DNA of 64,000 nt from Halorubrum sp. DM2 (GCF_901686465.1 NZ_LR594487.1:434001-498000), one strand, 5' to 3'; numbered from the stretch's first letter, positions 1-64,000 are shown. Notes: a model not told the origin generated them from the sequence alone. Made by a program: numbers and translations.

Positions 1-1632
1 CGGTTCTCGGCCGTCGTTCGACGGCTCTCGGCGGCGGTCGCCGCGCGGGCCTCGGTCGACCGGCGCGCGCTCGCCGCCTTCCGGATCGGGCTCGGAACGC
101 TGCTGATCGCCGACCTGCTCCGGCGCTCGCGCTCGCTTTCCGCCTTCTACACCGACTACGGCGTGCTCCCGCGACGCGCGCTGGTCGCCGACTACTCGGA
201 GCTGTACTCGCTCCACGCGCTCTCCGGCGAACCGTGGGCCGTCGCGTCGCTGTTCGCGGTCGCGGGCGCTGTCGCCCTCGCGCTGGCCGTCGGCTACCGG
301 ACGCGGCTCGCGACGGTCGCCTCGTGGCTGCTGTTGCTCTCGCTTCAGGCCCGGAACCCGATGGTGTTGAACGCGGGCGACGCCCTGCTGGCGATGCTGC
401 TCTTCTGGGGCATCTTCCTCCCGCTCGGCGCGCGCTGGTCGGTTGACGCGATCGGGCGATCGGACGCCGAAAACCCCGGCGACGGCGTGATGCCCGCCGC
501 CGTCGACGAGGCGACGTCGGAACCCGGTCCCTCCACGGGGGGATCGCGCGGGGCCGCCGTGGCGACGGTCGCCTCGCTGGGAGTGCTCCTCCAGATGCTG
601 GTGATGTACGTGACGAACGGCGTCCACAAGCTCGAGGGGGACCTCTGGATGGGTGGCGAGGCGGTCGCGTACGTCATGCAGGCGGACCAGTTCACCTACC
701 TCCTCGGCAACCACATCGCCGCGTTCCCCGGTCTGCTGCGCGCGGCCACGTACGTGTGGGTCGCACTGCTTTTCGCCTCGCCGCTGCTGGTCCTCCTCAC
801 GGGCTTCCCGCGCGCCGCGGTCGCCTCGGTTTTCGTCGGCACCCACCTCGGGATGGCGGTCACGATGCGGATCGACCTGTTCCCCGTCATCGCCGTCGTC
901 GGCTTCGTCCCGTTCTACCAGACGCCGGTCTGGGACGCCGCGGAGCGCGCGGTCGACCGGTTCGGGCCGTCGACGGACCTCGACCGTTGGCGTACGCACC
1001 TCGCATCCGTCGGGCGGACGCTCACCTCGCTCGACGCGTCGCTGCCCCGGCTAACACGGAACGACCGCCTCGACGACCTCTCGAGCGGTGTCCGAGCGGG
1101 AATCGAACGCGGTCGCCCGCTCTTCTCGACGGTCATTCCCGTCTTCTTCGTCGTGTTGATCGTCCTCTCGAGCGCGCAGTCGGTCGGCTACGGCGAGGTT
1201 CCGGACCCCGGCGAGGAGGTCTTAGAGACCGTCGAGATGGACCAGCACTGGCAGATGTTCGCGCCCGAGCCGGTTCGCACGACGCGGTGGTTCGTCGCGC
1301 CCGGAACCCTCGAAAACGGGAGCGAGCGGGACGTGCTCCACGACGGCGAGGTCTCCATGGACCGGCCGCCCGACGTTGACGCGACCTATCCCTCCGCGCG
1401 CTGGCGAAAATACCTCTCGAACGTCTACTCGGGAGACAACGAGAAGCACCGCTCGTACCTCGCGCACTACCTCTGTGAGGAGTGGAACCGGACCCACGCG
1501 ACCGGCGTCGAGAACGTCACCGTCTACCAGCTGTACGAGCGGACCGACCCGTACAACGGGAGCGTCCAGGCCGCGAACGAGTTCGAGATGATCGAGTACG
1601 ACTGCTCGGGCGAGTTCGTCCAGAACGGGTGA
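1..1632 (+). CDS. HTTM-domain integral membrane protein (5' partial)
   Basis: The reading frame is open from base 1, giving 543 visible residues; the start lies before the window and the first in-frame GTG (163) is internal. The visible beginning (RRALAAFRIGLG, then FYTDYGVLPR) is the typical opening of HTTM proteins, which resemble the membrane part of vitamin K-dependent carboxylase. Several hydrophobic segments follow to about residue 300, with another near 380, then a hydrophilic C-terminal domain (about 150 residues) with WQMFAP and NVTVYQLYERT stretches common in haloarchaeal HTTM proteins. No catalytic role can be read from the sequence. The downstream gene is convergent. Confidence 0.8.
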   Translation, partial: RFSAVVRRLSAAVAARASVDRRALAAFRIGLGTLLIADLLRRSRSLSAFYTDYGVLPRRALVADYSELYSLHALSGEPWAVASLFAVAGAVALALAVGYRTRLATVASWLLLLSLQARNPMVLNAGDALLAMLLFWGIFLPLGARWSVDAIGRSDAENPGDGVMPAAVDEATSEPGPSTGGSRGAAVATVASLGVLLQMLVMYVTNGVHKLEGDLWMGGEAVAYVMQADQFTYLLGNHIAAFPGLLRAATYVWVALLFASPLLVLLTGFPRAAVASVFVGTHLGMAVTMRIDLFPVIAVVGFVPFYQTPVWDAAERAVDRFGPSTDLDRWRTHLASVGRTLTSLDASLPRLTRNDRLDDLSSGVRAGIERGRPLFSTVIPVFFVVLIVLSSAQSVGYGEVPDPGEEVLETVEMDQHWQMFAPEPVRTTRWFVAPGTLENGSERDVLHDGEVSMDRPPDVDATYPSARWRKYLSNVYSGDNEKHRSYLAHYLCEEWNRTHATGVENVTVYQLYERTDPYNGSVQAANEFEMIEYDCSGEFVQNG

Positions 1633-1688
1633 GCCGCGGTCGACCTCGTGCGGTTCCGCGCAGTTGTCCGACGCGTCCCGTCTGCCGA

Positions 1689-2570
1689 CTACTCGTCGAG
1701 GACCGTCGAGCCGCGGCCGATCCGGCTCTGGTAGGCGCGCGCATCGATCCCGACCCCGTCGAAGGCGTCGAGCATCGCGGCGGCGATCTCCCGCCGGTCA
1801 TGCTCGCGGCAGGCGGCGATCACCGCGGGACCGGCACCGCTGACAGTGACTCCCGTGGCCCCGGCGTCGAAGGCGCGCTGGCGAACCTCGTCGTAGCCCG
1901 TGATCAGACGGGCGCGCTCGGGGGTGACCACCGGGTCGTCCATGCCGAGACCGACGAGGTCGGGGTCCGACCGGCACATCCCGATCGCCAGCGTCGCCGC
2001 GTTGCCGACCGTCTCGACAAGCGCGTCCATCGAGGCGGTCTCGGGGACGACCCGGCGCGCGTCCCGGGTCGAGACGGCGACGTCGGGCAGGCAGACGACG
2101 AGGGGGATCGCGGCGTCGACCGACCGGGTTCCCTCGGCGGTCGTCACGGTGAAGCCGCCGAGGATCGATGGCGCGACGTTGTCCGAGTGCGCGACGCCGG
2201 AGACGACCGCCTCGCCCTCGGCGGCGATCGGGACCAGTTCCTCGCGGGAGAGCCCGCGGTCGTAGAGCCGGTTGAGCGCGACCGCCGCGCCCGCGGCGCT
2301 CGCGGCCGAGGAGCCGAGCCCCGACGCCGGGCGGACGCCCTTGTCGATGTGGATCCGCGCCGGCGCGTCGAGCGCCTCGACGACGGCCCCCACGGTGTTC
2401 TTCTCGGGGTCCTCCGGGATGTACTGCGCGCCGACGCCCGTGACCTCGATCGTCGTCTCGGCCGCCTTCTCGACCGTGACGACGTCCGCCGGCCGCGAGA
2501 GGGCCGCCCCGAACACGTCGAAGCCGCTCCCGAGGTTCGCGCTCGTCGCGGGGGCCCGTACCGTTACCAT
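1689..2570 (-). CDS. thrB: Homoserine kinase
   Basis: GHMP-family kinase of 293 residues that phosphorylates L-homoserine with ATP in threonine synthesis. Motif 1 is at the N-terminus (PATSANLGSGFDVFG), the glycine-rich ATP loop is GLGSSAASAAG near residue 90, and motif 3 is VSGAGPAVIA near residue 255. The length is normal for archaeal ThrB. The frame extends eight codons upstream to a TTG, but the ATG at 2570 gives MVTVRAPATSANLG, the usual family start, so I use it. It is convergent with the HTTM gene and no other threonine gene is adjacent. Confidence 0.93.
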   Translation of the reverse strand: MVTVRAPATSANLGSGFDVFGAALSRPADVVTVEKAAETTIEVTGVGAQYIPEDPEKNTVGAVVEALDAPARIHIDKGVRPASGLGSSAASAAGAAVALNRLYDRGLSREELVPIAAEGEAVVSGVAHSDNVAPSILGGFTVTTAEGTRSVDAAIPLVVCLPDVAVSTRDARRVVPETASMDALVETVGNAATLAIGMCRSDPDLVGLGMDDPVVTPERARLITGYDEVRQRAFDAGATGVTVSGAGPAVIAACREHDRREIAAAMLDAFDGVGIDARAYQSRIGRGSTVLDE

Positions 2571-2700
2571 GGCGGGGAGTGTCGCCGGGGGCAAAAAAAG
2601 AAGCGGGATCGAACAGGAACCGAAACCGCGACGCGATCGGTCGCACTCGTCGGCGGAACGCGGGAAGAAAGAGACGGAAACGCTCGGGAGAAGGCCGGTC

Positions 2701-2952
2701 TCAGCTTTCGGACATCGTCCACAGTAGCGTGCCGATCAGGATGAGCGGGATGCCGACGAGGACGAAGGTCGCCGGCATCGTCGTGTACGGTGCCGCGAGG
2801 AAGACGACGCCGAAGACGGCCAAGATCGACGCGAACATCTTCTGGGACTTCAGCGGCGCGGCCCCGAGAAGCGAGACGACGAGCCCGAACAGTATGACGT
2901 GCCCAAGGTGGTAGTTGAGCAGGAACGTGTCGATGACCAGCGGCGAGATCAT
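2701..2952 (-). CDS. Small membrane protein, uncharacterised
   Basis: Protein of 83 residues with three hydrophobic stretches (VIDTFLLNYHLGHVILFGLVV, FASILAVFGVVFLAAPY and ATFVLVGIPLILIGTLLW), so probably two or three membrane segments. The N-terminus is directly hydrophobic. A TATA-like CTTTAAT lies about 33 bases upstream on the minus strand (2982-2990). I do not recognise the family. Similar small membrane proteins are common in haloarchaea. It is divergent from the DUF389 gene. Confidence 0.6.
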   Translation of the reverse strand: MISPLVIDTFLLNYHLGHVILFGLVVSLLGAAPLKSQKMFASILAVFGVVFLAAPYTTMPATFVLVGIPLILIGTLLWTMSES

Positions 2953-3068
2953 TCTTAGCTGGAGGTGCGAGCGATTCGCGCATTAAAGTTCCGTTTCTCG
3001 CGGCTCGCGGCGACCGCGACGCCGTCCGCGTGCCCACCTTATAAGAGTCGGCGGCGCGACCGGCGACC

Positions 3069-4361
3069 GTGCGACTCGTTCAGGTCATGATACCGGCGGG
3101 CAAGCGCGCGGCGGTCGTCCGCGCGCTCGACGACGAGGGGGTCGACTACGTCGTCACCGACGAGACCAGCGGCCGCGAGTACACCGCGGTCGCGACGTTC
3201 CCGCTGCCGACGGCCGCGGTCGAACCGGTCCTCGAACGGCTCCGCGAGGCGGGGATCGACGAGAGCACCTACACCGTCATCGTCGCGGCAGAGACGGTCA
3301 TCTCCCGGCGGTTCGAGGCGCTCGAAGAGCAGTACGAGGAGGACGCCGAGCACGGCGGCGACCGGATCTCCCGCGAGGAGCTCCAGGCGAAGGCCGAGGG
3401 GCTCGCCTCGGGGCTGGGGACGTACGTGTTGATGACCGTTATCTCGGCGGTGATCGCCACCGCCGGGCTGCTGTTAGACTCCCCCGCGACCGTCGTCGGC
3501 TCGATGGTGATCGCGCCGCTCATCGGCCCCGCGATGTCCGCGGCGATCGGCACCGTCGTCGACGACGAGTCGCTGTTCCGGCGCGGGGTGCGGATGCAGA
3601 TACTGGGCGTCGCGGTCGCGGTCTTCGCGGCCACGGCGTTCGCGCTCGCGTTGCGCTCGCTCGCCTTGGTCCCGCCCGGGCTCGACCCGCTCGAACTCGC
3701 GGAGGTGTCCGAACGGCTCGCGCCGAACGTCCTCGTCCTCGTCGTCGCGGTCGGCGCGGGTATCGCGGGTATCGTCTCGCTGATAACCGGCGTCTCGGCG
3801 ACGCTCGTGGGCGTGATGATCGCGGTGGCGCTGATCCCGCCCGCGGCCGCCGTCGGGATCGGGATCGCCTTCCGGATCCCGCGGCTCGTGATCGGCGCGG
3901 GCATCATCGTCGCGGTGAACGTCCTCTCGATCAACCTCTCCGCGCTCGTGATGCTGTGGTACGAGGGGTACCGCCCGCAGCGATGGTTCCGCGAGGACGA
4001 CGCGCGCGCCGCGTTCCTCAAGCGCGTCGCCGTGCTCGCGGTCGCCATCGCGCTGCTCTCGGTGTTCCTCGGCGGCGTCACCTACGACTCGTACGTCGCC
4101 TCGACCACGGAGACCGACATCCGGGCCGCCGCGAGCGACGAGCTGACGGCGCTGAACTCGGAGTTCGAACTGCTCGAACTCACCGTCGAGCGCACCGGAA
4201 CGGTCCCGCCGCTCAAAACCGATCGGGTGGTGGTCACGGTCGGCGTGCCGCCCGGCGGTCCCGTCGAGGGTATCGCGCCCGTACTCGACGGCCGCATCGA
4301 GACCGTGGTCGACGGCGAGGTCACCGTCGAGGTCCGCACGGTGACCGTCGAACGCGCCTGA
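3069..4361 (+). CDS. DUF389 / TIGR00341 membrane protein
   Basis: Protein of 430 residues. The first 110 form a soluble ACT-like or ferredoxin-like domain (MRLVQVMIPAGKRAAVV), followed by about six membrane segments containing the DUF389 hallmark GSMVIAPLIGPAMSAAIG near residue 150, and a soluble C-terminal domain of about 95 residues. The function of the family is unknown. The start is a GTG at 3069; a TTATAA box (3039-3044) centred about 27 bases upstream fits a leaderless transcript. Confidence 0.85.
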   Translation: MRLVQVMIPAGKRAAVVRALDDEGVDYVVTDETSGREYTAVATFPLPTAAVEPVLERLREAGIDESTYTVIVAAETVISRRFEALEEQYEEDAEHGGDRISREELQAKAEGLASGLGTYVLMTVISAVIATAGLLLDSPATVVGSMVIAPLIGPAMSAAIGTVVDDESLFRRGVRMQILGVAVAVFAATAFALALRSLALVPPGLDPLELAEVSERLAPNVLVLVVAVGAGIAGIVSLITGVSATLVGVMIAVALIPPAAAVGIGIAFRIPRLVIGAGIIVAVNVLSINLSALVMLWYEGYRPQRWFREDDARAAFLKRVAVLAVAIALLSVFLGGVTYDSYVASTTETDIRAAASDELTALNSEFELLELTVERTGTVPPLKTDRVVVTVGVPPGGPVEGIAPVLDGRIETVVDGEVTVEVRTVTVERA

Positions 4362-4501
4362 GTCCGCGGTGACCGCGGACGCTTCTCGCCGAGCCGTTCC
4401 GCCCTCGCCGAGCCGTTCCGATCTCTCCGCGGTCCGGTCGTTTTTCGACCGCGTGAACGGAAGAGCAAGGGCTTTTTATCGGGACGCCGTGGCCTCCGCC
4501 A

Positions 4502-6724
4502 GTGACTGACTCAGAGCCACCCGACGACGATTCGATGCGTGAGGTCGTCGAGCGGTCCCGAAGCGGCGCGCCGGCGGTCGGCGAGGCCGTCAGGGACCGG
4601 TTCTCCTCAGACGAGGTGTTCCAGCGGATCATCGCCGCCGCGGACGAGGAGGTGACCTCGGGGAGCCGCGAGCTGTTCTTCAGCGGGCTCGCTGCCGGGC
4701 TGGCGATCACGATCACGTTCATGCTGTACGCGTCGCTGACGGCGGCGACCGACTCAAACCCGATCTTGAGCGTCCTGCTGTACCCGCTCGGGTTTATCTA
4801 CATCATCATCGGCGGTTACCAGCTGTACACCGAGAACACGCTCCCGCCGGTGGCGCTCACGCTCGAACGGCTCGCGAGCCTCCCGACCCTGCTCCGCCAC
4901 TGGACGATCGTGCTCGCGGGCAACTTCGCCGGCGGCGCGATCGGCGCGGCCGTCCTCTCGTACGGCGGCGTCTTCACGGGCGACACCGTCGAGGCGGCGC
5001 GATACATCTCCGAGGGCGGCTTCGGCATGGAGTTCGTTCCGCTCTTCTTCAAGGCCGCGATGGCGGGGCTCATCGTCGCCGGCGTCGTCTGGGTCGGCTT
5101 CGCCTCCACCGACTCCGTGAGCCGGATGCTCGTCGTCTACCTCGCGTTCCTCGCGATCCCGCTCGGCGACCTGTTCCACGTTGTTGTCTCCTTCACCGAG
5201 GTCGTGTACCTGTTCTTTGAGTACAGTATTCCGCTGTACGGCGCGGAGATTAGCCTCTATTCCGGCCTCATCGGCTTCGTCGTGCCGGTGTTGCTCGGTA
5301 ACACTATCGGCGGCGTCGTCCTGGTGACGCTCGTCAACTACTTCCAAACGAGCGAGGAGCGGCTCGAAGAGGCTCGCTTCGAGGGCGTGAGCCGCCGCCT
5401 GACCGTGCCCGAGTGGGTGTTCGGCCGCGCGGCCGGTCGATCGTACGTCCCGATCTTGGACGCCACCGAGGCGACCCTGTTCGCGGGCGAGGGGTACCGT
5501 ATCATGGTGCCGATCACGAACCCGCGGACCGACGGGCCGATAGTCGAGCTGGCGGCGCGGCTCGCGAGCAGCCACGAGGAGGGCGTCGTCCACATCGTTC
5601 ACGTCGTCCAAGCGCCGGAGCGCATGTCGCTGTCCTCGGGCGACGCGGGCCGTCGGATAGCCGATGTCTCCGCCGAGGGAATGGCGAACCTCCGGTCGAC
5701 GGCGGCCGACTACGACGTCGAGGTGTCGACGTCGACGGTGATCTCGCACCGCTCGTTCGAGGAGGTGTTCAACATGGCGCGCCGGACCCGCCCGGACTCG
5801 GTGCTGATGGGGTGGGGCGACGACCAGCTGTGGAGCGCCGCCCGCGCCGAGCGCCCGATCGACGAGCTGACGAACCAGCTCCCCTGCGACTTCCTCATCC
5901 TCAACGAGCAGGACCTCGACACCTCGCGGATCCTCATCCCCACTTCCGGCGGGCCGGACTCGGCGCTGAGCGCGGAGGTGGCGAAGGTGCTCGCGGACAC
6001 CGCCGACGCCGAGGTGACGCTGCTCCACGTGGTTGACGGCCCGGAGAACCGGGAAGACGGGAGGTCGTTCCTCGCGGCGTGGGCCGACGAACACGGGCTC
6101 ACGGACGCCGAGTTCGTCGTCGACGACGGCGGCGACGTCGAGTCGGCCATCGTCGAGGTGGCGACCGACAAGACGCTCGTCATCATCGGCGCGACGGAGA
6201 AGGGCCTGCTCTCCCGGCTCGTCTCGAACTCGCTCCACCTCGACGTGATCCACGAGGTCGACGCCTCGGTGCTGCTCACCGAACGCCCCAGCTCGCGGTC
6301 GCTGCGCGAGCGGCTGTTCGGCTCCGGTCGCCGCGCGACCGATCTGTCGGGCGGGGTCGACCGCGACCCTGAACAGTCGCAGGGGACCGACGTGCGGGAT
6401 GTCGGGGGCAACGGAGATAGCAACGGTGGCGGTGATGGTGACGGCGACGGTGGTGGCAACGGTGACGCGGACCCCGACGGCGACAACGGGGGATCGGACA
6501 GCGGCGCTGCCGACGCCGCGGACGCATCCGTCGCCGACGCGCTCGCCGACGCCGACGGCACCGGGGACGGAGGGTCTCCCGACGACGTCGACGACGGCCC
6601 CGCGGACGAACAGCCGCACCTCGACGACACGTACGTGGTGGACCACGACGAGGCCGACGAGGAGGCGGCCGAGGAGGAGGCCGCCGAAGATGCGGCCGAA
6701 GACCGCGCCCGCGACGACGAATAG
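4502..6724 (+). CDS. FNT-family channel fused to two universal stress domains
   Basis: Protein of 740 residues. Residues about 35-290 are a formate/nitrite-transporter-type (YfdC-like) channel with six membrane segments. Residues about 317-460 and 475-600 are two UspA-type domains (PILDATEATLFA..; TSRILIPTSGGPDS with a GATEKGLLSRL nucleotide-loop-like end). From about residue 633 the tail is low-complexity Gly/Asp/Asn, then Glu/Ala-rich acidic. The start is GTG at 4502 with TTTTTATC at 4473-4480, consistent with a leaderless mRNA. The substrate is unknown; members move small monovalent anions. The Usp domains suggest gating by nucleotide or energy state (inference). Confidence 0.85.
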   Translation: MTDSEPPDDDSMREVVERSRSGAPAVGEAVRDRFSSDEVFQRIIAAADEEVTSGSRELFFSGLAAGLAITITFMLYASLTAATDSNPILSVLLYPLGFIYIIIGGYQLYTENTLPPVALTLERLASLPTLLRHWTIVLAGNFAGGAIGAAVLSYGGVFTGDTVEAARYISEGGFGMEFVPLFFKAAMAGLIVAGVVWVGFASTDSVSRMLVVYLAFLAIPLGDLFHVVVSFTEVVYLFFEYSIPLYGAEISLYSGLIGFVVPVLLGNTIGGVVLVTLVNYFQTSEERLEEARFEGVSRRLTVPEWVFGRAAGRSYVPILDATEATLFAGEGYRIMVPITNPRTDGPIVELAARLASSHEEGVVHIVHVVQAPERMSLSSGDAGRRIADVSAEGMANLRSTAADYDVEVSTSTVISHRSFEEVFNMARRTRPDSVLMGWGDDQLWSAARAERPIDELTNQLPCDFLILNEQDLDTSRILIPTSGGPDSALSAEVAKVLADTADAEVTLLHVVDGPENREDGRSFLAAWADEHGLTDAEFVVDDGGDVESAIVEVATDKTLVIIGATEKGLLSRLVSNSLHLDVIHEVDASVLLTERPSSRSLRERLFGSGRRATDLSGGVDRDPEQSQGTDVRDVGGNGDSNGGGDGDGDGGGNGDADPDGDNGGSDSGAADAADASVADALADADGTGDGGSPDDVDDGPADEQPHLDDTYVVDHDEADEEAAEEEAAEDAAEDRARDDE

Positions 6725-6782
6725 CGAAAGCGACTCTTTGCGCCATCGGCGTTTTATAGGTCTCCGCCGTCGATCGGTCGGT

Positions 6783-7532
6783 ATGGACAGACGACTGACG
6801 GCACTCATCGGCATCGCGGCGCTCGTCGCGCTCGCCGGCTGCTCGGGGTTCGCGGGGACCGCGACGCCGACCGACGGCGACGAAGCGCAACTGGAACGGA
6901 GCATCGAAGTGACCGCCGCCGGCGAGGCGACGTCGGCACCGGATCGCGCCACCCTTCGCGTCGCGGTGACCGCGACGGGCGAGGACGCCGCGGCGGTCCG
7001 CGACGAGCTGGACGCCGGCGAGGAGGAACTCCGGGGCGCGCTGACGGACTGGGGGCTCGACGACGACGCGATCCGGACCGACCAGTACGACGTTCGCGAG
7101 AGCTACGAGACCCGAGACAATCCGAACCGGACGCGGTACGAGGGTTCCCACCAGTACGTGATCGAACTCGACGACGTCGACGCCGTCGGCGAGGTCATCG
7201 ACGTCTCCGTCGACGCCGGTGCGGACGAGGTCCAGCGGATCCAGTTCGGTCTGAGCGACGAGCGCGAGCGCGAGGTCCGCGAGCGGGCGCTCGAAACGGC
7301 GATGACGAACGCCGACGACGACGCGGCCGCGCTCGCGAACGCGAGCGGGCTGGAGGTGTCCGGCGTCTACGAGGTGTCGACCGCGCAGTCGCAGTCGCGG
7401 CCGTACGTGGCCGAGTCGTACGCGGCGGCGGACGGCGGGGACGCGTCCGGCGGCGCTTCGACCGCGGTCGAGACGGGCGACGTGAGCGTGAGCGTCTCCG
7501 TGAACGTCGTGTACGAAGCGGTTCCGGCCTGA
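6783..7532 (+). CDS. SIMPL-domain (DUF541) lipoprotein
   Basis: Protein of 249 residues with a short hydrophobic signal ending in a lipobox (LVALAGC, Cys about residue 21), so it should be a lipid-anchored surface protein. The rest is a SIMPL/DUF541 domain beginning IEVTAAGEATSAPDRATL and containing the typical VQRIQFGLSDER and MTNADDDAAALA segments. The frame stays open upstream into the previous gene's tail, but the ATG at 6783 sits about 27 bases after a TTTTATA box (6752-6758) and starts the signal peptide. Confidence 0.85.
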   Translation: MDRRLTALIGIAALVALAGCSGFAGTATPTDGDEAQLERSIEVTAAGEATSAPDRATLRVAVTATGEDAAAVRDELDAGEEELRGALTDWGLDDDAIRTDQYDVRESYETRDNPNRTRYEGSHQYVIELDDVDAVGEVIDVSVDAGADEVQRIQFGLSDEREREVRERALETAMTNADDDAAALANASGLEVSGVYEVSTAQSQSRPYVAESYAAADGGDASGGASTAVETGDVSVSVSVNVVYEAVPA

Positions 7533-7586
7533 GAACGCGGCTATCGGTCGTTTTCTTTCGCAGGGACGTTCGAGACGATCGACCGA

Positions 7587-8570
7587 CTACTCCCCGTCGC
7601 GGGTGGGGAGGTCCGGCTCGTAGCCGACCGCGTCGACGGCCAGATCGAGGACGGCCTCGACGTTCTCGTCCTCGGTGACGCTCATCGTCGCGTCGACGGA
7701 CTCGGCTCTGACCGCCTCGAAGCGGTCGTGTTTGTTCGCCACCGTGAGCAGCGGCACGTCCGCGCCGAACAGTTCGCGGACTTCCTCGCGGAGTTCGAGC
7801 TGGACGTCGAGCGGGTAGCCGCAGTCGCCGGAGGGATCGAGCACGAAGACGACCGCGTCCGCGAGGTGTTCTAAGGCGCTGACCGCCTGCCGCTCGATGT
7901 CGTTGCGCTCCTCTTCCGGCCGGTCGAGCAGCCCGGGCGTGTCGACGATCTGGTACCGGACGTGGTTCCGCTCGAAGTGACCGATCTGGACGCCCTTCGT
8001 GGTGAACGGGTACTCCGCGATCTGGTTCGACGCGCGGGTGACGCGGTTGACGAACGAGGACTTCCCGACGTTCGGGTAGCCGGCGACGACGATGGCCGGC
8101 TCGTCGGGACGGATGTCCGGGAGCACCTTCAGCTGATCGCGCGAGTCGCCGATGTACCGCAGATCGTCTTCGATCTGGTCCATCACGTCCGCCATGCGGG
8201 CGAACGCCTGCTTGCGGTGTTTCCGCGCGGTGTCGACGTCGGAGTTGCGGATCTTCGTCGTGTACTCGTCGCGGAGGTCCTCGATCTGGCGGCTGGCCCA
8301 CATCACCTGCGAGAGCGCCTGTCGGAGCCGGTCGACGTCGACGATTGCGTCCGCCAGCTCGTAGTAGAACGGGTCGACGTCGAAGCCGAAGTCGGGCCAC
8401 GAGGTGACGACGTTCTCCAAGTTGTCCGAGAGCACGTTGCCGGCGGTCCGCAGCATCGACTCCTGCGCCTCGTGGCCGCGCTTCGCGCGTCCGGCCCGAG
8501 CCGCCCGCGAGAACGCCTTGTCGACGAGTTCCTCCGCGCGCGGAGTCGTCGGGAGGCCCTCAAATATCAT
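7587..8570 (-). CDS. NOG1-like GTPase
   Basis: Protein of 327 residues of the Obg/NOG1 GTPase family. An N-terminal helical domain (about 155 residues, MIFEGLPTTPRAEELVDKAF) is followed by a G domain with G1 GYPNVGKSS, G3 DTPG and G4 NKHD. NOG1 proteins act in large-subunit ribosome assembly. An in-frame upstream extension of 20 residues exists, but MIFEGLPT is the family start and TTATA (about 8597-8601, minus) lies 27 bases before the ATG at 8570. Confidence 0.88.
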   Translation of the reverse strand: MIFEGLPTTPRAEELVDKAFSRAARAGRAKRGHEAQESMLRTAGNVLSDNLENVVTSWPDFGFDVDPFYYELADAIVDVDRLRQALSQVMWASRQIEDLRDEYTTKIRNSDVDTARKHRKQAFARMADVMDQIEDDLRYIGDSRDQLKVLPDIRPDEPAIVVAGYPNVGKSSFVNRVTRASNQIAEYPFTTKGVQIGHFERNHVRYQIVDTPGLLDRPEEERNDIERQAVSALEHLADAVVFVLDPSGDCGYPLDVQLELREEVRELFGADVPLLTVANKHDRFEAVRAESVDATMSVTEDENVEAVLDLAVDAVGYEPDLPTRDGE

Positions 8571-8770
8571 GTTACCCCGGCTTCGCCGCCGACGCGTATA
8601 AGACCGTCCGTTCGCGGACCGCCGCGACACGGCGGCACACGGTTAGACGCGGGAGGTGCTGGGGGAAACGCTTCCCTTCACCGCCGCCCGCCGAGAACAA
8701 GATGAATGATTATTATATTATTCGCGCATATTTCGAGACGTTCTTATGCTTCAAAGGAATAATTGCGGTC

Positions 8771-10234
8771 ATGGCACGCTCGTTCACGCCCACGGCGTAC
8801 GAGGACCTCGACCCGGACCGCCGCCCGAGCCTCGCGGCGGCGCTGGTCCCGGTCCTCGCCATCGTGGCGTTCCTCGGTATCGGCTCGGCCGTCCTCGGTC
8901 TCGACCCGCACCCACCGCTCCTCTGGAGTATCGCCTTCGTCGGCGCGTTCGGGCTGTGGCTCGGCTACGACTGGGACGACCTGTTCGACGGGGTCGCGAA
9001 CGGACTCGTGATGGGTCTGCAGGCGATCCTCATCATCTTCACCATCTACGGGCTGATCGCGACGTGGGTCAGCGCCGGCACGATCCCCAGCCTGATGTAC
9101 TACGGGCTGGAGATACTCTCGCCGACGACCTTCCTCCCGGCGGCCGCCGTCCTCGCCGCCGTCGTCGCGTTCGCCATCGGCTCCTCGTGGACGACGGTCG
9201 GGACGCTCGGCGTCGCCTTCGTCGGCATCGGCGCGGGGCTCGGCGTCCCCGCCCCGATGACGGTCGGGGCCGTCCTCTCGGGCGCGTACGCCGGCGACAA
9301 GCAGTCGCCGCTCTCCGACACGACGAACCTCGCCGCCGGCGTCACTAACACCGACCTGTACGCGCACATCCGCCGGATGCGGACCGGCACCGCGATCGCC
9401 TTCGGGCTCGCCGTGATCGCGTTCGCCGCTGTCGGACTCCAGGTTAGCGGCTCCATCCCGGCGGGACGGATCGCCGAGATTCAGGGCGGTCTCACCGAGA
9501 CGTACGCGATCACCGTCCTCGCCTTCGTCCCGCTCGTCGTCACCTTCGGCTTGGCGCTGCGCGGGTACGCCGCGCTCCCGACCCTCGTCGCGGGCGTGTT
9601 CGCCGGTGCGTTCACGACGATCCTCCTTCAGGGGGCCGGCTTCGTCGCCGCGTGGGAGACGTTCATGTACGGCACCGCGCCCGAGTCGGCCTCGAACACG
9701 GTGAACGAACTCCTCGCGACCGACGGACTCACCGGATCCGCGTGGACGATCACGGTCGTCGTCGCCGCGCTCTCGCTCGGCGGCATCTTAGAGCGCACGG
9801 GCGTTCTCGCGGTGATTGCCCACGCGTTCACCTCGGCCGTGCGGAGTCCGGGCGCGCTCATCGCCGGAACCGGCATCTCCGCCATCCTCATCAACGCGCT
9901 CACCGCCCAGCAGTACATGAGCATCGTTCTGCCGGGCGTCACGCTCCGGAACACCTACGACGAGTTCGGGATGGACTCCGACCAGCTCTCCCGCGCGGTC
10001 GAGGCCGCTGGGACCCCGACCGGCGCGCTGATCCCGTATCACGCGGGAGCCGTCTTCATGGCGAGCGCCACCGGCGTGCCGACGCTCCAGTACGCACCGT
10101 ACTACCTGTTCGCGTTCTTCTCGCCGGTCGTGCTGTTCGTCATGGCCCTGACCGGCTACACCATCGACGTGAACCCGGTCTCGGCCGACGACCCCGGTAA
10201 GACGCCGACTGCGACCCCCGGCAGCGACGACTGA
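8771..10234 (+). CDS. nhaC: NhaC-type Na+/H+ antiporter
   Basis: Integral membrane protein of 487 residues with about eleven hydrophobic segments. Family-typical stretches include AIGSSWTTVGTLGVAFVGIG, SGAYAGDKQSPLSDTTNLAA and LINALTAQQYMSIVLPG. It probably exchanges Na+ for H+, which suits a salt-in halophile. The frame opens at 8702, but ATG 8771 follows a TTCTTATG box (8741-8748) by about 27 bases and begins the usual N-terminus. Confidence 0.9.
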   Translation: MARSFTPTAYEDLDPDRRPSLAAALVPVLAIVAFLGIGSAVLGLDPHPPLLWSIAFVGAFGLWLGYDWDDLFDGVANGLVMGLQAILIIFTIYGLIATWVSAGTIPSLMYYGLEILSPTTFLPAAAVLAAVVAFAIGSSWTTVGTLGVAFVGIGAGLGVPAPMTVGAVLSGAYAGDKQSPLSDTTNLAAGVTNTDLYAHIRRMRTGTAIAFGLAVIAFAAVGLQVSGSIPAGRIAEIQGGLTETYAITVLAFVPLVVTFGLALRGYAALPTLVAGVFAGAFTTILLQGAGFVAAWETFMYGTAPESASNTVNELLATDGLTGSAWTITVVVAALSLGGILERTGVLAVIAHAFTSAVRSPGALIAGTGISAILINALTAQQYMSIVLPGVTLRNTYDEFGMDSDQLSRAVEAAGTPTGALIPYHAGAVFMASATGVPTLQYAPYYLFAFFSPVVLFVMALTGYTIDVNPVSADDPGKTPTATPGSDD

Positions 10235-10286
10235 CGCTCGCTCTTCCGCTCCGCTCCGAGGTTCGGACCGGGTCGGACATCTCCTT

Positions 10287-10364
10287 CCGATCGCGGAACC
10301 ACTCGCTCCTTTCCGATCCCGGAACCCCCTGCCTCCACCCGATCCCAGAACCGACCGCCTCGAC
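10287..10364. repeat. Three imperfect 26-bp tandem repeats
   Basis: CCGATCGCGGAACC (10287), CCGATCCCGGAACC (10313) and CCGATCCCAGAACC (10339) recur at exactly 26-base spacing, with a diverged remainder of each unit. The array lies directly upstream of the TATA-like sequence near 10371, so it may be a leftover of promoter duplication or a multi-site operator. Confidence 0.6.
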
Positions 10365-10401
10365 CGGATCGGTTATGCCTCGCGCGGGATCGATCCGGTC
10401 T

Positions 10402-10540
10402 ATGTCCGACCGGTGGCTGTACGCTTGGGGGCTCGCGTCGGTCGCGTTCGGCGTCGCCGGCGCGCTCGCCGGCCTGACTCGCACCCGCTCGCGATCCGGC
10501 GTTCGACACGTTTACGCGCCCGCCGAGCCGTCCGTCTCAC
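10402..10540 (+). pseudogene. Possible relic of an MFS transporter N-terminus
   Basis: ATG at 10402 lies about 27 bases after a TATA-like GGTTATGC. The first 25 residues (MSDRWLYAWGLASVAFG..) resemble the first membrane helix of haloarchaeal MFS transporters from memory. After that the frame becomes Arg/Pro-rich out-of-frame-looking sequence that runs into the downstream DUF2240 gene. I read it as a promoter plus truncated gene start; it could also be a tiny single-TM protein. Confidence 0.3.
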
Positions 10541-11053
10541 ATGAGCCTGGAGGTCGCCGTCGCCGCCCCGTTCAAGGCCGAAGCCCAAGACCGGCTCGGG
10601 CAGGGGGAGTTCGTCGTCGCGCTGTCGCTGGAGCGGGAGTGGTTCTCGCCCGATCAGGCGAAGCGGCTCGTCGACGTCGCGCTCGGGCGCGGCCTCCTCG
10701 CGTCCGAGGACGGCGACCTGGTCCCGCAGTTCGACCCCGCGGAGGTGACCCTCCCGGAGGGGTTCGCCCCTGACGAGTCGATTCTCCGCGAGCAGTCCAC
10801 CTTCGAGAGCGCGCTCGACGCGGTCGTCGCGACCGGCGTCGAGAAGCAGCGCGCGGTCGCCGCGATCAACGAGCGACAGCGCGCGCTGGCGATCACCATC
10901 GAGGCCGCCGCGGTCCTCTACGCCCGAGAGCAGGGGGCCGCGGTCGACCGCCTCGCCGCCGACGTGCGCGAGGAACTCGCGGCCGAGGCGGACGAGGACG
11001 CGAACGACACGGGAGGGCCGGACGACGCGGCCGACGACTCGGAGGCCGCGTGA
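10541..11053 (+). CDS. DUF2240 family protein
   Basis: Soluble protein of 170 residues matching the archaeal DUF2240 pattern: MSLEVAVAAPFKAEAQDRL at the start, FVVALSLEREWFSPDQAKRLVD with a winged-helix-like feel, then a helical middle and a disordered acidic tail. The function is unknown; the composition could suit a small regulator. A TTTACG box (10511-10516) lies about 27 bases upstream. Its stop directly precedes the ATG of the next gene, so the two form an operon. Confidence 0.75.
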   Translation: MSLEVAVAAPFKAEAQDRLGQGEFVVALSLEREWFSPDQAKRLVDVALGRGLLASEDGDLVPQFDPAEVTLPEGFAPDESILREQSTFESALDAVVATGVEKQRAVAAINERQRALAITIEAAAVLYAREQGAAVDRLAADVREELAAEADEDANDTGGPDDAADDSEAA

Positions 11054-11479
11054 ATGGTCACGGACCGCCTCACAGACGGCGTCCGGATCGCACAGCTGCT
11101 CGCCTCCGAGGTGACGGGCAGCGAGAGCCGGCTCCGCGGCCTGACGGTCGTCGACGCCGACCCGGACGTCGAGGCGACGACCGGCGGCGCGCTGGCGTAC
11201 CGGATCGCCCGCGAGACGCCCGAAGACGGGAGCGACGCGGGGGACGCGGACGCTCCCCGCGAGACGGTCGCCGAGGTGTTCGTCCAGCCGGACCGCGCCC
11301 GGATCGAGGCGATCGCCGCCCCGGAGGCGGCCGCGACCGCGGCGACCGAGGCCGGCCTCCGCGTCCGTCCGAAGGCGGCGCGTCCGCCCCGAACGCTGGT
11401 GTTCGTCGAGGACGGCGCGCAGGTGAAGCGCGCGCTGACGGTCCTCGAAGCGATCCGAGGCGAGCCGAACGCCGGGTGA
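11054..11479 (+). CDS. Conserved haloarchaeal protein of unknown function
   Basis: Soluble acidic protein of 141 residues starting at the ATG immediately after the DUF2240 stop codon. The beginning (RIAQLLASEVTGSESRLRGLTVVDADPDVEA) and end (RTLVFVEDGAQVKRALTVLEAI) look like an alpha/beta domain. I do not recognise the family. Tight coupling to the DUF2240 gene suggests a shared role. The gene end runs into a 25-bp tandem repeat. Confidence 0.6.
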   Translation: MVTDRLTDGVRIAQLLASEVTGSESRLRGLTVVDADPDVEATTGGALAYRIARETPEDGSDAGDADAPRETVAEVFVQPDRARIEAIAAPEAAATAATEAGLRVRPKAARPPRTLVFVEDGAQVKRALTVLEAIRGEPNAG

Positions 11480-11550
11480 CGGCGTCGCTCCGAATCCCGA
11501 GTGACGGCGTCGCTCCGAATCCCGAGTGACGGTATCGATCCGACCGCCGA
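11476..11550. repeat. 25-bp tandem repeat, two exact copies plus one diverged
   Basis: Units at 11476-11500 and 11501-11525 are identical (each starts GTGACGGCGTCGCTCC); 11526-11550 is a diverged third copy (GTGACGGTATCGATCC). The first copy overlaps the stop codon of the preceding gene. It probably arose by slippage in the 3' untranslated region. Confidence 0.85.
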
Positions 11551-11589
11551 ACCGCAGAGAAAATCCCGTACCGGGCCGCCGTTATCGAC

Positions 11590-13497
11590 TTACTCCGGCT
11601 GTCCGCCGTCGCCGACCGCGACGGTCGCCCCCGGACCGGTTCCGGGGTCGACCTCGTCGCCGGAGACGTCGAACTCGCGGACGAGCGACCCGAGCCGCTC
11701 GGCTTGCTCCGCGAGCGAGCCGGCCTCCGCCGTCGCGTCGCTCATCGCGGCCAGCTGCTCGTCCGCGGCCTCGGCGACCGCGTCGGCTTCGGTCGCGGTC
11801 GCCTGACTGATCTCCGCGACCTCCTCGGCCATCGAGACCGTCTCCTCCGTGCTGGCGGCCTGATCGTCGGTGGCGCGGCTGATCTCTCGGATCCCCTCGT
11901 CGGTCTCCTTCGCGTTGTCCGACACCTGCGAGAACGCGTCCGCGGCGTCCTCGACCGCTTCGGCACCCGCCGCGATGTTCTCTTCGGCGCTTCGGACGGC
12001 CGTCACCGTTCCCTCGGTCCGCGACTGCGTGTCGCCGATCAGCTCCTCGATCTCCGTAGCGGCGTCTTGGGTCTCCTCGGCGAGCTGTTTCACCTCGTCG
12101 GCGACGACGGCGAACCCGTCGCTGCCGCCGCCGCTCCCGCCGGCGCGCGCGGCCTCGATGTTCGCGTTCAGGGCGAGCAGGTTCGTCTGCTCTGCGATGT
12201 CGCCGATGAGGTCGACGATCTCGCCGATGTCCTCCATCCGGTCGTCGAGCTGCTGGACCGTTCCCGCGGCGGAGTCGAGCGCCTCGCGGGACTCCTCGAC
12301 GCGCTCGATCGCGGTCTCCGCGGTCTCCTCGCCCTCGTCGGCGATGTCCGCGGTCTGCTCCGCGACCTCGACGACCGTCTGCGTCGAGGAGGCGACCTCC
12401 TCGATCGTCGCCGAGAGGTCGTTCATCTCGTCGGACACCTGTCTGAGCATCTCGCGCTGCTCGTCCGCGCCCTCGGCGATCTCGGTGACGGACTGACTCA
12501 CGGTCTCGCTCCGGTCGCTCGCGGTCTCGACGCCGCGGACCGTGTTCTCGCTCGCGGTCGACACGTCCCGCGCGAACGACCGCACCTCGCCCATCGCCTC
12601 GTCGATGTCGTCCATCATCCCGTTGAACGCCGCGCCGATCTGCGCCATCGCCTCGCTCTCGCTGTCCGCGTCGAGCCGGACCGTCAGGTCGCCGTCGGCC
12701 GCGCGGTCCATCGCCGCGCTGTAGTCGTCGGCCTTCGTCTCCAAGTGACTGTTCAGGCGCTCGACCTCCTCGCGGCGCTCCTCGACCTCCGCCTTCGCCG
12801 CCTCGACGTCCTGTATCTCGGACTGTTTCCGTTCGGCCAGTTCGAGCTGTTCGCGGGCCGCCTCTCGGGACTTCTCGATCGAGTACCAGTTGACCATCAG
12901 CGCGCCGGAGAGCCCGAGGACGAAGAACGCGTGAATCCCGCCCCAGACGATCGGATTCTCGATCGCCGCGGCGTGGTTGTAGACGAGACTCGAGTCGATG
13001 AGGCTGAACGCGCCGTGGCCGACCGCCACGTACCCGACGCCGACGGCGAACGGGAGCCAGTCTTCGTACAGCGCGAGTATTCCGATGAACACGAAGAAGC
13101 TGAAGTGCGCCTCGATGTACCCGCCCGACAGCTTCACCAGCGCCATCGAGACGGTCATGAGGCTGAACGCCGTGAGCACCGTCCGCTGGCGGCGGCCGAG
13201 CCGCGACCAGTTCGCCAGCGCGGCGGTCGCGAGGACGACGGCGACGAACCCCCCGAGCATCCACAGCGGCGTCGCCGGAATCTGCGCCCCGGTGATCGAT
13301 TCGGTCCCGCTGTACAGCCCCATCGCGATCAACACCGGCACCTGTATGACGGTCAAAATCAGGATGTTCCGGTGCCGCGGCTTCCACATTTCTTTCGGCA
13401 TCGAGGTGCCGTCGGGGGTGTAGCGGATCACTTCTCGCACGCTCTCCGTCAGCCCGCCAGACCCCTCCGAGGGTACGCTGCTCGCAGTTTCTCCCAT
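11590..13497 (-). CDS. Methyl-accepting transducer (Htr family) with six-TM sensor
   Basis: Protein of 635 residues. Six hydrophobic segments between residues about 45 and 225 form the membrane sensor (for example [20 protein letters not shown] and [19 protein letters not shown]), with no large extracellular domain. A coiled region and HAMP-like segment ([13 protein letters not shown]) follow, then a long methyl-accepting coiled coil with the signalling tip [16 protein letters not shown]-type motif and [19 protein letters not shown]. It should pass signals to CheA. The ligand is unknown; light, oxygen or membrane-potential sensing would suit such a sensor. A GCTTTTAACT box lies near 13524 (minus). 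Confidence 0.9.
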
Positions 13498-13801
13498 ACG
13501 CGCCGGTTGTTGTTCGAGTTAAAAGCACATTCCCTCCAAGTATTAGCCCTGATACTGCCGTTCAGGTGTCGTAGCGTAGTTGACGGGGGGTAACAGGTTT
13601 AGCCGGCGAGTTACGGTCGGCGAAAGAAATTGCCGCTTCTCCCGCGGTAGTCGAAGCCGTTCCGTCAGCGGCGTGAGCCGCGTCCTCCTCGGGGCGCGAC
13701 AGATGCGGCCCCGACTCGTTCCCCGACTACCGGTCGGCGCGCTCGCCGCCCGCGGTCTCCAAGCCGACGACTTTTATGTCGGGCCGGCCCGGTCTACGGC
13801 C
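13498..13801. other. Divergent intergenic region
   Basis: 304 bases between the divergent transducer and NurA genes. It holds a minus-strand TATA-like sequence near 13524-13530 and a plus-strand CTTTTATG box (13771-13778). I see no further gene or repeat here. Confidence 0.5.
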
Positions 13802-15094
13802 GTGACGCTCGATCCGATCCACGTCGAGAACATCGCGCAGCTCGCGTACGGCATCGGTGGCGACGTGGACGCGACGGACCACGACGACCTCGCCGAGCGC
13901 GTCTGGCGTGAGTGGCTCCCCGAGCTGCGCCGCGAGGGTCGGGTCGTGATCGAGGCGCTCGGCGACCACGAGCGCCGACGGGCCGACATCGACGACGTCG
14001 CGCTCGCCGAGCGCCCGTTCGAGACGGTCCACGGCCTCGACTCCGGGACGATCAACCCCACGACGTTCAAGAACGGCCTCGTCGTCGACGTCGCGCACGC
14101 GGCGATGGCGAGTTCGCCGACGGATCTGGACCTCCACCGCGACCGGACCATCGTCGCGACTGTTCACGCCGGCGACTCGACCGCAGGCTTCGACAGCGAG
14201 TGGACGAAGCGCGACGAGAGCCACACGAAACAGCGCGTCCTCCACGTCCCGCGGGTGAACCGCTACGCGGAGCGGGTCGTCCACGCCCTCGCCTTATACC
14301 TCGCGGAGGGGACCCACGCGCTCGACCACGCCGACCGCGTCGACGGCCTCCTCGTCCTCGACGGCCCGATCTACCCGAAGGAGCTGTTCACGTGGACGGA
14401 CCGGGACCCCGAGCTCGGCGAACTCGCCCGGGAGGCGAAGCCGCGCGGGGTCATCGAGAAGTACGTCCGGCTCGTCGAGCGGTTCGTCGAGCGCGACGTG
14501 CCGCTGGCCGGGTTCGTGAAAAATCCCGCGAGCGGCACCGCGGTCCGGGCGCTCGCGCGCGCCGGCGTCGAGTCGCCGTGGCCCGACGACACCGCGCTGT
14601 TCACGCGGCTGTTGGAGCGGCGCGACCCCGACCACCGATCCGCCGGAGGTGACGGTGGCGGCGACCGCGCCGCCGACCGTGGCGCGCGGCTCGACGACGA
14701 CCTCACCTTCACCACGTGGTTCCGGAGTCGTGGCGGCGCGGACGCGGCGATGGCCGCCGACGAGGACGCGCTCGGCGTCGACCGCGAGCTCGACCCGGAG
14801 CTGTACGAGGTCACGTTCATGGTCGTCTACGACCCCCGCACAGACGTGACGTACAAGCTGGAGGCCCCGTACGCGTTCACGCGCGACCCCGACACCCGCG
14901 AGCGGCTCACTCGGCAGGTCGTCGCCGAGGTGGCGGCGACGCGCGGCCCGCCCGAGCCGGTCGCGAAGGCGGACGAGCTGGCGCGGATCTCGGCCACCGA
15001 GAAGGCGGCGCTCCGCCGGAAGTTCGAGGAGCGTCTGGGTAGCGACCAGCAGGCGACCTACGACGACCTCCGATGGGGGAAGGCGGAGTTTTGA
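13802..15094 (+). CDS. NurA-domain nuclease-like protein
   Basis: Protein of 430 residues with a NurA-type domain: HGLDSGTINPTTFKNGLVVDVAHAAM (N-terminal), LLVLDGPIYPKEL (middle), GFVKNPAS and a late DELARISATEKAALRRKFEE. NurA proteins are 5'-3' nucleases that cooperate with HerA and Mre11-Rad50 in DNA end resection. No herA is adjacent here. GTG at 13802 is preceded by CTTTTATG at 13771-13778, fitting a leaderless start; the in-frame ATG at 13580 has no such support. A Gly/Ala/Asp-rich insert sits near residue 290. Confidence 0.8.
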   Translation: MTLDPIHVENIAQLAYGIGGDVDATDHDDLAERVWREWLPELRREGRVVIEALGDHERRRADIDDVALAERPFETVHGLDSGTINPTTFKNGLVVDVAHAAMASSPTDLDLHRDRTIVATVHAGDSTAGFDSEWTKRDESHTKQRVLHVPRVNRYAERVVHALALYLAEGTHALDHADRVDGLLVLDGPIYPKELFTWTDRDPELGELAREAKPRGVIEKYVRLVERFVERDVPLAGFVKNPASGTAVRALARAGVESPWPDDTALFTRLLERRDPDHRSAGGDGGGDRAADRGARLDDDLTFTTWFRSRGGADAAMAADEDALGVDRELDPELYEVTFMVVYDPRTDVTYKLEAPYAFTRDPDTRERLTRQVVAEVAATRGPPEPVAKADELARISATEKAALRRKFEERLGSDQQATYDDLRWGKAEF

Positions 15095-15160
15095 GACACG
15101 ACGAAGTGGTGGCGCGCGCCTGCGAGGCCGCCTCGCGGCCGAGCAGCACGCGCGAGGGAG

Positions 15161-15197
15161 TCGCTGGCGGTCGGAGCGAAGCGAAGACCGCCAGCGA
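15161..15197. repeat. 12-bp-stem hairpin
   Basis: TCGCTGGCGGTC (15161-15172) is perfectly complementary to GACCGCCAGCGA (15186-15197), with a 13-base loop GGAGCGAAGCGAA. Element B has the equivalent 8-bp stem at 38454-38461 / 38481-38488. Confidence 0.85.
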
Positions 15198-15347
15198 CGA
15201 GGCTGGGGAGGCGTGAGGTGCGGGTGCGGTCCCGCGAGCGACCGGAGGGAGCGAGCGGGAGTACGGAAGTCGCAGCCTGCGCAGCGAACGCAGTGAGCGA
15301 GCAGGAACGTCTTCCGGTGGTGCTGCGCGGGGCGGGACTCGAAGGGG

Positions 15348-15445
15348 CAGCCGCGAGGGCGACGCACGGCGACACAAGCACCGCAACGAGGGAGCGGTAG
15401 CGACCGAGTGAGGAGCGCAGCGAGCCGCGCGAGTCCTCGCGGCTG
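15348..15445. repeat. Long-range inverted repeat enclosing a 76-base loop
   Basis: CAGCCGCGAGG (15348-15358) pairs with CCTCGCGGCTG (15435-15445). The corresponding stem in element B is 19 bp and differs in its inner part on both arms, so pairing is kept while sequence changes. The enclosed loop contains GCGACGCA, CAAGCACCGCA and GAGCGCAGCGAGC. Confidence 0.8.
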
Positions 15446-15745
15446 GGGCTTCGGCGGTCGTGTCCAAGTCGGTGACCGCGTATCGCCGAGCGACTGGGGC
15501 TTCGGCGGTCGTGTCCAAGTCGGTGACCGCGTATCGCCGAGCGACTGGGGCTTCGGCGGTCGTGTCCAAGTCGGTGACCGCGTATCGCCGAGCGACTGGG
15601 GCTTCGGGGGTGTTCATGTCAATCAGCGATTTATCAACACTAGCGCCATCATACAGCCGAGCGACTGGGGCTTCGGGGGTCTCGATTGTGACGAAAGCAA
15701 CTGCGTCGTAGCGAGCGGATACGCCTTCAGCGCCCCCAAAGAGTG
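15443..15745 (+). repeat. Array of 51-bp direct repeats with variable later units
   Basis: The word CTGGGGCTTCGG begins at 15443, 15494, 15545, 15596 and 15665. The first three units are 51 bases and essentially identical; the fourth is 69 bases with a different, AT-richer interior; the fifth runs out toward 15745. On the minus strand each unit reads as a peptide ending (P/A)EAPVAR. Related units occur in element B at 57-base spacing (38246, 38303). Confidence 0.85.
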
Positions 15746-15760
15746 ATCGTTTTTTCGGTC

Positions 15761-16495
15761 TCAGACCACCTGCGCGAGCAACACCACGTAGGTGACCGCG
15801 TTGTACACACCGTGTACCAGCCCGGGGACCACCACGTTGTCCGTCCACTCGTAGAACGCGCCGAGGACCGCTCCCAACACGACGACGACGCCGACGTACG
15901 CCCACTGCTCGACCATCGTTCCGGAGACCGCGGGCAGGTGGATCAGCCCGAACGCGACGCTCGCGATGAGTATCGCGGGGGCGGCGTCGAACGCGCGCCG
16001 GATCCCGCCCTGAACGACGCCGCGAAACAGCAGTTCCTCGACCGGGCCGACCACCGCGAGCGACACCGCGATCATCGCGAGGTAGTAGGTGACCGGGTCG
16101 CCGCCCGGGACGACCGCCTGGTTCTGCCCGGTCGAGAGGCCGATCTGATCGAGCGCGAACAGGGCCCCGTACTGGAACCCGAAGAGGAGGACGCCGCCGC
16201 CGACGATGATCCCCGCCTCGCGGGCGGTCGGCCGGGAGGCGCGAGCGAGGTCCCACTGGTCGGTGACGGCGAGGTACCCCGCGATCGCGGCGACGAACCC
16301 GGCGAACTGGAGCAGGGTCTGGAGCAGCCGGTAGCCGTTCGATCCCTCCGACACTAGCCCGAGGGAGGCGGCAAGGTTCGTTCCGGGCACGGTGACTGCG
16401 TTCGCGACGAGGAACGCGAACACGATCGCGAACAGCGCGCTCGCGACGCGAGTCAATCGCTCGCCGACCGCCGCCGCGGGGGGGTCGTCGCTCAT
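15761..16495 (-). CDS. CPBP-family intramembrane metalloprotease
   Basis: Protein of 244 residues with about seven membrane segments. The CPBP (CAAX protease / bacteriocin-processing-like) motifs are present: EELLFRG near residue 155, FGLIHLP near 185 and a later LVHGVYNAVTY. Members cleave peptides within the membrane; some process prenylated or small substrates. The substrate here is unknown. The ATG at 16495 begins directly with a short soluble N-terminus. Confidence 0.85.
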   Translation of the reverse strand: MSDDPPAAAVGERLTRVASALFAIVFAFLVANAVTVPGTNLAASLGLVSEGSNGYRLLQTLLQFAGFVAAIAGYLAVTDQWDLARASRPTAREAGIIVGGGVLLFGFQYGALFALDQIGLSTGQNQAVVPGGDPVTYYLAMIAVSLAVVGPVEELLFRGVVQGGIRRAFDAAPAILIASVAFGLIHLPAVSGTMVEQWAYVGVVVVLGAVLGAFYEWTDNVVVPGLVHGVYNAVTYVVLLAQVV

Positions 16496-16579
16496 CGCCG
16501 GCGATACGGCTCGCGGCGGTTTAGACGCACCGGAAGGGACCGGGGGCGTCGGTTCTCTCGCGAGTGTCGATTCGCGGCG

Positions 16580-17866
16580 TCAGTCGATCCGGAGTTCGCG
16601 CTTCTCCGTGACGGCCTCGGCCTCCTCGAAGTCGCCGCCGCCGAGCAGTCCGCGGGCCGCCTTCTTCCCCCACTCGACCGCGGGCTGGGTGAACGTCGAG
16701 ACGCTCGCGAGCTCGCCGTACAGCACGCAGGCCGCCTCCATTCCGTAGAGCAGCTCACCGAGGCTTCGCTCGTCGACGCGGTCGATCTCGACGCGCACGT
16801 TGGGAACGTCCGCCGCCGCGAGGCTCGCCTCGGTCGCCTCGAACTCGGCGTCGAGCAGCCCGCCGAGCGACGAGCCGCCGAGGTACGCCAGCCCGTCGAG
16901 GTCGGTCTCGGGGATCGGCACGTCGGCGCGCTCGGTCGGGCGCACGAGCGTCACCAGTTTGTCCGGCGGCCCGGCGCGATACAACTGGAGCTGGGAGTGC
17001 TGGTCGGTCGCGCCGAGCGCCCGGGCGGGAGTCTGGCCCAGCCCGTCCTTGCCGAGACTCTCGGCCCACAGCTGTGCGAACCACTCCGCGAACGTCTCCA
17101 GCGACTCGGCGTACGGCATCACGGCGTTGGTGAGCGCGCCGCGCTCCGCGAGCGCGTACGTCGCCGCGCCGTACGCGTAGGCGGGCGACTCGTACAGCGA
17201 CCCCGACAGCGACTCCATCCCGTCGCGGCCGCCCGCAAGGACGGCCGCGACGTCGTGGCCCTGAAGCGCGGCGACCGCGAGGCCGACCGTCGACAGCGCC
17301 GAGAAGCGGCCGGGGACCCCGTCCGGAACCGGCAGCGAGGGCAGGTCGTGGCGGTCGGCCAGCTCCCGGAGGTTCCCCTCCTCGCCGGTGGTGACGAGGG
17401 TGCGGTCGGTCCAGTCGACGCCCGCGTCGGCCATCGCCTCGCGGACGACGAGGAAGTTCGCGAGCGTCTCCGCGGTCGTCCCTGACTTCGAGACCACGTT
17501 GACGACGGTGTCGTTGAGCGGGAGGTCAGCGAGGAGCCGCCGTGTGTCGTCGGGATCGACGTTGTCGAGGACGTACGCGTCCACGTCGCTTTCGAGCGCC
17601 GTTGCGAGCGTCGCTGCGCCGAGCGCGCTCCCGCCGATGCCGACCGTCAGCACCGCCTCGGGGCGGTCGAACCCGTCGACCGCGGCGTAGATCGCGTCCG
17701 GGTCCGCGGTCTCGGGGAGGTTCAGGGCTGCGTACCCGAACTCCTCGTCGGCCATTCCGCCCGCGATCCGCTCGTGCGCGGCCGCAACGCGGTCGTCGAG
17801 TCTGTCCAGCGTCTCCGTCGTGAGCCCGGGAGTCGTCTCCAGAGCGTTGCCGAGGTCGACGTTCAT
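16580..17866 (-). CDS. pgi: Glucose-6-phosphate isomerase
   Basis: Protein of 428 residues with SIS domains of the Pgi superfamily: VLTVGIGGSALGAATLATAL, VVNVVSKSGTTAETLANFL and TDQHSQLQLYRAGPPDK, with a lysine-bearing C-terminal segment (EWGKKAARGLL). It interconverts glucose-6-phosphate and fructose-6-phosphate, supporting gluconeogenesis in haloarchaea. A GTTTTTAAG box near 17890-17897 (minus) lies about 27 bases before the ATG, fitting a leaderless mRNA. Confidence 0.93.
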   Translation of the reverse strand: MNVDLGNALETTPGLTTETLDRLDDRVAAAHERIAGGMADEEFGYAALNLPETADPDAIYAAVDGFDRPEAVLTVGIGGSALGAATLATALESDVDAYVLDNVDPDDTRRLLADLPLNDTVVNVVSKSGTTAETLANFLVVREAMADAGVDWTDRTLVTTGEEGNLRELADRHDLPSLPVPDGVPGRFSALSTVGLAVAALQGHDVAAVLAGGRDGMESLSGSLYESPAYAYGAATYALAERGALTNAVMPYAESLETFAEWFAQLWAESLGKDGLGQTPARALGATDQHSQLQLYRAGPPDKLVTLVRPTERADVPIPETDLDGLAYLGGSSLGGLLDAEFEATEASLAAADVPNVRVEIDRVDERSLGELLYGMEAACVLYGELASVSTFTQPAVEWGKKAARGLLGGGDFEEAEAVTEKRELRID

Positions 17867-17965
17867 ACTCGTCTCACCGCGCGAGAGCTACTTAAAAACC
17901 GCCGACCGGAGCGGACACCGATCGGAGCGGATGCCGGTCGGACGGACGCCGACTGGAGTGGACCG

Positions 17966-19066
17966 TCAGTCCGCCGCCGCGACCGGCTCCTCGTCGCCGA
18001 GCGCGGGACGACCGACCCACCGGTCGAACGACAGCGGCCCGGAGCCGAGCGTGAAGACGGCAGACGCCATGCCGAACAGCGCGACGTGCGCGAGGACGGG
18101 GTCGTCCGGGAGCCCGAACAGCGTCGTGGTGAACAGCACGAACGAGAGCGCGGCCGCGCCGCGGGTGAAAAAGCCCGCGATGAGCGCCAGCCCCACCGCG
18201 ACCTCGGTCACGCCGGCACCGACGACCCACAGTCCGGGGTCGACCGGAACGACCGACGTGAGGTCGTACTTCTCGACGACGAGGAGCGCGCTGCCGGGGT
18301 CTGCGAGCTTCTGGATCAGCCCGAGGTAGACGAACGAGACGCCCATCCCGACCCGGAGTACCGTCGGCACGTACCGCCGCAGCGGGGCTGTCGATTCGTC
18401 GAGGAACGACTTCAGGTGGTGGACCGGGTCGATCCGGCCGTAGTACGACCCCGGCGTGCTCGCGACCTCTAACAGCATGTCGTCCGCGCTCGGTCGGCCG
18501 CCGCCGAGGATCACCAGCGCGACGAACACCGGGACGTACTCCACCGCGAGGACGACGGACGAGTCGACGGCGAGGAACACCCACGCGTACGTCGCCAGCC
18601 CGACCGCCGAGACGATCCGAGTCCCGAGCCCGAAGAGAATGAAGAACCCAAGTCCGATGAAAAGCACCCGGAGGAACGGGTTCACTGCGGTGTTAAACGA
18701 GAGCGTCGGCGCGAAGAGGTACCCCTGGAAGCCAGCGCCGACGAGAGGGAGTCCGACGGCGAGCCGCAGCATCCACGGGACGAGGTCGCCGTAGCCGGCG
18801 AGCTTCTCGCGGAGGACGACCACGTCGACGATGGTGGGTCGCACCCACAGGTAGGCGGCGAGTCCGACGAGCGCGACGAGCCCCGAGCCGGCGAAAAGCG
18901 CCGCGTTGAACGGCTCCGAGAGCACGTCGACGACGAACGTCACCGCGTCCATCGGGTCGCCGGAGTCCTCGGTAACGTAGTCGACGTGGGCCGCGACCGG
19001 TCGCGCGACGAGCGTCGCGAGCAGGGCGAGCACGGCCGTGGCGGCTGATCGGAAACGAGCGACCAT
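17966..19066 (-). CDS. DoxX-family membrane protein
   Basis: Protein of 366 residues with an N-terminal signal-like helix (VLALLATLVARPVAAH) followed by two DoxX-like four-helix regions. The C-terminal half has LRVGMGVSFVYLGLIQKLADP and VVGAGVTEVAVGLALIAGFFTR, typical of DoxX. Relatives include the thiosulfate:quinone oxidoreductase subunit, but no redox partner gene is adjacent, so function stays open. ATG at 19066 is preferred over an upstream in-frame start eight codons earlier because it begins the signal helix. Confidence 0.8.
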   Translation of the reverse strand: MVARFRSAATAVLALLATLVARPVAAHVDYVTEDSGDPMDAVTFVVDVLSEPFNAALFAGSGLVALVGLAAYLWVRPTIVDVVVLREKLAGYGDLVPWMLRLAVGLPLVGAGFQGYLFAPTLSFNTAVNPFLRVLFIGLGFFILFGLGTRIVSAVGLATYAWVFLAVDSSVVLAVEYVPVFVALVILGGGRPSADDMLLEVASTPGSYYGRIDPVHHLKSFLDESTAPLRRYVPTVLRVGMGVSFVYLGLIQKLADPGSALLVVEKYDLTSVVPVDPGLWVVGAGVTEVAVGLALIAGFFTRGAAALSFVLFTTTLFGLPDDPVLAHVALFGMASAVFTLGSGPLSFDRWVGRPALGDEEPVAAAD

Positions 19067-19159
19067 ACCTCGTCTACGGGCCGGACGCACCTAACGGTAT
19101 TTCTTCACGAACGTTCAAATCGGACGCTGAGGCGCTCGTTCCTCGAGCTCGGCGGTCGC

Positions 19160-19720
19160 CTACGGTGCCCGAGCGACGACGCCGAACGTCTCCGTGCGCG
19201 TCGAGGCGGAGTCGACCTCGAACCCCGCCGCCTCCAGCGCCGCGACGGCGTCGGCGGCGGTGAACCGCTCGTCGACCGGGGGTCCGTGGTCGCCGTCGCC
19301 GTCCGCCGACCAGTCGAACACGACGAGCGGTCCTCCGGCGCGGACCGCCCGGGCGATCTCCGTGAGCGCTTCCGGGCTCGCGAACTCATGGTAGGTCATC
19401 GTCGAGAACGCGCCGTCGAGTTCGTCGTCCGCGAACGGGAGGTCCGCGACGTCGCTCGCGACCAGTTCGACGTTCTCGGGGACGCCCTTCTCGCGGTAGT
19501 ACTCGTGCATCTCCGGCTGGACGTCGACGCCGTAGACGGTCTCGACGCGCTCGGCGACGTCGTCGGTGTAGAATCCGGTGCCGCTCCCGAGGTCGGCAAG
19601 GACGCCGAACTCACCGGCCGCGAACGGCCCGACGACCTCCTCCGCGGACACCCAGCGGTACCGCACCGCCGCCCGCTCTAACCGGTCCGCCCCGTCCGCG
19701 TCGAACGTGTGGAATCCCAT
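19160..19720 (-). CDS. Class I SAM-dependent methyltransferase
   Basis: Protein of 186 residues. The SAM-binding glycine loop is LADLGSGTGFY near residue 38, the acidic residue ending beta 2 is in VYGVDVQPEM, and motif SDVADLPFADDELDGAF follows. This is the Methyltransf_11 pattern. The acceptor cannot be inferred. The ATG at 19720 (MGFHTFDADGADRLE) is taken; the upstream frame is Arg/Ser-rich shadow sequence. Confidence 0.85.
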   Translation of the reverse strand: MGFHTFDADGADRLERAAVRYRWVSAEEVVGPFAAGEFGVLADLGSGTGFYTDDVAERVETVYGVDVQPEMHEYYREKGVPENVELVASDVADLPFADDELDGAFSTMTYHEFASPEALTEIARAVRAGGPLVVFDWSADGDGDHGPPVDERFTAADAVAALEAAGFEVDSASTRTETFGVVARAP

Positions 19721-19742
19721 GTGCGACCCTGGACGGCCAGCG

Positions 19743-20855
19743 CTAAAACTCCTCCTCGAGCCCGTCAAGGAGCCGGTCGATCTCCGCCTCGGTCGAGACG
19801 GCGTGGACCGACGCCCGGATCCCGTCCGGACCCGGCAGCGACCGGACGACGACGCCCTCATCGGCGAGCCGGTCGACGGTCGCTTCCGGGTCGTCGACGT
19901 CGATCGTGACGAGCCCGGACTCGTACGCTTGCGGACTGAGAAGGTGGTCGTCCGGAACGCCCGCCTTCAGGCGGTCCGTGAGCGACTCGATCCGGGACTC
20001 GATCGCGTCGAGCCCGACCGCGTCGATCGCGTCGAGCGCCTCGACGAGACCGACGTGGGCCGCGGCGGTCGTCGTTCCCACCTCGAAGCGTCCCGCGCCG
20101 GGCTTGAACTCGATCTCGTCGCCCTCGGGGTCCGCGACGCTCCGGTAACCGACCGCGCGCGGCGCGAGGTCGGCCGCGGCGTCGCGGTCGACGTAGAGGA
20201 ACCCGGCCCCCCACGGGCCGAGCGTCCACTTGTGGCCGGCGGCCGCGACCGCGTCGGCCCCCCACCCGCTCACGTCCATCGGGACCTGCCCGGGTGACTG
20301 GACCGCGTCGACGAGGGTGAACGCGCCGGCGTCGTCGGCGATCTCGACGAGATCTCGCACCGGGAGTCGGGTGCCGTGGGTCCACGTGATCGCGCTGAAA
20401 CAGACCAGTCGAGCGTCGGCGACCGCCTCGGTGTACTCGTCGCGGTCGACGCGGCCGTCCTCGGTCTCCAGCACGCGCACTTCGACGCCCTCGCGTTCGA
20501 GCCGCTGCCACGGGAGGACTCCCGCCGGGTGTTCGAGGTCGGTCCGGACGACGACGTCTCCCGGCTCCCAGTCGATCGCGCCGGCGACGCGGGCGATCCC
20601 GTCGCTCGTGCTCTCGGTCAGGGCGACCTCCTCGGGGTCCGCGCCGACGAACGCCGCGATCCGCTCGCGAACCGCCTCGTACGTCTCGAAGGCGTACTCG
20701 TAGGGGTCGGTCGTCGCGGAGCCGTACTCGTGGTCTGCGACGAAGGAGCCGGCCGCCTCGACGACGTACTCCGGGCTGGGCCCGTGCGCGCCGAAGTTGA
20801 AGTACGCCGCGTCGCCGAGCGCGGGGATGTCCGCGCGGAGTTCTCTCGGGGTCAT
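19743..20855 (-). CDS. Class V aminotransferase (cysteine desulfurase-like)
   Basis: PLP enzyme of 370 residues. The Schiff-base lysine is in AAAGHKWTLGPWG near residue 208, PLP contacts are TESTSDGIARV (phosphate side) and LVDAVQSPGQVPMDV (Asp), and the C-terminal domain is complete. There is no catalytic cysteine in a conserved desulfurase loop that I can identify, so it may be an aminotransferase or lyase of the NifS-like fold. Start MTPRELRADIP at 20855 is preferred; another ATG exists at 20885. Confidence 0.82.
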   Translation of the reverse strand: MTPRELRADIPALGDAAYFNFGAHGPSPEYVVEAAGSFVADHEYGSATTDPYEYAFETYEAVRERIAAFVGADPEEVALTESTSDGIARVAGAIDWEPGDVVVRTDLEHPAGVLPWQRLEREGVEVRVLETEDGRVDRDEYTEAVADARLVCFSAITWTHGTRLPVRDLVEIADDAGAFTLVDAVQSPGQVPMDVSGWGADAVAAAGHKWTLGPWGAGFLYVDRDAAADLAPRAVGYRSVADPEGDEIEFKPGAGRFEVGTTTAAAHVGLVEALDAIDAVGLDAIESRIESLTDRLKAGVPDDHLLSPQAYESGLVTIDVDDPEATVDRLADEGVVVRSLPGPDGIRASVHAVSTEAEIDRLLDGLEEEF

Positions 20856-20947
20856 ACCGTTGTCATCGAGTGTTACCCTTCTCATGGTGTCGGTTTCCGT
20901 GGTCCGGAATCGGCGGTTGTCGGGCGAACGCGGTGCGACGCGGGGGT

Positions 20948-21289
20948 TCAGGCGGAGGGCTCGGCGACCGCGTCGACGAGCGCCTGTTCGGTCTGCGCGC
21001 CGACCATCTGATCGGCTAACTCGCCGTCCGAGAACACGAGCAGAGTCGGAATACTCTGGACGCCGTACTCGCCGGCCAGCGCCTGATGCTCGTCGACGTC
21101 AACCTTCAGCACCGCCGCGTCGGTGTCGCTCGCGACCGCCTCGACCGCCGGCTCCATCATCTGACACGGACCGCACCAGTCGGCGTAGAAGTCGACGAGG
21201 ACGACGTCGTGGTCGGCGACGTGCGCGTCGAACGCGTCGGTGTCGGCTAGCCGAATCGGCTCTGCGGGAGCAGCTTCTGTCGAACTCAT
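20948..21289 (-). CDS. trxA: Thioredoxin
   Basis: Protein of 113 residues with one thioredoxin fold. The redox motif is WCGPC in VLVDFYADWCGPCQMMEPAV, and the cis-proline is in GVQSIPTLLVF. An N-terminal acidic extension of about 12 residues is usual for haloarchaea. A CATTATTAC box lies about 27 bases upstream (near 21316, minus). It acts as a cytoplasmic disulfide reductant. Confidence 0.92.
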   Translation of the reverse strand: MSSTEAAPAEPIRLADTDAFDAHVADHDVVLVDFYADWCGPCQMMEPAVEAVASDTDAAVLKVDVDEHQALAGEYGVQSIPTLLVFSDGELADQMVGAQTEQALVDAVAEPSA

Positions 21290-21535
21290 ATCAGTGGGTA
21301 CGCGCCTCGCCGTAATAATGGTTTTGGATAGTACTCACAATACTGTACACGAATAGAGAACGGCGATCTCAGTATCTCCGGTGTCCGGCGGCTCGCAGAT
21401 ATCTCTCGTGGTCCCGTGTCGCTCGCGAAGCCACCGGAGGCGGTGGACCGTTCGTCGAGAAGAAGTCAGATTGGAGGGCGGTCAGCGGCGATCTGCCATG
21501 TTCGGCTGCTACGCAGGGCGTGAACTCGCGCTCGA

Positions 21536-21820
21536 TTACTGAATGTGGCCTTCGCGGCGGAGCTGGTCGGCATCCTCGTCCTCGTACCGCCACTCGACGT
21601 TCGCCTTCTCGTCCTGCCAGTCCCACGGCTCGGCGAGGACCACGTCCCCCTCGCTGATCCACGTGCGATACTTCATCCGACCGGGGATCCGACCGAGTCG
21701 CTCCACGCCGTCGGCGCAGCGCAGCTGAACGTGGTTGCCGCCGAGGTGTTCCGTCACCACGGCGAACACTTCGTCGTCGTTGGGCATCCGCAGGTTCTTC
21801 CGCCCGGATTCTTCGCTCAT
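21536..21820 (-). CDS. eif1A: Translation initiation factor aIF-1A
   Basis: Protein of 94 residues with an S1-like OB fold: [67 protein letters not shown] is spread through the middle and end. aIF-1A promotes initiator-tRNA and mRNA scanning on the small subunit. The ATG at 21820 (MSEESGRKN) fits the family; CTTATAC near 21842-21848 (minus) lies about 25 bases upstream. Confidence 0.93.
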
Positions 21821-21907
21821 ACCTTCCGTTGTGCGTTCGCCCGTATAAGTGATTTGAGACGTGTGCGCCCGCTCGTCACGCCATCTGTTCACATACCGAG
21901 CGCGTCC

Positions 21908-22579
21908 TCACTCGGCGTCGGTGACCGTCGCCGCCCGGTCGTCGCGGTCGGCGGTCGCACCCTTGGCGAACGCGGCGTCGACCTGCGCGAACGTCTCCGC
22001 CTCCGTGCCGGAGTTGTCGACGACGACGTGGTCGCCGGCGACCTCGTCGAACAGCTCCTTGAAGTGGAGGTGGATCTCGAAGTCCGCGTCGCTGATCCCG
22101 TCCCGGCGCTCGATCCGTCGCTCGACGACGTCCTCGTCGCAGTCGACCTCGACGAGGTCGAACGCCCCCGCGGTCTCTGCGGCCGTCTCGCGGGCCTCCG
22201 CCCGGAACCGACCGTCCGCGAACGTCGCGTCGAGGACGACGGCGTCGCCCGCGTCGATGTCCTCGCGAGCCCGGGCGAGGAGTTCGTCGTAGACGGCCTC
22301 CGTCTCCGCGTCGGTGTACTCGGGGTCGTCGAACAGCTCCTTCCGTATCACGTCGGTCCGCCGTATCCGCCCGTCGACGTGGTCCGCGATCCGCTCGGCG
22401 ACGGTCGTCTTGCCGACGCCGGGCAGTCCGCAGACGACGACCAGTCGCCCGGTCGACGGCGCGTCGGCGGCGGTCGAGGCGGCCGATTCTGCCGCCGTCG
22501 GAGCGAGAGAATCCGCCGTGTCACGGTTCGAAGTCGGCGATTCGGACCCGTCCAGCGCTCGACCGCCTCGGTCACTCAT
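21908..22579 (-). CDS. P-loop kinase / AAA ATPase
   Basis: Protein of 223 residues. After a 45-residue Ser/Ala/Asp-rich N-terminal tail comes a Walker A motif (VVVCGLPGVGKTTVAERIA) and then RTDVIRKELF, VVLDATFADGRFR and a lid-like region RRIERRDGISDADFE. This matches the COG0645-type predicted kinases (gluconate kinase-like or zeta-toxin-like fold). The phosphate acceptor is not identifiable. Confidence 0.75.
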   Translation of the reverse strand: MSDRGGRALDGSESPTSNRDTADSLAPTAAESAASTAADAPSTGRLVVVCGLPGVGKTTVAERIADHVDGRIRRTDVIRKELFDDPEYTDAETEAVYDELLARAREDIDAGDAVVLDATFADGRFRAEARETAAETAGAFDLVEVDCDEDVVERRIERRDGISDADFEIHLHFKELFDEVAGDHVVVDNSGTEAETFAQVDAAFAKGATADRDDRAATVTDAE

Positions 22580-22698
22580 CTACCCGGATCCTCCGGAGTG
22601 AAGTAAAAGAAACTTCGCATCGCTCCACGCTCAAAGGGCGGGTCAGTCCCCCGCGTCGAGACCGGTCGCTGTCGCTCGTCGTCGCGGGAAATTAGGAG

Positions 22699-22773
22699 TG
22701 GGTTGGGGCGGATTTGAACCGCCGGCCTCCTCCATGTCAAGGAGGTGTCATAACCGGACTAGACTACCAACCC
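22699..22773 (-). tRNA. tRNA-Val (anticodon GAC)
   Basis: The minus strand reads a full cloverleaf of 75 bases without intron. The acceptor stem is GGGTTGG/CCAACCC with discriminator A, the D arm is GTC..GAC, and the anticodon stem CCTCC/GGAGG encloses TTGACAT (anticodon GAC, reading GUC). The T arm is GGCGG-TTCAAAT-CCGCC. CCA is not encoded, as usual in haloarchaea. Confidence 0.97.
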
Positions 22774-23003
22774 GAAGGGGCTTACTGACGCATCTCGTCG
22801 TTTCCGTGGAACGTAATTGAACCTTTCGTTTCGGGCTTCGCGTCGGGGGCGTCGGGCGAATCGATCGGATGACAGCGCGGTGACGACTCCCGATTCCGAC
22901 GCCTCTCCGACTCCGCGCCCGTTACCGGTCCGTTACGCTCCGCGCGCCGACCGATCCCGATCGGTTCCGACCGGTTTTACTGGCCCGGCGAGAGTCCGTC
23001 CGT

Positions 23004-24152
23004 ATGGTCGACCTCTCCGCCCGCACCGACAGGCTCGACGCGTACTTAGACGAGCGCGGGCTCGAAGCGGTCTGGTTCGCGCGCCCCAACGGATTCGCGT
23101 GGCTCACCGGCGGCGACAACGTCGTCGACGCCGACGCGACGACGGGCGTCGCCGCCGCCGGCTACGACGGTGACCTCCGCGTCGTCACCGACACCATCGA
23201 AGTGGAGCGGCTCGCCGACGAGGAGCTCCCGGAGGCGTTCGCGGTCGAGTCGTTCCCGTGGCACGCCGGCTCGCTCGCCGAGGCGGTCGCCGAGCGGTCG
23301 CCCGCGCCCGCCGCCGCGGACTTCGACGTTCCCGGCTTCGAGACCGTCGACGGGAGCCGGCTCAGACAGCCCCTCACCGACGACGACGTCGAGCGCTACC
23401 GCGAGCTGGGCCGCGAGGTCGCCGCCGCCGTCGAGACCGTCTGTCGGAACCTCGAACCGGACGACCCGGAGTACGAGGTCGCGGCCGGCATCGACATCTC
23501 GCTCGCCTCGCGCGACGTGGACACCCCGGTCGTGCTCGTCGGCGGCGCGGGACGCGCCCAGTCCTACCGCCACTACACGCCGAGCGACGCGGCGCTCGGC
23601 GACTACGCGCTCGTGTCAGTCACCGGCGAGCGCGCGGGGCTGTACGCCTCGATGACGCGGACCGTCGCCTTCGACGCGCCCGACTGGTTCGAGGAGCGAC
23701 ACCGCGCCGCGGCGCGCGTCGAGGCGACCGCGATCCGCGCCACCGAGGCCGCCGCGGCCGGGACCCTCTCCGGCGGCGACGCCGTCGACGCTCCCGACGG
23801 TGCGGGCGGTCCCGACGACGCGGGCGACGTCTTCGAGGTCATCCAAGCCGCGTACGACGCGGTCGGCTTCCCGGGCGAGTGGGAGAACCACCATCAGGGC
23901 GGGGCGGCCGGGTTCGCGGGTCGGGAGTGGATCGCGACGCCAGACGGCGACGAGCCGGTTCAACGACCGATGGGCTACGCATGGAACCCGACGGTTCAGG
24001 GGACGAAAAGCGAGGACACGCACCTCGTCGCGTCGGACCTGACGGAGCGGCTCACCAAGACGGGGCGGTGGCCGAGCCACGAGGCAGAGCCGGTCGACGT
24101 GGCGGGGATCGAGACGGAGCCGGTAGAGCTTGCGGCTCCCGTGATCCGGTAG
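23004..24152 (+). CDS. M24-fold (creatinase/Xaa-Pro peptidase-like) protein lacking metal ligands
   Basis: Protein of 382 residues with the creatinase N-domain (residues 1-120, VWFARPNGFAWLTGGDN) and an M24 pita-bread C-domain. M24 metallopeptidases bind two metals through Asp, Asp, His, Glu, Glu. Here the Asp pair, 11 residues apart, aligns with Ser205 and Ser216 (SVTGERAGLYASMTRT); the His region HHQGG (about 296) and the last Glu (SED, about 337) are kept, while the other Glu aligns with Asn (WNPTVQG, about 327). Dimetal catalysis therefore looks lost. GTTTTAC lies about 27 bases before ATG 23004. Confidence 0.8.
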   Translation: MVDLSARTDRLDAYLDERGLEAVWFARPNGFAWLTGGDNVVDADATTGVAAAGYDGDLRVVTDTIEVERLADEELPEAFAVESFPWHAGSLAEAVAERSPAPAAADFDVPGFETVDGSRLRQPLTDDDVERYRELGREVAAAVETVCRNLEPDDPEYEVAAGIDISLASRDVDTPVVLVGGAGRAQSYRHYTPSDAALGDYALVSVTGERAGLYASMTRTVAFDAPDWFEERHRAAARVEATAIRATEAAAAGTLSGGDAVDAPDGAGGPDDAGDVFEVIQAAYDAVGFPGEWENHHQGGAAGFAGREWIATPDGDEPVQRPMGYAWNPTVQGTKSEDTHLVASDLTERLTKTGRWPSHEAEPVDVAGIETEPVELAAPVIR

Positions 24153-24188
24153 TCAAACCGGGAGAACGGTCGAAGCGACCGCCGGGCG

Positions 24189-25577
24189 TCAGTAGACGTA
24201 CTCGCTCTCGTCGATGCCGACGTAGTCTCTCTTCACGCGCCGCTTGTTCCACTTGTAGCCGAGGAGGAGCTTCGCCGACTCCCAGCCGGACCGGTACGGC
24301 TGCGCGAGCAGGCCGTCGCTCGCTCCGGCGGCGAGCATCGCGTCGGCCGCCCCGATGACCCGGTCCCAGTCGTCCGGTCCGTAGTCGGCGACCATGTCGG
24401 CCATCGTCACGTTGCGGACGACCTCGTCGCCGATCGCCTCCTTCCAGCGGCGGTTGTACGCGGCCAGGTCGCCCTCGGCGGCGAGTTTGCCGGCGATCGC
24501 GCCGGTGCGGACGGCGACGTGGTCGCCCCCCTCGTGGAACGCCGAGGTCGTCCCCATCGCGCCGCCGGCGACCGCGATGCCGGCCTCGACCGGCGAGTCG
24601 ATCGGTCGGGTCGAGGAGATCGGGTAGGTCTCCGTCCCGTTCCGCTTGCCGGCCTCCTCGACGACGGGGAAGTCCTCCTCGACGTCGTACTCGTCGCCGT
24701 ACTGCCACTCCAAGAGCCGGCGGACGTACTCGCTCCCCTGCGGGATCGACTCGTCGTCGGCGTCGAGCAGCGCGTACGCGTCGCGGTCGAACTCGTCGAC
24801 GTCGAGCCCGATCGGCATCGTGAGCCCGATCCGGCAGACGCCGTCGGCGTTCGGGAAGATCCACGGGTATGCGGTCTCGCCGGGCATCACGCCCCACCAG
24901 AAGACGAGGGCGTCGTTCACCTCCTCGAAGACGGCATCCGGGACGTGCCGGTACTCCTGGTACGCGATGTGGTTCGCGGTCCGGGAGGCTAAACGCTCGG
25001 AGGCCTGTGCGTCCGCGGGCAGGTACTCGTCGAGGACCCGATTCGTGACGGTCCGCTGGGGTCCGTCGGCGAGCACCACGAAGTCCGCGCCGACCGCGTC
25101 CCCGTCCGCGAGTTCGAGGGTGTGGCGCGGGTCGTCGCCGCCGGGCGTCACCGAGAGGTCGGTGTCGACGCCGCGGACGGAGACGCCGGCCCGGTACTCC
25201 GCACCAGCGTCCTCCGCGCGGTCGCGGAGCCAGTCGTCGAAGCGTGCGCGCTGGAAGGTGTACCCGAACTTGTCGTACGAGGAGTCGATGCCGGTGGATT
25301 CGAGCGTCGCCGCCTCCTCCGGGCCACGGAACTCCGCGCGGTTCAGCTCGCGCTGAACGACCCCGTCGTCGAACTCGTCGGGGTGGATCCCCATGATGTC
25401 GACCCAGTAGTCGAGGATGCCCGCGGCGTCGGTCGAGTCGGGACCGAGCCGGTCGCGGTCGGCTCTGGGGACTCCCTTTTCGAGCACGAGCGCGTCAGCG
25501 CCGCCGGTCGCGGCCGCGTGCGCTGCGGAGGACCCCGCCGGACCGCCACCCACGATCGCGACGTCTACGCGTTCCAT
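24189..25577 (-). CDS. Geranylgeranyl reductase-type FAD oxidoreductase
   Basis: Protein of 462 residues. The N-terminal dinucleotide-binding fold is VDVAIVGGGPAGSSAAHAAA, the second FAD motif is VVLADGPQRT, and the C-terminal flavin contact is GIAVAGGAMGTTSAFHEGG. This is the pattern of GGR-family reductases, which saturate isoprenoid chains of archaeal lipids or menaquinone. Which substrate is used cannot be told. It is divergent from the transporter at 25723. Confidence 0.82.
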   Translation of the reverse strand: MERVDVAIVGGGPAGSSAAHAAATGGADALVLEKGVPRADRDRLGPDSTDAAGILDYWVDIMGIHPDEFDDGVVQRELNRAEFRGPEEAATLESTGIDSSYDKFGYTFQRARFDDWLRDRAEDAGAEYRAGVSVRGVDTDLSVTPGGDDPRHTLELADGDAVGADFVVLADGPQRTVTNRVLDEYLPADAQASERLASRTANHIAYQEYRHVPDAVFEEVNDALVFWWGVMPGETAYPWIFPNADGVCRIGLTMPIGLDVDEFDRDAYALLDADDESIPQGSEYVRRLLEWQYGDEYDVEEDFPVVEEAGKRNGTETYPISSTRPIDSPVEAGIAVAGGAMGTTSAFHEGGDHVAVRTGAIAGKLAAEGDLAAYNRRWKEAIGDEVVRNVTMADMVADYGPDDWDRVIGAADAMLAAGASDGLLAQPYRSGWESAKLLLGYKWNKRRVKRDYVGIDESEYVY

Positions 25578-25722
25578 ACCCCGTGAGGTAGCCGTCCGGC
25601 TATTAAATTCACGGTCGGGACTCGATTCAGGGGTGATTGGACGAACGATCAGGAATGTTCGTTACCTGTCTCAGCGCCGGAGAGACACGTTTTTACGCCG
25701 CAACGGAATTTCTCCGGTATCA

Positions 25723-27078
25723 ATGGCACGCGAGACATGGGCGACGCGAGCGGGGTTCATCCTCGCCGCGGTCGGTAGCGCGGTCGGACTCGGGAACATC
25801 TGGAGATTCCCGTTCATCACCGGCCAGTACGGCGGATCGTCGTTTCTGATCACCTATCTGGCGTTCGTCGCGCTGATCGGATTCCCGGCGATCCTCGTCG
25901 AGTTCGTCATCGGACGCCGGACCGACCGGAACCCGGTCGGCGCGCTGCGTGAACTCGGCAGCGGCGCGTGGTCGTACGCCGGCTGGCTGTTCGTCGTCAC
26001 CGGGTTCATCATCCTCTCGTACTACAGCGTCGTCGCGGGCTGGTTCCTCCGGTACACGCTCATCGGGATCACCGAAGGGTTCACCCTCACCGATCCGTCC
26101 GAGGCCGAGGCGCTGTTCGGCACGGTCTCGACCGGACTCGACACGCTCCTCTTCCACGCCGTCTTCATGCTGCTCGTCATCGGCATCATCGCCGCCGGCG
26201 TCCGGCGCGGGATCGAACTGAGCGTGAAGGTGATGGTCCCCGCCATCCTCGTCCTCCTGCTCGGACTGGCCGCGTACGGATTCACCCTCGACGGCGCGAG
26301 CGCGGCGTACGCCTACTACCTCTCGCCCGACTTCGGAACGATCGCGGCGAACTGGACGGAAATCCTGCCGGCCGCCGCCGGACAGGCGTTCTTCACGCTG
26401 TCGCTCGGGATGGGCGTGATGATCACCTACGCCTCCTACCTCGGCGAGGACCGGAACCTCGCGGCCGACGCGGGGATCATCGCGACGCTCGACACGCTCG
26501 TCGCCGTCCTCGTCGGCTTCGTCGTTTTCCCGATCCTCTTCTCGGTGGGGATCGAGCCGGGAACGGGCGGTCCCGGCGCGATCTTCGTGAGCCTCACGTC
26601 GGCGTTCGCCGGCATCCCCGGCGGCCGGATCCTCGGCGTCGTCTTCTTCGGGATGGTCGGGATCGCCGCGCTCTCCTCGGCGATCAGCATCCTCGAAGTG
26701 CTGGTCTCGTACCTGATCGACGAGGTCGGCGTCGCTCGGGTCCCGGCGTCGGCCGCGCTCGGCGTGGCGGTCTTCCTGCTCGGAGTGCCCGTCACCGTCG
26801 ACCTGATCTTCCTCGACCTGTACGACTTACTCGCCGACGGAATCCTGCTCGTGCTCGGGTCGCTGCTGCTCGCGCTGTTCGTCGGCTGGGTAATCCCCGA
26901 CATCGCTCGCGACGAACTGCGACAGGGACTCGACGGCCTCGGCGGGCTCGGCGACGCGTGGATCTGGGCCGTCCGGATCCCGATCGTGATCGTCGTGATC
27001 GTCTCGCTGTACCTCGGGATCGTCGACTACGCCAACTTCCTCACCGGCGGCTTCGCCGAGTGGCTGGCGGCGCGGTAG
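25723..27078 (+). CDS. SNF-family Na+-dependent transporter
   Basis: Protein of 451 residues of the neurotransmitter:sodium symporter family. TM1 carries the signature AVGSAVGLGNIWRFPF, and 11 or 12 membrane segments follow. The substrate is probably an amino acid or related solute, driven by Na+. The ATG at 25723 (MARETWATRAGF) lies about 27 bases after GTTTTTACG (25690-25698), so longer upstream starts in the same frame are not used. Confidence 0.9.
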   Translation: MARETWATRAGFILAAVGSAVGLGNIWRFPFITGQYGGSSFLITYLAFVALIGFPAILVEFVIGRRTDRNPVGALRELGSGAWSYAGWLFVVTGFIILSYYSVVAGWFLRYTLIGITEGFTLTDPSEAEALFGTVSTGLDTLLFHAVFMLLVIGIIAAGVRRGIELSVKVMVPAILVLLLGLAAYGFTLDGASAAYAYYLSPDFGTIAANWTEILPAAAGQAFFTLSLGMGVMITYASYLGEDRNLAADAGIIATLDTLVAVLVGFVVFPILFSVGIEPGTGGPGAIFVSLTSAFAGIPGGRILGVVFFGMVGIAALSSAISILEVLVSYLIDEVGVARVPASAALGVAVFLLGVPVTVDLIFLDLYDLLADGILLVLGSLLLALFVGWVIPDIARDELRQGLDGLGGLGDAWIWAVRIPIVIVVIVSLYLGIVDYANFLTGGFAEWLAAR

Positions 27079-27117
27079 GCCGATACGGGGGGCCGACGTG
27101 TCGGTGTCGGCCCCGTC

Positions 27118-27774
27118 TCAGGCGTGCTCCTCGCGCGGCTGGACGACGACGAACCCGCCGTCGCCGTCGAACCGCATCTGATACCGCTCGCCCGACTCCT
27201 GACCGACCATGTCCGAGAGGCTGCGGTTGACCTCCACGTCCGGCGAGGTGCCGCCCCACGCGACGGTCGCGCCGGGGTCGGTCGCCACCGGCGGCTCCAA
27301 GACGATCGGGTCGCCGTGCGTCGTGAGCGCGACGTAGCCCGGCCCTTCGAGGTAGACGTTGCTGAACCCGCCCGCGAGCGCGCCGGCGAGGCTGTCGATG
27401 GTGTTGATCTCGTAGGAGAGCGACTCCTCGAACGCGAGCACGTCCTCGCCGTTGACGGTGATCGACTCGTCGGCACCGAGTTCGATCACCTGTACCTTCT
27501 TGCCGTCGTCCGCGAAGTAGACGTGTCCGTCACCCTCGACGGCCATGATCGGCGTCCCTTCGCCCGTGGCGGCCTCCTTGAGGAAGCCGGTGATGCCCCC
27601 TTCCGCGGAGGCCTTTCCGGTGAACGAGACGTCGCCCGTGTACGCGACCATCGAGCCGGCCTTCGCCATGACGGTCCCGGTGACCGCGACGTCTAAGGTG
27701 TAGCTGTTCTCGCGCTGGAACGGTTCCGCGCTGTCCGTCGGTGCGTTCTCGGCGGTGAACTGATCGAGATTCAT
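27118..27774 (-). CDS. AIM24-family protein
   Basis: Soluble beta-rich protein of 218 residues matching AIM24/TIGR00266: LDVAVTGTVMAKAGSMVAYTG near residue 30, GFLKEAATGEGTPIMAVEG near 65, and late GPGYVALTTHGDPIVLE. The biochemical role of the family is unknown; a yeast member is mitochondrial. It ends close to the convergent SNF transporter gene. Confidence 0.85.
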   Translation of the reverse strand: MNLDQFTAENAPTDSAEPFQRENSYTLDVAVTGTVMAKAGSMVAYTGDVSFTGKASAEGGITGFLKEAATGEGTPIMAVEGDGHVYFADDGKKVQVIELGADESITVNGEDVLAFEESLSYEINTIDSLAGALAGGFSNVYLEGPGYVALTTHGDPIVLEPPVATDPGATVAWGGTSPDVEVNRSLSDMVGQESGERYQMRFDGDGGFVVVQPREEHA

Positions 27775-27887
27775 CGTGCGGGGACCGAACCGTCTCGGTT
27801 CGGCTGTACGGAGGTTCCGCGCTGTCGGTTAAGAAGGTACGGGAGAGACAAGGATCTGCTTCACGGATCGAACGCGACACCGGGGCC

Positions 27888-28553
27888 TCAGTACACGACG
27901 AGCGAGAGGTACAGCTGTCCGATCCCGGCGGCGACCATCACCGCGCCCGCGATCCGTTTCAGCAGGCCGGCGTGCGCCATCACCCGGTTCGCGTTGCTGA
28001 CGAGGCCGACGCCGGTCGCGACCGTGGTCGCGGCCATCAGGACGGCGACGGTGCCGGCGTAGACCCCGACCACTAGCAGCGCCGTCTCGGACGGGAGCGC
28101 GATCGCGCGGGCGACGACGCCGAGGAACACGGGCGCGACACAGCCCGCGCCGGCGAGGGCGTAGCCCGCGCCGAACAGCCCGAACCCGACGATCCCGGTG
28201 CGCCGCTCCGGCAGCGGCACCGAAATCGACGGGGCGCGACCGGCGACGACGAGCAGCCCGAAGACGACGAGCAGGCCGCCGACGAGCGTCTCGAAGACGG
28301 TGATGTTCGACAGCGTCGAGTAGCCGACCCGGACGGTGGCCCCGGCGAGCAGCGCGAACGTCGCCAGCACGCCGACCGCGGCGGCGACGCCGCGCACCCC
28401 CGCGCCGACGACGGACGCGGAGTCGGTCTCGACGGAGTTCACGTAGAACCCGACGTAGCCCGGAAGAAGGGGGTACGCGCACGGCGAGAAGAACGTCGCG
28501 ACGCCGGCGGTGACGGCGAACGGGACGTTCGTCGCGAGCGAGACGCCGGTCAT
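27888..28553 (-). CDS. ccdA: CcdA-type thiol transporter
   Basis: Membrane protein of 221 residues with about six helices. The two redox cysteines typical of CcdA/DsbD are in FFSPCAYPLLPGY (TM1) and AGAGCVAPVFLG (TM4). It should carry reducing equivalents across the membrane to extracytoplasmic thioredoxin-like proteins. Its ATG overlaps the stop of the TlpA gene by four bases, so the two are translationally coupled, and TlpA is its likely partner. Confidence 0.88.
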   Translation of the reverse strand: MTGVSLATNVPFAVTAGVATFFSPCAYPLLPGYVGFYVNSVETDSASVVGAGVRGVAAAVGVLATFALLAGATVRVGYSTLSNITVFETLVGGLLVVFGLLVVAGRAPSISVPLPERRTGIVGFGLFGAGYALAGAGCVAPVFLGVVARAIALPSETALLVVGVYAGTVAVLMAATTVATGVGLVSNANRVMAHAGLLKRIAGAVMVAAGIGQLYLSLVVY

Positions 28554-29086
28554 CTGAGAGCGGTCTCGATCCCCGTGACGATCTCCTCTGCGGTGTGAAC
28601 GCCGTAATCGGACCAACGGATTCGACCGGTCTCGTCGATCGCAACCGCTGTCGGATAGTTCTGGACGTTGAGCTTCGCGGCGAGTTCCGCCGTGACGTCT
28701 GCCGCAACGAGCCAGTCTCCGTTGTGGTTTTTCCACCACTCGACGACGGTCTTCGGATCGACACTTCCCCCGACGTTCTCCGGTGTCACGGAGACGAACA
28801 GCACCTCGTCGTCGATCTCGTCGTGCGCCGCAACGAGGCCGGGCATCTGCTTTTCGCAGGGGCCACACCACGTCGCGAAGAAGTCGACGAACGTCGGACG
28901 GCCTTCTGCGGGGATCGTTACCTCGCCGTCGCGGCTCCCCGGGGCATCGACCGTGTCGAGTGTTACCGGTTCGACCGGTTCCGGCCCGTCACCGAGGACG
29001 TCGGGAACGCCGCCCGTTGCGACCGCCCCCGCACCCCCGAGGGCTCCGACGCTCGCGAGTCCCGCCAGTAAGTGTCGTCGCCTCAC
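28550..29086 (-). CDS. TlpA-family extracytoplasmic thioredoxin
   Basis: Protein of 178 residues with a Tat-like N-terminal signal (MRRRHLLAGLASVGALGGAGA) and a thioredoxin fold with WCGPC in FVDFFATWCGPCEKQMPGL. The cis-proline region is VQNYPTAVAID. It probably reduces cysteines in cuproproteins or cytochromes outside the membrane, together with the adjacent SCO protein and CcdA. It overlaps both neighbours by four bases. Confidence 0.88.
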   Translation of the reverse strand: MRRRHLLAGLASVGALGGAGAVATGGVPDVLGDGPEPVEPVTLDTVDAPGSRDGEVTIPAEGRPTFVDFFATWCGPCEKQMPGLVAAHDEIDDEVLFVSVTPENVGGSVDPKTVVEWWKNHNGDWLVAADVTAELAAKLNVQNYPTAVAIDETGRIRWSDYGVHTAEEIVTGIETALR

Positions 29087-29826
29087 GCCGTGACCACCCG
29101 TCGGAAGTCGTCGACGATTCGTTCGATGTCGGTGGCCGGGCCGCGCGGGTACGCCCGCTCGACGATACCTTGCTTGTTCACGAGGAGGATCAGGCCGTAG
29201 TGCGGGAACGCGTACTCCAAGCTCTCGTACTGTTCGCCGTCGGTCTTCTGGATCTTCAGCCCGAAGTTCTCGTCCATCAACTCAACGCCTGCCTCGTAGC
29301 TCTCGGGACGGAGGAAGTGCCAGTTGCCGGCGTCGAGGTCGACACCGCGTTGGCCCGCGTACTCGCGGAGGACGTCGGCGGTGTCGCGCTCCGGATCGAA
29401 CGTCTGCGCGAGGAACGCGGCCTCGTCACCGAACCCCTCCTCGGCCGCGACCTCCTGCGCCCGTCGGAGTCTGAGGATGAGCGCCGGACAGACGCCGTCC
29501 GGGCAGCTCGTGTAAAACGAGGTCCACAGGTACGCGCGCTCCCCCTCGAACTGCGATGTCGATATCTCCTCGCCCGTGATCGGGTCGGGAACGGTAAAAT
29601 CGGGCATCTCGTCGCCGCGGATCGGATGGACCGGGTCGCCTCGGCTCTGCTCCGGCGGACCGAGGATCGTCTCCTCGTCGCCGGAGCCGTCGGGGCTGTC
29701 GGAGCCCTCGTCGCCGTTGCTGGAACCGTCGGTGTCGCCGAGGACGCCGGCACAGCCGGCCGTGGCGGTCGTCCCGGCGACGACGCCGGTCCCGGCGAGC
29801 GAGCGGAGGAAGTGGCGGCGGTCCAT
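29083..29826 (-). CDS. SCO1/SenC-family lipoprotein
   Basis: Protein of 247 residues. MDRRHFLRSLAGTG is a Tat signal and ATAGCAG a lipobox, followed by a Gly/Ser/Asp linker and a SCO thioredoxin-like fold. The copper-binding cysteines are in SCPDGVCPAL, that is C-x4-C, one residue longer than the usual C-x3-C, and the distal His is in AFPHYGLILLV. SCO proteins load copper into cytochrome oxidase CuA. A CATTTACG box lies about 28 bases upstream. It is the first gene of the SCO-TlpA-CcdA operon. Confidence 0.85.
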   Translation of the reverse strand: MDRRHFLRSLAGTGVVAGTTATAGCAGVLGDTDGSSNGDEGSDSPDGSGDEETILGPPEQSRGDPVHPIRGDEMPDFTVPDPITGEEISTSQFEGERAYLWTSFYTSCPDGVCPALILRLRRAQEVAAEEGFGDEAAFLAQTFDPERDTADVLREYAGQRGVDLDAGNWHFLRPESYEAGVELMDENFGLKIQKTDGEQYESLEYAFPHYGLILLVNKQGIVERAYPRGPATDIERIVDDFRRVVTA

Positions 29827-30035
29827 GTTGTTGTCCGACCTACGTGGTCGCGCGTAAATGAACCCCGCGACTGGTGGCACGCGATGAACACGACCGAGAG
29901 CGCACCGGAAACCGACGCAACGGTCCCGAAACGAGCCGTTGACCGGGATCGTTTCGCCCGCGTGATCGCTCGAACCCCCGTGGTACCACGACCCTCGCAA
30001 GGGTTATGCCCGAACGGGCTGTACGTATATTCGCA

Positions 30036-30242
30036 ATGGCAAACGGTAAGGTTGATTTCTTCAACGACACTGGCGGCTACGGTTTCATCTCGACTGACGA
30101 CGGCGACCTCGACGACGACGAAGACGTGTTCTTCCACATGGAAGACGTCGGCGGCCCGGACCTCGAGGAGGGTCAGGAAGTGGAATTCGACATCGAATCG
30201 TCCCCCAAGGGACCGCGCGCGACGAACCTCGTCCGCAACTAA
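30036..30242 (+). CDS. cspA: Cold-shock domain protein CspA
   Basis: Protein of 68 residues with a single OB-type cold-shock domain. RNP1 is GGYGFIS and RNP2-like VFFHM; KVDFFNDT is the usual opening. It should bind single-stranded RNA or DNA. It is more acidic than bacterial CspA (DDGDLDDDED). The ATG at 30036 gives the canonical start. Confidence 0.93.
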   Translation: MANGKVDFFNDTGGYGFISTDDGDLDDDEDVFFHMEDVGGPDLEEGQEVEFDIESSPKGPRATNLVRN

Positions 30243-30252
30243 TCTCTCGACC

Positions 30253-30269
30253 GCGGACGACGCGTCCGC
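30253..30269. terminator. Hairpin downstream of cspA
   Basis: GCGGACG (30253-30259) pairs with CGTCCGC (30263-30269) around a three-base loop, 11 bases after the cspA stop. No clear T-run follows, so a role as terminator or 3'-end stabiliser is only a guess. Confidence 0.35.
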
Positions 30270-30458
30270 ACGCACTACCGGATTTCGGCCGTCGCTCGAC
30301 GCGATCGACGCCATCTCCGTTTCTCTCACACTTATCATCGCTCGACGAGCGGCGGCGCTTCCGTCGGTGATCGACGCGTTCCTCGACGAGCCGCGCGCAT
30401 CCCCTGGTCACCGCCGCGATCGACCCTTTAAATATGAGCGCGGTCGAATCCCCGTCTA

Positions 30459-31166
30459 GTGAGCGATCCGATCCCGACCGGCTGTCGCCCGGTCGACGAG
30501 CTGTTGGGCGGCGGCTTCGAGCGCGGCGTCGTCACGCAGGTGTACGGCCCGCCGGCCGCGGGGAAGACGAACCTCGCGCTCGCGGCGGCGGTCGAGGTCG
30601 CGGGCCGCGGCGACCGCGCCCTCTACATCGACACCGAGGGCCTGTCGATCGACCGGTTCGAACAGCTGGCCGAGGGGCGGCTCGACCGGGGCGACGGCGA
30701 CGACACCCTCGAAGAGCTCGCCGCGCGGCTGGTGATCTCCGAGGCGTACGACTTCGACGACCAGCGCGAGGCGGTCCGCGACGCCGAGGAGCTCGCCGAG
30801 GAGGTCGAGCTGATCGTGTTGGACTCCGCGACGGGCTTCTACCGACTGGAGCGCGCCGGCGACACCGAGGGCGGCGAGTCGCTTCGGAAGGTCGCAAAGC
30901 AGGTGACGCACCTCCTCTCGCTGGCCCGGCGTCACGACATCGCCGTCGTGATCACGAATCAGGTGTTCACCGATCCCGACGGCGACCGCGACCGCGCGCT
31001 CGGCGGCAACACGCTCAACCACTGGACCGGTGCGATCGTCCGCGTCGACCGGTTCCGCGGCGGGAACCGTCGGGCGACCCTCGAAAAGCACCGCTCGAAG
31101 CCCGCGGGCGACACCGCGACGTTTCGGATCGTCGCCGACGGACTCGCCGAGGGATCGGACGGATAG
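30459..31166 (+). CDS. radB: DNA repair and recombination protein RadB
   Basis: RecA-family ATPase of 235 residues, shorter than RadA because it lacks the N-terminal HhH domain. Walker A is GPPAAGKTN near residue 30 and Walker B VELIVLDSA near 125; SDPIPTGCRPVDELLGGGFE is the RadB-type start. It regulates RadA-mediated recombination. The GTG at 30459 follows CTTTAAATA (30426-30434) by about 27 bases. Confidence 0.93.
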   Translation: MSDPIPTGCRPVDELLGGGFERGVVTQVYGPPAAGKTNLALAAAVEVAGRGDRALYIDTEGLSIDRFEQLAEGRLDRGDGDDTLEELAARLVISEAYDFDDQREAVRDAEELAEEVELIVLDSATGFYRLERAGDTEGGESLRKVAKQVTHLLSLARRHDIAVVITNQVFTDPDGDRDRALGGNTLNHWTGAIVRVDRFRGGNRRATLEKHRSKPAGDTATFRIVADGLAEGSDG

Positions 31167-31261
31167 GGACGGCTGTCGGCGGCGAAAAATCGATTTATTG
31201 AGGTCGACGGACGAGCGCGAGTTCAGACCGGCGCGTGTCCGCAAGTCGGACGCGGAACCGC

Positions 31262-32401
31262 CTACAGCTGGCCGAGCTTCCGGAGGAGCTGGCCGCGGTA
31301 CTCCTCGTCGGCGTTGACGCCCTTGATTTCGAGGACGTTCCGCTCTAACTTGTCGAGCGCGACGTGGAACGCGTGTTCGGCACCGTACCCCTCGCCGGAG
31401 CCGCCGACCTGTCCCTCGTTGGTTCGGAGGCGGATCTGACACTGGATGAGGGGCGTGCCGCGAAGCTTCTCCTTGTGAGCGTGGAGCCGGACGTGCGCGT
31501 GGATGACGTGCATGTCCGCGTACTTGTCCACGACCTGCTCGATGGACTCGCGGATGTGTTCGCGGGAGGTCCCCTCCAGCAAGTCGACGTTCGTGATCTG
31601 GACGTCCATCGAGTCCTCCTCGGTGAACGTCAGCGCGCGCAACACGTCGGTCTTCGTCACCATCCCGGCGACGGTGTCGGCACCCGCGGGCGTGACGACC
31701 AGCCCGGAGACCTCGTTGTCGAACATACGCTCGACGACCGCCTGCGCCGTCTCGTCGTTCGTCGCCGTGACGACCGGGCTGGACATGATGTCGTAGACGG
31801 GGATGTCGAGCATCCGGTCGATGTCGCCGGCGCGGTCGCCGCTGCCCTGCCGCTCGTGGTCGCGGACGACGAACTCCACGATGTCGTTCGTGGTGACGAC
31901 GCCGACGAGGTCGCCGTCGTCGTCGAGCACGGGAAGTCGGGAGACGCCGTTCTCGCGGAGGCGATTGATGGCGCGGCCAACGCTCTCCGTCTCGCCGATG
32001 CCGATCACGTCCTCGGTCGCGATCTGGCCGACGGTGATCGCGTCGAGGCTGTCGATGACGGCTTCGAGGATCTGGTCGACCGTGATGATCCCGTAGAGCT
32101 TCTCGCCCTCGTAGACGGGCGCGATCTTCACGTCGCCCTCGACGAGGAGCCGGGCGGTCTCGCGGACGTCCTCGTGTCGGTCGACCGAGGGGGCGGGCTT
32201 CATCACCGCCGACACCTTCGTGTCGTCCTCCATGCGCGAGCGCATGAGCTGTTTCTCCCCGACGACGCCCGCGTACTCGCCGTCCTCGACGACGACGATC
32301 CCCTTGGGGTTCTCTCGCTCGAAGATAGAACGGACCTTGGCGAGCCGCTCATCGACGTCGACCTCGACGTATTCCGACACCGCGATATCAAAGATGTTCA
32401 T
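31262..32401 (-). CDS. Protein with four CBS domains and a C-terminal alpha/beta domain
   Basis: Protein of 379 residues. Four CBS motifs occupy residues about 1-265 in two Bateman pairs (FDIAVSEYVEVDVDERLAK; APSVDRHEDVRETARLL; DVIGIGETESVGRAINRL; VYDIMSSPVVTATNDETA). The last 100 residues (MHVIHAHVRLHAHKEKLRG, IQCQIRLRTNEGQVGG) look like the S30AE/HPF-type ribosome-binding fold. CBS pairs bind adenosyl ligands, so nucleotide-controlled ribosome or RNA binding is a plausible role (inference). A TTCAATACC box lies about 29 bases upstream. Confidence 0.85.
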   Translation of the reverse strand: MNIFDIAVSEYVEVDVDERLAKVRSIFERENPKGIVVVEDGEYAGVVGEKQLMRSRMEDDTKVSAVMKPAPSVDRHEDVRETARLLVEGDVKIAPVYEGEKLYGIITVDQILEAVIDSLDAITVGQIATEDVIGIGETESVGRAINRLRENGVSRLPVLDDDGDLVGVVTTNDIVEFVVRDHERQGSGDRAGDIDRMLDIPVYDIMSSPVVTATNDETAQAVVERMFDNEVSGLVVTPAGADTVAGMVTKTDVLRALTFTEEDSMDVQITNVDLLEGTSREHIRESIEQVVDKYADMHVIHAHVRLHAHKEKLRGTPLIQCQIRLRTNEGQVGGSGEGYGAEHAFHVALDKLERNVLEIKGVNADEEYRGQLLRKLGQL

Positions 32402-32527
32402 GGTCCGTTCTGAGTCTTCGACGGGCCGGGTATTGAAAGTGCGGGAGTCGTGGCGTCCGCCCGGACGCGTCGTCCGACCGTCGGAATCTCCCTGAAGGTA
32501 TTTCCGCGTCGCGGACGGTGGTCGGCC

Positions 32528-32668
32528 GTGAAGCTCTCGACCGCGCTGATCGCGCTCGGCGTCGCACTGATCGTGATCCCGCTGCCGGTTCCGATCCCGT
32601 TCGTCGGCGTGATCGCCGGGACGGTCGCGCTGCTCGCGGGGCTGTTCGTCCGGCTGTTTGGCCTGTGA
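32528..32668 (+). CDS. Small two-helix membrane protein
   Basis: GTG-initiated protein of 46 residues, almost wholly hydrophobic: ALIALGVALIVIPLPVPIPF then VIAGTVALLAGLFVRLFGL, so a helical hairpin. A GGTATTT box (32497-32503) about 27 bases upstream supports this start rather than an in-frame ATG at 32450. Function is unknown. Confidence 0.6.
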   Translation: MKLSTALIALGVALIVIPLPVPIPFVGVIAGTVALLAGLFVRLFGL

Positions 32669-32748
32669 GGATCCGACCGTCCGGCGCTCGGGCGGCCGAT
32701 TCCTCGGGGTGTGAAACCTTTTTGCCCGTCAGCGACGCAGAGTGAGGC

Positions 32749-33432
32749 GTGTACGACGCCGTCGTCCTCGACAACGACGGGGTGTTGGTCGGGCGGACGC
32801 CGTTCGACACGCTCCGCGAGGCCGCCTGGGACGCGTTCGTGAGCCTCGGCGTCGAGGACCCGGACCTCGCGCACGTCGACGACGTCGCGGTCGGCGTCGA
32901 CCCCGCGACCCTGACCGACATCTGCGAGCGCTACGACGTGGACCCGACGGAGTTCTGGCAAGTCAGGGACGAGACCGCGGCGGCGGCCCAGATCGACGCC
33001 GCCCGAAAGGGCCGGAAGACGCCGTACGACGACGTCGACGCCCTCCGCGCACTCGACGCCTCGCTCGGCGTCGTCTCCTCGAACCAGCAGGCGACCGTCG
33101 ACGCGCTCTTGGACCACTTCGGGCTGGCGGACCACTTCGAGGTCGCGTACGGCCGTGAGCCCTCGGTGGCCAGCCTCTCGCGGAAGAAACCCTCCCCGTA
33201 CTACATCGAGCGCGCCCTCGAAGACCTCGGCGCGGAGACGGCGCTTTTCGTCGGCGACAACGAGTCGGACGTCCGCGCGGCCGACAACGCCGGCATCGAC
33301 TCGGCGTTCGTCCGTCGACCGCACCGGCGGTCGACGGAGCTCGACTGCCACCCGACCTACGAGATCGACGACCTCCACGACCTCGTGAGCATCTGCGGGA
33401 GGGCGTCGGCCGACGAGCGCGACTCGGTCTGA
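32749..33432 (+). CDS. HAD-superfamily hydrolase
   Basis: Protein of 227 residues of phosphoglycolate-phosphatase type. Motif I is VVLDNDGVLV (nucleophile Asp8; the second motif residue is Asp10), motif II VVSSN, motif III Lys in RKKPSPYY, and motif IV FVGDNESDVRAADNAG. A helical cap lies between motifs I and II. GTG at 32749 follows CTTTTTG (32719-32725) by about 27 bases. The substrate is unknown. Confidence 0.87.
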   Translation: MYDAVVLDNDGVLVGRTPFDTLREAAWDAFVSLGVEDPDLAHVDDVAVGVDPATLTDICERYDVDPTEFWQVRDETAAAAQIDAARKGRKTPYDDVDALRALDASLGVVSSNQQATVDALLDHFGLADHFEVAYGREPSVASLSRKKPSPYYIERALEDLGAETALFVGDNESDVRAADNAGIDSAFVRRPHRRSTELDCHPTYEIDDLHDLVSICGRASADERDSV

Positions 33433-33575
33433 GCGCAGCCCCGCCGGGCCGGAGCATGACGGTTCGGGCGTCGCACGGACGCGACGCAGCCCTTTCGGTG
33501 CGGTCGGCCTCGGCCGCGTTCGACGACGACTGCGGCGATCGAAATCCTGATTCCCCGTCTCCGCGAGTTCGGAGC

Positions 33576-34325
33576 GTGAGCGATCCCTCCAGTCCCTCCG
33601 ACGCCCGAACGCCGCCTCCCACCGACCGCGACGCGCTCGACGACGCCGTACGGGGCTACCGCCGAGCCGAGCGCGTCGTCAGTTGGACTCTCGCGCTGCT
33701 CGTCGCGGGGGCGTTCCTCGCCGCCGTCACCGCGCTCTCGTTCTGGCCGGGGGTCGCGGTCGGGGCGGTCTTGGTCGTCGCCCTCCGTCTACCGCTGTAC
33801 CGCCGATCCGGGACGACCCGTCTCCGCACGGACGCGCGGCCCGAGGCGGTCGTCCGCCAGTTCGCCTCGGAGACGCCGCCCGTCCTCGCGTTCCAGTGGG
33901 GAATCGCCGACGACGTGCGGACGGCCGGGGGCGACACCCCTGACACCGCCCGCCCGACCGGGACCGACGCCGCTGCCCCGGACCGTCCGACCGGCACCCG
34001 AGCGACCTACGAGTTCTCGTACCTGTTCGGGCTCCGGAGCGTCGCGCTCGACTTCGAGACCGCGGTGCGGGCCGCGGGGGACCGAGACGCCGTCGCGGCC
34101 GTCGACATCGACGGCACGGTCAACGACCGACCGTGGGGGTCGTACGCCGCGACGGTTCGCGAGGCGGCCGACGGCGGGAGCGTCGTCGACGTCGAACTGC
34201 GCCCGACGCGGCGGTTCGACCTCCGCCGGCTTCCGCAGGCGCGGGTCGCCGAGCGGTACTACGCCGACGCGCTCGCCGCGCAGGGGTACGAGGTCGTCGA
34301 GCGGACGGTGTCGCTGACGCGCTGA
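33576..34325 (+). CDS. Membrane-anchored protein of unknown function
   Basis: Protein of 249 residues starting at GTG 33576. After a Pro/Ser-rich N-terminus come two adjacent membrane helices (WTLALLVAGAFLAAVTALSFW and VAVGAVLVVALRLPLY), then a soluble domain of about 160 residues with FLFGLRSVALDFETAVRA-type and DVELRPTRRFDLRRLPQARVAERYYADAL. I do not recognise the family. It converges with the next gene, leaving a one-base gap. Confidence 0.6.
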   Translation: MSDPSSPSDARTPPPTDRDALDDAVRGYRRAERVVSWTLALLVAGAFLAAVTALSFWPGVAVGAVLVVALRLPLYRRSGTTRLRTDARPEAVVRQFASETPPVLAFQWGIADDVRTAGGDTPDTARPTGTDAAAPDRPTGTRATYEFSYLFGLRSVALDFETAVRAAGDRDAVAAVDIDGTVNDRPWGSYAATVREAADGGSVVDVELRPTRRFDLRRLPQARVAERYYADALAAQGYEVVERTVSLTR

Positions 34326-34326
34326 C

Positions 34327-34884
34327 TCACTCCAGCAGTTCCGTCTTCGGCGCGTCGACCGCCGTCCGGGAGACCGCGTCGTCCGCGTCGACGCCCCGGA
34401 TCTCGACCCCCCGGAGCCGGAGCGCGAGCGCGGCGTCGGCGCGCGCGTCGTCCGATCGCGGCCGGATCTCCGTCTCGGTTAGCTCGTCGTCTCCCTCGTC
34501 GTCCGACTCGTGGACCACGACCACCTCGTCACCGTCGAACTCCACGTGTTCGACGGCGCGAAGCAGCACCGTCGTGCGGCGGCCCCCCACTATCGACGCG
34601 GCGAGAGTCCCGACGACCGTGACACCCGCGATCCCCGCCACCCAGAGGGCCTCGCTCCCGTCGCCGACCGACAGGAGCCGCGGAATCGCGCCGAGGACGG
34701 TGAACAGGACCCCGACGCCGGACCAGCCGAACGCGTCTGTGAGGGGATCGAGCCGACCCCTCGCGAGCGCCCGTCCGGCCTGATCGACGGCGGTCCGCAG
34801 CCGTCGCCGGACCCGGATCTCGTCCGGGGCGACCTCGGCGCGCCCCGTGGCGGTCGGGAACGACCAGGTGCCGCCTCGGCTCAT
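34327..34884 (-). CDS. Two-helix membrane protein of unknown function
   Basis: Protein of 185 residues. A basic N-terminal region (EIRVRRRLRTAVDQAGRALARGR) precedes two membrane helices (residues about 50-70 and 82-102), then an acidic soluble tail (VHESDDEGDDELTETEIRP). The family is not recognised. Divergent from the MFS gene across about 210 bases in which I see no feature. Confidence 0.6.
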   Translation of the reverse strand: MSRGGTWSFPTATGRAEVAPDEIRVRRRLRTAVDQAGRALARGRLDPLTDAFGWSGVGVLFTVLGAIPRLLSVGDGSEALWVAGIAGVTVVGTLAASIVGGRRTTVLLRAVEHVEFDGDEVVVVHESDDEGDDELTETEIRPRSDDARADAALALRLRGVEIRGVDADDAVSRTAVDAPKTELLE

Positions 34885-35097
34885 CCGCTCCGGAAGGTGG
34901 GCGAGGGGTGATCGGAGGGTGAGGGACAGCCGGAGAGCGAGGAGCGGTCGACGGGGGAGGAGCGGTTGGAGAGCGAGGGGAGCGATCCCATGGACGTTTC
35001 ATGCTCGGGCGGCCGGCGACGTAAATTTCTCGGCGAGAACGGGACGAAATACGACTGATCGCAAGGGTGTTGTCGGTCACCGCCCGAACGCGAGTCG

Positions 35098-36330
35098 ATG
35101 GCACCCTCGTCGGAGACACGCGCGACCCTGTGGGTGATCCTCGCGTCGGCGACGCTGACCGTGATGGCGGGCGCGATACTCGGTCCGATCGTCCCCGCGA
35201 TTCAGGCGAACCTCGGGGTGTCGGAGTCGCTCGCGGGACTCATCATCACGACTCACGGCGCGCTGATCGTCGTCTTCAGCCCGGTCGCGGGCTGGGTCGT
35301 CGACCGCGTCGGCCCGCGTCGACCGTTCGTCGGCGGGCTCCTCCTGTACGGGGTCGGCGGGGGCGCGGGCCTCGCGGTCGACTCGTTCGGCCCGCTGCTC
35401 GCCTCGCGGGCGGTCCTCGGCGTCGGCGTCGCGTTCGTGTACACGGGCGTCACGGTCCTCATCTACGAGCTGTACGAGGGCGCTCGGATGGACCGCGCGC
35501 TCGGACTGCGCAGCAGCGCGAACAGCGTCGGCGCGGTCGTCTGGCCGCTCCTCGGCGGCGCGCTCGGCGCGCTCTCGTGGCAGGCCCCGTTCGCCGTCTA
35601 CCTCGTCGCGGTGCCGCTCGGGCTGATCGCGGCCGCGACGGTGCCGGAGACCGCTCGAAGGAGTCACGACGCGGATTCCGACGGCGGCTCGTCGACCGCG
35701 GAGTCGGGGACCGCGAGTCGGCTCCGCCGCGGACTCGCGGGCGTCGTTTCGGTCTTCCGCGCTCGACCCGGACTGCTCGGCGTTTACCTCCTGTACTTCG
35801 GAACGAACGCGCTGCTGTACGCGATCATCGTCTTCTACCCGCAGCTGCTCGCGGAGCTCGGGATCACGGCGTCGACGACGATCAGCCTCTACCTCGCCGC
35901 CAACGGCGCTGCCGGCGGGGTCTCGGCCGCGCTGTACGACCGCCTCGTGACGCGGGTGAGCCGGCACGCGCTCGTCGGGGCCGCGCTCGCGCTGTGGGTC
36001 GTCGCCTTCGCGGCCGCGACGCTCGCGACCTCCGCGGCGACCGCGGTCCCGGCGGTCCTCGCGTTCGGGCTGGGACAGGGGCTCGTCTTCCCGGCCTCGT
36101 TCGCGTGGGTCGAGGCACTCGCGCCCGCGGACCGACAGGGGCAGTTCAGCTCCTATCTCGCCTCCGCGGGGTACACCGGCCAGTTCGTCTCACCCGTCCT
36201 CTTCGGCCCGCTCGTCCCCGCGTTCGGCGTTCGGGGCGTGTTCGCCGCGGCGGGCCTCGCCGCCGTCGGGGGCGGGGTCGCGCTCGCGGTCGCGCTCCGG
36301 CGACGCGCGCGAGCGGACTCGTCCGCGTGA
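35098..36330 (+). CDS. MFS transporter
   Basis: Membrane protein of 410 residues with twelve predicted helices in two halves. The loop 2-3 motif appears as GWVVDRVGPRRPFVGG, and EGARMDRALGLRSSANSVG follows TM4. This is a drug/H+ antiporter-like pattern; the substrate is unknown. A 14-bp direct repeat (CGTCCGCGTGACGG at 36320 and 36342) spans its stop codon. Confidence 0.85.
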   Translation: MAPSSETRATLWVILASATLTVMAGAILGPIVPAIQANLGVSESLAGLIITTHGALIVVFSPVAGWVVDRVGPRRPFVGGLLLYGVGGGAGLAVDSFGPLLASRAVLGVGVAFVYTGVTVLIYELYEGARMDRALGLRSSANSVGAVVWPLLGGALGALSWQAPFAVYLVAVPLGLIAAATVPETARRSHDADSDGGSSTAESGTASRLRRGLAGVVSVFRARPGLLGVYLLYFGTNALLYAIIVFYPQLLAELGITASTTISLYLAANGAAGGVSAALYDRLVTRVSRHALVGAALALWVVAFAAATLATSAATAVPAVLAFGLGQGLVFPASFAWVEALAPADRQGQFSSYLASAGYTGQFVSPVLFGPLVPAFGVRGVFAAAGLAAVGGGVALAVALRRRARADSSA

Positions 36331-36380
36331 CGGAGAGTTTTCGTCCGCGTGACGGGAGGTTTTTGCCCGGCTCGCGGTGA

Positions 36381-37166
36381 GTGCCCTACATGTACCTCCC
36401 GCCCGTCGGTCTCGGAACGATGGGAATCGCCGACCCCGACGCGGTCGCGACCGCGCTCTTGCTCGGCTACCGCCACCTCGACACCGCGCGGATCTACGAC
36501 AACGAGGCGGTCGTCGGCGAGGGGCTCGCCGCGGGGCTGGCCGACAGCGACCTCGACCGCGAGGACGTGACCGTCGCGACGAAGCTGTGGATCGACGACC
36601 TCGCTCCCGACGAGGTCGCTCCCGCGGCCCGCGAGAGCGCGGCCCGGCTCGGCGTCGACGCCCTCGACCTGCTGTACGTCCACCGACCGCGCGGCGACTA
36701 CGACCCCGAGGCGACGCTGCCCGCGCTCGACCGACTCGTCGACGACGGCCTCGTCCGCAACGTCGGCGTCTCGAACTTCGAACTCGCGGACCTCGACCGC
36801 GCCGTCGACGTCCTCGGCCGTCCGCCGGCGGCCCACCAGACCGAACTCCACCCGCTGTTCTACCGGCCGGAACTGCTCGATCACGCCCGCGACCACGGCT
36901 ACCCGGTGGTGGCCTACTCGCCGTTGGCCGGCGGCCGGGTGCGCGAGGTCGACGCCGTCGTCGAGGTCGCGGAGGCCCACGGGACGACGCCCGAGGCGGT
37001 CGCGATCGCGTGGGCGACCGAGAAGGAGCCGGTGGTCGCGATCCCGAAGGCGTCGAGCGAGCCGCACCTCCGCGCGAACCTCGCGGCGGTCGACCTCGAA
37101 CTGACCGACGAGGAGGTCGCCGCGATCGACGCCGTCGATCGCGAGGAGGAGCTGTTCCCGGAATAG
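36381..37166 (+). CDS. Aldo/keto reductase
   Basis: Protein of 261 residues with a TIM-barrel AKR pattern. The catalytic tetrad is recognisable as Asp and Tyr in HLDTARIYDNE, Lys in VATKLWIDD and His in LLYVHRPRG; VGVSNFELADL and the NADPH-binding IPKAS follow. The GTG at 36381 is used; ATG at 36390 is equally possible because a TTTTTG box (36360-36365) lies about 27 bases before it. Confidence 0.88.
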   Translation: MPYMYLPPVGLGTMGIADPDAVATALLLGYRHLDTARIYDNEAVVGEGLAAGLADSDLDREDVTVATKLWIDDLAPDEVAPAARESAARLGVDALDLLYVHRPRGDYDPEATLPALDRLVDDGLVRNVGVSNFELADLDRAVDVLGRPPAAHQTELHPLFYRPELLDHARDHGYPVVAYSPLAGGRVREVDAVVEVAEAHGTTPEAVAIAWATEKEPVVAIPKASSEPHLRANLAAVDLELTDEEVAAIDAVDREEELFPE

Positions 37167-37273
37167 CCGTTCTCCGAGGTCTGATCCATATACTCGGATC
37201 GAACTGGTTTCTATCTCACTTCGATGACCATGATCCCGCGTCACTTTTACCTCGGGACCGCCGACGGTTTCGC

Positions 37274-38167
37274 ATGACCGAGACAATCGACGGGGAGGCG
37301 GTCGCGGCCGACGTGCGCGAGACGGTCGCCGACGAGGTGGCGCGGCTGTCCGACGCCGGCGTCGAGCCGGGGCTGGCCACGGTGCTGATGAGCGACGACC
37401 CGGCCAGCGAGACGTACGTCTCGATGAAACAGCGCGACTGCGAGGAGGTCGGGATCGAGGGGATCCACGTCGAGATAGACGCGGACGCGCCGGCCGAGGA
37501 GCTGTACGAGACGATAGACGACCTCAACGAGCGCGACGACGTTCACGGAGTTCTCGTCCAGCTCCCGCTGCCGGACCACGTCGACAAGCGGACGGTCCTC
37601 CGGCGGATCGACCCCGAGAAGGACGTGGACGGCTTCCATCCCGAGAACGTCGGCCGCCTCGTCGCGGGCGACGCCCGCTTCAAGCCGTGTACCCCGCACG
37701 GCGTCCAGAAGCTGCTCGACGCGTACGACGTGGAGACGGAGGGCGCGGACGCGGTCGTCGTCGGCCGCTCCGACATCGTCGGCAAGCCGATGGCGAACCT
37801 GCTGATCCAGAAGTCCCCGACCGGGAACGCGACCACGACGGTCTGTCACTCGCGGACCGAGGACCTAGAGGCGAAGCTGGCGGACGCGGACATCGTCGTC
37901 GCGGCCGCCGGCATCCCCGAGTTCGTCGACGGGTCGATGCTCAAGGAGGGCGCGACCGTGGTCGACGTGGGGATCAACCGCGTCGACGCGGACACGGAGA
38001 AGGGGTACGAGCTGGTGGGCGACGTCGACTACGAGTCGGCGAGCGAGGTCGCGGGCGCGATCACGCCCGTACCCGGCGGCGTCGGCCCGATGACGCGCGC
38101 GATGCTCCTTTACAACACGGTGAGGGCGGCGGGGATCCAGACCGGTGTCGACGTGGAGTTGGAATAG
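37274..38167 (+). CDS. folD: Bifunctional methylenetetrahydrofolate dehydrogenase/cyclohydrolase
   Basis: Protein of 297 residues with FolD signatures: SETYVSMKQRDCEEVGI (catalytic Tyr and Lys), GVLVQLPLPDHV, VVVGRSDIVGKPMANLL (NADP loop) and ITPVPGGVGPMTRAMLL. It converts methylene-THF to formyl-THF via methenyl-THF. CACTTTTAC (37242-37250) lies about 27 bases before ATG 37274, supporting a leaderless mRNA. Confidence 0.95.
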   Translation: MTETIDGEAVAADVRETVADEVARLSDAGVEPGLATVLMSDDPASETYVSMKQRDCEEVGIEGIHVEIDADAPAEELYETIDDLNERDDVHGVLVQLPLPDHVDKRTVLRRIDPEKDVDGFHPENVGRLVAGDARFKPCTPHGVQKLLDAYDVETEGADAVVVGRSDIVGKPMANLLIQKSPTGNATTTVCHSRTEDLEAKLADADIVVAAAGIPEFVDGSMLKEGATVVDVGINRVDADTEKGYELVGDVDYESASEVAGAITPVPGGVGPMTRAMLLYNTVRAAGIQTGVDVELE

Positions 38168-38579
38168 GCCGAGTGGGAGATCACGGCCGTCCGGCGGTGC
38201 GGTGTCGGTTTCGCTCACGAACTGCTGACCGACACGAACGCCACCGAAGCCCTAGCCGCTCGCTGTGACGCGGTCCTGACTGACACGGTGGAGAACACTC
38301 CCGAAGCCCCAGCCGCGAACTCGTCACAGGCGACGCAAGCACCGCAGGGAGTGAGCAACGCGAACGACCGAGGAGCGCAGCGAGCGTGTGACGAGTTCGC
38401 GGCTGCCCCTTCGAGTCCCACCCCGCACAGCACCTCACACCTCCCCAGCCTCGTCGCTGGCACCTCCGCTTCGATCCGGGGCCAGCGACTCCCTCGCGCG
38501 GGCGGTTCGCGCCGCGCTGCGGCGCTCACCGGCACGCGCCACCGCGTCTATTTATAACCGAGTGTCGTCGCGGCCGCAG
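38168..38579 (-). other. Composite non-coding repeat element B
   Basis: Gene-free region. Read on the minus strand it matches element A: a hairpin (38454-38461 / 38481-38488), a GAGGCTGGGGAGG block, a GGGACTCGAAGGGGCAGCC block, a long stem, then GCTTCGG repeats at 38303 and 38246. Only the loop of the long stem is turned round relative to element A. Open frames here are low-complexity and unlikely to be genes. Confidence 0.65.
38310..38405. repeat. Perfect 19-bp inverted repeat enclosing a 58-base loop
   Basis: CAGCCGCGAACTCGTCACA (38310-38328) is perfectly complementary to the arm at 38387-38405. The outer eight pairs (CAGCCGCG) are shared with element A; the inner pairs differ from A on both arms. 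The loop has GCGACGCA, CAAGCACCGCA and GAGGAGCGCAGCGAGC. Confidence 0.9.
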
Positions 38580-39983
38580 TCAGTCGTCGTCGCTCGCCGC
38601 GGTGCGGTTCCGGATCTCGATCCGGCCCTCGATCTCCGGGTCGATGCCGCGTTCACGGGCGTAGGCGGCGAGCACCTCGTACTGGATGTCGGCCTCGTCG
38701 ATCCGGTGCCGCTCGGAGAGCGTGGGGAACTCGTGTTCGGAGTGGAGGAGGTACTCCGAGACCGCGACCGTGTAGCGCGCGTCGGGGTCGATCGGCTCGC
38801 CGTCGACGGTCGCCTCTAAGATTAGTTCGGCGTCGGCGTCCCAGACGAGGCGGGCGTTCGAGACGTGCCCGTGCCACCAGTCGTCCTCGCCGAAGTCCAC
38901 GTCGGGCGCGGCCATCTCGCGGAGCACGTCGTGGAGCTCCCCGCCGGTGACCGAGGTGAGGGTCACCGGTTCCTCGAAGGGGATCAGGGAGATTAGGTCC
39001 GCCTTCGTCACGTCGCCGTCGAACGGGTCGCCCTGTCGGAGGCCGCCGGCGTTCGACAGCCCCACGTCGGCGTCGTGGACCCACCGGAACGCGTCCGCGA
39101 CGAAGTTGCCGACGCGGCACTCCCCGCCGTGGACCACCTCGCCGGACCGCTCGATCGGCCCGTCGACGGTGTCGACGACCTCGTCGAGGTCGGCTGCGGC
39201 CATCCGTTCCGCGAGCGCGTCCGCCAGCCCCGGCGCGGGGTCGGCCCCGTCCGGCTCGTGAAGGGTCGCCGTCGGCGGTTCGGCGTCGAGGTCGACGTCG
39301 GCCACCGCCTCGCCGTTGACGCCGGGCCGGACCAGCACCGTGTCCGCGACCGTCTCGTTCCGGCGGCTGTGGACGTGCCCGCCGAGGACCGCGTCGACGT
39401 CCAGCTCGCGGGCGAGGTCGTCGTCGCCCGCGCCGAGGTGCGAGAGGACGACCGCGTGATCGAGGCTCTCGCCCTCGTCCGCGACCGACGCCCGCATCTC
39501 CGCCAGCGCCTCTCCGGCGGCCGCGACGGGGTCGTCGAACGAGAGGTCGGCCGCCATCGGGTTCAGCGAGTCGGTCGCGGGATCGGTGACGCCGACGAAC
39601 CCGACCCGCTCGCCGTCGACCTCGCGGACCGCCCACGAGACGACGCCCTCGTCGCGGCCGAACGGCCCGCCGTTCTCATCGCGCACGTTCGCGGAGACGA
39701 ACGTCGCCGGCGCGTCCGCGACGAGGTCGCGGAGCGCGTCCGGTCCGTAGTCGAACTCGTGGTTGCCGAACGTGTCGAGGAGGGTGTCGGTCGCCTCGTA
39801 GAAGTCGAGGACCTGCCTGCCGGTCGCGACCAGCGAGAGGACGCCCGGCGCGGTCGTGTCGCCGGTGGCGACGACCGCGGCGTCGGGACCCGAGAGCGCC
39901 CGGACGCGGCCGGCGAGGCGGGCCGCCCGCTCGGGGTCGTCGAAGACGTTCTCGATGTCGGAGTAGTGAACGAGACGAACCAT
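38580..39983 (-). CDS. 5'-nucleotidase-type metallophosphatase
   Basis: Protein of 467 residues. The N-terminal calcineurin-like domain has VATGDTTAPG, DTFGNHEFDYG, VVLSHLGAG and LGGHVHSRRN; the C-terminal 5'-nucleotidase domain has GNFVADAFRWVHDADVGLSNAGGLRQGD and YTVAVSEYLL. The first metal motif reads HYSDIEN rather than D-x-H. No signal peptide is present, so it may act in the cytoplasm on nucleotides or sugar phosphates. GTTTTTTATG near 40012 (minus) lies about 30 bases upstream of the ATG. Confidence 0.85.
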   Translation of the reverse strand: MVRLVHYSDIENVFDDPERAARLAGRVRALSGPDAAVVATGDTTAPGVLSLVATGRQVLDFYEATDTLLDTFGNHEFDYGPDALRDLVADAPATFVSANVRDENGGPFGRDEGVVSWAVREVDGERVGFVGVTDPATDSLNPMAADLSFDDPVAAAGEALAEMRASVADEGESLDHAVVLSHLGAGDDDLARELDVDAVLGGHVHSRRNETVADTVLVRPGVNGEAVADVDLDAEPPTATLHEPDGADPAPGLADALAERMAAADLDEVVDTVDGPIERSGEVVHGGECRVGNFVADAFRWVHDADVGLSNAGGLRQGDPFDGDVTKADLISLIPFEEPVTLTSVTGGELHDVLREMAAPDVDFGEDDWWHGHVSNARLVWDADAELILEATVDGEPIDPDARYTVAVSEYLLHSEHEFPTLSERHRIDEADIQYEVLAAYARERGIDPEIEGRIEIRNRTAASDDD

Positions 39984-40106
39984 TCGATACGCGAAGGGAG
40001 GTGCGAGCCGGGCATAAAAAACGCGGAGTCCGATCGCGCGTTCTCCGATTCCGTCCGCGGGTTCTCCCCGTGATCCGCGCTCGCACACGCGCAGGACATT
40101 GAAAGC

Positions 40107-40116
40107 GCTTTTATGG
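40107..40116 (+). promoter_or_regulatory. TATA box of the L7Ae operon
   Basis: GCTTTTATGG about 115 bases before the rpl7ae ATG implies a leader of roughly 90 bases, unlike the leaderless genes around it. Confidence 0.6.
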
Positions 40117-40155
40117 ATGTCCTGACTACGACAGCGCACAGCCTCTGTGGGGTCG

Positions 40156-40218
40156 ATGATGTGCCGTTCCGATAGGGACCGACCACGGGACGGACACGCG
40201 AGCCTACACGGAGGATAG
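40156..40218 (+). CDS. Possible upstream ORF in the L7Ae leader
   Basis: ATGATG at 40156 opens a 20-codon frame that ends in TAG at 40216-40218, within the GGAGGA ribosome-binding sequence of rpl7ae. It lies inside the predicted leader. The peptide (MMCRSDRDRPRDG..) has no recognisable relatives. Its stop position would let its translation affect ribosome access to rpl7ae. It could be chance. Confidence 0.35.
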   Translation: MMCRSDRDRPRDGHASLHGG

Positions 40219-40227
40219 GAGAAACAT

Positions 40228-40590
40228 ATGCCCGTTTACGTAGACTACGACACACCGGCGGACCTCGCGGAGCGATCCCTCGAAGCGCTCGAGGTCGCCC
40301 GAGACACCGGCACAGTGAAGAAAGGAACCAACGAGACGACCAAAGCCGTCGAGCGCGGCAACGCTGACCTCGTCATCGTCGCCGAGGACGTCTCCCCCGA
40401 AGAGATCGTGATGCACCTCCCCGAACTCGCCGAGGAGAAGGGGATTCCGGTCGTCTTCGTCGACACGCAGGACGAGGTCGGTCAGGCCGCCGGTCTCGAA
40501 GTCGGCTCGGCCGCCGCCGCCGTCGTCGACGCCGGCGACGCCGCCGACGACGTCGAGGACATCGGCGAGAAGGTCGCGGAGCTTCGATAA
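40228..40590 (+). CDS. rpl7ae: Ribosomal protein L7Ae
   Basis: Protein of 120 residues, the archaeal L7Ae that binds kink-turns in 23S rRNA, box C/D and H/ACA guide RNAs and RNase P. Diagnostic stretches are [15 protein letters not shown] (RNA-binding helix) and [19 protein letters not shown] Shine-Dalgarno GGAGGA lies about 10 bases before the ATG. First gene of a four-gene operon. Confidence 0.96.
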
Positions 40591-40596
40591 CCTCCC

Positions 40597-40821
40597 ATGA
40601 GCGCAGAAGAGGGCACCGGCGACTCGACGACCGCGGAGGTCATCGAGGTCGTCGGCAAAACCGGGATGCACGGCGAGGCCATGCAGGTCAAGTGCCGCAT
40701 CCAAGAGGGATCGAACCAGGGACGGATCATCACCCGGAACGTTCTGGGTCCCGTCCGTCTGGGCGACGTGCTCCAGCTGCGGGAGACCCAGCGCGACGCC
40801 GACTCCATCGGAGGTCGATAA
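40597..40821 (+). CDS. rps28e: Ribosomal protein S28e
   Basis: Protein of 74 residues. The OB-fold S28e signature is [23 protein letters not shown] and the conserved end is [14 protein letters not shown]. It starts six bases after the rpl7ae stop and ends three bases before the rpl24e ATG. Confidence 0.95.
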
Positions 40822-40824
40822 CCA

Positions 40825-41016
40825 ATGGTCGAGACACGCACCTGTGATTACACCGGCGAGGAGATCGAGCCCGGCACGGGCACGATGTTCGTGAAGAAGG
40901 ACGGACAGATCCTCCACTTCGTCGACTCGAAGGCGGAGAAGAACTACCTCCTCGGCCGCGAGGCGCGCGACCTCGAATGGACCGAGGAAGGTCGCCGTCA
41001 GGGTGGCCAGGAATGA
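40825..41016 (+). CDS. rpl24e: Ribosomal protein L24e
   Basis: Protein of 63 residues with the L24e pattern [32 protein letters not shown]. Many homologues have a four-Cys zinc ribbon; here only Cys7 remains and the other positions are not Cys, so zinc is probably not bound. Its TGA overlaps the ndk ATG by four bases. Confidence 0.94.
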
Positions 41017-41492
41017 GCCACCACGACGAGCGCACCTTCGTGATGGTCAAGCCCGACGGCGTCCAGCGCGGACTCATCGGCGAGATCGTCTCTCGCTTCG
41101 AGGACCGCGGGCTGAAGCTCGTCGGCGGGAAGTTCATGCGGATTGACGAGGAGCTCGCCCACGAACACTACGGTGAACACGAGGACAAGCCATTCTTCGA
41201 CGGTCTCGTCGAGTTTATTACCTCCGGTCCCGTCTTCGCGATGGTCTGGGAGGGTGCGGACGCGACCCGACAGGTCCGCGCGATGGTCGGCGAGACCGAC
41301 CCCGCCGAGTCCGCCCCGGGCACGATCCGCGGCGACTTCGGCTTAGACCTCGGCCACAACGTGATCCACGCGTCGGACCACGAGGACGAGGGCGCGAACG
41401 AGCGCGAGATCGACCTGTTCTTCGACGAGGAGGAACTCGTCGACTACGACCTCGACACCTCGGCGTGGGTGTACGAGGACGAAGACCACTGA
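41013..41492 (+). CDS. ndk: Nucleoside diphosphate kinase
   Basis: Protein of 159 residues. The phosphorylated His is in [10 protein letters not shown], and [19 protein letters not shown] and [10 protein letters not shown] are family signatures. It equilibrates NTP pools. The ATG at 41013 overlaps the rpl24e stop; a frame extension upstream is inside rpl24e. It is the last gene of the ribosomal operon. Confidence 0.96.
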
Positions 41493-41644
41493 CGGCCGCG
41501 CTGCCGTTTCGGAACTTTTCGCGGCGACGCACCGCCCGCTATCCCGCGTAGCTTTCGCTCAATCGACACACCGAGTTTCCGGTGAATATGATCTTCGAAC
41601 CCCCCGCAGTCGTTCGGTTTCCGCTCTCTCAGCAGTTATAAACA

Positions 41645-41660
41645 GACGGACACGTCCGTC
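41645..41660. repeat. Palindrome between convergent genes
   Basis: GACGGAC (41645-41651) pairs with GTCCGTC (41654-41660), two bases apart, just before the 3' end of the minus-strand gene at 41667. TTATAAA precedes it. It may act in transcript termination for one or both convergent units; evidence is weak. Confidence 0.3.
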
Positions 41661-41666
41661 GGCAGT

Positions 41667-42902
41667 TCAGGTGTCGACCGCGATCGCGGTCCCGTCGTCC
41701 GCGACCACGATCACCTCGTCGCCGGCGTCGTCGGCGACGTCGGCGAACAGCGGCCCGCCGTAAACGACGACGTCGGGACCGCCGCGGGCGACCACGCTTC
41801 CGCTCCGGGTCATCGCGAGGATCTCGCCGTTGCGGTTGGCCGCGACCGGACCGATATCACCGTCGCCGTCGACGTCGCCGATGCGCGGCTCGTTGATCCG
41901 CGTCGACGCGCCGTACTGCTGTTTCCAGACGACCTCGCCGTCGAGTAGGCTCACTGCCCACACGCTCCCCGACCCCCCGACGTACACCCGACCGGGGTCC
42001 GCGTCGCCGACCGCGACCGGCTCGTCCTGAAGACCGATCTCGTACCGGAGCGACCCGTCGCTCGTCTCGATGGTCTCCAAGTTACCGTTCGACCCGCCGA
42101 GGGCTATCACGGGCCCGTTCTGACTGTCCGCGGCGTTCCAGCTCAGGGGGTTCACGCTCGGTGTCGTCGTCCAGCGCGTCTCGCCGCGCCCGTCGAGCAG
42201 GTGGACCGTCGCCGGGTCGCCGGCGGTCGTCAGCACCGCGAGTCCGCCGCGCTCACCGGCCTCGGCGTCCGGTTCGACGATGAGTGGTCGGTGATTGACC
42301 TCGCCCGACAGCGAGGCCTCGGCGACGGCGTCGCCCTCGCGGTCGACGACGCGGACGCTCCCGTCGGTCGCCGCCGCCGCGACCTCCTGACTCCCGTCGC
42401 CGGTCAGGTCTCCGATGGCGGGGCGGAATCCGCCGGGGCCACCGGTGTCGACCGCGAACCGTCGGCTCCCGTCGGTCGCGTCGACGACGACGAGTGACCC
42501 CGGAGCCGTCGTGAGCGCCACGACGGGGTCGCCGCCGAGCGTCCCTGTGGTGAGTCCGCTGACACCGATCGGGTCGTCGTCGCTCCCGTTCGCGCCGCCG
42601 CCGCGGTCGGCGTCCGGCCCGGAAATCGGCACCGTCCAAGCGGTCTCGTCGGTCCCGACGACCGTCGCGCTGACGACCCGCGAGCCGTTCTCGACCGCCG
42701 GCCGGAGGAGCAGCGGGTCCCCGTCGACCGTCGCGATCGCCGCGCCGCTGCCGTCGTCGCCGGCCGCCGGTTCGGACTCCCAGACGATCGTGGTCTCCGT
42801 GGTGGCGTCGTCGACGCCGACGAAGGCGAAAAGCGCCACGCCGACGCCGGTCGCGCCGCCGGCCAGCAGGATTAGCGTCGCGAACAGGACGCGTCGGTCC
42901 AT
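41667..42902 (-). CDS. Secreted/anchored beta-propeller (PQQ / FG-GAP-like) protein
   Basis: Protein of 411 residues. One N-terminal membrane anchor (LFATLILLAGGATGVGVALFAF) is followed by repeated blades with GDLTGDGSQEVAAAATDGSVRVVD and GDVDGDGDIGPVAANRNGEI, the Ca2+-binding DxDGDG-like loops of FG-GAP/integrin-alpha propellers, mixed with PQQ-like DGEVVWKQQYG repeats. It should lie on the cell surface. The partner is unknown. Confidence 0.75.
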   Translation of the reverse strand: MDRRVLFATLILLAGGATGVGVALFAFVGVDDATTETTIVWESEPAAGDDGSGAAIATVDGDPLLLRPAVENGSRVVSATVVGTDETAWTVPISGPDADRGGGANGSDDDPIGVSGLTTGTLGGDPVVALTTAPGSLVVVDATDGSRRFAVDTGGPGGFRPAIGDLTGDGSQEVAAAATDGSVRVVDREGDAVAEASLSGEVNHRPLIVEPDAEAGERGGLAVLTTAGDPATVHLLDGRGETRWTTTPSVNPLSWNAADSQNGPVIALGGSNGNLETIETSDGSLRYEIGLQDEPVAVGDADPGRVYVGGSGSVWAVSLLDGEVVWKQQYGASTRINEPRIGDVDGDGDIGPVAANRNGEILAMTRSGSVVARGGPDVVVYGGPLFADVADDAGDEVIVVADDGTAIAVDT

Positions 42903-43006
42903 TTGAATCCCGTTCGGGCGTCGCGGTGAAACGGTTGTCGGATGCGGTCTCCGGTCCGCGGAGTCGAGTCGGCGTCGGTGCCGAGGCGTCGCGGGGCGAC
43001 GTCGCG

Positions 43007-43789
43007 CTACAGCAGCGACGCGACGTGGTCCGCGCGCGCTTCGCCGACGAGCTCGCGCAGCGCCGCCGGGTCCCGCTCCCCGTCGGCGTTGACGAGGTAG
43101 GCGGTCCCGTCGCGACCGCCGTAGACGCCGTGGAGGTCGTAGACGAAGCCGTACACCGTCGCATCCGCCGCCTCCTCGCGCTCGCGGGCGAACGCGACCT
43201 GCTCGTGGACGTTGTACTCGACGAGCCGGTCACGGACCGAGGAAGCGGCATCGCCGTCCGCATCGGGGACGGTCTCGCCGTCGTCCGCGTCGCGGCTCGT
43301 CTCCTCGTCGCGGTCCGTCTCCGCGTCGGTCGCCCCGTCGCCCGCTTCGCCGACGACGGCGGGGTCGTCGAGTCCGCGCTCGACGATCGGCAGCAACGCC
43401 TCGATGTCCGCGCGGACGCCCGGTTCGGCCGGGAACTCGCCGGTGCGGGCCGCCGTGAGCGCGGCGTCTATCGCGCCGCATCCGGTGTGGCCGACCACGA
43501 CGATGATCTCGGTGTGGGTGTGACGGAGCGGATACGCCACGCTCCCGTCGAGAACCCGTTCGCCGTCGACGAGCGCGCTCACGCTGTTCCCGATCGCGCC
43601 GGAGGTGAAGAGGAACCCCGGCTCGTCGACGGCGAACATCCCCTCCTGCGAGACGCGCGAGTCGGAACAGCAGACGGAGACTACGCCGGGGCGCTGACCC
43701 TCGCGGTGGCGGTCGAAGACGCCGGGCGCGAGCGCATCGACGTGGTCGTCGTTGCGGTCGAGGAGATCCCTGAGTATCCGACTGTCCAT
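43007..43789 (-). CDS. Beta-carbonic anhydrase with acidic insertion
   Basis: Protein of 260 residues. Zinc ligands are Cys in SVCCSDSRVS and His/Cys in VVVGHTGCGAID; TSGAIGNSV is also typical. It hydrates CO2. Between about residues 145 and 190 there is an Asp/Glu-rich insert (DGATDAETDRDEE..) that is not part of the catalytic core. A CTTTTGACT box lies about 25 bases upstream. Confidence 0.9.
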   Translation of the reverse strand: MDSRILRDLLDRNDDHVDALAPGVFDRHREGQRPGVVSVCCSDSRVSQEGMFAVDEPGFLFTSGAIGNSVSALVDGERVLDGSVAYPLRHTHTEIIVVVGHTGCGAIDAALTAARTGEFPAEPGVRADIEALLPIVERGLDDPAVVGEAGDGATDAETDRDEETSRDADDGETVPDADGDAASSVRDRLVEYNVHEQVAFAREREEAADATVYGFVYDLHGVYGGRDGTAYLVNADGERDPAALRELVGEARADHVASLL

Positions 43790-43908
43790 ATCGGCTTCAC
43801 CCGGGGAGGAGTCAAAAGCGTCGGGGACGGAGCCGACCGTCCCGACCGGGGAGACGCTCGTCGCCGCCGTTTCAGCGGATCGGTCAAGCGACGAGTCGGG
43901 CGGGCCGG

Positions 43909-44043
43909 TCAGGCGACGAGTCCGACGACCGAGACCAGGATACCGACGACGAACACCGCGAGGAGCGCGACGGTCGCGATCACCACTGCGGGCGCGAGCG
44001 CCTCCTCGTTCTCGTCGAGGACGATGTCTTCCAAGTTCTCCAT
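43909..44043 (-). CDS. Small single-helix membrane protein
   Basis: Protein of 44 residues: acidic N-terminus (MENLEDIVLDENEEALAP) and one membrane helix (AVVIATVALLAVFVVGILV). TTCAAATCC about 27 bases upstream (near 44067-44072, minus) supports an independent leaderless gene. It follows the peptide-binding protein gene. Function unknown. Confidence 0.6.
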   Translation of the reverse strand: MENLEDIVLDENEEALAPAVVIATVALLAVFVVGILVSVVGLVA

Positions 44044-44108
44044 GTCCGAGCCGTCGTCGCGGCGGGATTTGAACGCTTCGACCGAGTCCGCGCCGCGAAC
44101 GAGGGTCG

Positions 44109-45740
44109 CTACTGGTCGAGCCAGACGTTGTTGTAGTCGCTCAGGATCCGCGGGTTGTACTGCGAGCGCGGGTGGGCGACGAAGTCGTTGACGTGGTCGC
44201 GGACGCCGATGGAGACGCGGAGGCTGTAGCTCGGGAGGTGGACCCGGTCTTCCAGCACCGTCGGAATGATCGACTCGTACAGCTCGCGTCGCTCGTCGAT
44301 GTCGCTGGCGCGGCGCGCGGCGATGATCTCCTCCATGAGGTCGTCGTTCTCGTAGTAGGTCCCGTTGGTGGCACCGATCTGCTCGTCGTGGAACAGGTTG
44401 TACACGTACGAGTCCGGGTCCGGCCCGCCGAGCCACCCCAGCGCGTACATGTTGTAGTCGTCCTCGTTTCCGGTGTCGTAGGTGTCGAGGAACGTCCCCC
44501 AGTCGTACCGGCGGACCTCGGCGTCGTAGCCGGCCTCCTTCAGCCCGTTCGAGACCGACACGCCGATCTGTTCGCGGAGGTCGTCCGGCGGGACGATGAT
44601 CCGGAAGCCGTAGTCTTCGGGTACGCCGGCGTCCGCGAGCAGCTCTGCGGCCCGGTCGACATCGCGGTCGTGACCGATATCCGCCCACTCGTCGACGGGG
44701 AAGTCCCACGAGTCGGCGACCGGGAGCGGGACCGGCGCGTAGTTGCGTTCCCCGGCCGGCTCGATGAAGTTCGAGACCGCTTGGTCCATCGAGACGGCGT
44801 AATCTATCGCCTCCCGGACCTGCGGGTCCGTCGTCGGTCCCTCGTTACAGTTGAACGCGATGTAGTAGTAGGAGATGCCCGGCTCCGACTGGAGCGACAT
44901 GTTGTCCGCGCTCTCGACCGTCTCCCACGTCTGGGGGGTGATCCCGTCGGCGACGTCCGACTCGCCGGTCTCTAAGGAGACGACCCGCGTCGTGCTCTCC
45001 TCAACGGGTTCGAACCGGAGCCGGTCTAGGTACGGCTTCGGGTCACCCCAGTAGTCGTCCCACTTCACTAGGTCGACGAACTCCCCTTCCGTCCAGTCGT
45101 CGAACTCGAACGGTCCGGAGCCGACCGGCGCGTCGAGGTTGAACGCCTCCTTGTCCGCCTCCCGGACCGACTCGGGCACCACGTTCCGCGTCAGCGCGAG
45201 CGTGTAGAACGGGCCGTAGCCGTACTGGAGATCGATCTGGACCGTCCGGTCGTCGACGACCTCGACGCTGTCTATCATCTCGACGTCCGGCGCGTTGGCG
45301 GTCTCCTCTTCGACCGGTGCGAGCAACGAGTAGCGGACGTCCTCGGCGGTGACGGGCTCGCCGTTCTGGAAGCGCGGCCCGTCACGCAGTTCCACGACGT
45401 ACCGCGTCCCGTCGCGCTCGACGGTCGGCTCCTCGCGTGCGAGGTGCGGGACGGGGTTGGTGCTCTCGTCGTAGGCGTACAGCGGCTCGAACACCTGCGA
45501 GCACACCTGCTGCGAGTAGATGTCGTTGACGACGATCGGGTCGAACTCGATCGGCGACACCTGCTGTGAGTACACAAGCTCTCCGCCGGCGACCGGTTCG
45601 CCGTCGCCCGTTCCGCCGTCGGTTCCGTTCCCCGTGCCGTCCGAGCCGCCACCGGTACATCCCGCGACGGTCCCGGCCGTCACGCCGGCCGCGACGCCGC
45701 GCAGCATCCGTCGTCGCGACGAGTCGAGTTCGCGTGACAT
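44109..45740 (-). CDS. ABC transporter substrate-binding lipoprotein (DppA/OppA type)
   Basis: Protein of 543 residues. A Tat motif (SSRRRMLRGVAAG) and lipobox (TVAGCTG) at the N-terminus precede a Gly/Thr/Asp linker. The body is an SBP_bac_5 fold: GGELVYSQQVSPIEFDPIVVND, FNLDAPVGSGPFEFDDWTEG and RAAELLADAGVPED. No permease or ATPase gene is adjacent, so it is an orphan here. TAATTTATG (45762-45770, minus) lies about 27 bases before ATG 45740. Confidence 0.88.
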   Translation of the reverse strand: MSRELDSSRRRMLRGVAAGVTAGTVAGCTGGGSDGTGNGTDGGTGDGEPVAGGELVYSQQVSPIEFDPIVVNDIYSQQVCSQVFEPLYAYDESTNPVPHLAREEPTVERDGTRYVVELRDGPRFQNGEPVTAEDVRYSLLAPVEEETANAPDVEMIDSVEVVDDRTVQIDLQYGYGPFYTLALTRNVVPESVREADKEAFNLDAPVGSGPFEFDDWTEGEFVDLVKWDDYWGDPKPYLDRLRFEPVEESTTRVVSLETGESDVADGITPQTWETVESADNMSLQSEPGISYYYIAFNCNEGPTTDPQVREAIDYAVSMDQAVSNFIEPAGERNYAPVPLPVADSWDFPVDEWADIGHDRDVDRAAELLADAGVPEDYGFRIIVPPDDLREQIGVSVSNGLKEAGYDAEVRRYDWGTFLDTYDTGNEDDYNMYALGWLGGPDPDSYVYNLFHDEQIGATNGTYYENDDLMEEIIAARRASDIDERRELYESIIPTVLEDRVHLPSYSLRVSIGVRDHVNDFVAHPRSQYNPRILSDYNNVWLDQ

Positions 45741-45883
45741 GGCGGTCCGTTTCTCCCCGACACATAAATTACCGGACACACTGGCAGCGTTCGACCGTAC
45801 GCCGGATAACCAGAAATTACGTCCGGTATCTCGCTATCGCCGACGTGTTTTTGTGCGTCCGGCGTGGCGGATACGCCAACACG

Positions 45884-46558
45884 ATGCCACGCGAAGAGTA
45901 CCAGACGAAACTGGAGGGACTCCGCGACGACGTCCTCTACATGAGCGAGGTGGTCGCCGAGCGCCTCCGCATGGGGCTCGACGCCCTCGAACGGCAGGAC
46001 GGCGAGCTAGGCGAGGAGGTGATCACCGGCGACGCCGAGATCAACGAACTCTACTTGGAGCTGGAGGGCCAGTGTACGGACCTCATCGCGCTCCAGCAGC
46101 CGGTCGCCGGCGACCTGCGGTTCATCGCGGCGTCGTTCAAGATCATCACCGACCTCGAACGGATCGCGGACCTCGCGACGAATCTCGGCGAGTACGCAAA
46201 GCGGGCCGACCGCGAGGTGTTCCCCGACGTCGACGTCCAGCGCATCGGCGACGACACGCTGGAGATGTTAGAGCAGGCGATGGCGGCGTACGCGGAGTCC
46301 GACCCCGAGCTGTGTCACGCCGTCGCGGAGGCCGACGACGAGGTCGACGCCGCCTGCGAGGCGGCGAGCGAGCTCGTCGTCCGCGACCTCATCGAGCGCG
46401 ACGAACTGCGCGAGGAGGCCGACGTGGAGGGGACGATGCGGAACGTCTCGCGGCTCCTGCTCACGATCCGCGACCTCGAACGCGTCGGCGACCACGCGGT
46501 CAACATCGCCGCCCGGTCGCTGTACATGATCGAGAACGACGACGAACTGCTGTACTGA
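45884..46558 (+). CDS. phoU: PhoU-type phosphate uptake regulator
   Basis: Protein of 224 residues made of two PhoU three-helix repeats, each with the metal-binding signature: DLRFIAASFKIITDLERIADLATN and MRNVSRLLLTIRDLERVGDHAVNIA. It normally restrains Pst transport. No pst genes are in the window. ATG 45884 is used; the longer frame upstream overlaps the divergent promoter. Confidence 0.9.
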   Translation: MPREEYQTKLEGLRDDVLYMSEVVAERLRMGLDALERQDGELGEEVITGDAEINELYLELEGQCTDLIALQQPVAGDLRFIAASFKIITDLERIADLATNLGEYAKRADREVFPDVDVQRIGDDTLEMLEQAMAAYAESDPELCHAVAEADDEVDAACEAASELVVRDLIERDELREEADVEGTMRNVSRLLLTIRDLERVGDHAVNIAARSLYMIENDDELLY

Positions 46559-46672
46559 CCGACTCGGGGTAGGTCGGGGGTCGGACCCTCGCCGCGCGGG
46601 CTTCGTCCGGACGTGTCACCGGAAACGATTCTGTCCCCGTGTTATATCCCCCGGAAGTGAGACGGGACACCC

Positions 46673-47017
46673 ATGGTACTGGGAGCGATCGTCTCGTTCG
46701 TCGTCGCGCTGTTGGTGGGTGGACTGGGAATTTACGTCAGCGGCCGCGTCGTCGCCGACGTCGACGACTACTCGCACGCGGTGGTCACGGCGCTGATCGG
46801 GGCCGTCGCCTGGGCGATCGGATCGCTGATACCGATCGTCGGCTCGCTCGTCGCGCTGGTCGCGTGGGTGTGGGTCATCAAGTGGCGCTACCCGGGCGGC
46901 TGGGTGAAGGCCGCGATCATGGGCGTCGTCGCGTGGGCGGCCGCGCTGGCGGTCATCTTCGTGCTGAACGACGTTCTCAACCTCGGGATCACCGCGCTCG
47001 GCGTCCCGGGCGTCTGA
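46673..47017 (+). CDS. Membrane protein of unknown function
   Basis: Protein of 114 residues with three or four membrane helices (IVSFVVALLVGGLGIYV, VVTALIGAVAWAIGSLIPIVGSLVALVAWVWVI, AIMGVVAWAAALAVIFVL, each read in order). GTTATATCC (46641-46649) lies about 27 bases before the ATG, so it is a leaderless gene. The family is not recognised. It marks the left side of the arsenic island. Confidence 0.65.
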   Translation: MVLGAIVSFVVALLVGGLGIYVSGRVVADVDDYSHAVVTALIGAVAWAIGSLIPIVGSLVALVAWVWVIKWRYPGGWVKAAIMGVVAWAAALAVIFVLNDVLNLGITALGVPGV

Positions 47018-47029
47018 GCGCGTTCCGGG

Positions 47030-48208
47030 TCAGTCGTCGGCCGTCGACCCTGATGTCCCGTCCCCGTCTGCGGTCGGTTCGTTTAGTTGGCCGGTCGTGT
47101 ACCCCTGCCAGTCGTACCTGTCTTGGAGGTACAGCGCGACCTTCACCAAGGCGAGCAGCACCGGGACCTCGATGAGGGGACCGATGACCGTCGCGAACGC
47201 GACGCCGGAGCCGACACCGAACACCGCGACGGCGACGGCGATCGCGAGCTCGAAGTTGTTGCTCGCGGCGGTGAAGCCGATCGCGGTCGTCGTCGAGTAG
47301 TCGGCACCGATCCCGCGGCCCATCCCGAAGCTCACGAAGAACATCACGACGAAGTAGATCGTGAGCGGGACCGCGATCAGGAGGACGTCACTCGGCTGGG
47401 CGACGATGCGCTCGCCCTGCATCGCGAACATCACGATTACGGTGAACAGCAGTGCGATGAGCGTGAGCGGACTAATCCGCGGCTCGAACGTCTCCTCGTA
47501 CCACTCGACGCCCTTCGTCCGCGTCCCCACGAACCGCGAGGCGATTCCCGCGGCGAAGGGGATCCCGAGGAAGACCGCGATCGCTTCGAACACCTGTCGC
47601 GGGCTGATCCCGAACTCGGAGATCCCCGCGACCAGCGACTCCATGCCCAGCAGCGGCGGGAGGACGAGCGCGAAAAACCAGATGTACACGCCGTAGGTGA
47701 GGATCTGGAAGACGCTGTTGAACGCGACGAGGCCCGCGGCGTACTCGTTCGAGCCCTCCGCGAGCTCGTTCCAGACGAGCACCATCGCGATACAGCGGGC
47801 CATCCCGATGAACACCAGCCCAAGGAAGAACTCGGGACGGGCGGGGAGTCCGGGAACGAGCCCGCTGAAGAACACGACCGCCAGCCCGAACATGAGGGTC
47901 GGCCCGATGAGCCAGTTCTGGACGAGGCTCAGTCCGAGCACCTTCACGTTCTTGAAGACGGCGGGGAGCTGTCCGTAGTTGACCTTCGCAAGCGGCGGGT
48001 ACATCATCAACACCAGCCCGATCTCGACGAGGTGGAGGTCTTGGATCGGGCCGGTGACCGACGGCGCGATGTAGCCGAGACCGATCCCGATCGCCATCGC
48101 GCCGAAGATCCAGACGGTGAGGTACTTGTCGAGGAAGTCCATCGACCGCGGGTCGCCGCATGACTCGCAGTCGCAGTTCGGTCCATGTTCGTGAACGGCG
48201 TCGCTCAC
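47030..48208 (-). CDS. acr3: Acr3-type arsenite efflux permease
   Basis: Protein of 392 residues of the BASS superfamily with about ten helices. The Acr3 hallmark is the buried Cys in [16 protein letters not shown] near residue 138; [18 protein letters not shown] is also typical. It exports As(III) (and perhaps Sb(III)). The N-terminus has an extra [15 protein letters not shown] segment (Cys12, Cys14, Cys17) that could bind As(III) or a metal. The GTG start at 48208 has a strong GGAGGTG ribosome site 8-10 bases upstream, unlike most genes here. Confidence 0.93.
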
Positions 48209-48271
48209 GACGGTCCCACCTCCGTGATGACGGACGAATCGACTGGCGGGCGATACCGGTGTGTGGACGGG

Positions 48272-48288
48272 TGAGCGCTCATAATTAG
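48272..48288 (-). promoter_or_regulatory. acr3 promoter with compact operator
   Basis: The palindrome TGAGCGCTCA (48272-48281) abuts a minus-strand TATA element CTAATTAT (48281-48288). It resembles the TGARCA-N2-TGCTCA sites of the island with the central spacer lost. The transcript would have a leader of about 45 bases carrying the GGAGGTG site. Confidence 0.55.
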
Positions 48289-48305
48289 TGTATCGGAGGA
48301 GACGG

Positions 48306-48761
48306 CTACTCTTCGGCCGCGATCACGTCGAGCTGTACGTCCGCACCGCCGGGGAGCGAGCAGACGCCGACGACGGTCCGCGGCGGTAACTCGACGTCGT
48401 CGAACCGCGACTCGTAGACGTGATCGATCGCCTCCGCGGCGCTCGGATCCGTGAGCTGAATCTCGAGTTTCATCACGTCGCCAAACGTCGCGTTTCGGTT
48501 GTCGGCAAGAGCGGATTCGAGGTTGTCGAGCGCAGTCGAGAATTGCTCTTCGATTGAATGATCACCCAGAATTTGGCCGTCGACTTTGGGAAGGATACCC
48601 TCGAAAAAGCGTAGATCAGACGAGCCTGTCCGCTTCCCGAACGCTCCGATGTTATCCGTTCCGTCGCGCTGGCGCTTGCTCTCCTCGCTCAACGTTGGGT
48701 CGATGTTCATATCGGCGGCGCGATTCTTGTCCGAGTCGACTTCTGTTGTTCGCTGTCCCAT
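48306..48761 (-). CDS. RidA-family protein, copy 1
   Basis: Protein of 151 residues. The C-terminal 120 form a YjgF/YER057c/UK114 fold, ending [26 protein letters not shown] with the arginine that binds the carboxylate of imine substrates. RidA deaminates reactive enamines/imines. It has an unusual 25-residue polar N-terminal extension before [20 protein letters not shown] 48761 lies about 26 bases after the minus-strand TATA (48783-48791), so that start is preferred to ATG 48710. It is a paralogue of 55114-55566. Confidence 0.85.
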
Positions 48762-48767
48762 AATAGA

Positions 48768-48791
48768 TGAACAGTTGCTCAAGTATTAAAG
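48768..48791 (-). promoter_or_regulatory. ridA1 promoter and operator
   Basis: On the plus strand TGAACAGTTGCTCA (48768-48781) sits between the start codon and the TATA element GTATTAAAG (48783-48791). The half-sites TGAACA/TGCTCA are near-palindromic with a 2-base spacer. CATAATAGA precedes it, as in the glpF1 promoter. Confidence 0.65.
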
Positions 48792-48916
48792 CTCTTCGAA
48801 GAATTACAAGGACTGGCAGGAGGCCTGTATTTTGAACGACAAGTACGTCTGCTAAACTATCGGTATCGCTGAACGGCCCCGAGAAGGTACCGGCTGTTCG
48901 GCAGCCACACCTCGTC

Positions 48917-49684
48917 TCAGAGCAGGTGGTAGAGCCCGGCTGCGAGGAGCGCACCGAGGATCGGTCCGACAACGGGAACCCATGAGTACGCCCAGTCCGA
49001 CGGGCCTTTGTGCGGGAACGGAAGGATTGCGTGTGCGATGCGCGGTCCGAGGTCACGAGCGGGGTTGATAGCGTAGCCCGTGGGACCGCCTAGAGACAAC
49101 CCGATGCCGAGTACAACCAAGGCAATCGGCAGCGCCGAGAGCGCGCCGAGGCCGAATCCGACCTCCTGCCCGTCGATAGTGATCGTCTGAAGGATCTCGC
49201 CAGATGTCTCGTTCAAGAAGCCGGCAGAATTCAGATATAGAACGCCGAACACTAGGACGAACGTACCGATGATCTCGGTTATCAGGTTGGACGAATAATT
49301 CCGGATTTCGGGAGCGGTCGAGAAGATCGCCAGTTTCGCGCCCTCGTCCTCCGTAACCGCGAAGTGGTCTCTGTATGCCAGCCACACGACTATGCCACCC
49401 AAGAACCCACCGAGCGTCTGTGCTGCCACGTAGAGTGGGACTTGCGTCCAGTCAAATAGACCCGCGGCGGCGAGTCCTATCGTCACGGCGGGATTGATGT
49501 GACCGCCGCTGACCTGACTGATAGTGAATACGCCCATGAACACCCCGATCGCCCATCCCCACGTGATGACAATCCAGCCGCCGCCGTTCCCTTTCGTCTC
49601 GTCGAGCACGACGTTGGCGACGACGCCGCCTCCGAAGATGATGAGGATCGCAGTCCCGATGACTTCCGCGACGTACGGGTTCAT
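48917..49684 (-). CDS. Aquaglyceroporin (MIP family), copy 1
   Basis: Protein of 255 residues with six helices and both NPA loops (GGHINPAVTIG near residue 62, GYAINPARDLG near 207). Arg follows the second NPA (NPAR), as in the selectivity filter. Glycerol channels of this family also pass As(OH)3, and MIP genes occur in bacterial arsenic operons, so arsenite flux is the likely reason for its location. ATG 49684 overlaps the stop of a 27-codon leader ORF. It is nearly identical to 56659-57426. Confidence 0.9.
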   Translation of the reverse strand: MNPYVAEVIGTAILIIFGGGVVANVVLDETKGNGGGWIVITWGWAIGVFMGVFTISQVSGGHINPAVTIGLAAAGLFDWTQVPLYVAAQTLGGFLGGIVVWLAYRDHFAVTEDEGAKLAIFSTAPEIRNYSSNLITEIIGTFVLVFGVLYLNSAGFLNETSGEILQTITIDGQEVGFGLGALSALPIALVVLGIGLSLGGPTGYAINPARDLGPRIAHAILPFPHKGPSDWAYSWVPVVGPILGALLAAGLYHLL

Positions 49685-49764
49685 CTTCCACTTAGAAGGT
49701 TGCTACTGCTCGTACTCCCGGTTCGTTCCGAATTATCGCCGATTTTTGTCGTCTCCGATCTCAT
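49681..49764 (-). CDS. Short leader ORF overlapping glpF1
   Basis: ATG at 49764 opens a 27-codon frame (MRSETTKIGDNSERTG..) whose TGA overlaps the aquaporin ATG as ATGA. The start sits at the same place relative to TATA and operator as the ridA1 start, about 25 bases from the TATA, so this frame should be translated first. The polar Ser/Thr/Arg peptide has no recognisable family. Confidence 0.5.
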   Translation of the reverse strand: MRSETTKIGDNSERTGSTSSSNLLSGR

Positions 49765-49770
49765 AATAGA

Positions 49771-49794
49771 TGAGCATCTGCTCATATATTAAAA
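49771..49794 (-). promoter_or_regulatory. glpF1 promoter and operator
   Basis: TGAGCATCTGCTCA (49771-49784) is a perfect 6-2-6 palindrome, extended by one pair on each side, and directly abuts the minus-strand TATA element (plus strand TATATTAAAA, 49785-49794). A repressor bound here would block TBP/TFB or the start site. Confidence 0.7.
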
Positions 49795-49944
49795 CATTTT
49801 GAACTCCGAACAACCCCTCTCAGCGAAGGTTGTACTCCTGTATGGAGCTCTCTCACGTATCCGCGGACAACCTGACATCGGCGGCGTCGAAAACGCAGCC
49901 ATGTCGACGACCGCTCGCGTCCCACGTGTCCGCGTTAGTGTGAC

Positions 49945-50616
49945 TTATTCCGCGTACGTCTGATCGATGGTGATAGCGTCGACCGGCAGCAACTGTTTCG
50001 CGTCGCAGACGAACGCCCGCAGCCGGCGGTCGAGCTCCGGCGACGGCTCAGTCCCCGCGACGAAAATCGATAGTTCGCGCTCCGAGAGCGTTACGTCGGC
50101 GTCGAGTCCATGAAGCGCGCATAGCCCGGCCGCCCGGTCTCCATCGGGAAGTCGTTCCAAGACCGAGACTTCGTACTCCAGCGTGACGCCGGCCAACGAG
50201 TGGTTGTAATCCAGCGTGACCGTCTCCTCGTCGATCGACTCGATCACGCAGTCGCGTCCGGCGACTGAGACGGTTCGACCTGCCTCCCGCTTCTCCGGCG
50301 GGACGAGCCCCACCGGAACCGTCTCGACCTTTCGCGGGTCGCGTTCCCCGAACGCCTCCGTCGGGCCGACCCTGACCGTCGCGGATCCGCCGATGCCGGC
50401 CTCGCGAACCGCCTCCTCGACGGGTTCGAAGAGGTGTCCCTCGCCGAGGACGACGACCATCGGACCGTCGGCCTCGATCCCGACCAGGTCGGCGTCCGCC
50501 GCGACAGACGGATCGGTCGTGTCGACGACGCGGTCGCCCGCCGCCGTGCGCGCCGTGTACTCGATCCGGACGAACTCGCCGTCGTTGAGTGCGGCGGTGT
50601 GCTCGGTCACCGTCAT
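49945..50616 (-). CDS. FKBP-type (SlyD-like) peptidyl-prolyl isomerase
   Basis: Protein of 223 residues. An FKBP domain (GEFVRIEYTARTAAGDRVVDTT, VVLGEGHLFEPVEEAVREAG, LDYNHSLAGVTLEYEVSVLE) contains a SlyD-like insert-in-flap region. The last 75 residues form an extra domain. There is no signal peptide, so it works in the cytoplasm, where Tat substrates fold. Its ATG overlaps the aioA stop by four bases, which ties it to the arsenite oxidase operon, perhaps as a folding factor. Confidence 0.85.
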   Translation of the reverse strand: MTVTEHTAALNDGEFVRIEYTARTAAGDRVVDTTDPSVAADADLVGIEADGPMVVVLGEGHLFEPVEEAVREAGIGGSATVRVGPTEAFGERDPRKVETVPVGLVPPEKREAGRTVSVAGRDCVIESIDEETVTLDYNHSLAGVTLEYEVSVLERLPDGDRAAGLCALHGLDADVTLSERELSIFVAGTEPSPELDRRLRAFVCDAKQLLPVDAITIDQTYAE

Positions 50617-53192
50617 TCTGGGGCGATGTTCATCGGCTTGAAGCTCATTTCGTCTTTGACCTCGCTCTCGCCGAGGCGTCTGATCTTCCCCTTCCCGTAC
50701 TTGTAGCCGGGATTGGGATTTGCGGGATCGAGGTACGCCGGGTTGATGTCGTTGTTGACCTGGTCCGGATACAGCCAGTACGTGTACGCCAACCCCTCCG
50801 AGACGGGCTGTCCCTGAGCCGCGTCGTCCTCGTCGACGACGTAGGCGACCGCGGTAAAGCTGCCTTGGGTGTTCTCGCCGTTGATGTTGAAGACGTCGTC
50901 GTTGACGATCTCGACGAGATCGCCGGCTTCGATCCCTCGTTCGGCCGCGTCGGTGGGATGAAGCTGGAGGACGTTCTGCGGGAAGCGCTTCTGGACGTAC
51001 TCCAGCCGCTGGTGGGTGTACATGTTCTGCCAGAGGTGCTGGAGTCGGCCGTTCGTCACCCAGATCTCGTCATCGCCGGGACTGAGCCGTTCGTAGACGT
51101 CGCCGATCGTCGTCCCTTCGTCGGTGTCGACGACCCGATCCCAGTCGACACGCTGGAGGATCGCCTCGCCCGTGCTCGTGTGGAACCGGTGATCCATGAC
51201 CTCGCGTTCGCCGTCCGGGGCGTGGATTCGGGGCGTCCCCTGTACCTCGCCGTTCTCCTCGTAGATCGGCTGCTGGACGCCCTCTTCGACGGTCTCCATG
51301 TACTCGGCCGGCGTCATGTCGTTCGCTTCGGCGGCGGGCGCGATCCCTTCGAGGGAGTGATCGCCCCCGGCGCCCGGATACTCCTCGCAGATCAGGTTGA
51401 AGATCTCTCGGGAGTCGTCCCAGTCCATGTCGTCGGCACCGAGCCGTTGGCCCATCATCGAGAATATCTCCCAGTCCTCCTTCGCGCCGGAGGGGCCCTC
51501 CATGAAGCCCTGATACTGACGGAAGCGACGTTCGCCGTTCCAGCGGTGGTAATCGCCGCCCTCGCCGGATTCGACCGCCGTCGCCGGCAGGACGATGTCG
51601 GCGTATTGGGTCGTCGTGTTGGCGTACAACTCCTGATGGGTAACGACCATGCCGCCGTTCTCGATGCGCTCGCGGAATGCGCGTTCGATCTCGTCGATGT
51701 CGGCGGTCTGCGGCTGCGCGCCGCTCGTGCGCTCCCGGATCGCGTTCCGGAGATCCTGCGTCGCGTACGAGTGGCGAGCCGGATCGTTACCGATGACGTG
51801 CCAGTGTTTGATCTCCCCGTCCCTGACGCGTTCGACCGTGTTCGGCGCGACCGTCACGTCCTCGACGTTCTCGCCGTCGAAGGTCTGCGTCGAACGCTCG
51901 GCGATGGCGTCCCCCGCGGCCCCGTTCGTCCAGAAGCCCTCCTGGTGGCCCCCGGCGCGGGTGATACCGGTACCAGGGCGACCGACGCTGCCGGTGATGA
52001 GCGTCAGGTTCGCCATCGCGCCGGTGTTCTCGTGGGACCAGCCCCAGATGAGTCCCTTCTCCAGCATGAACAGCGTGTTCGTCTCCTCGGCCTCGGGCTG
52101 GGCGATGAGTTCGGCGGCCTCGCGGATCTCCTCGGCCGGGACGCCGGTCGTCTCGGTGGCGTTCTCGGGGGCGTAGCGGGGATCGTCTAAGAGATCGTAG
52201 TACTCCTCGGGCGTCAGCCCGAACTCCTCTTGGTACCACCCTTCCTCATCGATCGTCTCCCGGTTGTCCATCACCCACTCCTCGATGAACCCCTCGTCGT
52301 GCCAGCCCTGGTCGACGATGTGGCGCGCGATGGCGTTCAGGAGGATCGGGTCCGTCGCCTCGTTGACCTGGAGGTGGATCCCACCGTTGTTCTCGGCGTA
52401 GTTCGCGGTGAACTTCTTTCGCGGATCGATGAAGACGATGTCGGCGTCGCCCTCCTCGTTTATCCACTTACTGAAGATGACGTCCTGATTCTCCTTGGGA
52501 TCGGCTCCCGCCAGCACGATGGTGTCCGCCTCCGCGGCGTCCTCGTAGGCGTAGGACCACTGTGCGAGGCCGGCGTTAACGAGCCCGGGGACTTCCGTCG
52601 TGAGCGCCGGACGGTTGTGGCCGCCCCAGTTGGGCGAGCCGATGACGTCGTGACAGAGCTTCGTCCCGGCGAAGGTGTTCTCGATGAACTGATAGAAGTA
52701 CAGTTTCTGTCCGTAGCCGTTCGGGTTCTCGCCGTTCTCCGTGGCGATCTCGGTGGCCCGGGCCCACGCTTCGATAGCGGTGTCCCAATCGACGGTGACG
52801 AGATCGCCGCCGATCCGGATCTGGGGCTGTTTCAGGCGGTCGTCGTAGTCTTCGTTGTTTGGAGAGTACAGCGACTGCGCCTGCGTCCCGCCACGAATGG
52901 AGTGTGACCCCTCGTTGACCGGATACTCGGTATCGGGGACGAACAGGACGTGATACTCCCTCCCATTCTCCTCGATTATCTCGTGCATGTTCGGCGAGGG
53001 CCACTCGCCGTAGCCCGCCGGGTAGTCGATCCCGAGCGCGTTCTCGTCGGCGGTCGGGCCTCCCCCCTCGCCGACGGGCCACTTGTACACCTCGTAGCCG
53101 CAGCCGACGATACAGTACCGACACGACCGCGAGCTCCTCTCGGCGTCCGTGGGTGGAATGGGGACCTGGCTCGTGTGTGGGTTATCCGCCAT
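50613..53192 (-). CDS. aioA: Arsenite oxidase large (molybdopterin) subunit
   Basis: Protein of 859 residues. Near the N-terminus C24-x2-C27-x3-C31 (SCRYCIVGCGYEVY) and a Ser-bearing SHSIRGGTQAQ where other family members have the fourth Cys match the [3Fe-4S] site of AioA. ASPNWGGHNRPA-type and DPKENQDVIFSKWI stretches and the C-terminal MGD-binding domain are present. AioA has no own signal and is exported with AioB. It oxidises As(III) to As(V) using Mo-bisMGD. ATG 53192 starts two bases after the aioB stop; an upstream extension lies inside aioB. Confidence 0.92.
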   Translation of the reverse strand: MADNPHTSQVPIPPTDAERSSRSCRYCIVGCGYEVYKWPVGEGGGPTADENALGIDYPAGYGEWPSPNMHEIIEENGREYHVLFVPDTEYPVNEGSHSIRGGTQAQSLYSPNNEDYDDRLKQPQIRIGGDLVTVDWDTAIEAWARATEIATENGENPNGYGQKLYFYQFIENTFAGTKLCHDVIGSPNWGGHNRPALTTEVPGLVNAGLAQWSYAYEDAAEADTIVLAGADPKENQDVIFSKWINEEGDADIVFIDPRKKFTANYAENNGGIHLQVNEATDPILLNAIARHIVDQGWHDEGFIEEWVMDNRETIDEEGWYQEEFGLTPEEYYDLLDDPRYAPENATETTGVPAEEIREAAELIAQPEAEETNTLFMLEKGLIWGWSHENTGAMANLTLITGSVGRPGTGITRAGGHQEGFWTNGAAGDAIAERSTQTFDGENVEDVTVAPNTVERVRDGEIKHWHVIGNDPARHSYATQDLRNAIRERTSGAQPQTADIDEIERAFRERIENGGMVVTHQELYANTTTQYADIVLPATAVESGEGGDYHRWNGERRFRQYQGFMEGPSGAKEDWEIFSMMGQRLGADDMDWDDSREIFNLICEEYPGAGGDHSLEGIAPAAEANDMTPAEYMETVEEGVQQPIYEENGEVQGTPRIHAPDGEREVMDHRFHTSTGEAILQRVDWDRVVDTDEGTTIGDVYERLSPGDDEIWVTNGRLQHLWQNMYTHQRLEYVQKRFPQNVLQLHPTDAAERGIEAGDLVEIVNDDVFNINGENTQGSFTAVAYVVDEDDAAQGQPVSEGLAYTYWLYPDQVNNDINPAYLDPANPNPGYKYGKGKIRRLGESEVKDEMSFKPMNIAPE

Positions 53193-53193
53193 C

Positions 53194-53787
53194 TTATCCC
53201 TCCGTTTCCTCCGCGGTGACGGGTTCTCCGTCCCGTAGGTTGTCCCGGTAGCCGTACGACAGCCCGTCGACGCCCGTCGCGTAGACATCGCCGTCCTCAA
53301 CTTCGAGTCGGATCTGCGGGAGGTCCGTCGTCGCCGCCCCGCTGACGACGAGCCCGCCTTTCGAGAGGTCGAAGGTCGTGTAGTGGCACGGACAGGGGCC
53401 GGCCATCTCCCGTTCGGGTTTCACCTGTCCCTGAACGGGACAGCCCATGTGCGTACAGAGCCCGCTGAAGGCGACGATGCTGTTCTCGGGGCCGACGCCG
53501 CCCCACGCTTCGCCCGCGATACGGGTGAGGAAGTTCTCGGTGCCGTCGAGCGGGTAGGCGAACGTCTCGACGTCGCCCTCCGCCAGCTCGTCGACACTCC
53601 CAACCCGGATACGGGGATATCGTTCGAGCCCGTCGACCCGCGCGGTCGGCGACTCGGCCGGCGCGTCGCTCCCGTCGTCGGCCCGCGGAGCTTGGAACCC
53701 GCATCCTGCGACGGAGGCGGCGCCGGCCGTCCCAACGGTCGCGAGGAGCCGCCGCCGGGTCGCCGACAGAGTATCATTATCGTTCAT
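53194..53787 (-). CDS. aioB: Arsenite oxidase small (Rieske) subunit
   Basis: Protein of 197 residues. A Tat signal (TRRRLLATVGTAGAASVAGCG) carries the complex outside. Rieske ligands are C111-T-H113 and C132-x2-H135; C116 and C134 can form the disulfide of high-potential Rieske centres, which some bacterial AioB lack. It passes electrons from AioA to a periplasm-facing carrier. GGAG lies about 9 bases before ATG 53787. First gene of the aioB-aioA-FKBP operon; no cytochrome c or cupredoxin gene is adjacent. Confidence 0.92.
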   Translation of the reverse strand: MNDNDTLSATRRRLLATVGTAGAASVAGCGFQAPRADDGSDAPAESPTARVDGLERYPRIRVGSVDELAEGDVETFAYPLDGTENFLTRIAGEAWGGVGPENSIVAFSGLCTHMGCPVQGQVKPEREMAGPCPCHYTTFDLSKGGLVVSGAATTDLPQIRLEVEDGDVYATGVDGLSYGYRDNLRDGEPVTAEETEG

Positions 53788-54093
53788 GCTGTACTCTCCG
53801 ATTTAGCTTTCATACACTTGTAGTTTTCTCTTATCGAGTCGATCTGGACCAACTACGTATAAAACACCATATTATTCGGGAACACGTTGATTTTGGGGAG
53901 TGTGGTAAAGGCTCAATCCAAACCCCCTCTGAACGCATCCAAGAATAATTGAGTATTTACTGAATTAGAGGGCCACTCATCCTTGATCGCCTCCGGATAC
54001 TCGTTCCTTCCCGTGCGACGATCGGGACCGACAGCAGCTCGGGGGCTCCTTCGTCTCGCACCATCGAAGCGATCCCCCGGACACCCTTCCCAG
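53788..54093. other. AT-richer intergenic region
   Basis: Gap of about 300 bases between aioB and mobB. It is clearly AT-richer than the genes. A weak minus-strand frame (ending at 53913, with DEWPSNSVNTQLFLDAF) might be an old transposase or other gene remnant, but I cannot assign it. An upstream promoter for aioB should lie near 53800-53860; I cannot pick a convincing TATA. Confidence 0.35.
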
Positions 54094-54555
54094 TTACTCG
54101 TCGCCGCGATCCGGGGAACGTTCCGGATCGTACGACGGTAACCGGTCGATGACACGGACGACGTCGTTGAGGTCCAGATCGTCCGCTGTCACAGCTTCCG
54201 CGACTACGGGCGGCGCTACGGTCCGGTCGCCCAACGCGACCTTCGGTACGTCGCTCCCGCTAAATCCCTCGAGGATCGCGTAGTCGTACGTGCGCGCGAA
54301 CTCGTCCAACACGTCGCCGAGAGTCCGGTCCCGACCGGTCGCGAACCACGTTCCCTCGTCGGTGAGCCCGACGGTGTGGACCGCGCCGCCCGCGCGGTGA
54401 CGGGCCGTATCTTTCCCCTCGGTGTCGACATCGGGTTCGTGCGTGAGGTGTTTCACGGTCGCCACAGTCCCGCACTCCTGGAGACGTTCGGCCAAGGCGG
54501 CGACGACCGTCGTCTTTCCCGAGTCAGAGGGTCCCGCGACGCAGAGGACCTTCAT
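54094..54555 (-). CDS. mobB: Molybdopterin-guanine dinucleotide biosynthesis protein B
   Basis: Protein of 153 residues. P-loop VAGPSDSGKTTVVAAL at the N-terminus, then ATVKHLTHEPDVDTEGKDTARHRAGGA and AILEGFSGSDVPKVAL are MobB signatures. It binds GTP and aids formation of Mo-bisMGD, the cofactor of both AioA and the downstream MoCo enzyme, which explains its position between the two operons. ATG 54555 is used; a GTG three codons earlier is possible. It follows the ArsR-family gene and may be co-transcribed. Confidence 0.88.
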   Translation of the reverse strand: MKVLCVAGPSDSGKTTVVAALAERLQECGTVATVKHLTHEPDVDTEGKDTARHRAGGAVHTVGLTDEGTWFATGRDRTLGDVLDEFARTYDYAILEGFSGSDVPKVALGDRTVAPPVVAEAVTADDLDLNDVVRVIDRLPSYDPERSPDRGDE

Positions 54556-54563
54556 CCGGGTCA

Positions 54564-54657
54564 CCGCGTGTCGTCGAGGGCGGTCACGAGCGCCTCGGCG
54601 CGTCGCGTCGCCGCGTGTCGTCGAGGGCGGTCACGAGCGCCTCGGCGCGTCGCGTCG
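54564..54657. repeat. 47-bp perfect tandem duplication
   Basis: The 47 bases starting CCGCGTGTCGTCGAGG at 54564 are repeated from 54611 to 54657; a partial third similarity begins at 54658. The length is not a multiple of three, so the second copy changes the reading frame at the end of the ArsR-family gene. Confidence 0.9.
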
Positions 54658-54937
54658 CCGCGTATCGACGCGAGCGGCCGTCCTTCTCTTTCTCGACGAG
54701 TCCGGCGTCACAGAGCAACGTGAGCGCGTGGCTGACGGCGCTGTCGCTTATCGACACGTAGGGCGTGATCTCGTCGAACCTGACGGCGTCGTCGGTCTCG
54801 ACCAGCAGGCGAACGAGCCGGTACCGCGTCTCGTATCCGAACGCCGACAGCGCCTTCACGTCGACGGCCGTCGTCGCGTCGTCGATCAGGACGTCGAGAT
54901 CGGTCTCGGCCGGCGGGTCGGACGAGGACTCGGGCAT
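54584..54937 (-). CDS. ArsR-family winged-helix repressor
   Basis: Protein of 117 residues. The DNA-binding helix is ISDSAVSHALTLLCDAGLVEKEKDGRSRRY. The only Cys is in the recognition-helix region (LLCDAG), and the ELCVCDL As(III) site of classical ArsR is absent, as in many haloarchaeal relatives. It is a candidate regulator for the operator sites of the island. The 47-bp duplication replaces the probable original end (ALDDTR, then stop) with about eight further residues. GTTAATCC lies about 27 bases upstream. Confidence 0.8.
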   Translation of the reverse strand: MPESSSDPPAETDLDVLIDDATTAVDVKALSAFGYETRYRLVRLLVETDDAVRFDEITPYVSISDSAVSHALTLLCDAGLVEKEKDGRSRRYAATRRAEALVTALDDTRRRDAPRRS

Positions 54938-55113
54938 ACCGAAGGTTTCTGTCCGCGATCGGATTAACTTTTTCAGGCGCTAACTCCCCGTCGTCAAGGA
55001 GCGAACCGCGTCAGCGGTGAGCGAGTAGGGTGGGGTAGTTCACCTGTTCTGTCGATACGTCGGACGGCCGAGACGAGACGCGTTTCGTCCCGGGATCGAA
55101 CCGGACACAGCGG

Positions 55114-55566
55114 TCACTCCTCGGCGGCGATCACGTCGAGCTGAACGTCAGCGCCGCCGGGCAGCGAACAGACGCCGACGACGGTCCGCGGCGGGAACTC
55201 GACGGCGTCGAACCGCGACTCGTACGCGCGGTCGACGACCGCCGCAGCGTCCGCATCCGCGAGTTGTACCTCGACTTTCATCACGTCATCGAGCGACGCG
55301 CTGCGGTTTTCGAGCATCAGTTCGAGCCGGTCTAAGCACATCCGAATCTGCTCGTCGACCGGCTCCGACCCCTTCACGTCCCCGTTGATCTCCGGGAGGA
55401 TTCCCTGGAAGAAGACTAGGTCCGACTCCCCGGTCCGCATTCCGAACGCGCCGACGTTGTCGATGCCATCGCGCTGGCGCTTGCTCTCCTCGCTCAGCGA
55501 ATCGTCGACTGTCATTCCACGGTCACTGTTCGTCTGGCCCTTCTGCTCAACTACTCCTTGGGACAC
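55114..55566 (-). CDS. RidA-family protein, copy 2
   Basis: Protein of 150 residues, paralogue of 48306-48761; the last 26 residues are identical and [11 protein letters not shown] is shared. It has the same RidA fold and arginine. The N-terminal 17 residues (MSQGVVEQKGQTNSDRG) differ from copy 1. GTG 55566 lies about 25 bases after the TATA (55588-55595), supporting this start; ATG 55515 is an alternative. Confidence 0.83.
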   Translation of the reverse strand: MSQGVVEQKGQTNSDRGMTVDDSLSEESKRQRDGIDNVGAFGMRTGESDLVFFQGILPEINGDVKGSEPVDEQIRMCLDRLELMLENRSASLDDVMKVEVQLADADAAAVVDRAYESRFDAVEFPPRTVVGVCSLPGGADVQLDVIAAEE

Positions 55567-55571
55567 ACGAT

Positions 55572-55595
55572 TTAGTAATTGCTCAAACGTTAAAA
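55572..55595 (-). promoter_or_regulatory. ridA2 promoter with degenerate operator
   Basis: TTAGTAATTGCTCA (55572-55585) keeps the TGCTCA half-site near the TATA element (plus strand CGTTAAAA, 55588-55595), while the distal half is degenerate. Same layout as the ridA1 and glpF1 promoters. Confidence 0.5.
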
Positions 55596-55699
55596 CCCCT
55601 TTCGATCCGCTCGGTGAGCGCGGTTCTCGTGCCGTCCCCTCGTTAACACCGGTTGGGAATCGTCATGGTGTATTTATCCCCGAGGCGTCACGCTCCGGT

Positions 55700-56374
55700 A
55701 TGAACACAGAGGACGACGTACCCGAAACCGGGGGACCGGATGACGCCTCGACACGGCGTCTGTACGTCGAATTCGAAGTCGAGCCGTCGTCCTCGGCCGA
55801 CTGTCCGTTGAGCGGGTTCGAACGGGACGTCGTGGAGGTACGCCAGCAGCGGACCGCCGACCGGTGTCACACGGACGTGACGCTTTCGCCCGACGACTGC
55901 GGCTGTGCGGACGACGACTGTACCGAGGTCGTCCACGCGGCGAGCGCGGTCGGGGGCCGCTGTCCGTGCGAGGTGTTCAGCGAGTACGGCTGCGTTCCGC
56001 AGATCACCGAGATCAACGGCGACGACGTCGTCGTCGAGACGTACCTGCCCGACCGGGACGTGCTGACCGACCTCGTCGACGGCCTGAAGGCGGTCGTCGA
56101 CGGCATCTCGCTGCGGCGGCTGAAGCGGATCGGTTCGCTCGAACGAGAGGAGCCACGAGCCGACGTGACCCTCAATCTCTTCGAACTGACCGAGAAACAG
56201 CGCGAGGCGGCCGCCGCCGCCGTCGCCGCCGGATACTACTCGCGCCCCCGAGAGGCGGATCTGGGGGAGCTCTCCGCGGACCTCGGGATATCGAAGTCCG
56301 CGCTGTCTCAGCGGCTGACCGCGGTCGAGTCAAAGCTCGCCACCTCCGCCTTTGCGCGGGCGACGGCCGACTGA
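55700..56374 (+). CDS. Cys-rich Bat/DmsR-type HTH-10 regulator
   Basis: Protein of 224 residues. The C-terminal 55 are an HTH-10 domain (LTEKQREAAAAAVAAGYYSRPREADL, GISKSALSQRL). The N-terminal part holds about nine cysteines in CPLSGF, RCHTDV, DCGCADDDC, GRCPCEVF and YGCVP. Such Cys-rich Bat-like proteins include DmsR, which controls haloarchaeal DMSO respiration. The cysteines could sense redox state or bind As(III). TATTTATC (55671-55678) lies about 27 bases before ATG 55700. It probably activates genes of the island. Confidence 0.82.
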   Translation: MNTEDDVPETGGPDDASTRRLYVEFEVEPSSSADCPLSGFERDVVEVRQQRTADRCHTDVTLSPDDCGCADDDCTEVVHAASAVGGRCPCEVFSEYGCVPQITEINGDDVVVETYLPDRDVLTDLVDGLKAVVDGISLRRLKRIGSLEREEPRADVTLNLFELTEKQREAAAAAVAAGYYSRPREADLGELSADLGISKSALSQRLTAVESKLATSAFARATAD

Positions 56375-56448
56375 TCCCACGCCGAGACCGGTCCCTCAGA
56401 CGGACCGTTTCGTCGGTGATCCGTTGGTATCGATCAGAAAATAATAGA

Positions 56449-56462
56449 TGAACAATTATACA
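56449..56462. promoter_or_regulatory. Degenerate copy of the shared operator
   Basis: TGAACAATTATACA with AATAATAGA just before it matches the ridA1/glpF1 operator on its left half. A plus-strand TATA-like TATAATATT follows at 56469-56477. It lies about 200 bases before glpF2; it may be functional for glpF2 or a relic from duplication. Confidence 0.4.
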
Positions 56463-56536
56463 TCCTCTATAATATTCACAACATTCATTTGCCCCAGAAT
56501 TATTCACTCCTACCACGGGGGAGACCGTAAAAAAAT

Positions 56537-56662
56537 ATGCAACGGAACGCTACAACGATACACGAGCGACGACTGCGGGAACCGAGCGGACGAGTGACGG
56601 CCGAAACGACGACGACAGCTCCGCCGTCGGAGCTCACAGGGACGACCACGGGTGAGCGATGA
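56537..56662 (+). CDS. Short leader ORF overlapping glpF2
   Basis: ATG at 56537 opens a 41-codon frame (MQRNATTIHERRLREPSG..) ending in TGA that overlaps the ATG of the second aquaporin as ATGA. The peptide is polar and unlike the glpF1 leader peptide, but the arrangement is the same. Confidence 0.45.
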   Translation: MQRNATTIHERRLREPSGRVTAETTTTAPPSELTGTTTGER

Positions 56663-57426
56663 ACCCGTACGTGGCCGAGGTCATCGGAACCGCGATCCTC
56701 ATTGTCTTCGGCGGCGGCGTCGTCGCCAACGTGGTGCTCGACGAGACGAAGGGGAACGGCGGCGGCTGGATCGTCATCACGTGGGGGTGGGCCATCGGCG
56801 TGTTCATGGGCGTGTTCACCATCAGTCAGGTCAGCGGCGGCCACATCAACCCCGCCGTGACGGTCGGGCTCGCCGCCGCCGGGCTGTTCGACTGGGCGCA
56901 GGTGCCGCTCTACGTCGCCTCGCAGACGCTCGGCGGATTCCTGGGCGGCGTTACGGTGTGGCTAGCCTACAAGGATCACTTCGCGATCACGGAAGCCGAG
57001 GACGCGAAGCTGGCGATCTTCTCGACCGCTCCCGAGATCCGAAACTACGCGTCGAACCTGATAACCGAAATCATCGGGACGTTCGTGTTGGTTTTTGCCG
57101 TATTGTACCTGAACTCCGCCGGCTTCGTCGACGGGACGTCCGGCCAGATCCTCCAGACGATCACCATTGACGGACAGGAGGTCGGGTTCGGGCTCGGTGC
57201 GCTGTCGGCGCTCCCGATCGCGTTGGTCGTCCTCGGGATCGGGTTGTCGCTCGGCGGCCCCACCGGTTACGCGATCAACCCCGCACGGGACCTCGGACCG
57301 CGCGTCGCACACGCAGTCCTCCCGTTCCCGCACAAGGGACCGTCGGACTGGGCGTACTCCTGGGTCCCCGTCGTGGGACCGATCCTCGGCGCGCTCCTCG
57401 CGGCCGGGCTGTATCGGGTCCTGTAG
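56659..57426 (+). CDS. Aquaglyceroporin (MIP family), copy 2
   Basis: Protein of 255 residues, aligned end to end with copy 1 and differing at only about 20 positions. Both NPA loops (GGHINPAVTVG, GYAINPARDLG) are intact. DNA outside the coding region is not alike, and codons are GC-richer than in copy 1. It probably conducts glycerol and As(OH)3. The gene points away from ridA2 and toward the HTH-10 gene. Confidence 0.9.
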   Translation: MNPYVAEVIGTAILIVFGGGVVANVVLDETKGNGGGWIVITWGWAIGVFMGVFTISQVSGGHINPAVTVGLAAAGLFDWAQVPLYVASQTLGGFLGGVTVWLAYKDHFAITEAEDAKLAIFSTAPEIRNYASNLITEIIGTFVLVFAVLYLNSAGFVDGTSGQILQTITIDGQEVGFGLGALSALPIALVVLGIGLSLGGPTGYAINPARDLGPRVAHAVLPFPHKGPSDWAYSWVPVVGPILGALLAAGLYRVL

Positions 57427-57517
57427 CAGGGAATCGCCCCTCCGTGGGCCGGCGGTGTACGAATCCCGGAACACGCTGGAGAGGGCTCGGGAGGGGTGTT
57501 GAGTTCGGCTGCGAGAA

Positions 57518-57916
57518 TCACTCGCGCTGGTCGAACCGGGTCGTCGGGCGGTCCTCGCGGTCCATTCCCTCGACCACGCGTCGGACGATGGTGGCCTCGG
57601 CGCCGTGGAGGCGCTGTGACACCGCGGACTTAGAGATGTCGAACTCGGCGGCGAGATCCGAGAGCGTCGCTTCCCGCGGGTCGGAGTAGTACCCGGCTTC
57701 GACCGCTCGAAGCAGCGTCTGACGCTGTACCGCGGTCAGATCTGCGGGATCGACCGGGACCGCCGATCTCTCCTCGCCGCTGACGTCGCGGACCCGTGCT
57801 CCGTTGACGTCGAGTTCCGCGATTTCGCCTAACACGGCCGCGACGTCGGCACCCGGATCGATCTCTATGGAGACCGTGTGCCCGCCGTCGCGCTCGCTCG
57901 CGTCGTTCGTGGCCAT
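57518..57916 (-). CDS. Small HTH-10 (Bat-type) regulator
   Basis: Protein of 132 residues. The C-terminal helix-turn-helix (LTAVQRQTLLRAVEAGYYSDPREATL, DISKSAVSQRL) is close to that of 55700-56374, but the N-terminal 75 residues lack the Cys-rich sensor and look like a short alpha/beta domain (HTVSIEIDPGADVAAVLGEIAEL). AATACATAAC about 27 bases upstream supports ATG 57916. It is divergent from the MoCo operon and is its likely local regulator. Confidence 0.8.
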   Translation of the reverse strand: MATNDASERDGGHTVSIEIDPGADVAAVLGEIAELDVNGARVRDVSGEERSAVPVDPADLTAVQRQTLLRAVEAGYYSDPREATLSDLAAEFDISKSAVSQRLHGAEATIVRRVVEGMDREDRPTTRFDQRE

Positions 57917-57997
57917 CGGTATGTCCGAGTTACTGAAGTTATGTATTGAAAGAATCAAACAGATTCTGATAAACTATGTAGGTTATTAAATATCCAG

Positions 57998-58058
57998 CGA
58001 GAGTCGTGGGGGCACCGCTTGCTCCGGAGCGCGACTCTCGGACGACGCGGTGTGCCCC
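57998..58058. promoter_or_regulatory. Interleaved inverted repeats upstream of the MoCo operon
   Basis: CGAGAGTC (57998-58005) pairs with GACTCTCG (58033-58040), and GGGGGCACCGC (58008-58018) nearly pairs with GCGGTGTGCCCC (58047-58058), in alternating order; the perfect palindrome GCTCCGGAGC (58021-58030) sits in the middle. The block lies about 60 bases upstream of the TATA at 58118, where an activator would bind. Confidence 0.55.
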
Positions 58059-58117
58059 ATCAGAGTCGTTCCTCGGACCGGTCGCTACGGCGTTCTCCGT
58101 TCCGAAATCTCAGATAG

Positions 58118-58139
58118 TATTTAAACGACTGTAATATAC
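58118..58139 (+). promoter_or_regulatory. Core promoter of the MoCo operon
   Basis: TATTTAAA (58118-58125) and TAATATAC (58132-58139) are both TATA-like. Start of transcription would fall near 58145-58165, giving a short leader before ATG 58179. Confidence 0.5.
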
Positions 58140-58178
58140 AGGAGTAGCCATTGGGTGGCCGGGCTGTAATCCGTAGAT

Positions 58179-58424
58179 ATGCATCGTGACCACGAGGCTC
58201 CACCCGACATCGACGACGATGAGTTCGACGGCTGGGCCGAAGACCAGCTCGGTGACGTCGAGTACGACACCGAACTGGGCAAAGAGATGGGAAAAGACGC
58301 CATCCGCCTCGCTCGCGGCGAGATGGACGAAGCGGAGTTCCACGAGAAGTACCACGAGCAGGTAAAAGACGAGTTCGGCTTGGACGACCGGCCGACGAAA
58401 CCGGAGGGGTTCGACGATGAGTAG
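58179..58424 (+). CDS. Small accessory protein of haloarchaeal MoCo oxidoreductase operons
   Basis: Acidic soluble protein of 81 residues: YDTELGKEMGKDAIRLARGEMDEAEFHEKYHEQVKDEF is typical of a short domain seen at the N-terminus of 4Fe-4S ferredoxins or as a separate first gene in haloarchaeal DMSO-reductase-type operons (recalled, not searched). It has no Cys. Its stop overlaps the ATG of the catalytic subunit by eight bases. It may chaperone or regulate the catalytic subunit. Confidence 0.65.
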   Translation: MHRDHEAPPDIDDDEFDGWAEDQLGDVEYDTELGKEMGKDAIRLARGEMDEAEFHEKYHEQVKDEFGLDDRPTKPEGFDDE

Positions 58425-61155
58425 CGACGGACTCGATCTGACGAGGCGGGACGCGCTGAAGGCCGGCGGCGTCGCGGCCGCGGCGCTGGGCATCGGTGGC
58501 AGCGCGTCGTTCCTCCAGGAGGCCGAAGCGCAGTCGACCAGCCTGGAGTACGAGGAGGTGCCGACCGCCTGCTGGGTCGGCAAGCAGGACTGCGGGGCGG
58601 TCGCCAAGAAGGTCGGCAACCGCGTCGTCAAGTACGAGGGGCATCCCGACGACCCGCGCACGGAGGGGTCGCTCTGTCCGAAGGGCCAGGCCCAGATCGA
58701 ACAGGTCTACAGCCCGTATCGAATCAAGGCCCCCCTCAAGCGGACGAACGACAAGGGCCAGTTCGGCGAGTTCCAAGAGATCAGCTGGGAGCAGGCGATG
58801 GACGAGATCGGCGAGGACCTGAAGGCGAAACTCGAAGACGACCCCCGCCGCGTCGTCTTCCAGGTCGGCCGGAAGAAATCGCCGCAGTGGCAGGAGGACG
58901 CGTGGGTGACCGGCACGAGCGACAAGTACGGCAGCATGGAGAAGTACGGCCACGGCGCGACCTGTTCCGACTCGGGATACCGCGCCCAGGAGCTGATGTT
59001 CGCCACGCACGGCGTCTCGGAGACCGACTTCGAGAACTGTCAGTACTACATCGGCTGGGGGCACAACGTCGCTCAGGGCGGCGGTGCCCACATGTGTCAG
59101 ATCACGTGGCCGAAACAGGTCGCCGACGCCCGCGACGACCAGGGCATGGAGAGCGTCTCGATCGACCCGCAGCGGCGTAACTCCGGCCCCTACACCGACA
59201 CCTGGCTCCCGATCGAGCCGGGGACGGACATGGCCTTCTGGCTGGCGTTCAACAGCGTCCTCGTCGAGAACGGCTACATCGACGAGGAGTACCTGACGAC
59301 CGCGACCAACGCGCCGTGTCTCGTCGCCACCGAAGGCGACGAGGAAGGCCACATCCTCCGGACCGACGACGCCGAGGACCCCGGCGAGGAGTACACCTGG
59401 GCCGACGGCGAACTCGTCTGGGACGAGGCCGCCGGCGAGGCGGTCGCCCACGAGGAGGCGTCGTCGCCGGAGAACGTCGCACTGCGAGGGACCTACGAGG
59501 TCGACGGCGTCGAAGCGCGTCCGGCCTTCGATCTCTACCTCGATCAGATCTCCCAGTACGACCCCGAGTGGGCCGCCGAGATCACCGACCTCGAAGCCGA
59601 CGAGATCGAACAGACCGCCCTCGACTGGGGCGAGAACGCCGAGATCGGCGCGACCGTCGAACGGAACGGCATCGAGATCCCGTACCGACCCGTCGGGACC
59701 CACGGCTACCACGTCGCCCAACAGGAGATGGGCGTCCAGACGACGATGGCCCAGTACCACGCCTCGATGCTGGTCGGGGCGGTCGACGTGGTCGGTTCGA
59801 CGCGCGTCCGGAAAGGCAAGTACGCCGAGCCACAGGACTATCGCCAGCCGTTCCGCGACCAGGCGTTCCACCCGGAGAAGATCACGCCGAACCCGGACGG
59901 CCCGTCGCTGGGCGGGAGCATGTTCCACCCCATCGACTCGACGGCGTACTCTCAGAGCCACGTCAGCCAGACCAACCCCGACAAGTACAATCTCCCCTAC
60001 GAGCCCGAGGAGATGGCGTGGATCGTCCAGATGGCCAACCCAGTCCACTCGGCGCCCCAGACCGACACGGTCATCGAGAGCATGAGCGAGGTCGACACGA
60101 CCGTCGTCGTCGACCCGTGGATGAGCGCGACCGCCGACGTGGCCGCCGACTACGTGCTGCCCGCGGCGACCGCCGACAAGCTCCAGGGGCCGACCGGCGG
60201 CTGGAACGGCTACGCCGACATCGAGCACATCCGGTTCCCCTCGATGGACCCGCTGTGGGACAGCAAGCCCGACGCGGAGATCTTCATCCAGATGGCGAAG
60301 GCGGTCGACGCCTACGAGGAGTACGTCCTCGACATCAACTCCGAGCTCGGGCTCGACGGGACAGAGTACGCGTACTCGGGCGCCGACGAGGCGCCGGACG
60401 ACCCGAGCGAGTTCCTCCGGGACGGCCTCGACCGCTGGGCGAAGACGAAGGGCCACGACCTCGACTGGTTCCGCGAGGGGAACGTCATCACCAACGAGTG
60501 GGAGGTCGGCGACGGCAACCGCTACGCCTACACGTGGGGGATGGACAACGGCTACGGCGATTTCAACCCCTACGACGCCAAACACGAGTTCTACAGCGAG
60601 ACGCTGTTCCGGCTCGGCGAGCGCGTCGACGAACTGTTCGCCGACTCGAAGTTCGACGACCCGGAGGCGGAGTTCCCGTACCTCCAGGATTACACCGCCT
60701 ATCCGACCTGGCGGCAGCCGACGATGTACGACTCGCCCGACGAGTACGACCTGACGCTGTTCAGCTGGCACCAGATCGAGCACAAGCAGTCGCGGACGAG
60801 CACGAACAAGCTGCTCAACGAGATCGCGCCGGCCTCGTCGATCCGGCTGAACCCCAAAGACGCCGAGCGGATCGGCGTCGAGACCGGCGACGAGGTGACG
60901 ATCGAGACCCACAACGCCCAGACCGGCGAAACCTACGAGGCCGAGGGCGTCGTGATGATTCAAGACGGCGTCAAACTCGGTTCCCTGGGCCTTCCGGCCC
61001 ACCACGGGACCTGGAAAGACAGCGTGACGGAGGCCCTCGACGAGGGGCCGCACTGTAACACGATCCTTCCCAGCGGCCCGGGCTACCTCGGCCTCGACAA
61101 CGGCCAGGCGTTCCAGGTCCGTGCGAAGGTCGAACCCAAGGGAGGTGACGACTGA
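58417..61155 (+). CDS. Respiratory MoCo oxidoreductase catalytic subunit (ArrA/PsrA type)
   Basis: Protein of 912 residues. A Tat signal (LTRRDALKAGGVAAAALG) directs export. The FS0 region has C52, C59 and C87 at normal spacing, but Gly55 replaces the second Cys. Cys183 in YGHGATCSDSGYRAQ is at the likely Mo-ligand site; a Cys ligand fits arsenate, polysulfide, thiosulfate or tetrathionate reductases rather than DmsA (Ser) or NarG (Asp). Context (aio, acr3) favours arsenate reductase, but DMSO-type or sulfur-oxyanion reduction remains possible. GGAGGGG precedes ATG 58417. Confidence 0.8.
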   Translation: MSSDGLDLTRRDALKAGGVAAAALGIGGSASFLQEAEAQSTSLEYEEVPTACWVGKQDCGAVAKKVGNRVVKYEGHPDDPRTEGSLCPKGQAQIEQVYSPYRIKAPLKRTNDKGQFGEFQEISWEQAMDEIGEDLKAKLEDDPRRVVFQVGRKKSPQWQEDAWVTGTSDKYGSMEKYGHGATCSDSGYRAQELMFATHGVSETDFENCQYYIGWGHNVAQGGGAHMCQITWPKQVADARDDQGMESVSIDPQRRNSGPYTDTWLPIEPGTDMAFWLAFNSVLVENGYIDEEYLTTATNAPCLVATEGDEEGHILRTDDAEDPGEEYTWADGELVWDEAAGEAVAHEEASSPENVALRGTYEVDGVEARPAFDLYLDQISQYDPEWAAEITDLEADEIEQTALDWGENAEIGATVERNGIEIPYRPVGTHGYHVAQQEMGVQTTMAQYHASMLVGAVDVVGSTRVRKGKYAEPQDYRQPFRDQAFHPEKITPNPDGPSLGGSMFHPIDSTAYSQSHVSQTNPDKYNLPYEPEEMAWIVQMANPVHSAPQTDTVIESMSEVDTTVVVDPWMSATADVAADYVLPAATADKLQGPTGGWNGYADIEHIRFPSMDPLWDSKPDAEIFIQMAKAVDAYEEYVLDINSELGLDGTEYAYSGADEAPDDPSEFLRDGLDRWAKTKGHDLDWFREGNVITNEWEVGDGNRYAYTWGMDNGYGDFNPYDAKHEFYSETLFRLGERVDELFADSKFDDPEAEFPYLQDYTAYPTWRQPTMYDSPDEYDLTLFSWHQIEHKQSRTSTNKLLNEIAPASSIRLNPKDAERIGVETGDEVTIETHNAQTGETYEAEGVVMIQDGVKLGSLGLPAHHGTWKDSVTEALDEGPHCNTILPSGPGYLGLDNGQAFQVRAKVEPKGGDD

Positions 61156-62036
61156 TGACACAACTCGGCATGGCGATCGACTTGGAGCGGTGTTACGGCT
61201 GTCGGGCCTGTATGGAGGCCTGTAAGGTCGAGAACAGCACGCCCCGCGGGGCGTTCTGGATGCACGTCTTCCGCTTCGAGGAGGGCGAGTATCCGGAGAC
61301 CGAACAGACCAACATGCCCCGGCCGTGCCAGCACTGCTCGGAGCCGTCGTGTGCGTCGGCCTGTCCGACCTCGGCGCGGTTCAAACGCGAGGAGGACGGG
61401 ATCGTCCTCACCGACTACGACCGCTGTATCGGCTGCCGGTACTGCGAGATCGGCTGCCCGTACGGCGTCAACTACGCGCAGTTCGAACACCCCGAAGACG
61501 CCCAGTACGGGTACGGCTCCGAATCGAACGAGCACAACGGCGACGACACGCACGGATCGGGCACCTTCGCGGAGGCGCTCGGCGACGAGGCGCCCGGCGA
61601 GGGCAAGCCGCCGTGGCACGACCCGATACTCGACGAGCCCACCGAACCCCGCGGTACACAGATGACCGGCCCCCAGCCGGAGGGCGTGATGAGCAAGTGT
61701 ACGATGTGTGCGCACCGCCAGGATAACCCCGAACGCGGCCAGCAGGGGACGACCGCCTGCCAGGAGACCTGTCCGGTCGACGCGATCAAGTTCGGCGACA
61801 TGGAGGATCCCGAAAGCGATCCCAATCAGCACCTCGAGGATAAGTCCTCGTCGTCGACGTTCAAGCTGCTCGAGGACCGCGGCACCGAGCCGAACGTCGT
61901 CTACATCGGCGACGAGCCCGGCGACGACGCCCGCGCCATCGAGGACGCGGACACGTTCAAGGACCCGCAGGAGGCCATCGAGATCGAGAAGAACCCGCCT
62001 GAGAGCCGCTCGACCGACGTGGAGGTGGGCCAATGA
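61155..62036 (+). CDS. Four-cluster ferredoxin-type electron transfer subunit
   Basis: Protein of 293 residues of the DmsB/PsrB/ArrB type. Sixteen cysteines in four groups can bind four [4Fe-4S] clusters: CYGCRACMEACK, CQHCSEPSCASACP, CIGCRYCEIGCPYG and CTMC..CQETCP. Between the third and fourth groups is an acidic insert of about 60 residues. It links the catalytic subunit with the membrane anchor. ATG 61155 overlaps the upstream stop by one base (TGATG) and has GGAGG about 9 bases before it. Confidence 0.9.
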   Translation: MTQLGMAIDLERCYGCRACMEACKVENSTPRGAFWMHVFRFEEGEYPETEQTNMPRPCQHCSEPSCASACPTSARFKREEDGIVLTDYDRCIGCRYCEIGCPYGVNYAQFEHPEDAQYGYGSESNEHNGDDTHGSGTFAEALGDEAPGEGKPPWHDPILDEPTEPRGTQMTGPQPEGVMSKCTMCAHRQDNPERGQQGTTACQETCPVDAIKFGDMEDPESDPNQHLEDKSSSSTFKLLEDRGTEPNVVYIGDEPGDDARAIEDADTFKDPQEAIEIEKNPPESRSTDVEVGQ

Positions 62037-63325
62037 GTACCCCCACCGGCTCGGACCGGCGGGCGGCGACGCTCGCGGATCCGGGCCCCCGCTACTACGC
62101 GATGCTGGCGGTCGCCGGGCTCGTCGTGCTCGCGATGGTGTACAGCTTCGTGACCGTCCTGACGCAGGGTCACGGTATCACCGGCCTACACAACTGGGGG
62201 ACCGACGGCGGGGTCCCGTGGGGGCTCGACATCGGCGCGTTCAGCTGGTGGTCGGCGATGGGCGTCGGTGCCATCGCGCTGTCGGCGATCATCCGCGTGT
62301 TCCACATGGACGAGTACCGGCCGTACGCCCGAATCGGCGAGCTGCTGACGCCGCTGGCGTTCGGGGTCGGCTTCCTGCACATCGTCTTCGACCTCGGGCA
62401 GCCGTTCCGCGTGCTCAACACGCTCATCTACCTGCCCCTCCAGTCGCCGATCGCGTGGGACGTGATCCTGCTGGCGGGGCTCGGAACCATCTCCGTCGTC
62501 TACCTGGTCGCGTCGCTCCGCGCGGACGTCTACGAACTCTCCGAGCGGGACGCGCTTCCGGCGGCGCTTGGTCCGGTCTACGACGCGCTGCTGATCGGCT
62601 ACGAGCCGTCGGAGACCGAGACCGGGAAAGGTCTCACATGGTGGCTCGCGGCGCTCGTCCTCGTGTTCATCCCGGTCGTCGGCGGCGGGGTCGTCCCGCT
62701 TTTGTGGGGCCCGCTCGGCGTCAACATCAACTGGTTCGGCGCGATTCAGGGGCCGACGTTCCTCGCGGCGAGCATGACGACCGGCGCGGCAGCGGTGCTG
62801 TTCGTCGGCTGCGTCCTCCGCTACGCGTACGGGCTCGACGACGTGTTCACCGACCGGACGCTCAGACGGTTCGGTGCCGTGACCGGCGCGTTCGCGTTCA
62901 CCTACCTGCTGGGGACGTTCTACGAGATCCAGACCGGATCGTTCGCCGCCGACATGGCCGATCCGAACGTCACCGCACTCATCTTCGAGGGACCGCTCGC
63001 GCCCCTGCTGGTACTCGCGATCGTCGCGATCGTTGTCCCGACGGCGTACCTCACGATACAGCACGCGGTCGACCGGTTCAGCCTGCTGGGGACGGCCCTC
63101 CTGACGGGCGTCATGCTCGTCGGGATCCTCCACCAGGAGACGTGGCTGATCGTCGGCGGGCTGATGTACCCCGACCTGCCGTACCAGGTCGGTGAGTACA
63201 CGCCCTCGATCTACGAGTGGCTGAACCTGATGGGGACGACCGCACTCGTCGCGCTCGTCATGCTGGTGTTCGCCAAGACGCTGCCCGTGGTCTCTGACCC
63301 CGCGGAGGTGGGATCGAACCGATGA
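62033..63325 (+). CDS. NrfD/PsrC-family membrane anchor subunit
   Basis: Membrane protein of 430 residues with about nine or ten helices, of the polysulfide reductase NrfD family. RPYARIGELLTPLAFGVGFLHIVFDLGQP is the conserved early region near TM3. It should bind the quinol (menaquinol in haloarchaea) and pass electrons outward to the ferredoxin-type subunit. Overlaps both neighbours as ATGA. Confidence 0.88.
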   Translation: MSTPTGSDRRAATLADPGPRYYAMLAVAGLVVLAMVYSFVTVLTQGHGITGLHNWGTDGGVPWGLDIGAFSWWSAMGVGAIALSAIIRVFHMDEYRPYARIGELLTPLAFGVGFLHIVFDLGQPFRVLNTLIYLPLQSPIAWDVILLAGLGTISVVYLVASLRADVYELSERDALPAALGPVYDALLIGYEPSETETGKGLTWWLAALVLVFIPVVGGGVVPLLWGPLGVNINWFGAIQGPTFLAASMTTGAAAVLFVGCVLRYAYGLDDVFTDRTLRRFGAVTGAFAFTYLLGTFYEIQTGSFAADMADPNVTALIFEGPLAPLLVLAIVAIVVPTAYLTIQHAVDRFSLLGTALLTGVMLVGILHQETWLIVGGLMYPDLPYQVGEYTPSIYEWLNLMGTTALVALVMLVFAKTLPVVSDPAEVGSNR

Positions 63326-64000
63326 GCTCCACCAACACCGAACCGGAAGCCGACAATCCCACCTCGCGGGAGCCGGCGGACTCCCCCGACGAGAGCCCGG
63401 TCGACGCCCGGGTGTATCGCATCCTCGGCGAGCAGCTCCTCAGTCGGCCCGACCGCGAGCGCGTCGACGCCGTCGGGGCGTGGGCGCGGGAGTGGCTGGC
63501 GACCGCGGAGTCGCTGCCGGTGGAGATAGAGACCGCTCTCGGGCGGATCGCCGACGGAAGCGAGGCCGACGTCGAACCCCTCCGGACGGCCTACACGCAC
63601 CTCTTCAGGGGGATCTCCGAGAGCGATCCCGACCCGCCGTACGAGTCGATGTACGTCGGCGGGGGCTTCTACAGCGAGACCACCACCGAGATCAGACAGG
63701 GCTACCGGTGGGCCGGCGTGGACGTCGACACCACTGGCAGCAACGAGCCGCCGGATCACCTCGGCTTAGAACTGCAGTTCCTCGGCGAACTGCTGACGAT
63801 GGACGACACCGAGGCCGACGCCGACGAGCCCGACGTCGAGGACGCCAAGTGGTGGCTGCTCGACGAGCACCTGGCCGAGTGGCTCCCGACCTACATGGCC
63901 CGGATCCAGCAGGCCGATCCGCACGACTACTACGCGGGGATCGTCGAGCTCGCCCTCGCGACGGTGAAATCCCACCGTGACCGACTCGGCGAGCGGAGGT
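63322..64000 (+). CDS. TorD/DmsD-type molybdoenzyme chaperone (3' partial)
   Basis: At least 226 residues; the frame is still open at the right edge. The helical TorD fold is shown by VYRILGEQLLSRPDRERVD, LRTAYTHLFRGISESDPDPPYESMYVGGG and DHLGLELQFLGELLTM (the conserved E-D-H-like region). Such proteins bind the Tat signal and guide cofactor insertion of the MoCo subunit. ATG 63322 overlaps the anchor gene's stop. Confidence 0.87.
   Translation, partial: MSSTNTEPEADNPTSREPADSPDESPVDARVYRILGEQLLSRPDRERVDAVGAWAREWLATAESLPVEIETALGRIADGSEADVEPLRTAYTHLFRGISESDPDPPYESMYVGGGFYSETTTEIRQGYRWAGVDVDTTGSNEPPDHLGLELQFLGELLTMDDTEADADEPDVEDAKWWLLDEHLAEWLPTYMARIQQADPHDYYAGIVELALATVKSHRDRLGERR

Follow-up and report, generated by a model that had tools for sequence, protein, structure and literature searches.

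What binds the recurring palindrome at the arsenic gene promoters of Halorubrum sp. DM2, and how far does its control extend? The stretch of 64,000 nucleotides analysed here (referred to as the window) contains genes for arsenite efflux, an aquaglyceroporin, Rid-family proteins and arsenite oxidase (Table 1), and a first-pass annotation had proposed that five short strings within it share one operator. A check of the window found all five strings in place.

Table 1. Genes and operator-like sites in the window (positions counted from its first nucleotide).
Feature	Position	Strand	Remarks
acr3, arsenite efflux gene	47030..48208	-	TIGR00832, E=2e-113; 97 bp downstream of ridA1
Compact palindrome TGAGCGCTCA	48272..48281	.	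N2 spacing; matrix score 1.7
ridA1, Rid-family protein (PF01042)	48306..48761	-	ATG start set by leaderless promoter and orthologues
Second operator, inside ridA1	48555..48568	-	coding nt 194-207; score 16.5-16.7
ridA1(-acr3) promoter operator TGAGCA-AC-TGTTCA	48768..48781	-	between TATA 48784-48790 and leaderless ATG 48761
ridA1 TATA box TTTAATA	48784..48790	-	centre 26 bp from ATG
glpF1, aquaglyceroporin (MIP family)	48917..49684	-	profile search
glpF1 operator	49771..49784	-	TATA 49787-49794
aioA, arsenite oxidase large subunit	50613..53195	-	TIGR02693
aioB, arsenite oxidase Rieske subunit	53194..53787	-	TIGR02694
Operator-like site TTGAGTATTTACTGAA	53950..53963	.	163 bp upstream of aioB
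arsR3, ArsR-like protein without CxC	54584..54937	-	linked to ridA2
ridA2	55114..55566	-	
ridA2 operator, TTGAG-N6-CTAAA variant	55572..55585	-	TATA 55590-55595; top window score, 23.0
HTH_10/DmsR_N protein	55700..56374	+	profile search
glpF2 weak operator TGAACAATTATACA	56449..56462	+	just 3′ of plus-strand TATA 56438-56446

A shared operator on the 3′ side of the TATA box

By its sequence, the repeated motif is a classical ArsR/SmtB 6-2-6 operator, an inverted repeat of the form TGAR-N6-YTCA found near the TATA box or transcription start of arsenic genes. Proteins of this family bind 12-2-12 or 6-2-6 repeats (PMC8790569, PMC5658604); the TtSmtB footprint includes TTGCTCAA (PMC5658604), and the Anabaena repeats read, for example, CTGAACA-GA-TGTTCAAG (PMC8790569). 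On the gene strand of ridA1, the TATA box is followed after a few base pairs by the operator and about 7 bp further on by the start codon, and the 26 bp between TATA centre and ATG fit a leaderless haloarchaeal transcript. The ridA and glpF operators alike sit just 3′ of a TATA box, which is the placement expected for repression. The strings at ridA1, glpF1, ridA2 and acr3 had been said to abut a minus-strand TATA element; this is so for the first three. The TATA box of glpF2 is on the plus strand, with the start codon about 200 bp beyond the TATA-operator pair.

We scored the window with a matrix built from 20 distinct arsD promoter sites, all of them from other Halorubrum genomes; its conserved core was picked with the window sites known, and the independent evidence lies in the other matrix positions and in the placement beside arsR2 only. 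Among the 64,000 window positions, the ridA2 site ranked first, ridA1 fourth, glpF1 fifth and glpF2 sixth, the second and third ranks being held by the site at 53950 and by one inside ridA1. In shuffled windows, the number of positions expected to score as high per 64 kb was 0.065 for ridA1 and for glpF1, 0.00 for ridA2 and 0.07 for glpF2. The ranks bear out a common operator at ridA1, glpF1, ridA2 and, more weakly, glpF2. They do not bear it out for acr3, whose compact palindrome has 2 bp instead of 6 bp between its half-sites, scores like background and is kept in some Halorubrum only; it is a different element from the N6 operator, and its spacing and score also led us to reject it as a promoter site of acr3's own. 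The first-pass annotation had missed the copies at 48555 and 53950 and two more that lie shortly beyond the window end, one before arsD and one before arsR1.

The ridA1 promoters, in all cases found in the genus Halorubrum, keep GTTTTAATATATGARYA-N2-TGTTCATCTATTATG or close variants, with half-sites that vary among TGAGCA, TGAATA and TGAACA. At the glpF promoters of four relatives a good half-site is kept, as in glpF2, and single glpF genes in relatives show the same arrangement. These phylogenetic footprints give good support to a repressor operator shared by the promoters on the 3′ side of TATA, in keeping with the earlier suggestion that a TATA-adjacent location implies repression. From that position we infer occlusion of the core promoter, for which OxsR provides a haloarchaeal precedent and ArsR/SmtB proteins a precedent within the family.

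Counting the motif was uninformative, because the counts stand at control level. The form TGARYA-N2-TRYTCA occurs at four sites in the 3.45-Mb genome and at three in the reversed control, and relaxed versions of the pattern do not exceed the control, so that the whole-genome search shows no enrichment in total and we dropped the strict count as evidence. Where the sites lie is informative: in three of the four strict cases it is ahead of arsenic genes (ridA1, glpF1 and the arsR1 operon), and the fourth falls in an unrelated coding frame. Symmetrical 16-mers, by a pattern written with ridA2 in view, have 4 of their 12 occurrences in one 20-kb stretch that makes up 0.6% of the genome.

How many genes might these promoters serve? 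The acr3 gene lies directly downstream of ridA, in an order kept at 19 of 20 loci from other genera; its transcription probably begins at the ridA promoter, as part of one transcript with ridA1. Behind the glpF1 operator comes a leader frame of 27 codons (49764-49681), its stop overlapping the ATG of glpF1, and the promoter with the first codons of this frame resembles a ridA start; the glpF1 promoter is probably a captured copy of the ridA promoter, and because the two look like duplicates they are not fully independent evidence. In each of the three genomes whose aioB upstream region was read, namely our own and the two relatives with aioBA (L037 and L039, 155-161 bp), a site precedes aioB by 155-163 bp. 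Arsenite oxidase may thus belong to the regulon, although the site is far from the aioB start.

A probable second operator inside ridA

The site inside ridA1 is exactly 213 bp from the promoter operator and is imperfect in our genome, having a TGGG half-site. It recurs in 27 of 29 codon-aligned arsenic-type ridA genes from three families. All ten Halorubrum ridA1 genes extracted have it at coding nucleotide 194 with the 213-bp spacing, and the two sites of an eleventh Halorubrum (G142) are spaced identically; in the other families it is present in 17 of 19 full-length ridA genes, 188-221 bp from the TATA-proximal operator where the latter is present. Arsenic-type ridA genes without it occur at L254, where the gene order is kept, and at L256, where the gene after ridA is not acr3. 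The spacings (188, 212, 213, 215 and 221 bp) keep no strict helical phase (R about 0.4 over distinct values). Averaged over the codon alignment (29 genes, 430 positions), the score has a single peak of 17.2, and the next position reaches -2.6.

Might this palindrome reflect constraint on the protein, or a hairpin in the mRNA, instead of a repressor site? It does fall within a conserved stretch, L-[SN]-x-[HRL]-S-I, and any DNA palindrome can fold as RNA too. However, when synonymous codons were redrawn 20,000 times with the proteins fixed, the observed score totals of both gene sets exceeded every draw (194.6 against a maximum of 37.3, and 347.0 against 121.9), although the relatedness of the sequences means that these figures overstate independence. 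Where the operator leaves positions free the residues vary (GDHS, SGHS, NDHS, SDRS, NTHS, NGLS, SEHS, NRRS) while the palindrome persists. Among the mismatched pairs C-A is as frequent as G-U, a pattern more in keeping with a signal in DNA than in RNA, and for this reason a hairpin is not favoured. Moreover, the site is absent from ridA2 and from 20 generic RidA loci, save one match in an arsenic-island fragment. We therefore regard a by-product or hairpin as unlikely.

A repressor site in the coding region is the reading we prefer, and the intragenic operator is widely conserved and appears to be new, with a regulator of known kind. A fuller version, in which a haloarchaeal ArsR acts on a promoter operator and on a further operator about 200 bp into ridA, by a loop or an elongation block, and in which the long-kept site dictates part of the RidA sequence, is offered as a tentative proposal.

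Separately, ridA promoters in the other families often carry two tandem operators 16 bp apart (L238-L240, L242, L247, L248, L253 and L255), and in several of these genomes the second spans the start codon.

Candidate regulators

Which protein might read these sites? The likeliest binder, judged from gene content and protein sequence, is ArsR2, whose gene (G000:C1:501704-502096, minus strand) lies outside the window, 3.7 kb from its end. First, it exceeds the profile cut-offs of PF01022 (46 bits against 22) and NF033788 (85.5 bits against 55), its sequence matches to PDB structures include CadC, ArsR and SmtB, and it has an ELCVCE metal box and keeps Cys18, Cys73 and Cys75; the CxC pair (Cys73 and Cys75) is found in 47 of 47 ArsR2 sequences and Cys18 in 44. 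Second, at the ArsR2 loci of other Halorubrum the neighbouring arsD-side promoter has a TATA box and then TGAR-N6-YTCA in 23 of 24 cases, reading TTATAATTGTATGAGAGTTTGTTCAAATG or a variant. Third, orthologues are found in 29 of 30 genomes with an arsenic-type ridA. Nine of the ten Halorubrum genomes with ridA1 have ArsR2; in G089 it was not found and the operator is kept, the 3.5-kb contig ending just after arsR1, before the expected place. Among 20 such genomes from other genera, arsR2 lies within the 1.5-kb ridA flank in 17, of which 16 have the order arsR2-ridA-acr3 with arsR2 immediately upstream of ridA, and elsewhere in the remaining three. Taken as the whole explanation, As(III)-responsive repression by ArsR2 from two operators is in our judgement quite probable.

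The first-pass annotation had instead seen the obvious candidate in ArsR3, the ArsR-family protein at 54584, which could be the repressor at these sites or an arsenic-blind competitor of ArsR2. Its recognition helix (SDSAVSHAL) is nearly identical to that of ArsR2 (SDSAISHAL), so that sites may be shared; the gene stands between ridA2 and glpF at L038 and L040, and in seven Halorubrum genomes its presence tracks that of ridA2. Nevertheless, neither the protein itself nor any aligned orthologue has a CxC or an N-terminal Cys; ArsR3 is missing from three genomes that all keep ridA1 and its operator (G013, G141 and G164) and appears truncated in H. yunnanense; and its own promoter lacks the site, as had already been recognised. 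ArsR3 as chief binder is thus not supported, either role for it seems improbable, and ArsR2 fits much better.

As for the arsR3 gene itself, the match in H. yunnanense (L040 8834-9019 / L183) covers the first 62-63 residues only and is probably truncated, and in our genome the C-terminus is altered by a stretch of about 50 bp that is duplicated in tandem, almost perfectly, at the 3′ end of the gene (window 54560-54660). The HTH_10/DmsR_N (Bat/DmsR-type) protein at 55700 was rejected as regulator: in relatives L037-L040 it was not found near the operator genes, in a region reaching about 10 kb from the island.

ArsR1 (G000:C1:500286-500681), the canonical CxC repressor of the arsR1-arsP operon, was favoured at first for a strict motif copy at 500090 upstream of that operon. 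The remaining arsR1 promoters that we inspected do not preserve this strict copy, G142 alone having a partial one, and the recognition helix differs. We dropped ArsR1 because relatives show another conserved block, resembling ATCGA-N6-TCGAT, between the TATA box and ATG of several arsR1 promoters (L117-L133); this block is likely the ArsR1 operator, and ArsR1 as binder of the shared motif is very unlikely. Weakest of all, and hardly credible, is the reading of the window sites as chance, or as degenerate duplicates of a single promoter that regulate nothing, for although the motif total is not above control and the glpF1 and ridA1 promoters look duplicated, sites beside TATA boxes are kept in about 30 genomes of three families, with half-sites that vary yet remain complementary.

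Operator-like sites also occur just before arsR2 at L237, L245 and L248, which suggests autoregulation of ArsR2 in some genomes.

Comparison with known systems and a proposed mechanism

The operators resemble those of SmtB, ZiaR, AzuR and TtSmtB in their dyad, TGAA/TGAG-N6-TTCA/CTCA, which overlaps the core promoter, and in a repressor with an ELCVC box. Unlike those, they serve archaeal TATA/leaderless promoters; the gene under control has a further operator at a fixed place in its coding sequence (27 of 29 aligned orthologues), and several genomes from other families have tandem operators that straddle the start codon. In lac-type systems, the main operator at the promoter is joined by an auxiliary one that lies some hundreds of base pairs further down, within the first gene. 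ridA likewise has its second operator at a conserved place within the regulated gene; an unrelated repressor family and archaeal transcription set it apart.

Two haloarchaeal systems also bear comparison. OxsR of Haloferax volcanii (TrmB family) represses from a site 3′ of BRE/TATA and activates from one 5′ of it (PMC9426492); our sites share the 3′ placement, which for OxsR means repression, but the protein family and its CG-rich motif are different. In Halobacterium NRC-1, arsADRC and arsR2M are governed by ArsR regulators and are inducible by As(III)/Sb(III), and here too arsD and arsA occur with ArsR regulators; in the part of that account considered, these clusters are described without the ridA, glpF, acr3 and aio genes found here, and no operator sequence is given (PMC3600143).

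From the sites, their placement and conservation, the co-occurrence of genes and the cysteines, all seen directly, we infer the following course. An ArsR2 dimer would bind TGAR-N6-YTCA downstream of the TATA box and ahead of the point where leaderless transcripts begin, blocking TBP/TFB or RNA polymerase at ridA1-acr3, glpF1, ridA2 and arsDA and, more weakly, at glpF2. A second dimer, some 190-220 bp further downstream, would occupy the operator within the ridA coding region and tighten repression by cooperating with the promoter site or by blocking the elongating polymerase. As(III), held by Cys18, Cys73 and Cys75, would release ArsR2.

If so, a concrete haloarchaeal arsenic regulon would place the efflux genes acr3 and arsDA, the uptake channel gene glpF, a Rid-protein gene and perhaps the arsenite oxidase genes under the control of a single sensor. 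Among the titles listed in literature searches none was relevant to RidA in haloarchaeal arsenic biology or to intragenic archaeal operators, and we found no arsenic role described for this Rid protein. The operator in ridA, kept across three families more strongly than codon choice permits, would be a DNA-binding site that constrains a protein sequence, and it offers a place to ask whether archaeal repressors loop or act as roadblocks.

The glpF genes themselves may have a history of exchange. Once Halorubrum and Halorhabdus are set aside, GlpF1 has its nearest relatives mostly among halophilic bacteria of the Balneolaceae/Balneolales, at about 75% identity, which suggests transfer of glpF (48917-49684 and 56659-57426) between bacteria and haloarchaea.
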